Assembly (NCBI RefSeq): GCF_000469385.1
Contig: NZ_KI271351.1
Coordinates: 23,829 to 69,858 of the forward strand
Direction of reading: 5' to 3'
DNA from: Leptotrichia sp. oral taxon 879 str. F0557
Lineage (GTDB): Bacteria; Fusobacteriota; Fusobacteriia; Fusobacteriales; Leptotrichiaceae
Length of the DNA stretch: 46,030 nt
Below are positions 1 through 46,030 of this stretch, in pieces. Position 1 is the stretch's first letter. Each line of letters opens with the position of its first letter. The translations under genes were made by a program, and so were the position numbers. Under the pieces are notes generated by a model. It ran no database searches. It had not been told where the DNA came from and worked only from the letters and a program-made list of their open reading frames with translations.

Positions 1-36
1 TTCTTTATAAGAAAGTTTTGCGTAAAGCGGGGTTAT

Positions 37-66
37 AAGGGCATGGCGACTGATGCCCTTACGTTA
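37..66 (-). repeat. Left copy of a short palindromic intergenic repeat
   Basis: The stretch contains an 8-bp perfect inverted repeat (AAGGGCAT / ATGCCCTT, positions 37-44 and 53-60) followed by ACGTTA. Read on the minus strand it matches 45925-45953 near the other end of the window, except for two adjacent bases in the loop. Beyond the core the two copies diverge. No transposase or terminal repeats are visible, so this looks like a dispersed intergenic element, not an insertion sequence. The TATAAT at 65-70 lies at its edge but has no matching -35 element. Confidence 0.6.
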
Positions 67-147
67 TAATTTCTACTATTAAAATACGAAATAATATTAA
101 ATGTAAAGATACAAAATAATAAAAAATAATATAAGGAGTGATATTCT

Positions 148-312
148 ATGAAAAACATTTTTAAAATTCTAATTTTAATTTTAGTTGGGGTAAGTATGGC
201 TAGTTGCGAACTTTTTAGTCCTTCACAAGAATATAATCAGAGCCGAAAAGAAAGAGGAAGAGAATGTTATAAATACCCTAGTGGAAATGTTTATTGTGAA
301 GATACAAAATAA
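148..312 (+). CDS. Small predicted lipoprotein (54 aa)
   Basis: A 54-codon ORF starts at ATG 148 behind a strong AGGAG ribosome binding site at 134-138. The N-terminus is a lipoprotein signal: a basic MKNIFK start, a hydrophobic stretch (ILILILVGVSM) and the lipobox MASC with the acceptor cysteine at residue 20. The mature part is only about 35 residues, charged, and holds two further cysteines (in RECYKYPSG and VYCEDTK) that could form a disulfide. It is the only supported plus-strand gene, is convergent with dapB and shares its terminator. I do not recognise the family; similar short lipoproteins often serve in envelope functions or as entry-exclusion or toxin-like peptides, but nothing here decides between these. 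The signal, RBS and terminator make a real gene likely. Confidence 0.7.
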   Translation: MKNIFKILILILVGVSMASCELFSPSQEYNQSRKERGRECYKYPSGNVYCEDTK

Positions 313-322
313 TTGAAAAAAG

Positions 323-353
323 AAAAACTCCAGTCTAATAAACTAGAGTTTTT
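323..353. terminator. Bidirectional rho-independent terminator
   Basis: An imperfect hairpin (AAAACTC-c-AGT against ACT-a-GAGTTTT) is flanked by A-rich sequence on the left and a T run on the right. It sits between the convergent ends of the small lipoprotein gene (stop at 312) and dapB (stop at 356), and can serve both strands. Confidence 0.75.
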
Positions 354-355
354 TT

Positions 356-1090
356 TTATAAACCAAGTACATCTTTCATTGTGTACAGTCCTGCTTTTTT
401 TCCGGCAAGAAATTCTACAGCTTTAACTGCTCCGTCTGAAAACATCTTTCTTGATAGTGCTTCGTGCTTTATTTCGATAATTTCGTCATTTTTTGCATAA
501 ATTACGGTATGTTCTCCGACTATATTTCCGCCACGTATAGCGTGAACTCCTATTTCCTTTTCAGCACGTTTACTGTGTCCTTCTCTTCCGTAAATTGTTC
601 TATAATCTTTTCCATCATTATCCAGATTTTCCTTGACAACTTCAAGTAAAGTATTCGCTGTACCGCTTGGTGCATCAATTTTTCTGTTGTGATGCTTTTC
701 AATTATTTCAATATCAAAATCCTTTAATAATTTTGTCGCAAAGGCTACAATTTCATTTACGATATTTACTCCAACTGAAGTATTTGTCGCTTTAATTATT
801 GGTATTTGCTTTGATGTTTCCTGGATTTTTGCAAGCTGTTCTTCTGAATGTCCAGTTGTAGCAATTAGAACTGGAACTTTTTTATCAATTCCCGCTTCAA
901 GTACATCCTCCAGCAAACTAAAATGTGAAAAATCAATAATTGCATCAAAATCCACATCTTTTTTCTTCAGATTTTCAAAATCCCCATTTCCAAGCGGGTC
1001 AACCAGCCCAGCAAATTCATTTCCAGAATTTATTACTGATTCTTTTACATACTGTGCCATAACTCCAGCACCATATACTATTATCTTCAT
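356..1090 (-). CDS. dapB: 4-hydroxy-tetrahydrodipicolinate reductase
   Basis: DapB reduces the dihydrodipicolinate precursor with NAD(P)H in the cytoplasmic diaminopimelate/lysine pathway, which feeds peptidoglycan synthesis. The N-terminal nucleotide-binding motif is GAGVMA (residues 7-12). The family signature HHNRKIDAPSGTA spans residues 133-145, with the catalytic His pair at 133-134, Lys137 and the substrate-binding SGT. At 244 aa it is shorter than the roughly 270-aa enterobacterial enzyme, but complete. The ATG follows an AAGGAG site about 7 nt upstream. No other dap gene is nearby, so it appears to be an isolated gene, with a terminator-like hairpin of the upstream gene only about 50 nt before its start. 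Confidence 0.95.
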   Translation of the reverse strand: MKIIVYGAGVMAQYVKESVINSGNEFAGLVDPLGNGDFENLKKKDVDFDAIIDFSHFSLLEDVLEAGIDKKVPVLIATTGHSEEQLAKIQETSKQIPIIKATNTSVGVNIVNEIVAFATKLLKDFDIEIIEKHHNRKIDAPSGTANTLLEVVKENLDNDGKDYRTIYGREGHSKRAEKEIGVHAIRGGNIVGEHTVIYAKNDEIIEIKHEALSRKMFSDGAVKAVEFLAGKKAGLYTMKDVLGL

Positions 1091-1137
1091 ATTTTCTCCT
1101 TGCAGCTATTAAAATTTTGTATAAATAGTTTTACTAT

Positions 1138-1163
1138 AAAAGACCGAAAATCTCGGTCTTTTC
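1138..1163 (-). terminator. Terminator after the glyoxalase gene
   Basis: Perfect 8-bp inverted repeat AAGACCGA / TCGGTCTT (1140-1147 and 1153-1160) with a 5-nt loop. On the minus strand it is followed by TTTTATAG, and it also has a T run on the plus strand. It lies about 50 nt downstream of the stop of the gene at 1213-1596 and insulates dapB from it. Confidence 0.75.
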
Positions 1164-1212
1164 TTATTATATTTCTATTATTTGTTTTAAATATATTTTT
1201 ATTATTAATTTT

Positions 1213-1596
1213 TTATTCTGCACGAATTACTTCCATACGGTAACCATCTGGATCTGTTACGAAATAATAATGTCCAGGTTTACCAGGCAAGCCCATAAGA
1301 TCTGTTGTCTTGTATCCCATTGCCTTATGTTTTTCATTATCTCCTTCCAAGTCGTCCGAAGCAATTGCCAGATGTGAAAAACCGTCACCAATTGTATATG
1401 GACCGTGACCGTAATTATAAGTCAGCTCAATTTCAAAACTTTCTCCTGGAAGAGTCAAGTAAACAATAGTAAATTTATGTTCTGAAAAATCTTTACGTCG
1501 ATCTTCCTTAAATCCAAATGCCTTTTCATAAAATTCAATAGATTTTTCTAAATTTTCTACACGTAAACAGGCGTGTAACATATTTAACATTGCCAT
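1213..1596 (-). CDS. gloA: Glyoxalase I (lactoylglutathione lyase-like)
   Basis: This is a single-domain vicinal-oxygen-chelate protein of 127 aa, the normal length of bacterial glyoxalase I. It is expected to isomerise the methylglyoxal-thiol hemithioacetal to the lactoyl thioester in the cytoplasm. The four metal ligands of the E. coli-type Ni2+ enzyme are in place: His8 (MLHACLRV), Glu57 (FEIELTYN), His75 (GFSHLAI) and Glu122 (YRMEVI). The conserved ELTYN and TDPDGYR segments are also present. The thiol cofactor in this organism is not evident from the window. It lies 50 nt downstream of the DUF4912 gene on the same strand, possibly co-transcribed, and ends at a clear terminator. Confidence 0.92.
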   Translation of the reverse strand: MAMLNMLHACLRVENLEKSIEFYEKAFGFKEDRRKDFSEHKFTIVYLTLPGESFEIELTYNYGHGPYTIGDGFSHLAIASDDLEGDNEKHKAMGYKTTDLMGLPGKPGHYYFVTDPDGYRMEVIRAE

Positions 1597-1646
1597 TTTA
1601 AATCTCCTTTAATTTTAATTCGTATATAAAAATTATCAAAAATATT

Positions 1647-2645
1647 CTAACTACTTCTTGATCCACCCATATCTAGTCTAAGATTTGGAAGTTTTCCTTT
1701 TATCACTTTTCTTTCGATTAATGATTCTGAAGCTCCTACTTTTGTCAATCTTTCTATAACTTCAATTATAAATTCATTATTTTCATCTACATCGTAATCC
1801 GCAGGTATTCCTAAAAGGTGTCTTCCTTCTGGTGTTGAAACTGGCGTATTTATATATTTTATAAGCTGATTTGTATTTTTATCAAGTTTTACAGTTCCCC
1901 ATACTAAGTCAACATTATCAGAAACTTTATCATTTGGTGCGATGGCTTCTACTGAGTGTGCTACTTCAGAAAAGTTTCCATATTGATCTTCATATCCGAT
2001 AGATGCTTCATAATTTTGATTTACATCAATTTCAGTAATATAATGCGAACCAATTCTTTCGTGTCTTATAATTTTTCTATATTCGTGTCCGTCTCTAAAT
2101 ATTTTTATAACTACATTATCAATAACTCCGTTATTTATAGCTAATCTTTCATAGGTATCATCACGAATTTCCCAATAAATGTATAATGTTGTAGGATTTT
2201 TTGGCATTAGGACAAGTTCATCTGTAAAATACGATGCTGGTAATGGAGCCTTGTCAAAGTAAATATCTTCGTGATTTGATTTACCGTCAAATTCCACACC
2301 TTTTGCAAATTTTGAACGGTTAATTTCAGTTTCTACGTATCTACGTCTTATTTGTTCTGGCGAAATTTTTTCATAATTAAAATCTAAAGCTGTAAAAATT
2401 CTTCTATATTTTCTACCTAGATTTCCTACTAATTTTCTATCAGCAAAGTTTCTGTAAAACGTTCTGCTTCTTTTAATAAAAAAGTATTTTATCAAAATTT
2501 TCTCAATAGTTTCCCTTTCGATAACTTCCATTGAAATAAATCTTTCTAATTTTTTCAATTCTTTTTTATTTCTATTCCCAACTAATTTTTCATTAACATA
2601 ATTTCTATAAAATGTTCTCGTTCTATTTTTTTTCAATTGCTCCAT
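1647..2645 (-). CDS. DUF4912 domain-containing protein
   Basis: Residues around 140-230 match the DUF4912 pattern: a run with LVLMPKNPTTLYIYWEIRDD, characteristic of this domain of unknown function, followed by a beta-rich region with YEDQYGNFSEVA. No signal peptide or membrane segment is visible, so it is probably cytoplasmic. The basic N-terminus holds two copies of a motif of the form RTFYRN(Y/F)xxxKLVGN, about 51 residues apart (near residues 10-26 and 61-77 counted from the longer start). The start is uncertain: an ATG at 2651 lies 1 nt after the AAAGGTGG site, while the ATG at 2645 has normal 7-nt spacing and is preferred. It follows atpC without an intervening terminator, so readthrough from the atp operon is possible. 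Confidence 0.8.
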   Translation of the reverse strand: MEQLKKNRTRTFYRNYVNEKLVGNRNKKELKKLERFISMEVIERETIEKILIKYFFIKRSRTFYRNFADRKLVGNLGRKYRRIFTALDFNYEKISPEQIRRRYVETEINRSKFAKGVEFDGKSNHEDIYFDKAPLPASYFTDELVLMPKNPTTLYIYWEIRDDTYERLAINNGVIDNVVIKIFRDGHEYRKIIRHERIGSHYITEIDVNQNYEASIGYEDQYGNFSEVAHSVEAIAPNDKVSDNVDLVWGTVKLDKNTNQLIKYINTPVSTPEGRHLLGIPADYDVDENNEFIIEVIERLTKVGASESLIERKVIKGKLPNLRLDMGGSRSS

Positions 2646-2707
2646 TCCCATACCACCTTTACATTATTTATTTAAAATTATTACTAAATTAACTATATTT
2701 TATATTT

Positions 2708-2736
2708 ATTATACCACATTTTTTAGAATTTCAAAA
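2708..2736 (-). promoter_or_regulatory. Possible extended -10 promoter for the DUF4912 gene
   Basis: On the minus strand TGGTATAAT gives a perfect -10 (2708-2713) with an extended TGn element. The -35 is poor (TTTTGA at 17 nt). It falls in the 92-nt gap between atpC and the DUF4912 gene. Confidence 0.45.
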
Positions 2737-2737
2737 T

Positions 2738-3127
2738 TTATTTTCTGCTCAAATTGCTCTTAATACGTTTTTTTGTTCCCAAAATATCCTGGTCTTCCTG
2801 TATTTTTTGTCTTTTTGCTCTTTCAATTGCTACTTCCCTTGCCATTCTTTCAGCTTCTGCTTTAGTTGCCTCAACAATATTTACTCCTAGAATGACAACT
2901 TTATCTTGTCTTACTTCCAAAAATCCACCTTCCAGATAGTATGTGACATCTTCCTTATCTTTTTCACGAACAAGCATTTCTCCTGCACCAATTGGTGTAA
3001 TATAATTAATATGCTTTGCAAGTATTCCGATATCTCCATTTTCTGTACGTAATTTTACAAATTCAACAGGCTTTTCAAAAACTAATCTTTCTGGAGTTAC
3101 TGCTTCCAAAATAAATTCTGCTGCCAT
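2738..3127 (-). CDS. atpC: F-type ATP synthase epsilon subunit
   Basis: Epsilon is part of the F1 central stalk and can inhibit ATP hydrolysis. The 129-aa protein has the typical N-terminal beta-sandwich (LEAVTPERLVFEKPVEFVKLRTENGDIGILAKH) and a C-terminal helical hairpin rich in Ala, Arg and Lys (EAERMAREVAIERAKRQ). It is the last gene of the operon. A 99-nt gap with a hairpin separates it from atpD, the widest spacing among the F1 genes. The start has an AAGGAGG site 7 nt upstream. Confidence 0.96.
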   Translation of the reverse strand: MAAEFILEAVTPERLVFEKPVEFVKLRTENGDIGILAKHINYITPIGAGEMLVREKDKEDVTYYLEGGFLEVRQDKVVILGVNIVEATKAEAERMAREVAIERAKRQKIQEDQDILGTKKRIKSNLSRK

Positions 3128-3177
3128 AAAGCCTCCTTCCGTTCCAAAGTATGCTTACTTTTAACTTTAAGTATTGG

Positions 3178-3204
3178 AAAACAGGGAGTGCATTATCCCT
3201 GTTT
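3178..3204 (-). other. Intercistronic hairpin between atpD and atpC
   Basis: A 9-bp perfect inverted repeat (AAACAGGGA / TCCCTGTTT) with an 8-nt loop lies 23 nt past the atpD stop and about 50 nt before the atpC start. On the minus strand only four T residues follow the stem, so it may be a leaky terminator, an RNA-processing site or an mRNA-stabilising hairpin. Confidence 0.6.
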
Positions 3205-3226
3205 CTATTAAATATTATTTTAAAAA

Positions 3227-4627
<1,401 letters not shown>

Positions 4628-4682
4628 TTACCTTTAACCTCCTTCTTAATTTATACTCAGATTTTTTTAATTTGTAAAAAAA

Positions 4683-5543
4683 TTACTGTACTCCTAAAGA
4701 ACCACTTATAATTTCTGTCAATTCCTGTGTTATTTTTCCTTGTCTTTCACGGTTATACTGTACTTCCAAATTTCTTATCATTTCAGAAGCATTATCGTTA
4801 GCCTGTTTCATCGCTGACATTCTAGCTGAATGCTCACTTGCCGAATTTTCAAGTAACGACTGATATAGCTTTATATTCAAAACTTGTGGCACAAATGAGT
4901 TTAACACTTCTTCCTCTGACGGATCAAACACATATTCCTTTGTTGGCAATCCTTCCTTTTTTTCTACTGGAAGTAGTTTTTCCACCTGAATATTATACTC
5001 AACTGCTGATACAAATTTTGAATAAATCATATAAACTTCATCATAAAAATCGTTTAAATAAAATTGCACTACATCTTCACTGATTTTTTTACCAGTTTCA
5101 AACATTGTTTCCGGAATCATCTGCGTATACTCACTATCCACATTGATATCCCGATTTTTACAATATTCTTTTGCTTTTCTTCCAATTGTTACAACTGAAA
5201 CATCTTTTCCTTCTTTCTCAAACTGCTTCCTCATGCTCTCAAGCCTTCTAAAAGTATTTGAGTTAAAACTTCCACATAACCCACGATCTGATGTCATCAC
5301 TATAATTCCAACTCTTCTAACTTCTGGCTTTCCATCAAAAATTACAAATTTATTTCCCTTAAGACTTGCAACTAAATTATCAAAAGCCTCATTTACAGCA
5401 TAGGCATAGTTTCTAGATTTTAGAGTTAAAACCTGAAATTTTTTAAATTTTGTAGAAGAAACAATATTCATTGCGTTTGTTATTTGACTTGTATTTTTTA
5501 CACTGTCAATACGTTCCTTTATTTCTTTCATATTTGCTGACAT
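4683..5543 (-). CDS. atpG: F-type ATP synthase gamma subunit
   Basis: Gamma is the rotating central shaft that links the c ring to alpha3beta3. The 286-aa protein has the conserved N-terminal helix (MKEIKERIDSVKNTSQITNAMNIVSSTKFKK), the TSDRGLCGSFNSN motif, and the C-terminal helix (SARMSAMKQANDNASEMI...YNRERQGKITQELTEIISG). The ORF has an extra MSAN before MKEIKE; the ATG at 5543 or the one at 5531 could be used. The gene is 15 nt from atpA, suggesting tight co-translation. Confidence 0.97.
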   Translation of the reverse strand: MSANMKEIKERIDSVKNTSQITNAMNIVSSTKFKKFQVLTLKSRNYAYAVNEAFDNLVASLKGNKFVIFDGKPEVRRVGIIVMTSDRGLCGSFNSNTFRRLESMRKQFEKEGKDVSVVTIGRKAKEYCKNRDINVDSEYTQMIPETMFETGKKISEDVVQFYLNDFYDEVYMIYSKFVSAVEYNIQVEKLLPVEKKEGLPTKEYVFDPSEEEVLNSFVPQVLNIKLYQSLLENSASEHSARMSAMKQANDNASEMIRNLEVQYNRERQGKITQELTEIISGSLGVQ

Positions 5544-5558
5544 ATTATTTCACCTGCT

Positions 5559-7064
5559 TTACCACACATATTCTTTTTTAAAGTTTGTTATAAATTCATC
5601 TAGTCTGCTTTTCATTTCATCGTCTAATTCTTTCTTCTCACGAATTTCAGTTAAAATTTCTGAATTATTTTTAAGTGCTTCTATCAGATCTTTTTCAAAT
5701 GTTCTGACTTTTTCAGTTGGAACATTATCAAAATATCCATTTGTAACACAATAAAATGAAATTACTTGTTCCTGAACTTTAAATGGAGTATATTGTGGCT
5801 GCTTTAATACTTCCATAATTTTAGATCCACGATTAAGTTGATCTCTAGTTGCTTTATCCAAATCTGATCCAAACTGTGTAAATGCTAATAATTCATTGTA
5901 TTGAGCAAGTTCTAGTTTCACTTTTGAAGCAACTTGTTTCATAGCCTTAATTTGTGCTGCTCCTCCAACCCTTGATACAGAAACTCCTGCATTTATCGCT
6001 GGTCTGAATCCTGAATTAAATAAATCTGTTTCCAAGAATATTTGTCCATCTGTTATTGAAATAACATTTGTCGGAATATATGCCGAAATATCTCCAGCCT
6101 GTGTTTCTACAATTGGAAGTGCTGTAATTGAACCTCCACCCAGTTTGTCGCTTAATTTTGCTGCTCTTTCAAGAAGTCTTGAGTGAAGATAGAAAACGTC
6201 TCCTGGATACGCTTCCCTTCCTGGCGGTCTTTTCAACAGTAATGACATTTCACGGTAAGCTACCGCATGTTTTGACAAATCATCATAAACTATTAGCACA
6301 TCTTTTCCTTGATCCATAAAATATTCACCCATAGCAACCCCTGAATATGGTGCTAAATATTGAAGTGGTGCTGATTCTGAAGCAGTAGCTGCAACAATAA
6401 TCGTATATTCCAATGCACCTGCCTCTTCAAGTTTTTTATAAATTTGTGCAACTGTAGACCTTTTTTGTCCAATTGCAACATAAACACATATAACATCATT
6501 ATTTTTTTGATTTATAATTGAATCAATCGCAATCGCTGTTTTTCCAGTCTGTCTATCTCCAATTATCAATTCCCTTTGCCCTTTTCCAATCGGAAACATT
6601 CCATCTATTGCCTTTATTCCAGTCTGCATAGGCTGTGTAACAGGTTTTCTTGCAATAATTCCTGACGCCTGTCTCTCAATTGGCATATATTTATCAGCTG
6701 CTATCGTCCCTTTTCCATCAATAGGATTTCCAAGCGCATCGACTACTCTTCCGAGCAGCTCATTTCCAGCTGGAACTTCAGCTACTTTTCCCAATCCTTT
6801 TACTATACTTCCTTCTTTTATTCCTTGTGTCTTTCCAAAAATTACTGCTCCAATGTTACTTTCTTCCAAGTTTAGTGCCATTCCGACAGTTCCATTTTCA
6901 AACTCCAAAAGCTCTCCTGCCATAGCGTCACTTAATCCGTAGATTCTGGCAATTCCATCTCCCACTTCCAAGACCGTTCCAGTGTTGGAAATATCCAGTG
7001 AACTTTTGTAATTTTCGATTTCGCTTCGGATTATTTTACTTATTTCTTCTGGCTTGATTCTCAA
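5559..7064 (-). CDS. atpA: F-type ATP synthase alpha subunit
   Basis: Alpha forms the non-catalytic nucleotide sites of F1. The 501-aa protein is full length with a Walker A motif GDRQTGKT (residues 169-176), Walker [17 protein letters not shown], the family signature ([23 protein letters not shown]) and a canonical C-terminal helical domain. It is 18 nt downstream of atpH with an AGGTG-type site before the ATG. Its position between atpH and atpG is the standard bacterial order. Confidence 0.98.
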
Positions 7065-7082
7065 AGAAAAGCACCTCCGTTT

Positions 7083-7610
7083 CTAAAAATTTTTCTTTAT
7101 TTCTTCAATCTGATTTTTTATTGAACCGTTAATAACTTCATTTCCAATTTTTAAAATCCCTCCACCGATTATTTCTTTATCAACTTCAAGATTTAAAACA
7201 ATTTTTTTGCCGTATTTTTTTTCAAGTTTTTCTATTAGCAGTTCTCTTTGTTTTTCTGATAGCTCCTTTGCAAATATAGCAGTTATTGGAAGTCTGTTAT
7301 TTTCTTCGTAATAGAGTTTCAAAAAATATTCCTTTATATCTCCAATTAACGAAAGTCTCTGTTTTCTTACAATATATTTAACTATCCCTAATGACTCTTT
7401 TGTAAAGTTGTCAAATGATTTTTCTAAAAATTTTTCTTTTTCTGAAAATTCTTTTAGAGGATCTTCTAAAATCTTTCTGAATTCCTCTTCCTCCTCATAA
7501 TTTTCCATAAAAATATTTAGTACTTCCCTAACTTCATTTATACTGTCAGAAGATTTTGCTATATTGTAAATTGCTGATGCGTATCTTTTTGCAATCTCAT
7601 CCCTAGCCAT
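7083..7610 (-). CDS. atpH: F-type ATP synthase delta subunit
   Basis: Delta sits on top of alpha3beta3 and anchors the peripheral stalk. The 175-aa sequence starts with the conserved RYASAIYNIAK segment and ends with IIGGGILKIGNEVINGSIKNQIEEIKK, matching the family C-terminal pattern (GG...G....D.S....L). The ribosome binding site GGAGAT lies inside the last codons of atpF and the two genes are separated by a single base, which indicates translational coupling. Confidence 0.95.
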   Translation of the reverse strand: MARDEIAKRYASAIYNIAKSSDSINEVREVLNIFMENYEEEEEFRKILEDPLKEFSEKEKFLEKSFDNFTKESLGIVKYIVRKQRLSLIGDIKEYFLKLYYEENNRLPITAIFAKELSEKQRELLIEKLEKKYGKKIVLNLEVDKEIIGGGILKIGNEVINGSIKNQIEEIKKNF

Positions 7611-7611
7611 T

Positions 7612-8106
7612 TTAATCTCCTATCTCATCAATAAACTTATTTATAGTTTCATCCTGCTTTTCATCAATATTTTCCTTAATGATTTTTTCTGCAAGTTCAA
7701 CTGCCATTTCCCCAACTTCCTTCTGAAGTTCAAATTTAGCATTTTGCCGCATTTTTTCAATGTCAGCTTCCGCTTTCATCATCATTCTTTCACGATTACT
7801 CATAGCTTGTGATATAATCTGATCTTTTCTGTCATCTGCCTGTCTTTCGGCTTTTATTAGAATATCATTGGCACGTCTTTTGGATTCCTTTTTCAATTTT
7901 TCCATTGTTTTTTTCTGTTCTTCCAATTTTTCCTTTTCGTTTTCAACAATTTCCATTTCAGATAAAGCCAGTTTTTTTCTATCTTCTAGCACTTTATCAA
8001 TCTTTTTTGCAAAAGTTCGTGAAAAAAAATAGACTAATACTATAAAGTTTATTATCTGAATAGCCATCGTAAAATCAATGTTTACTAATCTTGCTCCTTC
8101 ATTCAT
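7612..8106 (-). CDS. atpF: F-type ATP synthase b subunit
   Basis: Subunit b is the membrane-anchored peripheral stalk. The 164-aa protein has one N-terminal transmembrane helix (about residues 13-31, MAIQIINFIVLVYFFSR) followed by a long charged coiled-coil (from KKIDKVLEDRKK to the C-terminus), as expected. A single atpF gene is present, with no b-prime paralogue, so a homodimeric stalk is inferred. The ATG follows an AAGGAG site. Confidence 0.95.
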   Translation of the reverse strand: MNEGARLVNIDFTMAIQIINFIVLVYFFSRTFAKKIDKVLEDRKKLALSEMEIVENEKEKLEEQKKTMEKLKKESKRRANDILIKAERQADDRKDQIISQAMSNRERMMMKAEADIEKMRQNAKFELQKEVGEMAVELAEKIIKENIDEKQDETINKFIDEIGD

Positions 8107-8166
8107 ATTTACTCCTTAATTTACATTATTAATCCTATTTTTGTTTCTCTAAAATTTATTATTTTC

Positions 8167-8403
8167 TTACCCTTTCAAGAAAATTAACAAGAAAGCTATT
8201 ACTAACGCATAAATTGCTGATGACTCTGTAATTGCAAGCCCTGTGATTAATGTTTGCATAATATCCTGTTTTGCTTCAGGCTGTCTTGATACTGCCTCTA
8301 CTGCATAACCAGTTGCAATTCCTTGACCTAATCCTGCTCCAATTCCTCCTATCGCTGCAATTCCTGCTCCTAATAAAGCTGCTGCTTGAACTATTCCTTC
8401 CAT
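8167..8403 (-). CDS. atpE: F-type ATP synthase c subunit, sodium-type signature
   Basis: The c subunit forms the ion-translocating rotor ring. This 78-aa proteolipid has two transmembrane helices joined by a polar loop (SRQPEAKQDI). The ion-binding carboxylate is Glu60. Gln27 in helix 1 and Ser61 and Tyr65 in helix 2 reproduce the Q...ES...Y pattern known from the Na+-coupled rotors of Ilyobacter tartaricus and Propionigenium modestum (there Gln32, Glu65, Ser66, Tyr70), with Ser62 where those have Thr67. H+-type rotors usually lack this combination, so coupling to Na+ is predicted. It lies between atpB and atpF. Confidence 0.96.
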   Translation of the reverse strand: MEGIVQAAALLGAGIAAIGGIGAGLGQGIATGYAVEAVSRQPEAKQDIMQTLITGLAITESSAIYALVIAFLLIFLKG

Positions 8404-8541
8404 TCTCTAATCCTCCTAATTTTTATTAATTTATTTTTTATTAAACATAATTTTTATATCATAATGCTCTTATTTATACAAAATCCCTAAAATTAAAGAC
8501 TTTGAACATATAAAAGAATTACAAATCTGTAATTTTTAATT

Positions 8542-9438
8542 CTATTCTTCCTCACCTAATGCTTCACTTATATAAACTGAAGAAAGTATTGTAAATACAA
8601 AAGCCTGTACTATACCGATAAATAAATCTAAATATAGCTGTATAAGCATCGGCCATCCAACTGAAAACGAAAAACTTCCTTTCAGCATATTATTTGTCAT
8701 GGACTGAAGCAACCCACGTCCAACAAGGCTATATAATAGTCCTACAATTACAAGTCCTGCCAGCATATTTCCAAATAACCGCATTGAAGTGTTCAGTACT
8801 TTTGAAAAAATATCCACAATATTTAACGGAAACATAAACCACATTGGCTCAAACAATGATTTTATATATCCTTTTAGACCTTTTTGCTTTATAGAAACTG
8901 CCAAGAAAACAACAATTACCACAAGAGATAGCCCAATTGTCGTATTTGGATCTGCTGTTGGCGTTCTAAAAAATGGTTTTACTGTTCTAATTCCATTTTC
9001 CTTAACTGACATCATAATGAATGGAAATAGGAAAGTACTTAAATTTGAAAACATTATAGATGCAAACAATGCTGCAAAAAATGGTATATAAGTTTTTTTA
9101 TGTTTTCCAAAGGTAGTCAAAAAGGTATTTTCAATAAAATGATAGTATTCTTCCATAACAATTTGCATTTTACTAGGCTTTTCTACACTTATATTCTTTG
9201 TCCCTGCTCTTACGATAAATATAATTATCAGCATAACTGCCCAAGTATTAAGTACTGTCTGGCTAAGCGAAAATTTAAAGTTCCAAAAAACAAAATTAAA
9301 ATAATGCGGTGCTTCAACAATTGAACTTGGTGATTCAAATTTTACTGGTAAAAATGTGGAAATAATTGATAAAATTATATTCACAACAATCATCATAAGA
9401 AATAAAAATCCCAAAAATTTTAAAATTTTATTTTTCAT
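8542..9438 (-). CDS. atpB: F-type ATP synthase a subunit
   Basis: Subunit a provides the two ion half-channels beside the c ring. The protein is about 298 aa with 5-6 hydrophobic segments. The essential arginine is Arg220 in MRLFGNMLAG, and TPTADPNTTIGLSL is the usual conserved loop. A longer reading frame begins at 9477, but the ATG at 9438 is preceded by a nearly ideal AAAGGAGGGAG site with correct spacing and gives a normal MKNKILKF start, so it is chosen. This is the first gene of the operon; no atpI precedes it. Confidence 0.95.
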   Translation of the reverse strand: MKNKILKFLGFLFLMMIVVNIILSIISTFLPVKFESPSSIVEAPHYFNFVFWNFKFSLSQTVLNTWAVMLIIIFIVRAGTKNISVEKPSKMQIVMEEYYHFIENTFLTTFGKHKKTYIPFFAALFASIMFSNLSTFLFPFIMMSVKENGIRTVKPFFRTPTADPNTTIGLSLVVIVVFLAVSIKQKGLKGYIKSLFEPMWFMFPLNIVDIFSKVLNTSMRLFGNMLAGLVIVGLLYSLVGRGLLQSMTNNMLKGSFSFSVGWPMLIQLYLDLFIGIVQAFVFTILSSVYISEALGEEE

Positions 9439-9498
9439 TATCTCCCTCCTTTCTCCCAACTTTGAGCAAAGATTCAATATTCTTTGTTACCTAGAATT

Positions 9499-9527
9499 AT
9501 TATACTCCAATTGAATTTATTTTGCAA
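9499..9527 (-). promoter_or_regulatory. Promoter of the atp operon
   Basis: Minus-strand TTGCAA (9522-9527), a 17-nt spacer and a perfect TATAAT (9499-9504). Transcription would start near 9492, giving a 5' leader of about 54 nt before atpB. Confidence 0.75.
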
Positions 9528-9602
9528 ATTTTATTCTTATTCCATTTATTCCTTTATTTAAGAGCTTTTCTCTGTATTTTACTATATCAAATAGCAAATT
9601 AA

Positions 9603-11726
9603 TTAAATCACTTTCTTTTTGTTTTTCTCATTGCCTCCTTCAAACAGTACAATTAATTTATCATTTTTATTTAATTTGATTTTCTTATTCTTGTTTACAT
9701 TTAAATGAACACCATAATCATTTTTCTTTTCCACTCTTTCATCCATATCTCTATATCCTAATAAAATAGTTCCTTCATTTGCTACAATTGTAGAAAGTTC
9801 TTTAAAAGTATATTCTCTGTCAAAATTTTCAATATAGTTATCTGCTGAAAACATATAAATTTCACAGCCTTCTCCGCTAAATAATTCATCAAAAACATAA
9901 TAAAGTCTTTTTTCTTCAGACAGCTGACTAATTACTGAACTTATTATAGTGTCACTTATTATATAATCAGATACTTCTGTTAATTCTACGATTTCTCTAT
10001 TTTTTTCATCGTATATTTCGATAACAATACTTTTTTCCTTCAATGAAGATTTACTATTTTTTTCCAGCATTTTTTTTATTAATAACATTGTAAGCATTGA
10101 TTTAGCATCCTTTTCTTGTGTTTCAAGATCGTCATAACCTAAAATTATAATACTTTCGTAACTTTCAAGATTGAATTTTTCTTCAATATACTCTTTTTCA
10201 GAAATTCTGTAATCTGTTATATCTTCATTTTTTACATTTTCGTACCCCAAATCATCCTTTAAATGTTTTTCCACTTCCTTATCCATCTTTGCAATTATAT
10301 GAACTTCTGAATCTACACTCACATATTCGTAAAGTTCATCAATTATTTTATATATTCTTTTATTATATCCTAAAATTAATGTCTTGCTTTTAGGCAAAAT
10401 TACATCTTCCGTACCACTTTTCCATTGAAACTTTTCTATTTTTAACTCTTCAAAATGGAATTCAGGATAACCATCGTCAGACTGAAAAAGAATAAGCTCA
10501 TCTCCTTCCTCTATTACACATCCTATATTTTCACCATCTATTATATTATTATTAAATTTTTCGTAAGGATTTAAAATTATATTTTTTTGTATTCCTGATA
10601 ACTTGCCCTCTGCCATTTCTTTTTGATAAATTTCTTTCAAGTTATTTTTATCCAAATTTTTCTTACATATTCCTAATACAATACTTGTAACGCAATTTAA
10701 CGAAATTTCCTTAAATGTTTTTCCTATTAGCTCCTTACCAACTTTAGAAAAATAAATTTCATCATTATCATAATTTAAAATTTCTGTTGCAATAACACTA
10801 AATCCTGGCTGTCTACTTGCTTGCGCTGTAATCCGTGATAACCACTTTTCACTTGGAATATAAAGTATATTCTGATTTTTTTCATTTTGGAAACAAAAAT
10901 CCATCAGTTCTTTATTATGTTCATCTTTTATTTCTGTAATTATCTTTTTAGCTTTTTTTCTTAACGCTAAAATACATTTTATAGTATTTATATCTTCTCT
11001 ATCTTCTTCTGAGGAAAGTATAATTATTGATTCTGCGTTCTCAGGATGAACAATATTTAAGTCATCTATATCTATTATACTTCCTGAACGGCAATATATT
11101 TTAGTTTGATAAGTTTTATGACTTTTTCCATCTAGAGAATTATGAAAATTTTTCAAAAGTTCTTTTTGATTTATTCTTAAATTTATTTCGTCTTCCATTT
11201 TTATTTTATCATTTTTAGAAAGTATCACTATTTTTTTATTTTTATGATTTGCATTTGAAATAACAAGCTCACTTATTATCTTAAATATTGTTGGATTCCA
11301 GCCTAAAATAAGAGTAAAATCTTTTTTTACAATTTCTGTTTTTCCTTTACGAATTTCAATAAACAGATTATCAAGTCCAGTTGTTAGAACCCCAACTAAT
11401 GCACCAAAAATCAATACTCCAAGTAATGTAACTACAGCAGATACTATTCTATATCCCCATAACCTGTCATTCTGCAATCCACCTGGATCTATTACACGCA
11501 GAAAATTTTGCCAAATTGCTTCAATTAAACTTAAACTGCCAGTTTCATTATCAGGTCTTAAATTCATCAATACTAATACGAATGAAAATATAACAACTGT
11601 TAAAATCATTGTTACTGCTAACCATGCTATTATGGATACAGTTCCTCTTGATAATGTTTCTTCTAACATCCCCTGTATTTTATTTTTCAATTTAATTCTG
11701 TTAAAAGAATCATATTCCTTTTTCAT
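9603..11726 (-). CDS. CASTOR/POLLUX-type ion channel with RCK-like domains
   Basis: This 707-aa membrane protein matches the bacterial relatives of plant CASTOR/POLLUX (DMI1) channels. Residues 29-55 and 93-117 are transmembrane helices, with a pore-loop-like segment between them (AIWQNFLRVIDPGGL, about 70-84). Then comes the hallmark GVLTTGLDNLFIEIRKGKTEIVKKDFTLILGWNP (about 112-145, quoted in part: TTGLDN and LILGWNP). The large soluble part has two nucleotide-binding-like halves, each opened by a beta strand and glycine motif (LILGWNPTIFKI and LILGYNKRIYKI), consistent with RCK-type gating domains. Ion selectivity in bacterial members is not established from sequence. Start: ATG behind AGGAGG. 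It has its own promoter and a roughly 190-nt leader. Confidence 0.85.
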   Translation of the reverse strand: MKKEYDSFNRIKLKNKIQGMLEETLSRGTVSIIAWLAVTMILTVVIFSFVLVLMNLRPDNETGSLSLIEAIWQNFLRVIDPGGLQNDRLWGYRIVSAVVTLLGVLIFGALVGVLTTGLDNLFIEIRKGKTEIVKKDFTLILGWNPTIFKIISELVISNANHKNKKIVILSKNDKIKMEDEINLRINQKELLKNFHNSLDGKSHKTYQTKIYCRSGSIIDIDDLNIVHPENAESIIILSSEEDREDINTIKCILALRKKAKKIITEIKDEHNKELMDFCFQNEKNQNILYIPSEKWLSRITAQASRQPGFSVIATEILNYDNDEIYFSKVGKELIGKTFKEISLNCVTSIVLGICKKNLDKNNLKEIYQKEMAEGKLSGIQKNIILNPYEKFNNNIIDGENIGCVIEEGDELILFQSDDGYPEFHFEELKIEKFQWKSGTEDVILPKSKTLILGYNKRIYKIIDELYEYVSVDSEVHIIAKMDKEVEKHLKDDLGYENVKNEDITDYRISEKEYIEEKFNLESYESIIILGYDDLETQEKDAKSMLTMLLIKKMLEKNSKSSLKEKSIVIEIYDEKNREIVELTEVSDYIISDTIISSVISQLSEEKRLYYVFDELFSGEGCEIYMFSADNYIENFDREYTFKELSTIVANEGTILLGYRDMDERVEKKNDYGVHLNVNKNKKIKLNKNDKLIVLFEGGNEKNKKKVI

Positions 11727-11822
11727 AAAAGTTTCCTCCTATTTTTTAGTAATTTCAAATATTTTAAAAATCTATATAAATTTCTTTAATATTAAACTAT
11801 TTAAGATTGAAAAAAAATTAAT

Positions 11823-11865
11823 TTAACTAAACTTAATTCAATTTTTTAAGTCGATTTTTAGTTAA
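11823..11865 (-). promoter_or_regulatory. Two-part inverted repeat in the channel-gene leader
   Basis: Outer arms TTAACTAA (11823-11830) and TTAGTTAA (11858-11865) enclose inner arms CTTAA and TTAAG. It lies downstream of the predicted start site and about 100 nt before the channel ORF, in the 322-base gap between genes. It could be an operator or an RNA hairpin. Confidence 0.45.
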
Positions 11866-11921
11866 TTTTACAGTCTTCTCTATTAAAAGGAATCAAATTT
11901 ATTTTTATATTTACACTCTAT

Positions 11922-11949
11922 ATTATATCCAATTTTTTATATTTTTCAA
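11922..11949 (-). promoter_or_regulatory. Promoter of the channel gene
   Basis: Minus-strand TTGAAA (11944-11949), 16-nt spacer and TATAAT (11922-11927). The resulting leader to the ATG at 11726 would be about 190 nt. Confidence 0.6.
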
Positions 11950-11980
11950 ATTTTATTCAAATTTTTTATAAATTATCAAA

Positions 11981-12029
11981 AAAAATCAGCACTCCTAAAG
12001 TTACGAAAACTTTAGTATTACTGATTTTT
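11981..12029. terminator. Long bipartite terminator hairpin
   Basis: Two stacked stems, AAAAATCAG / CTGATTTTT outside and CTAAAGTT / AACTTTAG inside, are separated by symmetrical 5-nt internal loops. On the minus strand a T run follows. It lies 20 nt past the stop of the DigH-like gene. Confidence 0.85.
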
Positions 12030-12048
12030 TTATTTTTTAATTACATAA

Positions 12049-13296
12049 TTAAAATTCTTGGTTCTCACTATTAGCATAAGGACCTTGTGCTAAACTGTTT
12101 GTTGCATTTTTAGGATTTGTCAATAATGATTTATAGCTAAAGAATATACTTCCTTTTACTTCTGGATAATTTCTGTTGAAATTTACCTGATTTATTAATT
12201 CTTTTGCATTTTGCCAATCATTAACTTTGTATGCAGCTTGTCCTATATATAGATTTGTTTTTGTCTGACCTGCATACTTACTCCACCATTTCACAAGTGT
12301 ATTGTACTCAGCAGCTTTATGACCCTGATTCCAGTAAATTTGTGGTGCTACATAATCTATCCAACCTTTATTCATCCACAATAAAATATCTGCATATAAA
12401 TCATCGTAGTTTTGAACTCCAGCTTTTGTTTCAGAACCTCTAGATGGATCAGTAGACGCATTTCTCCATACTCCAAAAGGACTTATTCCAAATTCTACAT
12501 TTTCATTTTCTTTTTTTATAGAAGAATGCAATTTCTCAACTAATTTATTTACATTGTCTCTTCTCCAGTCACCAACTGATGAAAATTTATGTCCATATTT
12601 CTGATACTGTGCAGAATCAGGATATTCTTGATTTTTAACTTTATATGGATAAAAATAATCATCCATATGAACACCATCAACATCATAATTTTTTACAACT
12701 TCAACGATACTGTTCACAACATAATCATTAACTTCAGGAATACCTGGATTTAAGTACAATTGTCCTCCGTAAGCTACTGTCCATTCTGGTTTTTTACGTC
12801 CAATGTTATCTTTTGATAATTTGTCTCTTGAACTGGATACTGAAAGTCTGTATGGATTAAACCACGCATGAAATTCAATTCCTCTCTTATGTGCTTCTTC
12901 TACCATGAATTTTAGCGGATCGTATCCTGGATTTATCCCTTGAGTCCCTGTTAAGTACTCAGACCAAGGTGCATATTTAGATGGATAAAAAGCATCTCCT
13001 GATGGCTTAATTTGCACAAATACTGCATTCATATTCCATTTTTTCACATTATCAAGAATTGTTAAAAATTCTCTTTTTTGCTGCTCAACACTAAGTCCTT
13101 TTTTTGACGGCCAATCAATATTACTTACACTGGCTACCCACACTCCTCTTAATTCTTTGCTCTTTGTTACTTTTTGATTATCAATTTTTGATGCATTATG
13201 ATTATTTCCCATAATAATATTAGAGGCATTTAATGTAGTTGCCATTAAAACCGTAATCGCTAATACTGATATTTTTTTTATAATTGATTTCACCAA
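12049..13296 (-). CDS. Exported family-10-like glycosyl hydrolase (DUF187/GHL10)
   Basis: The 415-aa protein has a signal peptide (MVKSIIKKISVLAITVLMATTLNA) and a GHL10/DUF187 domain with the typical opening ELRGVWVASVSNIDWPS and segments VFVQIKPSGDAFYPS, GIEFHAWFNPYR, DGVHMDDYFYPY and PQIYWNQGH. Acidic residues in DDYFYP are candidate catalytic groups. Relatives include E. coli DigH, which acts on peptide-free peptidoglycan glycans, so a periplasmic cell-wall role is the best inference; polysaccharide hydrolysis is an alternative. No lipobox is seen, unlike DigH. It appears monocistronic, ending at a strong terminator. Confidence 0.88.
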   Translation of the reverse strand: MVKSIIKKISVLAITVLMATTLNASNIIMGNNHNASKIDNQKVTKSKELRGVWVASVSNIDWPSKKGLSVEQQKREFLTILDNVKKWNMNAVFVQIKPSGDAFYPSKYAPWSEYLTGTQGINPGYDPLKFMVEEAHKRGIEFHAWFNPYRLSVSSSRDKLSKDNIGRKKPEWTVAYGGQLYLNPGIPEVNDYVVNSIVEVVKNYDVDGVHMDDYFYPYKVKNQEYPDSAQYQKYGHKFSSVGDWRRDNVNKLVEKLHSSIKKENENVEFGISPFGVWRNASTDPSRGSETKAGVQNYDDLYADILLWMNKGWIDYVAPQIYWNQGHKAAEYNTLVKWWSKYAGQTKTNLYIGQAAYKVNDWQNAKELINQVNFNRNYPEVKGSIFFSYKSLLTNPKNATNSLAQGPYANSENQEF

Positions 13297-13396
13297 TATC
13301 TCCTTTCTGAATATTAAATCTTCAATATCATTTTAGTACATTTTTCCTAAATTTTCAATATATTATTCTTATTTTTTTACATTTTTTCAATTTTTC

Positions 13397-14386
13397 TTAT
13401 TCTTCCCCCAAAGTTGCCACCATAACTGCCTTAATCGTATGCATTCTATTTTCCGCCTCATCAAATACAACGGAATTTTTACTTCTAAACACTTCATCAA
13501 TAACTTCCATTTCCTTAATTCCGTATTTCTTTTCAATTTCTTGTGCAACTTTTGTATTCAAATCATGAAATGCAGGAAGGCAATGCATAAATAAATAGTC
13601 ATCCTTTGCGTGTTTTACAAGCTCGCTATTTACCTGATAATACGAAAGTCTATTTATTCTTTCATTCCACACATCGTAAGATTCTCCCATAGACATCCAG
13701 ACATCCGTATAAATCACATCTACATCTTTAACTCCACCAATTCGATCATCAGTAAATGAAACACGCCCTCCATTTTCTTCAGCCAGTTTCAATGCAGTTT
13801 CAGCCAGTTCCTTATCTGGAAAATATTCTTTCGGAGCAATAATTGTAAAATCCATCCCAAATTTTGCTGCGCCAATCATAAGCGAATTTGCCATATTATT
13901 TTTTCCATCTCCAAGATACGCAAACTTAATTCCCTTCAAAGTTCCCTTTTTTTCTAAAATAGTCAAAAAATCCGCTAAAACCTGTGTCGGATGAAACTCA
14001 GTCGTAAGCCCATTCCACACAGGCACGCCAGAATGTTTTGCCAGTGCTTCTACCAAATTCTGTCCATATCCACGATACTCAATTCCATCATAAAATCTTC
14101 CTAAAACTTTTGCAGTATCCTCAATAGACTCCTTATCATTCATCTGAGAAGTAGAAGGCCCAATATAAGTAACATTTGCCCCCTGATCATAAGCCGCAAC
14201 TTCAAATGCACATCTAGTCCGTGTTGAAGTCTTTTCAAAAATTAATGCAATATTTTTCCCAGTCAATTTTTTCTCTTCAGTCTTATTTTTCTTATCTTCC
14301 TTCAATTTTTTCGCTAATTTCAATAAATATTGTAATTCTTCTGTTGTAAAGTCTAATAATTTTAAAAACGAACGTCCTTTTAACAT
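13397..14386 (-). CDS. argF: Ornithine carbamoyltransferase
   Basis: It converts ornithine and carbamoyl phosphate to citrulline, in the cytoplasm. The 329-aa protein has the carbamoyl-phosphate loop STRTR (residues 54-58), the HPTQ motif, and the ornithine-site motif HCLPAFHD near the C-terminus. Catabolic (ArcB) and anabolic enzymes are hard to separate by sequence. Its position at the end of an arg biosynthetic operon, with no arcA or arcC nearby, favours the anabolic role. The ATG follows AGAGGTAAA. Confidence 0.93.
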
Positions 14387-14402
14387 GCCTTTACCTCTTT
14401 TC

Positions 14403-14951
14403 TTAATTTTTATTTTTTATTCTAAAATACTCATCTAACACATTTTTTTCAATTTCCTTCAATTTTTGCACATTTTCAATAATTTTTTTATTCTCGCCAA
14501 CATACCGAATCAATTTCATATTTTCATCAAAATAGTACCTCTTTTCAGATATTTTTGATTTTCTGCTGTCAAAAACTTCTCCAACTTTCATATTATCTCT
14601 TTTATACCAGTCAGTGTTCACATAATATGGAACATTATATTTTTCAGTTTTATCAAAAATAAAATAAACTTTTCCGTTTTTTATGTAGTACTCAGTCAAT
14701 CCATTCCAGCTTTCTCCATAATGTTCAACTACAATTTTTTTAACAATTCCATTTTGTGAATAATATTTTACAATGCCACCCTCTGTACTTCGGTCAGAAT
14801 CATCAGCTTCTCTAATCGCATAATTTTTTGCAGCATTTGTACTCATAAAATCTTTCCTAATTTGAGCAACCCTATTTTCAATATTTGAAGCACTAAAACT
14901 AGACAAACTAATTAAAACAGCTATTATCACAATTTTTCTAAAAATTTTCAT
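14403..14951 (-). CDS. Exported protein of unknown function in the arg operon
   Basis: A 182-aa protein with a Sec signal peptide ([22 protein letters not shown]) and no further membrane segment, so probably periplasmic. The rest is a charged, beta-rich sequence with Tyr and Trp ([35 protein letters not shown]) that suggests repeated beta strands. I do not recognise the family. The reading frame extends to 14981, but the ATG at 14951 has an AAAGGGGG site in front and begins directly with the signal peptide. It lies between argD and argF, 16 nt from argF, so it is co-transcribed with arginine genes; an arginine-linked function is not otherwise supported. Confidence 0.75.
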
Positions 14952-15049
14952 AAAATCCCCCTTTAAATTATAATTTTTCATTTATTCAATATAATTTTAC
15001 CTCAATAACTTCTAATTTACAATATTATTTAAAAAAAATTTAAAAAAAA

Positions 15050-16237
15050 TTAAATTGTTTTTAAAACTTTGTCCAAAATTAAAATTGCCTCGTCAATTTC
15101 TTTCTTGCTCACATTAAATGGCGGAAAAAATCTCACAACGTTATTTCCAGCTCCAACTAACAACAGACCATTTTCCAATGCTTTTAAAACAACATCTTTT
15201 CCCAAGACTCTGCTTTCATCAAATTTTATTCCCAAAAGCAGACCTTTTCCACGAATTTCCTCAATAAAATTATATTTCCCCTTCAATTCTTCCAATTTTT
15301 TAATAGAATACTTCCCTTTTTCCACAACATCTTTCTCAATCAATTTATTGTCAATCAATTCATGCAAAACAGCATTTGCGACAGCACAGACTAGCGGATT
15401 TCCCCCATAAGTCGAACCATGATCCCCAGGCTCTAAAACATCGTTTGCCTTGCCCTTTGTAAGAGTTGCTCCAATTGGAACACCGCCACCAAGCGACTTT
15501 GCCACAGTAACAACATCTGGAATAATCTCAAAATTTTCATAAGCAAACAATTTCCCAGTTCTTCCCATTCCGCATTGAATTTCATCAAAAATCACAAGTG
15601 CGTTATATTTTTCACTCAGTTCCTTTATCGCCTGCATAAATTCAGGCGTTGCACTTTCCAGCCCACTTTCCCCTTGAATCGGCTCCAAAATTATGGCTGC
15701 TGTTTTCTCACTCACTTTTGCCTTCAAATCTTTCACATCATTAAAATTACATTGTGTAACATTGGAAATCAAAGGTTCAAAAGGCTTCTGATACTTAGGC
15801 TGCCCTGTTATTGCTAACGCTCCTGTTGAACGTCCATGAAATGAATTTTTCATATAAATTGTTTCAGTTTTCTCAATGATTTTATTTCCATTTTCATCAT
15901 ACGATAAATTATTTCCATATTTATGAGCAATTTTTATTGCCAGTTCAATTGCTTCTGTTCCACTGTTCGTAAAAAATACTTTCTCCATCGCACTATTTTC
16001 TGTAAGTTTTTTTGCCAACTCTAATTGAGGCTCGCTGTAATAAAGATTTGAAATATGTATCAATTTTTTACTTTGTTCAGTCAAAGCATTTATAATTACT
16101 GGACTTGCATGCCCCAGACAGTTCACCGATATTCCTGATACAAAATCTAAGTATTCATTCCCTTCATTATCATAAATATATGTTCCTTTTCCTTTTTCAA
16201 ATATTTTATCATAACGGTTATACACATTTAATAACAT
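15050..16237 (-). CDS. argD: Acetylornithine aminotransferase
   Basis: This class-III PLP aminotransferase converts N-acetylglutamate semialdehyde to N-acetylornithine. The 395-aa sequence has SGISVNCLGHASP near the N-terminus, the FFTNSGTEAIELAIK segment, the PLP-site DEIQCGMGRTGKLFA and the Schiff-base lysine in VTVAKSLGGG. The length and order match ArgD. Many ArgD enzymes also act as succinyl-diaminopimelate aminotransferases, which could link it to dapB, but this is speculative. It is 28 nt downstream of argB. Confidence 0.94.
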   Translation of the reverse strand: MLLNVYNRYDKIFEKGKGTYIYDNEGNEYLDFVSGISVNCLGHASPVIINALTEQSKKLIHISNLYYSEPQLELAKKLTENSAMEKVFFTNSGTEAIELAIKIAHKYGNNLSYDENGNKIIEKTETIYMKNSFHGRSTGALAITGQPKYQKPFEPLISNVTQCNFNDVKDLKAKVSEKTAAIILEPIQGESGLESATPEFMQAIKELSEKYNALVIFDEIQCGMGRTGKLFAYENFEIIPDVVTVAKSLGGGVPIGATLTKGKANDVLEPGDHGSTYGGNPLVCAVANAVLHELIDNKLIEKDVVEKGKYSIKKLEELKGKYNFIEEIRGKGLLLGIKFDESRVLGKDVVLKALENGLLLVGAGNNVVRFFPPFNVSKKEIDEAILILDKVLKTI

Positions 16238-16265
16238 TTTTCTTCCTTCCTTTCTAAAATTTAAT

Positions 16266-17138
16266 TTATTTTTTTATTAAAGTTCCAGCTCCTTCTTCTG
16301 TAAACAACTCCAATAATAATGAATGTTCCAGCTTACCATTTAAAATAACTACATTTTCCACACCATTTTCAATCGCATCTAGGCAAGTATTCACTTTAGG
16401 CAACATTCCACCACTAATAATTCCTCGTTCAATTAAATCATTCACTTTTTCCACATCAATTTCATCAATAAGCGTCTGTTTATTGTTATAATCAAGTAAA
16501 ATTCCATCAACATCTGTCAAAAATATCAATCTATCTGCTTGTAATTTTCCAGCAATCGCGCCTGCCACATAATCGGCATTAATATTGTATGTCTGACCAT
16601 TCTTGTCAACTCCAATAGACGAAATCACAGGAATCACATCATTCGACTCCAACAATTTTATTACTTCCGTATTAATTTCCTTAATTTCTCCAACAAACCC
16701 AATATCAATCTTCTCTCCATCAGCTTCAACAAACTTCTTCTCAACAAACACCATATTCCCGTCTTTTCCACTAAGTCCAATAGCTTTCCCACCATATTTA
16801 TTAATATCCGCAACAATTCCTTTATTTACTTTTCCAGAAAGCACCATTTCCACAATCTCCACAGTTTCTTCATCAGTTACACGATTTCCATCAATAAATT
16901 TGCTCTCTTTTCCAATTTTTTGAAGCATTTCATTAATTTCAGGCCCGCCACCATGCACAATCACAGGATTTATCCCAACATATTTCATTAGAACTATATC
17001 TTGAATAAACTGCTCCCGTGCAACAGGATTGACCATCGCACTTCCACCATATTTAATCACAATCGTTTTATTATGATACTTTTTTATAAATGGCAACGCT
17101 TTTACCAAAATTTTTGCTTTATCTAAATTTGAAATCAT
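16266..17138 (-). CDS. argB: Acetylglutamate kinase
   Basis: It phosphorylates N-acetylglutamate with ATP, the second step of arginine synthesis. The 290-aa amino-acid-kinase-family protein has the conserved KYGGSAM, VHGGGPEINEML and FLTDVDGIL segments. The N-terminal extension (MISNLDKAKILVKALPFIKKYHNKT) resembles the arginine-sensitive hexameric enzymes, so feedback inhibition by arginine is plausible. It lies between argJ (108-nt gap) and argD. Confidence 0.95.
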   Translation of the reverse strand: MISNLDKAKILVKALPFIKKYHNKTIVIKYGGSAMVNPVAREQFIQDIVLMKYVGINPVIVHGGGPEINEMLQKIGKESKFIDGNRVTDEETVEIVEMVLSGKVNKGIVADINKYGGKAIGLSGKDGNMVFVEKKFVEADGEKIDIGFVGEIKEINTEVIKLLESNDVIPVISSIGVDKNGQTYNINADYVAGAIAGKLQADRLIFLTDVDGILLDYNNKQTLIDEIDVEKVNDLIERGIISGGMLPKVNTCLDAIENGVENVVILNGKLEHSLLLELFTEEGAGTLIKK

Positions 17139-17246
17139 ATTTTCCCTTTCTTTTTATCAAAATTTTCTCATTTCTTTAATTTTTAAAAAAAATTAACTAT
17201 CTTAAAAAATCTAACAAACAAATAATTCTCAAAATTATAAAAATTA

Positions 17247-18479
17247 TTAAGTATGGTACTCCGCATTTATTTTCACATAATCATAACTCAAGTCACATCC
17301 CCACGCAGTCGAAGAAAACTCTCCATCATTCAGTTCAATCAAAATTTCAACTTTTTCATTTTTCAAAATTTTAACAGCCTTTTCGTTGTCAAATTCTATT
17401 CCCATACCATTTTTTGCAACTTGGACTCTTTTTTGTAAAGTATTAATATCATTTCCGAGAAAAATATTTATTTTATCAACAATAAGTTCTGCTTCAGAAT
17501 AACCTACAGCACAAAGGATTCTTCCCCAGTTTGGATCTTCCCCAAATACAGCCGCTTTGAAAAGGCTTGAAGTTATTACTGATTTTGCAACTTTTTGTGC
17601 GTCTTTTTTACTTTTTGCCCCAGTTACAGTAACTTCAATTAATTTTGTCGCCCCTTCCCCGTCTTTTGCAATCAGCTTTGCTAGCTCCTGATTCACAAAA
17701 TAAAGTGCCTCTTTAAATTTGCTGTATCCTTCAGAATTTTCATCTACAATTTTTTTATTTTCAGAAGCTCCATTAGCAATAACACAAGCCATATCATTTG
17801 TGCTTGTATCTCCGTCAACTGAAATCATATTAAATGTGCTGTCTGTGATTTCGGAAAATATTTTTTGCAGCAACGATTTTTCAATATTTACATCTGTTAC
17901 TGTGAAAGCCAGCATTGTAGCCATATTTGGATGTATCATCCCAGAACCTTTTGCCATTCCCGCAACTGTTACTGTTTTTCCATCTATTTCAATTTCTGCA
18001 CAAATCTGTTTTGTAAAAGTGTCCGTCGTCATAATCGCAGTTGCCGCATCATTTCCCCCATTTTCCGATATTTCCTTGCAAATTTTACTAATTCCAGTTT
18101 CTATCTTTTTCATATCCAGCTGAACTCCAATAATTCCAGTAGACTGCACTAAAATCTCCTCTTTTTTGAGTCCCAGCTCATTTGCTGCAATTTCCGTCAT
18201 TTTTTTAGCATTTTCAAGTCCAGTTTCTCCAGTACATGAGTTAGCATTCCCGCTATTTACAATAATCGCCTGTGTATTTGCATTTTTTATATTTTCCATA
18301 TTTAAAATAATCGGAGCCGCTTTTACAAGATTTTTTGTAAACACTGCAGCTGAAACTGCCTTTTTCTCGCTATAAATCAATGCCAAGTCTTTTTTCCCGC
18401 TTTTTTTCAACTGTGCCGATATTCCTGCCGCCTTTATCCCTTTAACATTAGTAATTGTCCCATCTTTTATTATTTTCAT
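17247..18479 (-). CDS. argJ: Bifunctional glutamate N-acetyltransferase / ornithine acetyltransferase
   Basis: ArgJ transfers the acetyl group from acetylornithine to glutamate, making the pathway cyclic. The autocatalytic cleavage motif is present in KGSGMIHPNMATML, with the nucleophile Thr188 (numbered from the ATG at 18479). The 410-aa length fits the uncleaved precursor. A longer frame starts at GTG 18488, but ATG 18479 has AAAAGGAG at the right distance. Whether it is mono- or bifunctional is not readable from sequence; argA is not in this window. Confidence 0.94.
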   Translation of the reverse strand: MKIIKDGTITNVKGIKAAGISAQLKKSGKKDLALIYSEKKAVSAAVFTKNLVKAAPIILNMENIKNANTQAIIVNSGNANSCTGETGLENAKKMTEIAANELGLKKEEILVQSTGIIGVQLDMKKIETGISKICKEISENGGNDAATAIMTTDTFTKQICAEIEIDGKTVTVAGMAKGSGMIHPNMATMLAFTVTDVNIEKSLLQKIFSEITDSTFNMISVDGDTSTNDMACVIANGASENKKIVDENSEGYSKFKEALYFVNQELAKLIAKDGEGATKLIEVTVTGAKSKKDAQKVAKSVITSSLFKAAVFGEDPNWGRILCAVGYSEAELIVDKINIFLGNDINTLQKRVQVAKNGMGIEFDNEKAVKILKNEKVEILIELNDGEFSSTAWGCDLSYDYVKINAEYHT

Positions 18480-18500
18480 AAAAATCACTCCTTTTAAAAA

Positions 18501-19550
18501 TTAAATATACATTGATAAAAATTCCAGCCCCATATTTTCTTCAAGCTCAAACATAATATTCATACTTTGAACAGCTTGCCCTCCTGCACCTTTTATGAGG
18601 TTGTCAATCGCAGAAATTACAACAATATTTCCAGTTTTTGAGTCATAACGGACACCAATTTCACAAATATTGCTATTTTTCACATTTTTTATCTCAGGCA
18701 AATTTTCAGTAACTCTTATAAAATACTCATTTTTATAAAAATCATTATAAATTTCATAAATTTTTTCTTCTGTCAAGCTTTCCTTCCATTTTTCATTCAC
18801 TTCCAAATAAATTGTTGAAAGAAGCCCTCTATTTATCGGTAATAAATGTGGAGTAAACACTACATTCATATCGCTTTCTGATAATTTATCCATTTCCTGC
18901 TTTATTTCAGGCGTATGTCTATGCTTTAAAACTCCATAAGCCTTAAAATTTTCATTTACTTCTGTAAAAATCGTATCTATTTTGGCACTTCTCCCTGCTC
19001 CTGAAACTCCAGATTTTGAATCAATTATTATTTTATCCGTTTTTACAACTTTATTTTTTAAAAGCGGCGCCGCTCCCAGTATCGCCGATGTCGGATAACA
19101 CCCAGGACAGGCAACAACTTGACTTTCCTTTATTCTTCCCCTATTCAGCTCAGGCAAGCCATAAACTGCACTCTGATTAATTTCAGGAAACTCATGCTTA
19201 ACATCATACCATTTTTCATAAGTTTCCAAGTCATCCAGCCTGAAATCTGCTCCTAAGTCAAAAACTTTTACATTATTTTCGAGCGCCTTCTTAGCCATCT
19301 TTTCCGACAATCCATGCGGCAATGCCAAAAACAGTACATCAATTTTTCCAAAATTTTCCTCAGCCTCTTCCTGCGAAATTAATTTCTTCTCAAAATATTT
19401 TTTATAATTTGCATACACTTCGCCTATATTCTCCCCAGTATTTGAATATGAAGAAATAAATTCAATCTCCACTTCTTTATGATTATTCAATATCCATACA
19501 AGCTGCTGCCCAGCATATCCAGTCGCTCCAATAATTCCAACTTTTATCAT
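18501..19550 (-). CDS. argC: N-acetyl-gamma-glutamyl-phosphate reductase
   Basis: NADP-dependent reduction of acetylglutamyl phosphate to the semialdehyde. The N-terminal Rossmann motif is GIIGATGYAGQQL, and the catalytic Cys lies in ACPGCYPTSA (Cys151 from the chosen start). The frame extends to 19559, but that ATG abuts the GGGAG ribosome binding site. The ATG at 19550 has 9-nt spacing and is preferred. This is the first structural gene of the arg operon, 28 nt downstream of an intrinsic terminator that forms part of the leader. Confidence 0.95.
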   Translation of the reverse strand: MIKVGIIGATGYAGQQLVWILNNHKEVEIEFISSYSNTGENIGEVYANYKKYFEKKLISQEEAEENFGKIDVLFLALPHGLSEKMAKKALENNVKVFDLGADFRLDDLETYEKWYDVKHEFPEINQSAVYGLPELNRGRIKESQVVACPGCYPTSAILGAAPLLKNKVVKTDKIIIDSKSGVSGAGRSAKIDTIFTEVNENFKAYGVLKHRHTPEIKQEMDKLSESDMNVVFTPHLLPINRGLLSTIYLEVNEKWKESLTEEKIYEIYNDFYKNEYFIRVTENLPEIKNVKNSNICEIGVRYDSKTGNIVVISAIDNLIKGAGGQAVQSMNIMFELEENMGLEFLSMYI

Positions 19551-19577
19551 AATTACCATCTCCCTGCATTTTTTTAT

Positions 19578-19605
19578 AAAAAAAAGCCCTTTTTACAGGC
19601 TCTAA
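19578..19605 (-). terminator. Attenuator terminator upstream of argC
   Basis: On the minus strand AGAGCC (19598-19603) pairs with the GGGCTTT segment (about 19583-19589), followed by a run of eight T residues. It lies between the leader and argC, inside the transcription unit, so it only makes sense as a conditional terminator. Confidence 0.75.
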
Positions 19606-19763
19606 ATAAAATTATACAAATTATATACAAAAACAAAGAGCCAACAACCCAAAAGTCATTGGCAAAAGTAAAATTTTTATGTAAAATAGGAATCCATTAT
19701 AAAAATGATTATACACCATCTGACAAGGGTTTATAATTTAATTGTGTAAATTTATTATCCCTT
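19598..19763 (-). promoter_or_regulatory. Arg leader with alternative, mutually exclusive hairpins
   Basis: Minus-strand pairings visible: AAGGG (19759-19763, over the third Arg codon) with CCCTT (19725-19729); AACCC-TT-GTCA (19721-19731) with TGAC-TTTT-GGGTT (19646-19658); GCCAA (19659-19663) with TTGGC (19640-19644); GGCTCT (19637-19642) with AGAGCC (19598-19603); and AGAGCC with the terminator arm. Neighbouring pairs share bases, so they form a chain of competing structures typical of transcription attenuation. No T-box consensus is present. Folding was done by eye only. Confidence 0.6.
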
Positions 19764-19783
19764 ATCCTTCTTATCATTTTCAT
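19709..19783 (-). CDS. Arginine leader peptide (24 aa)
   Basis: A 24-codon ORF starts at ATG 19783, 8 nt after a perfect AGGAGG (19792-19797), and ends in TAA at 19709-19711. It begins MKMIRRIRDNKF, with arginine codons AGA, AGG and AGG at positions 5, 6 and 8. It lies in the leader of the arg operon, between its promoter and a terminator. Arg content, RBS strength and location suggest a ribosome-sensing leader peptide; a stall at Arg codons would mask the AAGGG segment. The protein itself probably has no other role. I know of no described homologue. Confidence 0.7.
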   Translation of the reverse strand: MKMIRRIRDNKFTQLNYKPLSDGV

Positions 19784-19826
19784 AATCTTTTCCTCCTATC
19801 ATTTTAATTTGTTTTTTGATAAATCT

Positions 19827-19855
19827 ATTATAGCAGAAAAATAATACAAAATCAA
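19827..19855 (-). promoter_or_regulatory. Promoter of the arg operon
   Basis: Minus-strand TTGATT (19850-19855), a 17-nt spacer, an extended -10 (TGC) and a perfect TATAAT (19827-19832). Transcription should start near 19820, giving a 5' leader of about 270 nt before argC. It lies 67 nt past the stop of the upstream EEP-family gene. Confidence 0.8.
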
Positions 19856-19921
19856 TATATTAAATATATAAATTTTAAATAATATCATTAATAAAATTAA
19901 TTCTTTAGCTTTTATAATTTT

Positions 19922-20656
19922 TTATTTTACAATTTCAAAATCAACTAATATTGGCAAATGATCTGAAAGCTGAGTTTGTATAACTTCATAACTTTTTACT
20001 TTTATTTCCTTTGAACAAAGTATAAAATCAAGTTCCCGCTTTGGATTCCAGCTCGGAAAAGTTGGCTCTTTCCTTATGTTTATATTTTGCAGATTAGAAG
20101 CCTGTAAAAACATCTCAATTTCCTCTTCTCCCCAGAACACATTAAAATCTCCAGCAACTATTACTGGCTTTTTACAGTTTTTCACAAAATTATAAAGCTG
20201 CACAATCTGTTTCTGTCTTGTTTTTCCACCAAGTGCCAAATGAACTAGAAACACTACTACATCTTTTGTTTCCACCTCAATAATCAATTTTTTCATTCCA
20301 ATATCCAGATAATGAAATTCTTCCCGTAAAACAGGTTTTTTAGAAAGTAACGCATTTCCTTGCTTTCTTACCATCGGAAATTTCATATAGTTGGAATCTT
20401 CCTCGTATTTGTACTGATAGACATTATTATTTCTAGTAATTCTTCCAAGAAGTGTAGCCTGATTTCTACTGTACATTCTAAATGAACCAAGATCAACTTC
20501 TACAAGTCCCACAATATCAGGCTTATATTTATTAATAAATTTCCCAATCCGATAAATATGCCTTACAGAGCGTCCCAAATACCCCCGTATATGTTTAAAC
20601 GGCTGATTCAGATACTTTCCTGTTCCATATCGAATATTATACAAAAGAAATTTCAT
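19922..20656 (-). CDS. Endonuclease/exonuclease/phosphatase family protein
   Basis: The 244-aa protein has the EEP fold motifs in order: an N-terminal LYNIRYGTG strand, the metal-binding Glu in DIVGLVEVD, the catalytic VAGDFNVFWG, a LDFILCS strand and the C-terminal SDHLPILVDFE. Members cleave phosphodiesters in nucleic acids, phospholipids or phosphoinositides; the substrate cannot be told from sequence. No signal peptide or transmembrane helix is seen, so it is probably cytoplasmic. The start follows GAGAGG. It is upstream of, but transcriptionally separate from, the arg operon. Confidence 0.85.
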   Translation of the reverse strand: MKFLLYNIRYGTGKYLNQPFKHIRGYLGRSVRHIYRIGKFINKYKPDIVGLVEVDLGSFRMYSRNQATLLGRITRNNNVYQYKYEEDSNYMKFPMVRKQGNALLSKKPVLREEFHYLDIGMKKLIIEVETKDVVVFLVHLALGGKTRQKQIVQLYNFVKNCKKPVIVAGDFNVFWGEEEIEMFLQASNLQNINIRKEPTFPSWNPKRELDFILCSKEIKVKSYEVIQTQLSDHLPILVDFEIVK

Positions 20657-20815
20657 TTCCTCTCACTTCTCTTTCCCGTATTTACAAAATTGTATTATAT
20701 TAAAATTACTTTATAACAATTCCAGTTTAAAATAAAAGCAATAAGTTATATGTAGCTATAAATACTCCATTACTTTTTACACATTTTTATTTTAATTTTA
20801 TCAAATAATAAGTAT

Positions 20816-21460
20816 TTATTTTTTTACTATCCCAACTCCATCTCCAAACGGAAGCAATACAAAATTATACTCTTCATTCAATTTTTCTATAAATTCTTTA
20901 AGCCTTTTTACAATTGTCTTATATCTTTTCGGAATTTCTTCCTTATCTGTTGCAACCAGTCCACGAAACATTAGATTATCAATAAAAATAATTCCATTTT
21001 CATTGAGAAGTTTATAACTCATTTCAAAAAACTTCAAATACTGACCTTTCGATGCATCAATAAAAATAAAATCATATTTCACATTCTTATCAAGTTTCGG
21101 AATTTCTTCCAAAGCATCTCCAAAAATCATCTTATTCTTTTCGAATAATCCAAGTTTCTTGAAATTTTCCACAGCTTTTCCATAACGAATTTCATCAATT
21201 TCCATTGTTGTCAAAAAACCGCCATTTTCATTAGCGATTTGTGCCAAAAATAGTCCTGAGTATCCTGTTGCAGTTCCAATTTCCAAAATATTTTCAGCTT
21301 TAATATTTCTAGCTGTAAAAATCATATAATTTAGCACTTCATCTGTAATAATTGGTACATTTTGTTCCAAACTTTCGTTCTTTATCTTCTGTATAATTTC
21401 ATTCTTTATTTTAAACAAATTCTGTGCATATTTCGATGCTTCTATAAAATTTTCTATCAT
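20816..21460 (-). CDS. O-methyltransferase (YrrM/TrmR or caffeoyl-CoA type)
   Basis: The 214-aa class I SAM-dependent methyltransferase has the SAM motif LEIGTATGYSGLFLAQI, an acidic FIDASKGQYLKFFEM segment (motif post I/metal site) and IIFIDNLMFRGLVA, as in the O-methyltransferase family 3. B. subtilis TrmR (YrrM) of this family methylates 5-hydroxyuridine in tRNA, which is a plausible role; small-molecule catechol methylation is the alternative. No neighbour gives functional context. It is complete and soluble. Confidence 0.83.
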   Translation of the reverse strand: MIENFIEASKYAQNLFKIKNEIIQKIKNESLEQNVPIITDEVLNYMIFTARNIKAENILEIGTATGYSGLFLAQIANENGGFLTTMEIDEIRYGKAVENFKKLGLFEKNKMIFGDALEEIPKLDKNVKYDFIFIDASKGQYLKFFEMSYKLLNENGIIFIDNLMFRGLVATDKEEIPKRYKTIVKRLKEFIEKLNEEYNFVLLPFGDGVGIVKK

Positions 21461-21768
21461 AAATTTCCCTTTTTTCTTTTATTGTATATTGACATCCATT
21501 TAAAATTAAATCTGTAAAATTTAAACAGCATACTTATTTTAAACTATCTTTATTATAATCCAAATTATTTTAGATAAACCAAACAATTTATTCCTATTTT
21601 TAAAAACATATGTTATATTTATTTTATTTACTTATAATAAAAGCCCTGTCTCCCCTTTATTAGAATAGTTCGTAATAAATCCTGTATTTTAACAAAGAAT
21701 ATCATTATTTGTGTTAAATCTAAAATTCTAATTTCCAACTTTAATCTTTCATATTTTTCATTTAATAT
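21461..21768. other. 308-base AT-rich spacer, no gene recognised
   Basis: No ORF with a convincing ribosome binding site and no RNA gene was seen. A weak minus-strand TATAAT occurs near 21549-21554 upstream of the methyltransferase. No clear terminator was found for that gene. Confidence 0.5.
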
Positions 21769-22812
21769 TTACAGCATTTCTCCCATTTTAAAAATAGGCA
21801 GCATAACTGAAAATACAATAAGCCCAATAATTATTCCAATAAAAATTATCGAAAGCGGCTCAAACATTTTCAAAAACCATTTTATTTTCTCGCTAACTTT
21901 TTCGTAATAAATTTCATTCAAATTAAAAAATGATATTTTCATTTCGCCGGTCTTTTCTCCAATTGCAAGGAAACTTACGTATTCATTATCAAAAAAAGTC
22001 GTATTTTTAAAGGATTTTTGAATACTCTCACCCTTTTCTATTTTCAAAATAATTTTTTTCAGTTCCTCATTTAAAATATAACTTTTGGAATTTGTACACA
22101 TTTTTAGGGATTGAATCAATGGAACATTGGCATCTGTCAAAGAATACATATTTCTAGTAAAATTCAATATGCAAATATTTTTATACATTTGCCCAATCAT
22201 TTTTGTTTTTAAAAAAATTTTTTCAAAATTCTTTTCATTTTTTTCTTTCCAATTCTTTAATCCAAAAATTAAAAAAATTATGGCAATTAAAATAAAGACA
22301 CCATATTTATCCGTTATTTTACTAATATTTATTACAATTTGCGTAATTTTTGGCAATTCCTGCCCAATGTCAGAATAAATTAGGACAAATTTAGGTACAA
22401 CAAACTTTAACAATATAAACACAATTACTAATGCTGTAACTATAACTGTTACTGGATAAATGCTCAAATTTTTCACATCTTTTTTTATTTTCTGATTAAA
22501 CTCGTATTTTTCATACAGATTCTTAAAGACTATTTCCAAATTTCCAGTTTCTTCCCCAATTTTTATCATTTCCATAAATTCCTTATTCATAGTAATCTTT
22601 GAAAAAGCCCTATGAAGAGGAACTCCCTTTTCAATTTGCTGTTTTGTAACAATTATCTTACTTTTCAAATCTCCGCTATAATTCTGTGCAACAATTCCAA
22701 GCGTATCAATTAGTGAAATTTTACCATTTAATAAATAATATACACTTTTAGTAAATGATAACAATTCTTTTTCATTAATTCCACTTTTATTATTCTTTAC
22801 AATATTTATCAT
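21769..22812 (-). CDS. Type II secretion/type IV pilus inner-membrane F protein
   Basis: The 347-aa protein has the GspF/PilC/ComGB arrangement: two copies of the T2SF domain, each with a cytoplasmic helical bundle and transmembrane segments. The first domain spans about residues 15-135, with TM helices near 120-140 and 170-190; the second domain is roughly 210-320, with a C-terminal TM (PLSIIFIGIIIGLIVFSVMLPIF). Typical phrases are LLNGKISLIDTL, EKGVPLHRAF, EETGNLEIVFKNL and GEKTGEMKISFFNL. It is the platform protein that would connect an assembly ATPase to pilins. It is separated from the pilin cluster by hldA and a ROK kinase gene. SD: GGGGGAGGG. Confidence 0.9.
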   Translation of the reverse strand: MINIVKNNKSGINEKELLSFTKSVYYLLNGKISLIDTLGIVAQNYSGDLKSKIIVTKQQIEKGVPLHRAFSKITMNKEFMEMIKIGEETGNLEIVFKNLYEKYEFNQKIKKDVKNLSIYPVTVIVTALVIVFILLKFVVPKFVLIYSDIGQELPKITQIVINISKITDKYGVFILIAIIFLIFGLKNWKEKNEKNFEKIFLKTKMIGQMYKNICILNFTRNMYSLTDANVPLIQSLKMCTNSKSYILNEELKKIILKIEKGESIQKSFKNTTFFDNEYVSFLAIGEKTGEMKISFFNLNEIYYEKVSEKIKWFLKMFEPLSIIFIGIIIGLIVFSVMLPIFKMGEML

Positions 22813-22853
22813 TTTAATTAATCCCTCCCCCTTGATTAATTACAAATCAATCA

Positions 22854-23741
22854 TTATTTTTTACTGTTTTCCAATGCAATTTTTCCCAATGCAATCGATC
22901 CGATAAATCCAGCTTCATCTCCAAGCCCTGGATAAACAACATAATCTTTAATTTTTTCTAAAATTTCCTCTTTTTGAACATAACCGTTTAAAAATTCCAG
23001 TACATATTTTCTAATTAATGGGAACAATTGCTGCTGTTTCATAACTCCTCCACCCATAATTATTTTTTGTGGCGATAAAATTAAAGTGTAATTCACAACA
23101 GCCTGAGCCAAGTAATATGCTTCCATGTCCCAAACTTCATCTCTATCAGCAAGTTCAAATCCCTTTTTACCCCATCTGTCCTCTATTGCAGGCCCTGCCG
23201 CCATTCCTTCCATACAGTCCTTATGAAAAGGGCATCTTCCTTCAAATTTATCATCTTTATGTCTTTTCAAGAATATGTGTCCCATTTCAGGGTGAGTCAA
23301 ACCTTGAAGCATTTTCCCATCAACAACTGCTCCAGCCCCAATTCCAGTTCCAACAGTAATATACATAACATTTTTAAGATTTTTTCCAGCACCCCACCAG
23401 CTTTCTGCAAGTGCTGCTCCGTTCACATCTGTATCAAATTCCATTGGAACATCATAATGTTTTTTCAATTCTCCAATTAAATTGTAATCACTCCAGTGAG
23501 GTTTTGGCGTTTTTGTAATATATCCGTAAGTTTTAGAACCTTTTACAGGATCAATCGGTCCAAAGCTCCCAATACCCATTACATCAAATTCCTTGTCTTT
23601 AAAATATTCAATAACTTGTGCCATTGTTTCCTCAGGAGTTGTAGTTGGAATATTTATTCTATCAATGATTTTCCCATCTTCAGTTCCCAATCCACATATA
23701 AATTTTGTTCCCCCAGCTTCAACTGCTGCAATAATTGCCAT
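22854..23741 (-). CDS. ROK-family fructokinase-like sugar kinase
   Basis: The 295-aa ROK kinase has the N-terminal phosphate-binding AAVEAGGTKF, the catalytic-site region FDTDVNGAALAE, the ITVGTGIGAGAVVDG motif and a zinc-binding segment with His and Cys ligands (HPEMGHIFLKRH...CPFHKDCMEG). This resembles the fructokinase/YdhR type, in which the CPxHxxC motif binds zinc. It should phosphorylate fructose or a related hexose in the cytoplasm. The true sugar is uncertain, and no transporter lies nearby. It precedes the F-protein gene and follows hldA by 87 nt. Confidence 0.88.
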   Translation of the reverse strand: MAIIAAVEAGGTKFICGLGTEDGKIIDRINIPTTTPEETMAQVIEYFKDKEFDVMGIGSFGPIDPVKGSKTYGYITKTPKPHWSDYNLIGELKKHYDVPMEFDTDVNGAALAESWWGAGKNLKNVMYITVGTGIGAGAVVDGKMLQGLTHPEMGHIFLKRHKDDKFEGRCPFHKDCMEGMAAGPAIEDRWGKKGFELADRDEVWDMEAYYLAQAVVNYTLILSPQKIIMGGGVMKQQQLFPLIRKYVLEFLNGYVQKEEILEKIKDYVVYPGLGDEAGFIGSIALGKIALENSKK

Positions 23742-23828
23742 AATTTCACTTCCTTTTCTTTTTAAATTCTTATTTGTATTTTTATTTTATTATTTTATAA
23801 CATCTTTAAATCAAATAACATTTCATTT

Positions 23829-24830
23829 TTATATATTTTTTAATATATTGTCATTATCCTTGTAAAATTCTATTATTTCATCTTGCGTTGCAGTAGCCGT
23901 TCCTATTTTTGCTACTACAATTCCAGATGCCATATTCGCAATTACCCCAGCCTCATATAAATCCGCTCCAGCACATATTGAAAGTAAAAATGTCGATATA
24001 AAGGTGTCTCCAGCCCCTGTAACATCATAAACTTCCCTTGCTACAGTTGGTATCCTCTTATGTTTTGTTCTAAATAACGAAACTCCCTCTTCACTCCGAG
24101 TAAGTACAACATTGTCTAGTTTTAAATCATCCTTTAATTGAGCCATTTTTTCAGCAATTTCTTCCTCACTCGTAAATTTTTTCATTCCAAAATAATCCAA
24201 AATTTCTTTTCTATTTGGTGTCATTGAAGTTGCTCCAACATAATTTTTAAAATTTTGCGGCTTTGGATCAACCATTACTTTTTTATTATGTTTCTTTGCT
24301 ATCTCTATTACTTTTTCTGATAAATATTTTGTAAGAAGCCCCTTATTGTAGTCAGAAATCAGTACCGCATCAATATTTTCAATATTTTTTTCAAAATTTT
24401 CCAAAAGTTGATTTTGAATATCTTCTGAAATATCAGTATCCTTTTCCCAATCCAATCTAAGTAACTGTTGACCTTGTGACAAAACTCTGCTTTTAATAAT
24501 TGTTGGACGTGTTTCATCCTTCACAATTCCAACAGGATTAACGTTTTTATCTTCAAGTTCCTTTATAAATTTTTCTCCATTTGCATCATTACCAATTACT
24601 CCGTAAACAAAAACTTTTGCTTCAAGCGAAGTCAAGTTATTTGCTACATTTGAAGCTCCTCCTAATACAAATCTTTCTTCTTCAATATTCACAATCGGAA
24701 CAGGTGCCTCTGGAGAAATCCTGTTAACTTTCCCAATTAGGTACTCATCCAGCATCATATCACCAATTACAGCAATCCTAACACTGTTAAATTTTTTTAT
24801 TATTTCTTCAAGCCTTTGAATTGAAATCAT
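23829..24830 (-). CDS. rfaE1: D-glycero-beta-D-manno-heptose-7-phosphate kinase
   Basis: A PfkB-family kinase of 333 aa that supplies heptose for LPS core synthesis. The diagnostic N-terminus (GDMMLDEYLIGKVNRISPEAPVPI) and the LGGASNVANNL segment fit HldA/RfaE1. The PfkB signature DVTGAGDTFISTFLLS carries the catalytic base Asp. No adenylyltransferase half (HldE type) is fused, so a separate RfaE2 is expected elsewhere. The gene supports a Gram-negative outer membrane for this organism. Confidence 0.9.
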   Translation of the reverse strand: MISIQRLEEIIKKFNSVRIAVIGDMMLDEYLIGKVNRISPEAPVPIVNIEEERFVLGGASNVANNLTSLEAKVFVYGVIGNDANGEKFIKELEDKNVNPVGIVKDETRPTIIKSRVLSQGQQLLRLDWEKDTDISEDIQNQLLENFEKNIENIDAVLISDYNKGLLTKYLSEKVIEIAKKHNKKVMVDPKPQNFKNYVGATSMTPNRKEILDYFGMKKFTSEEEIAEKMAQLKDDLKLDNVVLTRSEEGVSLFRTKHKRIPTVAREVYDVTGAGDTFISTFLLSICAGADLYEAGVIANMASGIVVAKIGTATATQDEIIEFYKDNDNILKNI

Positions 24831-24993
24831 CTTTTTCCTTTCCTTAATTCAAATTCATTAATTTAAAATTTTCAATTATATTTTTAATTTTAAATCTTTA
24901 TTTAGTATTATACTACATATTTTGGAAATTTGCAGTATAATTTGTAAAGTTTTTCATTTGAACTGAAAAAAATTTAAAATGATTATTTTTTTA

Positions 24994-26178
24994 TTAAGTT
25001 TTATCTTGAATTACTGCTTCAATTTCAATGTAAATATCCCGCATTTCCCTATTAGTACGTCGATACTTAAATAGCGGTCCAATTATAGGAATTTTTGATA
25101 ATACTGGCACTCTTCTTATCGTTTCTTTGCTCACATCCTGCTTTAATCCTCCAATAAAAGTTGAGCCGCCGTTATTCAACGTAATTGTTGTTTTTGTCTG
25201 ATTCTTTTGTTTAGCTCCAGAAGACGCATTATAACTTGAAGTTAGCTTAAAGTTGCTTATTTCTGTATCAATTTTAAGCAGAATTTTCTTTATTCCATTA
25301 ATTTTTCTAATTTCAGGATTTATCCTAAAGACTATACCTGCTTCAGAAAAAATTGGCTCTACATATTCTGTATCTTTCTTTGTAGTCTTTTTTTCTCCAA
25401 CAAGAACTTCCTCTGTAACCTTTAATTCTCCTTCCTCATTTTCCATAATCATAAGTGTCGGCATAGCCTCAATCCGTATATCTCCATTTTCCTTCAGCAA
25501 ATTAAAATCTATTCCTAAAAATCGTCCTCCTTTTGAAAAAATTGACGCAATCGAAACTTCTCCATTCAAAAATTTTGCTACTAGATTATCCTTAGTCGCA
25601 TTAGAATTATTACTATTTATGCTCCAGTCGATTCCAAGCCGCTCAAACAGATTTGAACTTGTATCAATTATAGTTCCCTTTATTATAATCTGCTCCTTTT
25701 CCTTATCCAGCGACTTTATAATCCTTTTCATCTCCTCAACTTTATTCTCATCTCCACTAAAAATTACTTTATTATCAATTCCAATAACTTCAAATCCAAA
25801 AAATCCATTAAGTGCCTCGGTAATATCCTTTACATTTCTGTACTCCAGGTCAACTTCCCCAGTTTTCTTTTTAACTTCCTTTACAGTCTGCTGTGCATTA
25901 TTCTGATTCTGTCCCTGATTCTTATTTTCCTCTTTTTTAGTTACAGGATTATTATTTTTATTATCCTGGTTATTACTGTTTTTCCCCTTATTATTGCTAT
26001 TTTCCTTTTTTTCAGCCTGCACTTTCTTCGGAACTTCATAAATAAATATTTTTTTAGCATTTTCCACATCGCTCTTATTCACATAATCAGCCGTTTTCGC
26101 TCCAAAAATATTACTCAAAGCAAACAAAAAAGCCAAAAAGCAAACAATTAACAATCTGTAACTTCTCTTTTTTTTCAA
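24994..26178 (-). CDS. Short secretin (GspD/PilQ-like outer-membrane channel)
   Basis: The protein has a Sec signal peptide (KKKRSYRLLIVCFLAFLFALSNIFGA), then a 40-residue Asn/Lys/Gln-rich linker, one N-type periplasmic domain (TGEVDLEYRNVKDITEALN onward) and a secretin core ending in PVLSKIPIIGPLFKYRR, the family signature. It is about 394-401 aa, shorter than typical GspD/PilQ. No lipobox is evident. All possible starts are non-ATG: TTG at 26199 or GTG at 26193 lack a ribosome site; TTG at 26178 has GTGGGG 9 nt upstream and starts directly at the signal peptide, so it is chosen. It is the last gene of the pilus-like cluster. Confidence 0.85.
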   Translation of the reverse strand: MKKKRSYRLLIVCFLAFLFALSNIFGAKTADYVNKSDVENAKKIFIYEVPKKVQAEKKENSNNKGKNSNNQDNKNNNPVTKKEENKNQGQNQNNAQQTVKEVKKKTGEVDLEYRNVKDITEALNGFFGFEVIGIDNKVIFSGDENKVEEMKRIIKSLDKEKEQIIIKGTIIDTSSNLFERLGIDWSINSNNSNATKDNLVAKFLNGEVSIASIFSKGGRFLGIDFNLLKENGDIRIEAMPTLMIMENEEGELKVTEEVLVGEKKTTKKDTEYVEPIFSEAGIVFRINPEIRKINGIKKILLKIDTEISNFKLTSSYNASSGAKQKNQTKTTITLNNGGSTFIGGLKQDVSKETIRRVPVLSKIPIIGPLFKYRRTNREMRDIYIEIEAVIQDKT

Positions 26179-26208
26179 AATTCTAATCCCCACTTTCAAA
26201 TATGTGAT

Positions 26209-26775
26209 TTATGCAATTTTCCCTTTATTTTCAGCATTAATTTTCTTTTTTTCTGTAACTTTCTCTATAAAACCAAGCGAAATTTTAAATCCATCGCTTG
26301 TGAGTTCCATAAACATTTTGGAAGTATCAATATATTTTCTGCTTTTATTCACAAAATAAATAAACTTCCCAAAATCATTAAGGCTTCCATACATTGTAAA
26401 ATGAATATATTTAAGTCTGTATCCATTACGTTCCCACACATTTTCCGACTTTGAGATTTCCTTCATTTTAAGCCCGCTGTCATGCGAAAACACATAAATC
26501 ATCTTTTTAAATTCAGATTCATTTTTTATTGACAAAAACGACAATCTTTGAGTCAATGCCAATATTTGATTGTATTCGCCTATAATTCTTTCACGTTCTG
26601 ACTTTTTCTCCTCCACTACATCTACAATCTTACTTTCCAGATTCCTTTTATTCTCAATCAAAATCTTTCTATTATTCAAAACCTCTTTATATTTCCCATA
26701 CTTTTTGTTAATACTTATCAGCATAAAAACAACTCCAGCCACAAGTATCAATATCTTCAAATTTAATTTTATCAT
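26209..26775 (-). CDS. PilO-like inner-membrane alignment protein
   Basis: A 188-aa bitopic protein: an N-terminal transmembrane helix (residues about 6-24), a coiled-coil of about 45 residues and a C-terminal domain with alternating beta strands (RLKYIHFTMYGSLNDFGKFIYFVNKS) typical of the ferredoxin-like fold of PilO/GspM. Sequence similarity is weak, so the name rests largely on position between the PilN-like and secretin genes and on topology. The secretin start is only 10-31 nt downstream. Confidence 0.65.
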   Translation of the reverse strand: MIKLNLKILILVAGVVFMLISINKKYGKYKEVLNNRKILIENKRNLESKIVDVVEEKKSERERIIGEYNQILALTQRLSFLSIKNESEFKKMIYVFSHDSGLKMKEISKSENVWERNGYRLKYIHFTMYGSLNDFGKFIYFVNKSRKYIDTSKMFMELTSDGFKISLGFIEKVTEKKKINAENKGKIA

Positions 26776-26878
26776 CCTATTTCTTCCTATATATCTTTAT
26801 TCTATTAAAAAGTTTAATCACGCAGTAAAACTTAAACATTTTTGACCATTTGGCTTAAACTATTTAATACTTATCAAT

Positions 26879-28288
26879 TTAAAATGGTTCAAGTACATAC
26901 TCAAAAACCGTTGCAGTGTCATTATCCTTCAAATACCCCAATTCAGAGCTCGGATATTTTCTCAAAATATTACTTTCAAATCTCTCAAAATTATTAAAAT
27001 TCTCCATCTCCCCCTGTACAGTCCACTTTGTATTCTCATAATTAATTTTCGTATAACCAATACCATTTTTACTATTTTCAACCAAAAATTTTATAACCGA
27101 ATAATATTCTCTCCTTTTTATCCCTTCATCAATTTCACGAAGTGTGGCAAGCTCCTTTGAATAATCTGGAATTTCCTCTGCCTTCTTATTTAAATAATCC
27201 TTTTCCAGCGATTTTATCTCCTTCTGAATAATTTCATTTTCAACAGTTTTTTTCTGAAGTGGAATTGAATTATAAATCCAAAAATACGCAATGATACAAA
27301 TTCCAGCAATAACAACATCAGAAAATTTTATATTTTTTACGCTCTCTTTATCAAAAATTGCCGTTTTATTCACAAAATCAGGACTATCCGAAAGTTCAGC
27401 CCCTGCAAATATAACTTTTACATCATTTTCTCCACTTCCAACAACTTTCATATCTCCAAAATCAAAGTTTTCAACATCATCCACATCCTCAGTTTTCAGC
27501 TCAATTTTTTCCACTTCAGCAATTTTCTCATCCACAATTAAAATTCTAAGGCTATTTTCTTCCCCAATCTGCAAAATCTCTATTCTATCGCTTTTATTCC
27601 CTGACTTTACACCATTGCTAAAAATCCCTTGATTATCGCTACTCTCTTCATTTATATCAATTTCCTCTATTTCACCAAAATTTCTATCAATATCTGAATT
27701 TTCAATAATTCCTGTTTTCTGGACACTTTCAAAATTTCCTATCACATTCTGAAAATTTTCTTCATTTTTCAAAAAATTATTTTCATTTTCAAAATTTTCA
27801 CTCTGATTTATTTCAAAATTTCCGTCCTTATAATAATTATAAACCGCCTCAAAATCTATTTTCAACTCTGAAATCACCACAGAAGATTTTTTCAAACAAT
27901 TTTTTACTTTATTAATCTCCCTTTTATCCAAATAAATATCTAAAAATTGATTTTCCAAATGATTTATAACCAATTTTCTATTCACAAAATTAATTTTTTT
28001 CTTAAAAATTTCCGAAATATCTTCCAAATTTACAGACTTTTTCTCTAACTTTTCAACATTATTTTCTTTTTTATCATATTTTTCCGCATTTTCTCCAAAA
28101 TTACTAAATAAAAAATATAAAAAATGTAAAATTACAGTCACTTTCGTATTTTTTTCAATCTGATTTTCCTCAAAAAACGATTCTAAAGCCATTTCCAGCT
28201 CCTGATTTTCAAAAAAATATATTTCTTCGTTAAAATATATATAAATTTTATTTTTACTTCTTATATATATTTTTATTTTTTCTCCCAT
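26879..28288 (-). CDS. PilN/GspL-like bitopic protein with long cytoplasmic part
   Basis: The roughly 470-aa protein has a cytoplasmic N-terminal region of about 150 residues of mixed alpha/beta type, an acidic Asn/Glu-rich linker (about 155-240), a single transmembrane helix (about 323-342, DVVIAGICIIAYFWIYNSI), a coiled-coil (345-395) and a C-terminal periplasmic domain. This topology is that of GspL or of a PilM-PilN fusion. The actin-like PilM motifs are not clear, so the N-terminal assignment is tentative. The GTG at 28291 and ATG at 28288 both lie near a GGGGGAG site; the ATG is preferred. It follows the K/X-like pilin by 51 nt. Confidence 0.6.
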   Translation of the reverse strand: MGEKIKIYIRSKNKIYIYFNEEIYFFENQELEMALESFFEENQIEKNTKVTVILHFLYFLFSNFGENAEKYDKKENNVEKLEKKSVNLEDISEIFKKKINFVNRKLVINHLENQFLDIYLDKREINKVKNCLKKSSVVISELKIDFEAVYNYYKDGNFEINQSENFENENNFLKNEENFQNVIGNFESVQKTGIIENSDIDRNFGEIEEIDINEESSDNQGIFSNGVKSGNKSDRIEILQIGEENSLRILIVDEKIAEVEKIELKTEDVDDVENFDFGDMKVVGSGENDVKVIFAGAELSDSPDFVNKTAIFDKESVKNIKFSDVVIAGICIIAYFWIYNSIPLQKKTVENEIIQKEIKSLEKDYLNKKAEEIPDYSKELATLREIDEGIKRREYYSVIKFLVENSKNGIGYTKINYENTKWTVQGEMENFNNFERFESNILRKYPSSELGYLKDNDTATVFEYVLEPF

Positions 28289-28341
28289 CACTCCCCCTTT
28301 AATATTTTATCTTATTTCTAAGTATTCCATTTTGAACAGTT

Positions 28342-28941
28342 CTATAAAAAACCTGATTCCAAAACCCTCATTTCCACTTCTAGTGAACTTAATCTCCTAA
28401 ATTCTACCTTTTCCTGAAACAATATCTCTTCATTCAAAATTTTCCTTGCAAAAACAACTTTCAATTCACTATAAACCTTATTTTCTTCAAGTGGTAAGTA
28501 ATATTCATTATCACTACTGTCTCTTATTGACTTAACCTTATAATTCCCAACACTTTCAGTATCTTTTGCTAAAAAAATCAAATTTTTTATCTCAATAGCC
28601 TGCCCATTTTTTTTAAGAATACTGTCAAAATACCGCTCTTTCCTATCTAACAAAACTGTATTCCCATCAAATAAAAACCCTTTATTCAAAATTCGTTCTA
28701 CATTCTGATTTTCCTTCTGTACCAAAAATTTCTTCTCAACCTTATTTTCCTTTTGGCTTTTTAAAAATACCATTTCCTTTTTTTGTCGCACATAGTAAGC
28801 AAAATTAATTGAAAATGCTGAAATTATTGACAAAATTACCAAAACATAAACAAGGCTAGCCCCCTCATTTCTTTTTTTTATATTCTTATTTTCCCCCCAA
28901 AGTTTTATATTTTTCAATAACCTAAAATATCTATTCCCCAT
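28342..28941 (-). CDS. GspK/PilX-like minor pseudopilin
   Basis: A 199-aa protein with a 27-residue leader ending in NEG, then a hydrophobic helix starting ASLVYVLVILSIISAFSINF. This is a class III-like signal, but residue 5 of the mature form is Tyr, not Glu, as in GspK and some PilX proteins that cap the pilus. The rest is a soluble domain of about 150 residues. The frame extends to a TTG at 28956, but ATG 28941 has GAGG at 9-nt spacing. The upstream minor-pilin gene ends immediately before it, suggesting translational coupling. Confidence 0.7.
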   Translation of the reverse strand: MGNRYFRLLKNIKLWGENKNIKKRNEGASLVYVLVILSIISAFSINFAYYVRQKKEMVFLKSQKENKVEKKFLVQKENQNVERILNKGFLFDGNTVLLDRKERYFDSILKKNGQAIEIKNLIFLAKDTESVGNYKVKSIRDSSDNEYYLPLEENKVYSELKVVFARKILNEEILFQEKVEFRRLSSLEVEMRVLESGFL

Positions 28942-28957
28942 TATCCAAAACCTCAAT

Positions 28958-29416
28958 TTAAATTCTCACAGCCCTAACACTATCATTTTTATCACTATTT
29001 AACTTAATAATCAGTAATTCCCCCACTTTCTCAAACCTTGCCTCACGAAATTTTCCAACTTCAGCTCTACTTCCAAATTTTTTCAAATCTTCCGCATCAG
29101 AAATATACAATTTTCCTTTATCAAATTCAATTTTGTAAAATAGTTCATTCAATTTAAAAACTATTTGATTTTCTTTAACAAAAATGTTATTATTCTCTCC
29201 TTCATAAGAAAATCCTTGAATATCTCTATTCTTTATATCCAAAACAATTTTATCCATCGAAAAATACATTTTCTCATACATTTTCTGATTATCCTTCTTT
29301 GCCTTTTCCACAATAACCACACGTTTTAAGAACGCAGAAACTACGAATACAAGCACAGAAAATATAAACATACTTAATAATATTTCGACTAATAAATATC
29401 CTTCTCTTTTTTTCAT
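28958..29416 (-). CDS. Minor pilin with type IV prepilin signal
   Basis: A 152-aa protein with a six-residue leader MKKREG, then YLLVEILLSMFIFSVLVFVVSAFLKRV. Glu at mature position 5 and the cleavage site after Gly6 fit processing by the prepilin peptidase two genes upstream. The ATG follows AGGAGG. The role is probably pilus initiation or priming (minor pilin or GspJ/PilW-like), inferred from position. Confidence 0.8.
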   Translation of the reverse strand: MKKREGYLLVEILLSMFIFSVLVFVVSAFLKRVVIVEKAKKDNQKMYEKMYFSMDKIVLDIKNRDIQGFSYEGENNNIFVKENQIVFKLNELFYKIEFDKGKLYISDAEDLKKFGSRAEVGKFREARFEKVGELLIIKLNSDKNDSVRAVRI

Positions 29417-29442
29417 TTATTTTCCTCCTGCAAACTAATTTT

Positions 29443-29901
29443 TTAACTGCTTTCATCAATATTTGGAAAATAATAATCCTTTATTTTATCAATATTTATT
29501 TCAAAAATATATTCTTTCTGTCCAAACTCATTCATAAAATACCCATCCGCCTTTTTTATTTCCAAATTTATTTTATCTTCCTGAAACTTTCCCTTTTTAT
29601 CTAGTTTTTGTTCCAATTTTTTCAAAAATTGATATTTTTTCTCAATTGCAAATCTATTATAAAAATCATCTACTTTTGAAATCTCATATTTTCCAATAAA
29701 ATTTACAATTTCATTATATTTTTTTGCCTTTAATATTTCAGCCATATTTTCAATATTTACATTCTTTTCATTTAAATTATCGACTTTGATATCCGTTTTA
29801 AATGTCTGTAAAAATAAATTTGCAACTGGTACAATGATAACTGTTACAAAAAACATCGAAATTAAACTCTCAATTAAAGTTTCTCCCCTATTCTTTCTCA
29901 T
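29443..29901 (-). CDS. Minor pilin with atypical +1 residue
   Basis: A 152-aa protein with a leader MRKNRG, then ETLIESLISMFFVTVIIVPVANLF. The mature N-terminus would be Glu, not the usual aromatic or Met; Glu is retained at position 5. This is seen in some PilV/ComGF-type minor pilins. The soluble domain is Lys/Phe-rich. It lies 14 nt downstream of the prepilin peptidase and 26 nt upstream of the next minor pilin. Confidence 0.75.
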   Translation of the reverse strand: MRKNRGETLIESLISMFFVTVIIVPVANLFLQTFKTDIKVDNLNEKNVNIENMAEILKAKKYNEIVNFIGKYEISKVDDFYNRFAIEKKYQFLKKLEQKLDKKGKFQEDKINLEIKKADGYFMNEFGQKEYIFEINIDKIKDYYFPNIDESS

Positions 29902-29915
29902 ATTTTCCCCAACTT

Positions 29916-30362
29916 TTATTTTCCAAAAATCTCAAAAATTACATAACTTATGATTATAAACGGTGCAAATGGAATATATTCATACTTTTTCCACTTTTTT
30001 AGAAATAAAAATAAAAAAGCAACTATTCCAGAAAAAATATACAAAATCATATAAAAATTTACAATCTTCTCCACTCCAAAATATCCCAAAATACCGCCAA
30101 TCCCCATCATCAGCTTCACATCCCCAAAGCCTATCAGCGTTTTTCCAAAATAATCTTCTAAAATATAAAGTACTATCATTGGCATTGAATAAACACAAAT
30201 TCCCAGATAATAACTTTCTAAATTGGTATTTTCAATTGCTAATATAAATCCTAATACAAGTAAAATAACAAAACTTTCTTCAGGAATAATCCTTTTTTTC
30301 AAATCAATCCAGATAATTCTAAAAAAAATACAATATTTTACAATTTCAAATACAATATTCAT
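29916..30362 (-). CDS. Minimal prepilin peptidase (A24 aspartic protease)
   Basis: This 148-aa multi-spanning membrane protease removes the leader of prepilins. The two catalytic aspartates are Asp20 in WIDLKKRIIP and Asp81 in GFGDVKLMMGIG. The N-terminal cytoplasmic domain that N-methylates pilins in full-length PilD is absent, so the enzyme resembles short types; methylation may not occur. Its ATG overlaps the pilin stop codon by one base (TAATG), so translation is coupled to that of the pilin. Confidence 0.88.
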   Translation of the reverse strand: MNIVFEIVKYCIFFRIIWIDLKKRIIPEESFVILLVLGFILAIENTNLESYYLGICVYSMPMIVLYILEDYFGKTLIGFGDVKLMMGIGGILGYFGVEKIVNFYMILYIFSGIVAFLFLFLKKWKKYEYIPFAPFIIISYVIFEIFGK

Positions 30363-30811
30363 TATTTCCTAATTTCTTCCCCCGCAAAAGCCTTACTTCC
30401 TGCAGATACTTTGGCAAAAACCTCTCCATCCTGATAAACTACATTTCCTTCAATGTTTCCAATCTTAAATTTTCCGTTGCTGTCCAGCCCAATTCCAAGT
30501 TTATTGAGATTTCCATGCTCTGTTAAAATATCCTGTAAGTTCTTAGGTGCATCTCCACCATGATCAATGCTCCAAGAAGTTGTAGTATTATTAAGTTCCG
30601 CAACTGCTCCAATTATCTTGCTTCTATTCGCCTTATTCAAATACTTACCAACTTGTGGCACTGCAATTGCCGATATTATCGTAATAATCGCTACTACCAG
30701 TATTACCTCTACGAGTGTAAACCCTTTTTCCCTTTCCTTTAATCCTTTGTTTTCTTCCCTTCTTTTCATTTTTTCAATTTTACTCTTTTCTTTTTTTGAA
30801 ACCTTATCCAT
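30362..30811 (-). CDS. Main type IV pilin-like protein with long leader
   Basis: A 149-aa prepilin. The cleavage motif is EKG/FTLVEVILVVAIITIISAIAV, with Gly30 before the site and Glu at mature position 5, followed by a globular domain rich in Gly and Asn. The leader of 30 residues is unusually long and very rich in Lys and Glu. An internal ATG at residue 15 could shorten it, but the first ATG has a GAGGTGGG site and normal spacing. It is the first gene of the cluster, the expected position of the major pilin/pseudopilin (GspG-like). The mature form is about 119 aa with no cysteines in the part seen. Confidence 0.87.
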   Translation of the reverse strand: MDKVSKKEKSKIEKMKRREENKGLKEREKGFTLVEVILVVAIITIISAIAVPQVGKYLNKANRSKIIGAVAELNNTTTSWSIDHGGDAPKNLQDILTEHGNLNKLGIGLDSNGKFKIGNIEGNVVYQDGEVFAKVSAGSKAFAGEEIRK

Positions 30812-30848
30812 AATTACCCACCTCTTTTTATTAATTTTTATTTAATAA

Positions 30849-30877
30849 TTTATACTATATTTTTAAATAAAAGTCAA
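30849..30877 (-). promoter_or_regulatory. Promoter of the pilus-like operon
   Basis: Minus-strand TTGACT (30872-30877), a 17-nt spacer and TATAAA (30849-30854). Each hexamer has one mismatch to consensus. The resulting leader before the pilin ATG is about 30 nt. Confidence 0.75.
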
Positions 30878-30937
30878 TATATAAATTAAATTATTTTAAA
30901 AATTAATTAATTTTTTATAAATTATAGTTTTTTACAT

Positions 30938-30983
30938 AAAAAAAGACTGTACCTAGAAATTTACTTCCAAGTCAGTCTTTTTC
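30938..30983. terminator. Terminator after fabD
   Basis: Inverted repeat AAAAAGACTG (30940-30949) / CAGTCTTTTT (30973-30982) with a 23-nt loop and T runs on both strands. It separates fabD from the pilus operon. Confidence 0.8.
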
Positions 30984-31058
30984 ACCCTTTTCTTATTTTT
31001 AAAATTTTAATTTTTTTATATTTTCAAAACAAAATTTTTCTAAAAGAAAAAATGTTTA

Positions 31059-31970
31059 TTAATCTATTAAATCTGATAAATTTTCAACATTTTCAATATT
31101 AATAACTTCAATTTCTTTATTAATTTTCTTAATTAGTCCTGCCAATACCTTTCCAGGTCCGATTTCATAGATTTTTGTAACTCCATTTTCAGCTAGTTTA
31201 TTTATTGTGTCTACCCATTTTACTGGTCCAAATGTTTGGCTGTATAATTCATTTTGGATTTCATCAGCAGAATTTAAAACATTTGCTGTGGTATTTGCAA
31301 TAATCGGAGTTGCTGGATTATTCCAAGTGTAGTTTTCAAATTCTTTTTTCAAAATTTCTGCAACAGGTTTCATTAATGATGAATGGAAAGGTCCTGAAAC
31401 TGCTAAAGGCAATGCTCTTCTTGCTCCTTTTTCCTTAAACAGTTCAAGATTTTTTTCAATTACTTCTTTCTCTCCAGCAATAACTGTCTGTTTTGGCTCA
31501 TTATAGTTTACTGCCTCCACAATTCCATCAATTTCACCACATATCTTTTCCACATCTTCTGCACTAAGCCCCAATATTGCAGCCATTCCACCGTCAATAT
31601 TGGCACTGCTCATTATTTCCCCTCTTTTTGAAATCAATTTTAATGTATCAATTTCATTTAAAACTCCAGCCGCATATAAGGAACTGTACTCTCCCAAACT
31701 ATGTCCAGCCACAAAATCAGCGTTTATACCTTTTTCTTTCAATAATTTTGTTAAAACAACCGAAAATAGTGCGATTGCAGGCTGTGCATATTTTGTATTT
31801 TTTAGCTCCTCATCTGTTCCCTCAAAAATAACTCTTTTTATATCTTCATTATTTTTAAAAATCTCATCAATTAATTTTTTATTATCATCATTCACTTCAT
31901 CATACAACTTTTTTCCCATCCCAGCATACTGAGTCCCTTGTCCTGGGAATACAAAAGCAATTTTTGACAT
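31059..31970 (-). CDS. fabD: Malonyl-CoA-ACP transacylase
   Basis: FabD loads malonyl groups on acyl carrier protein for fatty acid synthesis. The 303-aa sequence has the N-terminal VFPGQGTQYAGMG, the active-site GHSLGEYSSLYAAGVL with nucleophile Ser91, and the AVSGPFHSSLM segment containing the catalytic His. It is full length. It is the last gene of the fabH region, before a strong terminator. Confidence 0.96.
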   Translation of the reverse strand: MSKIAFVFPGQGTQYAGMGKKLYDEVNDDNKKLIDEIFKNNEDIKRVIFEGTDEELKNTKYAQPAIALFSVVLTKLLKEKGINADFVAGHSLGEYSSLYAAGVLNEIDTLKLISKRGEIMSSANIDGGMAAILGLSAEDVEKICGEIDGIVEAVNYNEPKQTVIAGEKEVIEKNLELFKEKGARRALPLAVSGPFHSSLMKPVAEILKKEFENYTWNNPATPIIANTTANVLNSADEIQNELYSQTFGPVKWVDTINKLAENGVTKIYEIGPGKVLAGLIKKINKEIEVINIENVENLSDLID

Positions 31971-32104
31971 AAAGTTCTCCTCTTATTTTCATATTTTTTA
32001 TAATAAAATTATTCATTTTAATTTTACTTAAATCTTAAAATTCACTAATTTATTATTTTAATTTTGAAAAAATTCAAGTGATTTTAAATAAATATTCATT
32101 GTAT

Positions 32105-32470
32105 TTATTTTTTTACTTCTTCTGCATCTACTATTTCTTCATTTTTTGATTCTTTAATGTCTTTGCTGCTAAATTTAGTTAGTTTATTTTTATCAGTAAT
32201 TTCCTTTACACCAAGTCCAAAGACAAGTAGCCCTAAAATTAATGGAACTATAAATAATGGCAAGTCTTCCCATACATATTGAGTAACATATAAATATATT
32301 CCTACAATCAAGAAAATCCAACCATGTTTTTTCTTCTTAATAAGAAAATAACCTCCCACAAGAATCATTACAACCTGATAGTTTACAATATATTTCATAA
32401 TATCCTCAGGTATAAATTTAAACAAACTTAAAACAATTATTACCAATCCCCAAAATATTTTTGAATTCAT
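32105..32470 (-). CDS. Small membrane protein, possibly LiaF/LiaI-type TM region
   Basis: A 121-aa protein with about four short hydrophobic segments (FWGLVIIVLSLFKF, YQVVMILVGGYFLI, WIFLIVGIYLYVTQYV, FIVPLILGLLVFGLG) and a charged C-terminal tail (NKLTKFSSKDIKESKNEEIVD). The pattern resembles the LiaI-LiaF-like membrane domain seen in stress-response proteins, but the match is weak. It lies between fabH and fabD on the same strand, with gaps of about 120-130 nt, so membrane-lipid-linked function is only suggested by context. Confidence 0.6.
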   Translation of the reverse strand: MNSKIFWGLVIIVLSLFKFIPEDIMKYIVNYQVVMILVGGYFLIKKKKHGWIFLIVGIYLYVTQYVWEDLPLFIVPLILGLLVFGLGVKEITDKNKLTKFSSKDIKESKNEEIVDAEEVKK

Positions 32471-32591
32471 AATTTTCCTCCTATAATTTTTTATTTTTAT
32501 TCATAAAATCACATCAATCTATTTTTCAAATTTATCTTTTTGTATTATTCTAGCTTTTCTACAAAAAACTCAATTTCTAATTATTTTACAA

Positions 32592-33569
32592 CTATTTTGA
32601 AATTTCTACCAAAATCGAACCATAAGTCAGTCCACCACCAAATCCAGTAGCAACAAACTTATCACCCTTCTTAAGTTTTCCTTCCTTTATTGCCTCATCA
32701 AGTGCTATCGGAATTGATCCAGCCGAAGTATTTCCATATTTGTCCAAATTTACAAAAAATTTATCAAGTGGCTGATTAAATCTTTTTGCAATTGACTCAA
32801 TAATTCTGATATTTGCCTGATGTGGAATAAATAAATCAACATCATCAGCAGTTATTCCAACCTGAGCCAATACATCTTCTACAGTTTCTGGGAAAACCCT
32901 TACTGCAAATTTAAATATTTCTCTTCCATTCATTTTCAGATAAATATCTTTATTATCAATTTTTTCTTTAGATACAGGCTCTTTAGTACCTCCTGCAGGC
33001 ACTAATAATTCACATGCTCCAGAACCATCAGCTACAAGATGGCTCGCTAAATATCCTCCATTTTCCACTTCTCCAAGTACAACAGCTCCTGCACCATCTC
33101 CAAATAAAATACAAGTTCCCCTGTCAGTCCAGTCAATTACTCTTGACATTGCTTCTGCACCGATAACTAACACTTTCTTATAAATCCCAGCTTTAACAAA
33201 ACTATGTCCAGCAGAGTAAGCGTAAACAAACCCAGTACAAGCTGCACTCAAGTCAAATGCTGCTGCATTTATTCCCAATTTATCCTGAACAAGTGCGGCA
33301 GTTGATGGAGTTCCATAATCAGATGTCATAGTTGCAACAATAATTAAGTCAATTTCATTTTTATCAATTCCTGCATCCTCAATTGCTTTTTGTGCAGCCC
33401 TAAACGCCAAATCTGATGTTCCTTCATTCTCATCTATAATTCTTCTTTCTTTGATACCAGTTCTAACTGTTATCCACTCATCATTTGTATCCACAATTTT
33501 TGCCAAATCATCATTTGTCATTATCTTTTCAGGCACATAAGATCCTGTTCCTAAAATTCCAACTTTCAT
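32592..33569 (-). CDS. fabH: Beta-ketoacyl-ACP synthase III
   Basis: FabH condenses acetyl-CoA (or a branched starter) with malonyl-ACP to begin fatty acid synthesis. The 325-aa sequence carries the Cys-His-Asn triad: Cys111 (SAACTGFVYA), His250 (FIPHQANIRI) and Asn280 (YGNTSAGSIP). Length and motifs are standard. An extended -10-like TGGTATAAA lies upstream but has a poor -35. It is downstream of rpmF; plsX, commonly found between rpmF and fabH, is absent here. Confidence 0.96.
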   Translation of the reverse strand: MKVGILGTGSYVPEKIMTNDDLAKIVDTNDEWITVRTGIKERRIIDENEGTSDLAFRAAQKAIEDAGIDKNEIDLIIVATMTSDYGTPSTAALVQDKLGINAAAFDLSAACTGFVYAYSAGHSFVKAGIYKKVLVIGAEAMSRVIDWTDRGTCILFGDGAGAVVLGEVENGGYLASHLVADGSGACELLVPAGGTKEPVSKEKIDNKDIYLKMNGREIFKFAVRVFPETVEDVLAQVGITADDVDLFIPHQANIRIIESIAKRFNQPLDKFFVNLDKYGNTSAGSIPIALDEAIKEGKLKKGDKFVATGFGGGLTYGSILVEISK

Positions 33570-33715
33570 ATCTCACCTCAGATTTTATTTTTTCTCTATC
33601 TTTTTTATTTCTTTATAATTTTATACCAATTCTCAGTTTAAAAATTATCTACTAAAGTCTATCATAATTCTATTAAAAATACAACTAAAAACATTCAAAT
33701 TGAAAAATAATAAAA

Positions 33716-33746
33716 TCAAAAAAAAAGCAAGACATAAATCCTGCTT
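33716..33746 (-). terminator. Terminator after rpmF
   Basis: On the minus strand AAGCAGG and CTTGCTT form a short stem around an 8-9 nt loop, followed by at least eight T residues. It lies 8 nt past the rpmF stop. Confidence 0.6.
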
Positions 33747-33753
33747 CAACAAA

Positions 33754-33945
33754 CTATTCAGCATCAGCTGCTTCGTTACCTGCTAACACTTGTCTACCTC
33801 TGTAGACTCCTGTTTCTAAGTTTAATCTGTGTGGTCTTCTTATTGATCCATCAGCTTCTACAACAATGTTTGGAGCTTTGATAGAATCATGTGATCTTCT
33901 CATATTTCTTTTTGCTTTAGAAGTTCTTTTCTTAGGTACTGCCAT
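33754..33945 (-). CDS. rpmF: Ribosomal protein bL32, zinc-independent form
   Basis: The 63-aa protein starts with the family signature [20 protein letters not shown], followed by [20 protein letters not shown]. The usual paired CxxC zinc ligands are absent, so this is the C- (zinc-free) form. It is a component of the large ribosomal subunit. AAAGGAG precedes the ATG by 10 nt. It has a perfect consensus promoter and appears to be monocistronic, with a terminator before fabH. Confidence 0.96.
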
Positions 33946-34046
33946 TATTTATCGACTCCTTTCTAATTTTTATATTATTAATTTCTTTATTCAATATTGT
34001 AAAAATAATTATAAAAAATCATAATTTTTTCACATTTATACAAACT

Positions 34047-34075
34047 ATTATAATAAATATAAAGCCATTTGTCAA
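34047..34075 (-). promoter_or_regulatory. Perfect consensus promoter of rpmF
   Basis: Minus-strand TTGACA (34070-34075), a 17-nt spacer and TATAAT (34047-34052), both at full consensus. The -35 sits inside a 7-bp hairpin TAAAGCC / GGCTTTA (34060-34066 and 34076-34082) that could terminate transcription arriving from the DUF389 gene. The rpmF leader is about 95 nt. Confidence 0.85.
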
Positions 34076-34165
34076 GGCTTTAATATGTTTTTTCCATTTA
34101 TTCACAAGATTTTTTATTTTTTTCTAACTTTTATTGAATTTCTGTTACTTTAATTTTTCAAAAAT

Positions 34166-35464
34166 TTATTTTTGATTCTCTTCAGATAATGTATTAACTT
34201 TTTCTTGCTTATTTTTTTCAATAATAATTTGATATTTTTTCTCAGTATCAAATTCAAGATTTTTTATTTTTTCAGAAATTTCATCTGTCATTGTTTCATT
34301 CCCAACAACTAAAACAACAAAGTTCTCATTATTATTTGCATCTATCAATTTTCCAATTTTAACTTCGCTAATATTATTTGAAAAATTTTTATATAAAATA
34401 TTTTCAACAGTTTTTAAATCATTCTCCAAAATTTCTTGATTTTTATTTTCAATCGGTAATGAAACATCTTCAGCATTTTCTTTTATTTTTTCTTCGTTCA
34501 GATATTTTGATAAGTCCTGTGCTGTTAAATACTTTTCATTGGATAACTGCTGTATTTTTAATTTATAGTTTTTCAATTTATATTTTTCCAGTTTTTTTTC
34601 TAATTTCTCAATATCCTGTTTTTTAAAGGCATCTCCTACAATTTTTAAAGTAACAGTTTTATCTTTTTTATTAATAGAATTATCAAAAACATAATGAGTT
34701 TTTAATTCCTTTGAAATAAATTTTTTTAATGAATTTTCTCTCGCTGTATCTTGAACTAAAGTTGTTGCTGTATATATACTTGGAATAATTATGATTAAAC
34801 TTACTATATAAAATATTATTTGTTTTTTTATTGAAATTTTATTTCTTGCTTCAAAAATATTTCCAGAATAAACTATCAAACCAACTAATGTTGCTATCAT
34901 TATAAAAAATACATTTATTATAAACAAATATCCTGCTCCAAGAAAAATTTTCGGATTCCCATGAGCAATCCCAAATCCTACTACACACAAAGGAGGCATT
35001 AATGCTGTTGCAATAGCTACTCCAGGAACTACATTTCCACCATCTTCTTCAGTTTTTCCAATTACTCCTGCAATTCCACCAAAAATTGCGATTAAAACGT
35101 CCCATAAAGTAGGATAAGTTCTTGCTAGTATCTGTGGTGTTGCATCATTTATAGGGCTTACTAAAAAATAAAAAGTGGAACTTACTACACTTATTAATAT
35201 AAAAATTCCCAATCTAAAAAGTGATACATAAACTCTTTTTAAATTTCCATTTGATAATCCCAATCCTAGCGACTGAATTGGTGACATTAGTGGAGAAATC
35301 AACATTGCTCCAATAATTACTGCAACAGAATTTGTATTTAATCCTATTGAAGCTATAATCATTGCACAAATCAGAATAAACATTGTTTCCTTTGTAAAAT
35401 CAGAATCTTCAATAATATTTCTTTTTAAAATCTTGTATTTCTCATGTTTTATTTTTTCTATCAT
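34166..35464 (-). CDS. DUF389 family membrane protein
   Basis: A 432-aa protein with a DUF389 membrane domain of about six helices (residues about 25-240), recognised by AVIIGAMLISPLMSPI and VAIATALMPPLCVVG, followed by a charged cytoplasmic C-terminal part of about 190 residues rich in Lys, Glu and Asn. The family function is unknown. The frame extends to 35479, but the GGAGG site overlaps the first codons there; ATG 35464 fits the site better. No terminator except the hairpin overlapping the rpmF promoter is seen downstream. Confidence 0.85.
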   Translation of the reverse strand: MIEKIKHEKYKILKRNIIEDSDFTKETMFILICAMIIASIGLNTNSVAVIIGAMLISPLMSPIQSLGLGLSNGNLKRVYVSLFRLGIFILISVVSSTFYFLVSPINDATPQILARTYPTLWDVLIAIFGGIAGVIGKTEEDGGNVVPGVAIATALMPPLCVVGFGIAHGNPKIFLGAGYLFIINVFFIMIATLVGLIVYSGNIFEARNKISIKKQIIFYIVSLIIIIPSIYTATTLVQDTARENSLKKFISKELKTHYVFDNSINKKDKTVTLKIVGDAFKKQDIEKLEKKLEKYKLKNYKLKIQQLSNEKYLTAQDLSKYLNEEKIKENAEDVSLPIENKNQEILENDLKTVENILYKNFSNNISEVKIGKLIDANNNENFVVLVVGNETMTDEISEKIKNLEFDTEKKYQIIIEKNKQEKVNTLSEENQK

Positions 35465-35524
35465 TTTACCTCCATACATATTATAAATCTTAAATTTATT
35501 AAATTAATACTTTTCAAATTATAT

Positions 35525-36721
35525 TTATTTAAATTTAAATCCTTCATAAACTAACTCAACATTAGAGTTTAATTTTTTAAATACAGTCGCAAAATTATCC
35601 ATCATTTTTACTGAGCCACACATAAAGACAGTTGTACCATTTTCTAATTTATAATTATCAAAATTTAAATATCCAGAAACCTTACTGTCTACGAGATTTA
35701 ATTTAAAATTAGGATTTTTCTGTGCGAATTGCTTCATCATATCTATATGAACTGCGTTTTCTTCTCCTGTATAAGCATAATAAAAATCAATATTTCCATC
35801 TATTTTTTCGTTCTCTCTGATGTATGAAATAAACGGAGTAACCCCAATTCCACCAGCTATCCATATTTGTTTTTCTTTTCCTTTTTCTAACAACATATGA
35901 CCATATGCCCTGTCAATTTTTACTTTTGTTCCTTCTTTAAGATTTTGGTAAATATCAGAAGTATAATCTCCTGAATTTTTTATTGTAAAAAATATTTTAT
36001 TTCCTTTCCCACCAGAAATTGAAAACGGATGAGGCGCTTTCTCAAATCCTTCCTGAAAAATTTTAATAAAAGCAAATTGACCATATTTATAATCAAAATT
36101 TTTATCTAATTCTATTTCTAATTCTGTCGTATCATGATTTAATCTCTTAACTGATACTATTTTTCCATTATTTTTAAATCCAATTTTTTGATATAAAAAT
36201 ATTATATAAATTCCTGAAACAAGCCCTAAAACAGCATATACCTCTATTACTAAGCTCAATAAATTAACTGATGTAAAAGCTTTCCTTGAATACGTAAATC
36301 CATGCCAAAGACCAATTATATATGCTATAAATACTATTCTATGTATCCATCTCCATGTTTCATATTTTAATTTTTTTGAAATATATGCAACTATAACCAC
36401 ACTTATAAATAAATAGATTGCTATATTCCCCAATCTTGCTGGAATTCTCTCGCTCCAAAGTCCAAATCCCTTACTCTTATGGTGCATTACTAATAAAATT
36501 ACCGAAAATACTGCCATTAATTTATGATAAAAATACATTTTTTCTATCCCATTAAACCATTTTTCTAATAATTTTACTCTTGTTGCCAACATAAATGTTA
36601 GTGATAACGTAGTCAAAGCTAACCCTGCTGTAATATTTCTTATAGCACCTGCACTAATCCAAGCATATAATGTTATAGCTATGCTAGCAAAAATAAAAGT
36701 TATTCCTTTAATTGATTTCAT
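35525..36721 (-). CDS. Ferric-reductase-like transmembrane flavocytochrome
   Basis: The 398-aa protein has a ferric-reductase-like membrane domain of about six helices (residues about 5-180). Candidate heme histidines are in YFYHKLM, VMHHKSKG, WRWIHRI and GLWHGF. A cytoplasmic FAD/NAD(P)H domain follows, with HPFSISGG (flavin) and GGIGVTPFISYIRE (nucleotide) motifs and a C-terminal MCGSVKMM. It would carry electrons from NAD(P)H across the membrane; the acceptor is unknown. It lies between DUF389 and the GNAT-CDF gene and has its own weak promoter. Confidence 0.85.
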   Translation of the reverse strand: MKSIKGITFIFASIAITLYAWISAGAIRNITAGLALTTLSLTFMLATRVKLLEKWFNGIEKMYFYHKLMAVFSVILLVMHHKSKGFGLWSERIPARLGNIAIYLFISVVIVAYISKKLKYETWRWIHRIVFIAYIIGLWHGFTYSRKAFTSVNLLSLVIEVYAVLGLVSGIYIIFLYQKIGFKNNGKIVSVKRLNHDTTELEIELDKNFDYKYGQFAFIKIFQEGFEKAPHPFSISGGKGNKIFFTIKNSGDYTSDIYQNLKEGTKVKIDRAYGHMLLEKGKEKQIWIAGGIGVTPFISYIRENEKIDGNIDFYYAYTGEENAVHIDMMKQFAQKNPNFKLNLVDSKVSGYLNFDNYKLENGTTVFMCGSVKMMDNFATVFKKLNSNVELVYEGFKFK

Positions 36722-36779
36722 AATTTTTCTTCCTACATAAAATATATTTTATTATATTATTATGTTATCCTTTCTCTGA

Positions 36780-36808
36780 TTTATATTTTATAAAAAATTA
36801 GTATACAA
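36780..36808 (-). promoter_or_regulatory. Possible promoter of the ferric-reductase-like gene
   Basis: Minus-strand TTGTAT (36803-36808), 17-nt spacer and TATAAA (36780-36785), in the 228-base gap before the gene. Confidence 0.5.
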
Positions 36809-36949
36809 TATTTTACTTATAAAAAAATTTGAATTTATATTAAATTTTATTATACAAACTAAAAAAGATGATATTTTTTTATATTTTATTAATTTTACTA
36901 GTATTTCACTTTTAATAAAAAAATATTTCTTTAATAAAATAAACTTTAA

Positions 36950-38194
36950 TCACTCTGAATAAACAGGCTCAATATGAATCAAAAGTCTTTTTATATTTTT
37001 ATATTTGTGTTTAATTTTTTTTGAAATTTTATTTGTAATATCGTGTGCTTCTTCAATTGTCTTATTTTTATCCATTCGTACATCTACAAACATATAAATG
37101 TCTTTTCCAGAAGTAGTCATGCGAAAATCGTGCGCATTTTCAATTTCTTCAAATTGTAATATTTCTGAACGAATTTTTTCAATCAGAGCATCATCTTGTG
37201 AATCCAGCAATATCAAAGAATTTTCCTTTATCAGTTCATAACCGCTCTTTATAATATACATCGACACAATAAATCCTACAATTGTATCAAATGCAGGATG
37301 AATCTTTGATAGAGTAAGCCCAATCAAAACAGAAGTTGATATTACAATATCTGTCTTATAATCAGCAAGAAGTGAATTTATCAAAGTATTATTATATTTT
37401 TTTGCTTTTTTTTGCATAAAAACCAATTGAAAAATTTTTATCAGTATTGCTAGAACGGTTATAATTATTGGAATAAATGTGGTATTTACATTATTTTCGC
37501 TGTTAAAGGAAATTAATTTTGAAAAATTATCTTTTATAAGCTCAAAAGCTGTTATCATTATAAATGTACCAATTATTACACTAAAAACAGACTCTATCTT
37601 TCCATGCCCAAATGGATGCTCCTTATCTTCAGGATTGCTCCCAACCTTTAATCCCACTATAACCAATACATTGGTAATCAAGTCAGAAAGTGAATTTAAT
37701 CCATCAGAAAGCAACGACATACTGTAAAAAATTTTTCCAGCTATAATTTTTAATAAAGCCAAAACAATATTTATACAAATAGCAAACTTGGAAATAGATA
37801 ACATATTTTTTTTCTGTCTTTTAGTTTCTGCCAGATTATTCAATATATATCCATCTTCTGTTTTTATAAATCGCTGTTTTTCAAGAAAATTATTCATTTT
37901 TTTATGATTAGTTATGATTAGTGAGTCAAAATTTTTATTTGTAATCCAATTAATTATATATTTTAAAAAAAAGGTTCCATATCCATTATTTCTCAATTTT
38001 GGTAAAATAAATATTTTTTTTAGTTCTGCAATATCATTAAAATCTAAGATTGCATACCCGTATAATTCTTCATCATTATATAAAATATATATATCCTCCT
38101 TTTCTTTGTCAAAAGAAAATTTTGGATCTATCTGCAGTAAATCTATTAAAATTTTACTTATATTCTCCTTTTTATCCCATTCAACTACTTTCAT
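36950..38194 (-). CDS. GNAT acetyltransferase-cation diffusion facilitator fusion
   Basis: A 414-aa two-domain protein. Residues 1-about 120 form a GNAT fold, with the acetyl-CoA loop LRNNGYGTFFLKY (67-79). Residues about 130-330 are a six-helix CDF transporter with HPFGHGKIE (193-201), and 333-413 a ZT-dimer-type cytoplasmic domain. The membrane site residues are Asn167, Asp171 (NSLSD) and Asp278, Asp282 (DYKTD), an ND-DD set described for manganese exporters such as pneumococcal MntE, so Mn2+ export is predicted; zinc or iron is possible. An unbroken reading frame with one RBS (GGAGG) supports a true fusion. Confidence 0.85.
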   Translation of the reverse strand: MKVVEWDKKENISKILIDLLQIDPKFSFDKEKEDIYILYNDEELYGYAILDFNDIAELKKIFILPKLRNNGYGTFFLKYIINWITNKNFDSLIITNHKKMNNFLEKQRFIKTEDGYILNNLAETKRQKKNMLSISKFAICINIVLALLKIIAGKIFYSMSLLSDGLNSLSDLITNVLVIVGLKVGSNPEDKEHPFGHGKIESVFSVIIGTFIMITAFELIKDNFSKLISFNSENNVNTTFIPIIITVLAILIKIFQLVFMQKKAKKYNNTLINSLLADYKTDIVISTSVLIGLTLSKIHPAFDTIVGFIVSMYIIKSGYELIKENSLILLDSQDDALIEKIRSEILQFEEIENAHDFRMTTSGKDIYMFVDVRMDKNKTIEEAHDITNKISKKIKHKYKNIKRLLIHIEPVYSE

Positions 38195-38243
38195 CGTGAA
38201 ACCTCCATTCGTAGCAAAAGAAACTAAACTAAAAAAAATAATT

Positions 38244-38272
38244 ATTAAACCACACTTAGCTTTTTAAAACAA
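38244..38272 (-). promoter_or_regulatory. Possible promoter of the GNAT-CDF gene
   Basis: Minus-strand TTGTTT (38267-38272), 17-nt spacer and extended -10 TGG TTTAAT (38244-38249). The -35 overlaps the proximal arm of the palindrome 38271-38309. Confidence 0.45.
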
Positions 38273-38309
38273 AACTAAATAAATTTAATTTTGAAAAAAA
38301 TTTAGTTTT
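38271..38309 (-). promoter_or_regulatory. 10-bp inverted repeat upstream of the GNAT-CDF gene
   Basis: Perfect arms AAAACTAAAT (38271-38280) and ATTTAGTTTT (38300-38309) with a 19-nt AT-rich spacer. It is 77-115 nt before the start and overlaps the predicted -35, so it could be an operator. On the minus strand it is followed by TTTTGTTTT, so a second terminator for the SRP RNA is an alternative. Confidence 0.5.
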
Positions 38310-38346
38310 AAGATAATAATTTTAGTTACTTAAATAAAAACAAAAA

Positions 38347-38613
38347 GTCATACATCAAATTCTCGAAAACATTCTACCATCCGTTTCTTAATCCAAAAGC
38401 TCAAAAACAGCTACCCTGTAAACCTAGAGAAACTAACTTAGTGCTGCTTCGTTCCCGACCTGACACATTTCGCTAACTCTCTACAATACAGGACTATTTT
38501 ATCAACACTTTTGAAATAAGGCATTGACACTAAAACTTTCCTCAAATTTGACATCACCTCTACTAAAGCGGGTTGTAGATACAGGGCACCGCTAACTCCC
38601 CGGCTAGTATGAC
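38347..38613 (-). ncRNA. ffs: Signal recognition particle RNA, long (Alu-containing) form
   Basis: On the minus strand the domain-IV hallmark GTCAGGTCGGGAACGAAGCAGC appears in parts (GTCAGG..GGAA..GAAGCAGC): the GGAA tetraloop closed by CG pairs and the asymmetric AGC loop bind Ffh. Upstream, GGGGAGTTAGCGGTGCCCTG matches the Alu domain of the long B. subtilis-type scRNA. The ends GTCATAC (38607-38613) and GTATGAC (38347-38353) pair to close the molecule, giving about 267 nt. A T run follows. It targets nascent membrane proteins with Ffh and FtsY. The 5' end fits a consensus promoter 7 nt upstream. Confidence 0.92.
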
Positions 38614-38619
38614 TAAATC

Positions 38620-38648
38620 AGTATATCATTTTTCTTAAATATTGTCAA
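38620..38648 (-). promoter_or_regulatory. Promoter of the SRP RNA gene
   Basis: Minus-strand TTGACA (38643-38648), a 17-nt spacer and TATACT (38620-38625). Initiation 7 nt downstream coincides with the G that opens the terminal helix of the RNA. Confidence 0.85.
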
Positions 38649-38714
38649 TGTTATAAAATTTCTTTTTCATAAGCACTGCAATCTAAAATTTTTGAAATTT
38701 TTCAAACCAATATG

Positions 38715-41700
38715 TTATTTTTCAAAACTCAAAAGTTCCATCAATTCTTTCTCATTCATCTCAAAAATGTCTTTTGATTTCTGATTATCACTTTTATTGT
38801 TTTTTTCCAAAATATTTTCACTCAAGGTTCGTTTCTTTTCCTGAAGTTTTATTATTTTTTCCTCAATTGTACCTTCTGTTATCAGTTTTATAACTTGAAC
38901 ACTTTTTTTCTGTCCGATTCTGTGAGCCCTGTCACTTGCCTGATTTTCCACAGCAAAATTCCACCACGGATCATAATGAATTACAACATCTGCTCCAACC
39001 AGATTTAATCCTGTTCCTCCAGCCTTTAACGAAATTAAAACAACCTGTCCTTCACCTGAATTGAATTTTTTGGAAATTTCCATACGTTCTTTTGATTTCA
39101 CGCTTCCGTCTATGAAAAAATATTTAACTTTTTCTTTTTCCAGTTCTGCCTTTATTTCTTCCAGCGTTCCTAAAAATTGTGAAAATATGAGCATTCTGTG
39201 GTTATTTCCCAAAATATCTGGCATTAGTTCCTTTAAAAGTTCAATTTTAGCAACTTCACCTTTATAATTTTCATCAAACAGCTGCGGAGAATTACAAATT
39301 TGGCGTAATTTTGTTAAAATTGCCAGTACTTTCAGATTATTGTTTTCTTCCTTATCAAATTCTCTAAGCTCTTTTTTTGCCTGTTTTACGTATGCCATAT
39401 ATAATTTTTTTTGTTCACTGCTTAATTCTACTATCATATTGTTTTCTACTTTTTCAGGCAATTCTGTTAATACTTCCTTTTTTGTTCTTCGCAAAATAAA
39501 TGGAGAAACTATTTTTTTCAAATTAAATATTTTTTTAGAATCTGGCTTATCTAATGAATTTTTATATTTTTTTCTGAATTTTGTTAAGTTGTCTAAATAA
39601 TTAGGCAAGATAAAATCAAAAATTGACCAGAGTTCCATAATGCTGTTTTCAATTGGAGTCCCTGTAAGTGCAAAATTTACAGAGCTGTTTAGCTTATCCG
39701 TTGCTTTTTTTACAAGTGAAGATACATTTTTTATATTTTGTGCCTCATCCAGTATTGCCACATCGAATTTTTTATTTTTATAATTTTTTACATCATTTCT
39801 AAAAGTCTGATAAGTTGTTATCAAAATTCCTTTTTCAGCTTTTTCAATTAGCTCTTTTCTTGTATTGGCAGCTCCTTCTACAAGAATTGGCTTTATATCC
39901 GAAAATTTATAAAATTCCTCCTTCCAATTATGCAAAAGTGAAGTCGGAACAATAATTATCCCGAATAAATCCTTATTTTCCAGCTGAATTTCCGAAATGA
40001 GCGAAATCGCCTGCAAAGTTTTCCCAAGTCCCATATCATCTGCCAAAATCCCGCCAAAGCCAATATCATACATATTTTTTAGCCAATTAAAGCCGATTTT
40101 CTGATAAGGAAATAGTTTTACCTTTATATTTGACGGCTCTTTAATTTCACGATTTTTTATTTTTTGGAAAAGATGCTTAAATTCCTCCATTTCATTTAAT
40201 TCCTCGTTAATACTTCCAGAAATTTGTGCCAGCTGCAGGGCTTTTATCTTGGAAATTCTATTTTCTCCAATTTTCAAATCTGAAATCGCATCAGCAATCC
40301 CAATCATCTCTTCAGCGCTCCTGTTGGCAATTTTCACAAGTTCCCCGCTTGACAGCGTAATGAATTTTTCTTCATTCCTTACTGCGTCCAAAACTGTTTC
40401 CACATCTTTTTCATCAATTCCCTCAATATTGAAATTTACACTAAAAAGTTCATTTTCAGCAGATTTTATATTGATTTCCACGCCAATTCTACGGATTTTC
40501 CTTATCTTGTCACTCACATTAATATTCACATTTTCAGCATATTTTTCGTCAATAATATCCGCTATCGCAAGAAATTCATTTTTATCAATTTCCAGTACAA
40601 TGTCAGCTGATTTAAGCTGTTTTGGCATATTATGAAATCCATTTTCCCAATACCAGTGATTCTCAACAAGCTTTGCATCTGCATATTTTTGAAAATTTTC
40701 AGAAATTTCTTTTTGCAACTTTTCATTTTTTTTCGGAATAAAATAGCCATCATCGGTCTTAATGCTTTTCTCAAGGCAGGAAATCGTTACTTGAAGTTTA
40801 TTTTTACTATGCCCTTCTTCTACGAAAATATTTACTTTTCCATATTCTTCTGTAATTTGGGCAACTGGAATTTCATATTTTGAAAGCACTTCCTTTATTT
40901 CGTTGACTAATTTTCCTGATATTTCATTTAGATATTCTGTTCCGCTCCTAGTTCCATCTGTAAGAGTATTCATTATCTCCCATTCCACATCACTCATTTT
41001 ATGAAATTTCTCAATGTTTGATATGCCGTTTCTCAAGCTAAAATAACGGCTTGTAGATGATAAGACTATAAAATCCCTTAGAATTATTTTTTCTCTTCCA
41101 CGTTTATCCTTCTGAAATGCAAATATCGGCTCATATTCTCCTGTAACATAAAGTGTCTTGCCTTCAGATCTTATTGTTTTTCTATTTTCTACAGCTGAAA
41201 ATACCTGTTCTGCCAGCAACGGATTCATCGGCTCACCCTGCATTTTTCCATAATAACTGTTAAAATGCATTCCAAATCCCTGCTTATTCTTAAAATAGTC
41301 ATCCAGATTCTTTATTATTTTTTTATCTGTTTCATTAAAATAATGCAAATCTGGATTGTAAATATTTTTTGGTGTAACTTCATAAGATTCTTTTTTTCCT
41401 ATTGAACTGATAAAAGATTCCAAATCCTTTACATAATGCAAGCTTTTTTCTCCTGCCTTTACCCTCAAGGATGATAATGTCGGTACTATTTGGCTTATTT
41501 CCAGTTCCAGCCTGTATTCATTTTTTTCTGAATCTGGAATTTCATTCTTATCAAGCCTATCCTTTAATTCCATCAGCTTTTCCCTGAACTCGTTAATTTC
41601 TTCTTTTTCAATTTGCTTGTAGATATTTTTTTCTTTTTTCCAAAAAGATTTTTTATCCTTTTTAAAAATTTCATCATACTCTTCATCTTCTGAAATTGCT

Positions 41701-42116
41701 ATATAGCTATCAATATTTTCTTCCTCTTCTTCCCTTTTAAATTCCCTATTTTCCTTAAAATAAATATTTCCAGCCTCAATTTCCTTGTCAGCCGCTATTC
41801 CACTCGCAATAATATGTTTACACGGTTTTCCAGTATCAGAAAAATTTGGACAGTCACATTCATACACTATGCTTTCATCCTGTTTTCTATTACTTGCAAA
41901 ATAAATTATATCCACATAATAACTGTTCCTATAACTTCCTGCAACTCTTGATTCAACAGTTATCTTATCTCCTGTTTTTATAAGTGTAGTCAACTCTACT
42001 TTTTTCTTATTAAAATATCTAATTCCTCTATCCACGATAGATGAACTTGTGAATTTACTTAATTTCTTAAATAATTTTTCCAATTTTGTATTTTCCTTCC
42101 TAATAAGTATCCTCAT
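38715..42116 (-). CDS. SWIM-domain SNF2 family helicase
   Basis: A 1133-aa DNA-dependent ATPase. Near the N-terminus is a SWIM zinc finger, CDCPNFSDTGKPCKH (Cys87, Cys89, Cys99, His101). A long middle region of unknown fold follows, then a SNF2 ATPase with Walker A DDMGLGKTLQ, DEAQ box ILDEAQNIKN, GTPIENS and the C-terminal motifs LKAGGTGLNLVGADVVIHYDPWWN and QASDRAHRIGQ. Bacterial proteins of this type remodel nucleoprotein or RNA polymerase complexes; the target is unknown. It begins 42 nt downstream of a terminator, with no partner genes of a defence system nearby. Confidence 0.9.
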   Translation of the reverse strand: MRILIRKENTKLEKLFKKLSKFTSSSIVDRGIRYFNKKKVELTTLIKTGDKITVESRVAGSYRNSYYVDIIYFASNRKQDESIVYECDCPNFSDTGKPCKHIIASGIAADKEIEAGNIYFKENREFKREEEEENIDSYIAISEDEEYDEIFKKDKKSFWKKEKNIYKQIEKEEINEFREKLMELKDRLDKNEIPDSEKNEYRLELEISQIVPTLSSLRVKAGEKSLHYVKDLESFISSIGKKESYEVTPKNIYNPDLHYFNETDKKIIKNLDDYFKNKQGFGMHFNSYYGKMQGEPMNPLLAEQVFSAVENRKTIRSEGKTLYVTGEYEPIFAFQKDKRGREKIILRDFIVLSSTSRYFSLRNGISNIEKFHKMSDVEWEIMNTLTDGTRSGTEYLNEISGKLVNEIKEVLSKYEIPVAQITEEYGKVNIFVEEGHSKNKLQVTISCLEKSIKTDDGYFIPKKNEKLQKEISENFQKYADAKLVENHWYWENGFHNMPKQLKSADIVLEIDKNEFLAIADIIDEKYAENVNINVSDKIRKIRRIGVEINIKSAENELFSVNFNIEGIDEKDVETVLDAVRNEEKFITLSSGELVKIANRSAEEMIGIADAISDLKIGENRISKIKALQLAQISGSINEELNEMEEFKHLFQKIKNREIKEPSNIKVKLFPYQKIGFNWLKNMYDIGFGGILADDMGLGKTLQAISLISEIQLENKDLFGIIIVPTSLLHNWKEEFYKFSDIKPILVEGAANTRKELIEKAEKGILITTYQTFRNDVKNYKNKKFDVAILDEAQNIKNVSSLVKKATDKLNSSVNFALTGTPIENSIMELWSIFDFILPNYLDNLTKFRKKYKNSLDKPDSKKIFNLKKIVSPFILRRTKKEVLTELPEKVENNMIVELSSEQKKLYMAYVKQAKKELREFDKEENNNLKVLAILTKLRQICNSPQLFDENYKGEVAKIELLKELMPDILGNNHRMLIFSQFLGTLEEIKAELEKEKVKYFFIDGSVKSKERMEISKKFNSGEGQVVLISLKAGGTGLNLVGADVVIHYDPWWNFAVENQASDRAHRIGQKKSVQVIKLITEGTIEEKIIKLQEKKRTLSENILEKNNKSDNQKSKDIFEMNEKELMELLSFEK

Positions 42117-42161
42117 TTAATCTTACCAAAGAAATTTTAAAATTACAACTTTATTTCAAAA

Positions 42162-42195
42162 AAAATACAGCGAAATCTAAATTCCACTGTAATTT
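42162..42195 (-). terminator. Terminator after the DUF1439 lipoprotein gene
   Basis: Stem TACAG / CTGTA (42166-42170 and 42187-42191), flanked by A and T tracts, with additional pairing in the loop. On the minus strand it is followed by a T run. It lies about 15 nt past the lipoprotein stop. Confidence 0.65.
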
Positions 42196-42208
42196 TAACT
42201 TATTTTTA

Positions 42209-42736
42209 TTAAGTTTGTACAAACAATTTTCCATTTTTTATAAACATATTTTTTACTTTAACTTTTTTCTTGCCATCTGGCTCATATTTATAAACTGGAT
42301 TTGTTTCCAAGTAATTTGCTATTAATGCCTTCATTGATCTTGCAACAGGTGTTGAGACCATATCTTTACCATTTTTATCCAGAATTTTTTCGACTTGCAT
42401 GTCTACCAGATAAAGCTGATTAGTATTTTCGTCAAACTTAATTTCACTATTTACTTCAATGACTCCTTCTGACCTGTCCGCCAAAAGTGAAGCATCATAA
42501 TCTGTCACAACATACACTCTATTATCCTTAAACGAAATCTTAGGATTTTTTACAGTAATTTTCCCTACCAGAAAATTTTTTGTAATTGGAAATTTTTCCT
42601 TAGCCTTTGACTCAATTACAGAATTTGGCACGCGAATGGTTTTATTTGCCAAAAAATCGCAGGAAATTACTCCAAACATCATTATTAGCATTAATAACGC
42701 CGTTTTTAAAAATGAATTTTTACTTTTCATAACCAA
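42209..42736 (-). CDS. DUF1439 (YceB-like) lipoprotein
   Basis: A 175-aa lipoprotein. The signal peptide MKSKNSFLKTALLMLIMMFGVISC has a lipobox VISC, with the acceptor Cys at residue 26 from the longer start. The mature domain (KFPITKNFLVGKITVKNPKISF and so on) resembles DUF1439/YceB outer-membrane lipoproteins, which bind hydrophobic ligands in some cases; function is otherwise unknown. Start: TTG at 42736 has AAGGAG at 7-nt spacing, while the ATG at 42730 is 13 nt away, so a TTG start is favoured. It precedes the SNF2 gene but is separated by a terminator. Confidence 0.8.
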   Translation of the reverse strand: MVMKSKNSFLKTALLMLIMMFGVISCDFLANKTIRVPNSVIESKAKEKFPITKNFLVGKITVKNPKISFKDNRVYVVTDYDASLLADRSEGVIEVNSEIKFDENTNQLYLVDMQVEKILDKNGKDMVSTPVARSMKALIANYLETNPVYKYEPDGKKKVKVKNMFIKNGKLFVQT

Positions 42737-42977
42737 TATTTTTCTCCTTTTCTTTGTTACAATTTACTTGAACTTATAGTAAAACTAGTTTAAAACAGAA
42801 CTCAAAAGTTACAACTATTTTATTCAAACCTTAAATTATATAATTTCCAGCAGTTCAATTTTAAATGGTTCGAGTATATTTTAAAATAATTTTCAAGTAT
42901 TTGCTTGACCTAATAATACAAAATATTATTTATTATTTCATATTTTTAAAATTAGTTTTATCTTTTATTACAAAATT

Positions 42978-45815
42978 TTACTTCAAATATTTTTTCAAAA
43001 ATTTTGCTGTATGTGATTTTCGAGATTTTATTATTTCCTCTGGAGTCCCTTGTGCAATAATTTGTCCGCCTTTATGCCCTCCTTCAGGACCTATATCTAT
43101 TATATAGTCAGCATATTTTATAACATCAAGGTTATGCTCTATTACAAGTACTGTATTCCCCTTTTCTACAAGTCGATTTAATACTTCCAGCAATTTTCTG
43201 ATATCTTCAAAATGAAGTCCTGTTGTAGGCTCATCAAGTACATAAATTGTGTTACCACGTGAAATTTTAGAAAGTTCTGTGGCAAGTTTTATTCTTTGAG
43301 CTTCTCCTCCAGAAAGGGTAGTTGCAGGCTGTCCAAGTTGAATATAATTCATTCCTACATCAATTAATGTCTGCAATTTTCTCTCAAGAGTTGGAATATT
43401 CTTAAAAAATTCGTATGCTTCCTCAACCGTCATATCTAAAACATCCGAAATACTTTTTCCTTTATAATGTACTTCCAATGTTTCTCTATTATAACGTTTT
43501 CCTTTGCAAACTTCGCATTCCACATAAACATCAGGCAAGAAATTCATCTCGATTTTATTAATTCCAGCACCACCACAGGCTTCACATCGTCCACCTTTTA
43601 CATTGAATGAAAATCTTCCTTTACTGTATCCTCTTACTTTCGCATCATTTGTCTGAGCGAATAAATCTCTTATATCATCGAATATTTTCGTATAAGTTGC
43701 AGTATTTGAACGAGGAGTTCTTCCAATCGGCGATTGATTTATATCAATTACCTTTTCTAAATGCTCAAGTCCTTCTATTCCACCATTTTCCAGCGGGTAT
43801 AATTTTCCTTTATTAAGTCTATTGTGAAGTTCTGGATAAAGTGTCTGATTTATCAATGTAGATTTTCCACTTCCAGAAACTCCTGTAACTACTGTAAATA
43901 CTTCTAGTGGAATGTGTACTGTAACATTTTTCAGATTATTTCCCTTCGCATTTTTCAAAACAATTTCTTTAGTGGCTTTTCTTCTATTTTCAGGTACTTC
44001 TATTTTTATTTTTCCATTCAAATATTGTGCAGTCAATGATTTTTTATTTTTCATAACTTGCTTCGGAGTCCCTTCTGCAACGACTTCTCCACCATTAATT
44101 CCAGCTCCTGGTCCTATATCAATCAGATAATCAGCTTCTCTCATTGTATCCTCATCATGCTCAACGACAATCAGGCTATTTCCAATATCACGTAAATCCT
44201 TCAAAGTTGCAAGCAATTTGTCGTTATCTCTCTGGTGAAGTCCAATGCTTGGCTCATCCAGTACATAAATTACGCCTGTAAGCCTACTTCCAATCTGAGT
44301 TGCCAGCCTTATTCTCTGTGATTCCCCACCAGATAGAGTTTTTGTCATTCTGGAAAGACTCAAATAGTCAAGTCCTACATTTATCATAAATTTTAGCCGC
44401 TCTTTTATTTCTTTCAATATTTCAGCTGCAATTTGCATCTGCTTTTCAGTAAGTGTAATATTTTCATAAAATTTCAGTGCATCAACAACACTTACTTCTG
44501 TCAGATCAATAATGCTCTTATCATTTATAGTTATCGCTAGAACAACATCTTTCAATCTTTTCCCTTTACAAGTTTTACAAGTTTTCTCCGTCATATATTT
44601 TGCTTCCATTTCTTCCTTTGCCGATTCCGAAGCAGTTTCTCTATATCGACGTTCAATACTATTCACAATTCCTTCAAATTCTCTATTTCCATTATAACTA
44701 AAACTATCCCCGCTCCAAGAAAACTTAAACTTCTTATTACTTCCATAAAAAATTATATCTTTCTCTTTCCGAGTCAATTCAGACACCTTTTTATCCAAGT
44801 CGATTTTATGAGCTTTTGCCATTGCCGTGAATAAATCCCAGTTCCAACCCTTTTTCGTAGTTGCTCCTGGAAAAACAATTCCACCTTCATTAATTGATAA
44901 ATTTTCATCTACAATTAATTTATTTTCATCCACTTCCAATCTTGAACCAAGCCCATTACAAACTTCACAAGCCCCATAAGGTGCATTAAACGAAAACAGT
45001 CTTGGCACAACATCTGGAAAAATCACATCAGGATGATTTGGACAAGAAAAATTTTCACTATATTTATTATCTTCTCCATTCACATTTGCAATAATTTTTC
45101 CATTAGAAAGCTCACTCGCTGTTTCAATGGCTTCTGTAATTCTACTTAAAAATTCCTTGTCATCTTTTTTTACAACAAGTCTATCTACAACAACTTCAAT
45201 ATTATGTCTTTTATTCTTATCTAAGTCAATTGTGTCATTTAAATCCAAAATATCTCCATTTACCCGAACTCTCTGAAATCCTTTTTTCTGCAAATTTAAA
45301 AATAAATTTTTATGAGTCCCTTTTTTATCAATAACAACAGGCGATAACACTATCAATTTGTCCTTTTCATTTCGACCATTCACAAGATTATCCACAATTT
45401 CCTGAATCGACTGTTTTTCCACCTTCTGATGACAAATTGGACAATGTGCCTCTCCAATATGTGCCCATAAAAGCCTCATATAATCATAAATTTCCGTAGT
45501 TGTCCCAACAGTCGAACGTGGATTCTTAGAAACACTTTTCTGCTCAATCGAAATCGCAGGCGAAAGCCCCTCAATACTATCCAATTCAGGCTTCTGCATT
45601 TGCCCAATAAACATTCTCGCATAAGCCGACAAACTCTCCACATACCTTCTTTGCCCTTCTGAATAAATCGTATCAAATGCAAGCGAAGATTTCCCACTCC
45701 CTGAAACTCCTGTAATTACCACAAGTTCATTCTTAGGAATCTCAATATCAATATTCTTCAAATTATGTTCCCTTGCTCCAATAATTTTTATCTTGTTGTC
45801 TTTCATTCTTTTCAA
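42978..45815 (-). CDS. uvrA: Excinuclease ABC subunit A
   Basis: UvrA is the damage-recognition ATPase of nucleotide excision repair. The 945-aa sequence is full length, with two ABC ATPase modules (Walker A GVSGSGKSS near residue 36 and GVSGSGKST near residue 640; signature LSGGESQRIRLA and LSGGEAQRIKLA) and zinc-binding clusters (CPICH..., CKTCKGKR, CEACGGAG...CEVCKGKR). The first codon at 45815 is TTG near AGGAGAGAGG; the ATG at 45806 (MKDNKIKIIG) has less favourable spacing but is the more usual N-terminus, so the start is uncertain. The 241-base gap downstream holds a weak TCAAG/CTTGA hairpin without a T run; nothing else is recognised there. Confidence 0.96.
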   Translation of the reverse strand: MKRMKDNKIKIIGAREHNLKNIDIEIPKNELVVITGVSGSGKSSLAFDTIYSEGQRRYVESLSAYARMFIGQMQKPELDSIEGLSPAISIEQKSVSKNPRSTVGTTTEIYDYMRLLWAHIGEAHCPICHQKVEKQSIQEIVDNLVNGRNEKDKLIVLSPVVIDKKGTHKNLFLNLQKKGFQRVRVNGDILDLNDTIDLDKNKRHNIEVVVDRLVVKKDDKEFLSRITEAIETASELSNGKIIANVNGEDNKYSENFSCPNHPDVIFPDVVPRLFSFNAPYGACEVCNGLGSRLEVDENKLIVDENLSINEGGIVFPGATTKKGWNWDLFTAMAKAHKIDLDKKVSELTRKEKDIIFYGSNKKFKFSWSGDSFSYNGNREFEGIVNSIERRYRETASESAKEEMEAKYMTEKTCKTCKGKRLKDVVLAITINDKSIIDLTEVSVVDALKFYENITLTEKQMQIAAEILKEIKERLKFMINVGLDYLSLSRMTKTLSGGESQRIRLATQIGSRLTGVIYVLDEPSIGLHQRDNDKLLATLKDLRDIGNSLIVVEHDEDTMREADYLIDIGPGAGINGGEVVAEGTPKQVMKNKKSLTAQYLNGKIKIEVPENRRKATKEIVLKNAKGNNLKNVTVHIPLEVFTVVTGVSGSGKSTLINQTLYPELHNRLNKGKLYPLENGGIEGLEHLEKVIDINQSPIGRTPRSNTATYTKIFDDIRDLFAQTNDAKVRGYSKGRFSFNVKGGRCEACGGAGINKIEMNFLPDVYVECEVCKGKRYNRETLEVHYKGKSISDVLDMTVEEAYEFFKNIPTLERKLQTLIDVGMNYIQLGQPATTLSGGEAQRIKLATELSKISRGNTIYVLDEPTTGLHFEDIRKLLEVLNRLVEKGNTVLVIEHNLDVIKYADYIIDIGPEGGHKGGQIIAQGTPEEIIKSRKSHTAKFLKKYLK

Positions 45816-45924
45816 TGTTCCTCTCTCCTAAAATTCCCCTCAATAAACCAATCCTTTTTTTATTTTTTTACTTTAGATTATTTTTATTAATAATAGTTTT
45901 TTATTTTATATTCTTAATCTTTTT

Positions 45925-45953
45925 TAACGTAAGGGCATCAAACGCCATGCCCT
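45925..45953 (+). repeat. Right copy of the palindromic intergenic repeat
   Basis: Reads TAACGTAAGGGCATCA followed by a CGCCATGCCCT arm; arms AGGGCAT / ATGCCCT pair. It matches the minus strand of 37-66 except for two loop bases. It lies about 110 nt upstream of uvrA. Sequence to its right (to 46030) shows no supported gene. Confidence 0.6.
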
Positions 45954-46030
45954 CTTTCGCAATAACAGTTATTTCAATATATTTAACTGACATCACTTAG
46001 AGATAATGGCGAAATGTTCTACGAACTACC

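What the first reader, a model, noticed from the sequence alone, without database searches (positions are those of the whole stretch)
19578..19855. Candidate arginine-leader-peptide attenuator for the arg operon
Directly visible: a promoter with an extended -10 and perfect TATAAT; a perfect AGGAGG before a 24-codon ORF with Arg codons at positions 5, 6 and 8 (AGA, AGG, AGG; AGG is expected to be rare in such a low-GC genome); and an intrinsic terminator 28 nt before argC. Between them is a chain of overlapping complementary segments: AAGGG:CCCTT, AACCC..GTCA:TGAC..GGGTT, GCCAA:TTGGC, GGCTCT:AGAGCC and the terminator. A ribosome stalled on the Arg codons would cover AAGGG, free AACCC..GTCA to compete for the loop of the GCCAA hairpin, release GGCTCT to pair with AGAGCC and so prevent termination. 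In the arginine-replete state the GCCAA hairpin would form and the terminator would act. Ribosome attenuation is classical for his, trp and leu; arg operons are usually controlled by ArgR, so this would be unusual. The terminator pairing is short (6 bp with one G-U) and the distance from the Arg codons to the terminator (about 160 nt) is longer than in classical leaders, so the relay is a hypothesis.
Basis: partly seen in the sequence, partly recalled or inferred. Interest (0 to 1): 0.85.

Follow-up and report, generated by a model that had tools for sequence, protein, structure and literature searches.

The report
Arginine-sensing leader switch for arginine genes
A tiny gene rich in arginine codons, followed by RNA stop-signals, sits in front of the arginine-making genes and very probably switches them on when arginine runs short; similar devices recur across the phylum Fusobacteriota, where the usual arginine repressor is almost always missing.

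Summary
Confirmed. On the minus strand a 24-codon ORF (MKMIRRIRDNKFTQLNYKPLSDGV) ends 158 nt before the likely argC start of an argCJBD-x-argF operon. All 17 argC-bearing Leptotrichiaceae genomes found (of 33 searched) keep it with invariant AGG-ATA-AGG codons. Helices covary (96.4% of cells paired; slid controls 34-53%); a covariance model hits strongly only before argC. Beyond the family, 10 of 15 argC genomes have a different Arg/AGG-rich ORF plus terminators directly upstream, four of them two in series; similar leaders precede argG, argH and ABC-transporter genes. The ORF-plus-terminator test passes in 26 of 30 argC upstream regions and 6 of 900 shuffles. The ArgR domain was found in 1 of 98 Fusobacteriota genomes. 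Best reading: ribosome-mediated attenuation sensing arginyl-tRNA. Additions: the 'GCCAA hairpin' is itself a terminator, and a conserved hairpin encloses the ORF. The antiterminator is supported by pairing and nascent-RNA folds, but equilibrium folds of the whole leader keep the terminators, so the switch is inferred. Ten paper searches listed no such report.

The parts
19827..19855 (-). promoter: TTGATT, 17 nt, TATAAT, extended TG
   Evidence: a 17-nt spacer ending in TGN in the 16 of 17 leaders for which the script found a promoter (L013 lay outside the stretch it read)
19792..19797 (-). Shine-Dalgarno AGGAGG of the leader ORF
19709..19783 (-). leader ORF, 24 codons, MKMIRRIRDNKFTQLNYKPLSDGV
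   Evidence: small ORF in 17 of 17 argC leaders of the family
19760..19771 (-). Arg codons 5, 6, 8 (AGA AGG ATA AGG); AGGATAAGGG invariant in 17 of 17
19685..19800 (-). P1: hairpin enclosing the ORF; the SD/start region pairs beyond the stop codon, GAUAAGGG pairs with CCCUUGUC
   Evidence: covariation; at most 1 of 300 shuffles as good in each of 17 leaders
19715..19731 (-). antiterminator strand AACCCTTGTCAGATGGT, pairs with 19663-19648
19630..19663 (-). T1: first terminator hairpin GCCAATGACTTTTGGGTTGTTGGC and U-rich tail
19637..19642 (-). relay strand GGCTCT (3' side of T1), pairs with AGAGCC 19603-19598 of T2
   Evidence: 12 of 17 leaders
19578..19603 (-). T2: second terminator hairpin and T-run before argC
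18501..19559 (-). argC, first gene of the regulated operon (likely start ATG at 19550)
   Evidence: (TIGR01850)
13397..18488 (-). rest of the operon: argJ, argB, argD, an unassigned 192-aa ORF, argF

Best explanation
It is a ribosome-mediated transcription attenuator that senses charged arginyl-tRNA. A ribosome starts on the 24-codon leader ORF. When arginine is plentiful it reads through the clustered AGA/AGG codons to the stop and covers the antiterminator strand. If no ribosome loads, the ORF hairpin P1 hides that strand. In both cases T1, backed by T2, forms and RNA polymerase stops before argC. When charged Arg-tRNA is scarce the ribosome stalls on the Arg codons, holds the 5' side of P1 open, and frees AACCCUUGUCAGAUGG to pair with T1. 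T1 is blocked, its released 3' arm can occupy the 5' arm of T2 (relay, in genera g1, g3, g4), and the arg operon is transcribed. Shown by sequence: ORF, Arg codons, promoter, P1, T1, T2, their conservation and covariation, no detectable ArgR. Inferred: stalling, antitermination, response to arginine.
For: 17 of 17 argC leaders of the family have the ORF with AGG-ATA-AGG. The A and G of the codon-6 AGG are unpaired in P1 yet invariant, as expected of a codon. P1 and T1 covary: 96.4% of cells paired, 11 pairs with changes on both sides (4 of 500 shuffles reach that), 44 such cells against 14.4 in shuffles. Model hits at E <= 2.6e-8 in 17 of 17 argC genomes; in the 16 without argC one weak hit (E 0.0135) without an Arg ORF. 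Other Arg/AGG-rich leaders with terminators directly before argC in 10 of the other 15 argC genomes and before argG, argH or transporter genes. AGG is 66 of 89 Arg codons in 27 such leaders against 121 of 711 in genes of 27 related loci. Scanner: 26 of 30 real argC upstream regions, 6 of 900 shuffled. ArgR C-domain in 1 of 98 genomes. No Rfam match in the leader or in 20 related loci. Antiterminator pairing and nascent-RNA folds.
Against: With RNA upstream of the ribosome allowed to pair, equilibrium folding through T2 keeps T1 at 0.93 or more in all three ribosome states of all 17 leaders; folded only through T1, 14 of 17 leaders were run and T1 stays at 0.69 to 1.00. The relay is missing in 5 of 17. 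Antiterminator pairing is weak in L010, L011, L013, L019 (40 to 104 of 500 shuffles as good). In one search the antiterminator also forms without a ribosome in 5 of 17 (L014, L017, L018, L019, L021) and some pairs remain with a ribosome at the stop in 6 of 16 (L008, L013, L017, L018, L019, L021). L008 stops at codon 14, so a terminating ribosome would not cover the strand. One covariation measure, further pair types, is not above shuffles (33 against 31.8). No expression data.
Confidence: 0.85

Rival explanations
1. Nascent-peptide arrest: the peptide (R-I-R motif) stalls the ribosome in the exit tunnel in response to a ligand, rather than by slow decoding of Arg codons.
For: R-I-R is invariant in 17 of 17 Leptotrichiaceae leaders (the first R of this motif is codon 6); AGGAT (Arg then Ile or Met) recurs in 16 of 27 other leaders.
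Against: Across the phylum the peptides differ in sequence, length and Arg positions; invariance within the family is partly forced by P1 pairing. Stalling caused by arginine itself would, in this architecture, switch the operon on when arginine is plentiful, the wrong sign for biosynthesis.
Confidence: 0.08
2. A trans-acting factor (an unrecognised repressor or RNA-binding protein) gives the arginine response, and the leader only sets a basal level of termination. It could also act together with attenuation, so the confidences are not exclusive.
For: About 40 nt just upstream of the -35 look conserved without gaps across genera (by eye on 16 leaders), which suggests a DNA-binding site; equilibrium folds keep the terminators on.
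Against: Does not explain the conserved ORF, its Arg codons and the recurrence before other arginine genes. ArgR itself was not detected.
Confidence: 0.12
3. A T-box or metabolite riboswitch controls the operon.
For: Arginine genes are under T-boxes elsewhere (stated in PMC1262725, passages read); terminators lie in the leader.
Against: No Rfam match at gathering score in the leader (the window's only match is SRP RNA elsewhere) or in 20 related loci; the conserved core is a translatable ORF.
Confidence: 0.02

Closest known systems
Classical ribosome-mediated attenuators (trp, his, leu, thr, ilv, phe leaders)
   Same: Short translatable leader, clustered codons for the pathway's amino acid, intrinsic terminator before the first gene, competing pairings. 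(General description of the class recalled.)
   Different: Arginine as the sensed amino acid; two tandem terminators; one long hairpin encloses SD, start and Arg codons; leaders recur before several arginine gene clusters and stand in series in four genomes.
speF leader orf34 of Salmonella (PMC6386406, abstract and passages read)
   Same: Two consecutive Arg codons in a leader ORF sense arginine by ribosome pausing and change RNA structure.
   Different: Controls an ornithine decarboxylase through Rho, RNase G and the ribosome-binding site, not arginine synthesis through intrinsic terminators.
rbfL of Staphylococcus aureus (PMC13009471, abstract and passages read)
   Same: Leader peptide with AGA and AGG codons; ribosome pausing under arginine limitation.
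   Different: Acts on translation of rbf by covering its ribosome-binding site and lowers expression; not termination.
uORFC-8-2 motif before cysS (PMC8632094, passages read) and his leader peptides in bacilli (PMC2965389, passages read)
   Same: Comparative evidence for leader-peptide attenuators beyond the textbook set.
   Different: Cysteine and histidine; other phyla.
ArgR/AhrC arginine repressor control of arg operons (recalled; listings)
   Same: Same genes, same signal.
   Different: ArgR C-domain found in 1 of 98 Fusobacteriota genomes and in 0 of 33 Leptotrichiaceae.

Membership tests
ribosome-mediated transcription attenuator | translatable short ORF with ribosome-binding site between promoter and first gene | tested here: met
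   in 17 of 17 argC leaders of the family; SD weaker (GAGTGGTGA type) in the four g9 leaders
ribosome-mediated transcription attenuator | cluster of codons for the amino acid made by the operon, kept in relatives | tested here: met
   AGG-ATA-AGG in 17 of 17; Arg-rich in 27 other leaders, which were chosen for at least 2 Arg codons
ribosome-mediated transcription attenuator | intrinsic terminator before the first structural gene | tested here: met
   (two in the window); ORF plus terminator in 26 of 30 argC upstream regions
ribosome-mediated transcription attenuator | antiterminator exclusive with the terminator and released by a stalled ribosome | tested here: inconclusive
   for; against: equilibrium folds
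ribosome-mediated transcription attenuator | read-through rises when the amino acid is limiting | not testable with these tools
   needs expression data
T-box leader | T-box structure scored by covariance model | tested here: not met
   no Rfam match at gathering score in the leader or in 20 related loci
ArgR regulon | ArgR protein encoded in the genome | tested here: not met
   PF02863 not found in the own genome at E 0.001; control rings in 8 of 14 genomes

The most novel reading that the evidence does not exclude
Fusobacteriota run a phylum-wide arginine regulon without ArgR: many arginine gene clusters, for synthesis and for uptake, carry their own Arg-codon (mostly AGG) leader-peptide attenuator, and some put two attenuators in series before argC so that two stalled ribosomes are needed, giving a steeper response to arginyl-tRNA depletion.
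Probability: 0.65. Interest if true: 0.75.

Novelty: new variant of a known kind. Interest (0 to 1): 0.66.

Why it matters
Arginine operons are the textbook case of repressor control, and leader-peptide attenuation is textbook for trp, his and leu (both recalled). An arginine attenuator that stands in for a missing repressor across a phylum would show how one control layer replaces another, give a ready sensor of arginyl-tRNA in these bacteria, and, in the tandem forms, test whether attenuators in series sharpen a response.

Tried and rejected
T-box or riboswitch: disfavoured, no Rfam match in the leader or 20 loci. ArgR control: ArgR not detected. Second copy in the own genome: none seen; the weak DNA matches L002-L004 and the one-mismatch pattern hits L024, L025 lack the leader, and the model R1 gives one own-genome hit (its first look scored 92 candidates per genome, so weak copies could be missed). 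argG in the own genus: no leader in the three loci looked at closely (L105, L081, L079); it follows an ORF that looks like a cyclophilin (recalled, no family search). Weak model hits L043-L046: no Arg ORF.

Genomes against the pattern: of the 15 argC genomes outside the family, G077, G095, G096, G072 and G073 have no leader directly before argC (for G073 judged from the argG end and the cluster head, its argC upstream stretch of about 150 nt was not scanned). G072 and G073 have an Arg ORF plus hairpin before the argH-like ORF at the head of argH-argG-argC. For G077 the scanner flagged one ORF with 2 Arg codons, overlapped by the next hairpin, which I did not count. G095 and G096 gave none.

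Rows left out: of the regions I took 27 leaders into. Left out were L055 and L107 (near copies of L052 and L110), L111, L112, L114, L117 (one Arg codon in the first 16), L113 (ORF seen by eye only, one Arg codon) and flagged ORFs that overlap a chosen one, lie in coding sequence or have no fitting terminator (for example in L055 at -691, L061 at -199, L115 at -463, L116 at -954, L119 at -90; and, L084, L086, L088, L093, L095, L097). In L102 the good terminator was seen by eye; the scan's first hit there is weak (-6.3). argH is named from its KLWGGRF start (recalled), not from a search; only L115 and L116 of the transporter genes were typed.

Equilibrium folding as proof of the switch failed. 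tRNA-Arg reading AGG: inconclusive; 25 tRNA places in a draft of 79 contigs, ARAGORN run on 18 of their 25 loci, only Arg anticodons tcg and acg seen. Frame bias of Arg triplets (89 in frame, 6 and 5 in the others) is partly built in: at least 54 of the 89 follow from choosing ORFs with 2 or more Arg codons. Ten paper searches listed no arginine attenuator of a bacterial arg operon; only listed rows were seen, and the library lacks most subscription journals.

Full report
What is there. The finding lies on the minus strand before argC, the head of an operon argC, argJ, argB, argD, an unassigned 192-aa ORF and argF. The window belongs to Leptotrichiaceae by inference: genome G003 of the same family holds an 81,664-base contig, and a record titled 'Leptotrichiaceae bacterium' has a contig of that length with an identical leader. 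Genus names are not given by the tools.

Correction of the anatomy. The GCCAA hairpin is itself an intrinsic terminator (T1), followed by a second (T2). The ORF sits in a long hairpin, P1: the Shine-Dalgarno and start region pair beyond the stop codon, and GAUAAGGG, holding the last Arg codon, pairs with CCCUUGUC.

Conservation in the family. argC was found in 17 of 33 Leptotrichiaceae genomes. All 17 have a small ORF (13 to 34 codons by the script's longest-frame rule) starting 217 to 325 nt before argC, with AGG-ATA-AGG invariant; the codon before is AGA in 14 of 17 and Thr, Val or Lys in the other three. On the alignment of the 17 leaders P1 and T1 have 96.4% of cells paired against 34-53% when slid, 11 pairs with changes on both sides (4 of 500 shuffles reach that) and 44 such cells against 14.4; further pair types are not above shuffles (174 of 500). 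P1 pairing is matched by at most 1 of 300 shuffles in each of the 17. A covariance model gives E <= 2.6e-8 in each of the 17 argC genomes; four other hits are at E >= 0.0135, one of them in a genome without argC, and none has an Arg ORF.

Beyond the family. In 98 Fusobacteriota genomes argC exceeds the curated cut-off in 32. Of the 15 outside the family, 10 (G052, G064, G067, G074, G075, G076, G086, G088, G090, G092) have an Arg-rich small ORF of other sequence plus terminators directly before argC. G072 and G073 have one before an argH-like ORF at the head of the cluster; G077, G095 and G096 show none that I accept. Four genomes (G086, G088, G090, G092) have two Arg ORFs in series before argC, the first followed by two terminators, the second by one. 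Arg leaders also stand before argG in L082, L096 and L102 among 30 argG loci read, and at the head of gene clusters with argH-like, argG or transporter genes in L110, L115, L116, L118-L120 and L123-L126. L115 and L116 encode transporter parts by Pfam; the others were not typed. P1-like pairing is at or below the 5% shuffle level in 16 of the 25 of these 27 leaders that could be tested.

Controls. The ORF-plus-terminator test passes in 26 of 30 argC upstream regions (not in L047, L048, L049, L076) and in 6 of 900 dinucleotide shuffles of them; the ORF alone in 84 of 900. In the window it passes in 1 of 16 upstream gaps, argC itself. AGG is 34 of 63 Arg codons in the 17 leaders and 121 of 711 in genes of 27 related loci, and 66 of 89 in the 27 other leaders.

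Regulator. The ArgR C-domain was found in 0 of 33 family genomes and 1 of 98 of the phylum; the control rings in 8 of 14 named genomes. No Rfam family matches the leader or 20 related loci.

Mechanism. The strand after the CCCUU arm pairs with T1 better than the shuffle mean in 17 of 17 leaders, and 25 of 500 shuffles or fewer do as well in 13. Folding only RNA beyond a ribosome stalled at the last Arg codon, with the last 8 nt of T1 still hidden in the polymerase, gives 8 or more antiterminator pairs in 17 of 17; in 6 of 17, the window's among them, T1 stays unformed even when complete, and in L019 the barrier to T1 is low, at most 3.3 kcal/mol. The ribosome-free fold has no such pairs in 12 of 17, the ribosome-at-stop fold none in 10 of 16 evaluated. 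Against this, equilibrium folds that let RNA upstream of the ribosome pair keep T1 and, with few exceptions, T2 in every state. The T1-to-T2 relay is strong in 12 of 17 and absent in 5. So the parts and their conservation are shown; the switch is inferred.

Literature. Arg-codon leaders are known for speF in Salmonella (PMC6386406) and rbf in S. aureus (PMC13009471), with other outputs (abstracts and passages seen). Ten searches of the held library listed no arginine attenuator for a bacterial arg operon.

Verdict. A conserved arginine leader-peptide attenuator, new in its amino acid and phylum as far as those searches show, with a distinctive double-terminator and ORF-hairpin layout. The step from sequence to arginine response needs the experiments named.

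Noticed in passing
window 19856-19895 (minus strand): About 40 nt directly upstream of the -35 look conserved without gaps (by eye, 16 leaders printed), across genera, with AATG-N4-CATT-like and ATATTGA-containing dyads; possibly the site of an unknown regulator or an UP element.
   Followed up: partly
window 14403-14981 (minus strand): A 192-aa ORF inside the arg operon between argD and argF has no match in NCBIfam or Pfam at E 0.001.
   Followed up: no
L056, L057, L061, L108 upstream of argC: Two Arg-codon leaders in series before argC, the first followed by two terminators, the second by one.
   Followed up: partly
L052, L053, L055, L056, L057, L061, L108, L115 between leader ORF and first terminator: A shared element seen by eye, AAAGATT then a hairpin then ATGAGTATA(C/T)AAAA, lies between the leader ORF and the terminators; no Rfam match in the six of these loci that were searched (L052, L056, L057, L061, L108, L115). 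Role unknown.
   Followed up: no
L008:1255-1509: In this genome the leader ORF stops at codon 14 instead of 25, keeping the Arg codons but not ribosome coverage of the antiterminator strand.
   Followed up: partly
window 38348-38612 (minus strand): Large signal recognition particle RNA (RF01854, 143 bits).
   Followed up: no
G097:C2:852-1484: The only ArgR C-domain matches in 98 Fusobacteriota genomes are two neighbouring ones in the class-level outgroup, each in an open frame of 326 aa.
   Followed up: no
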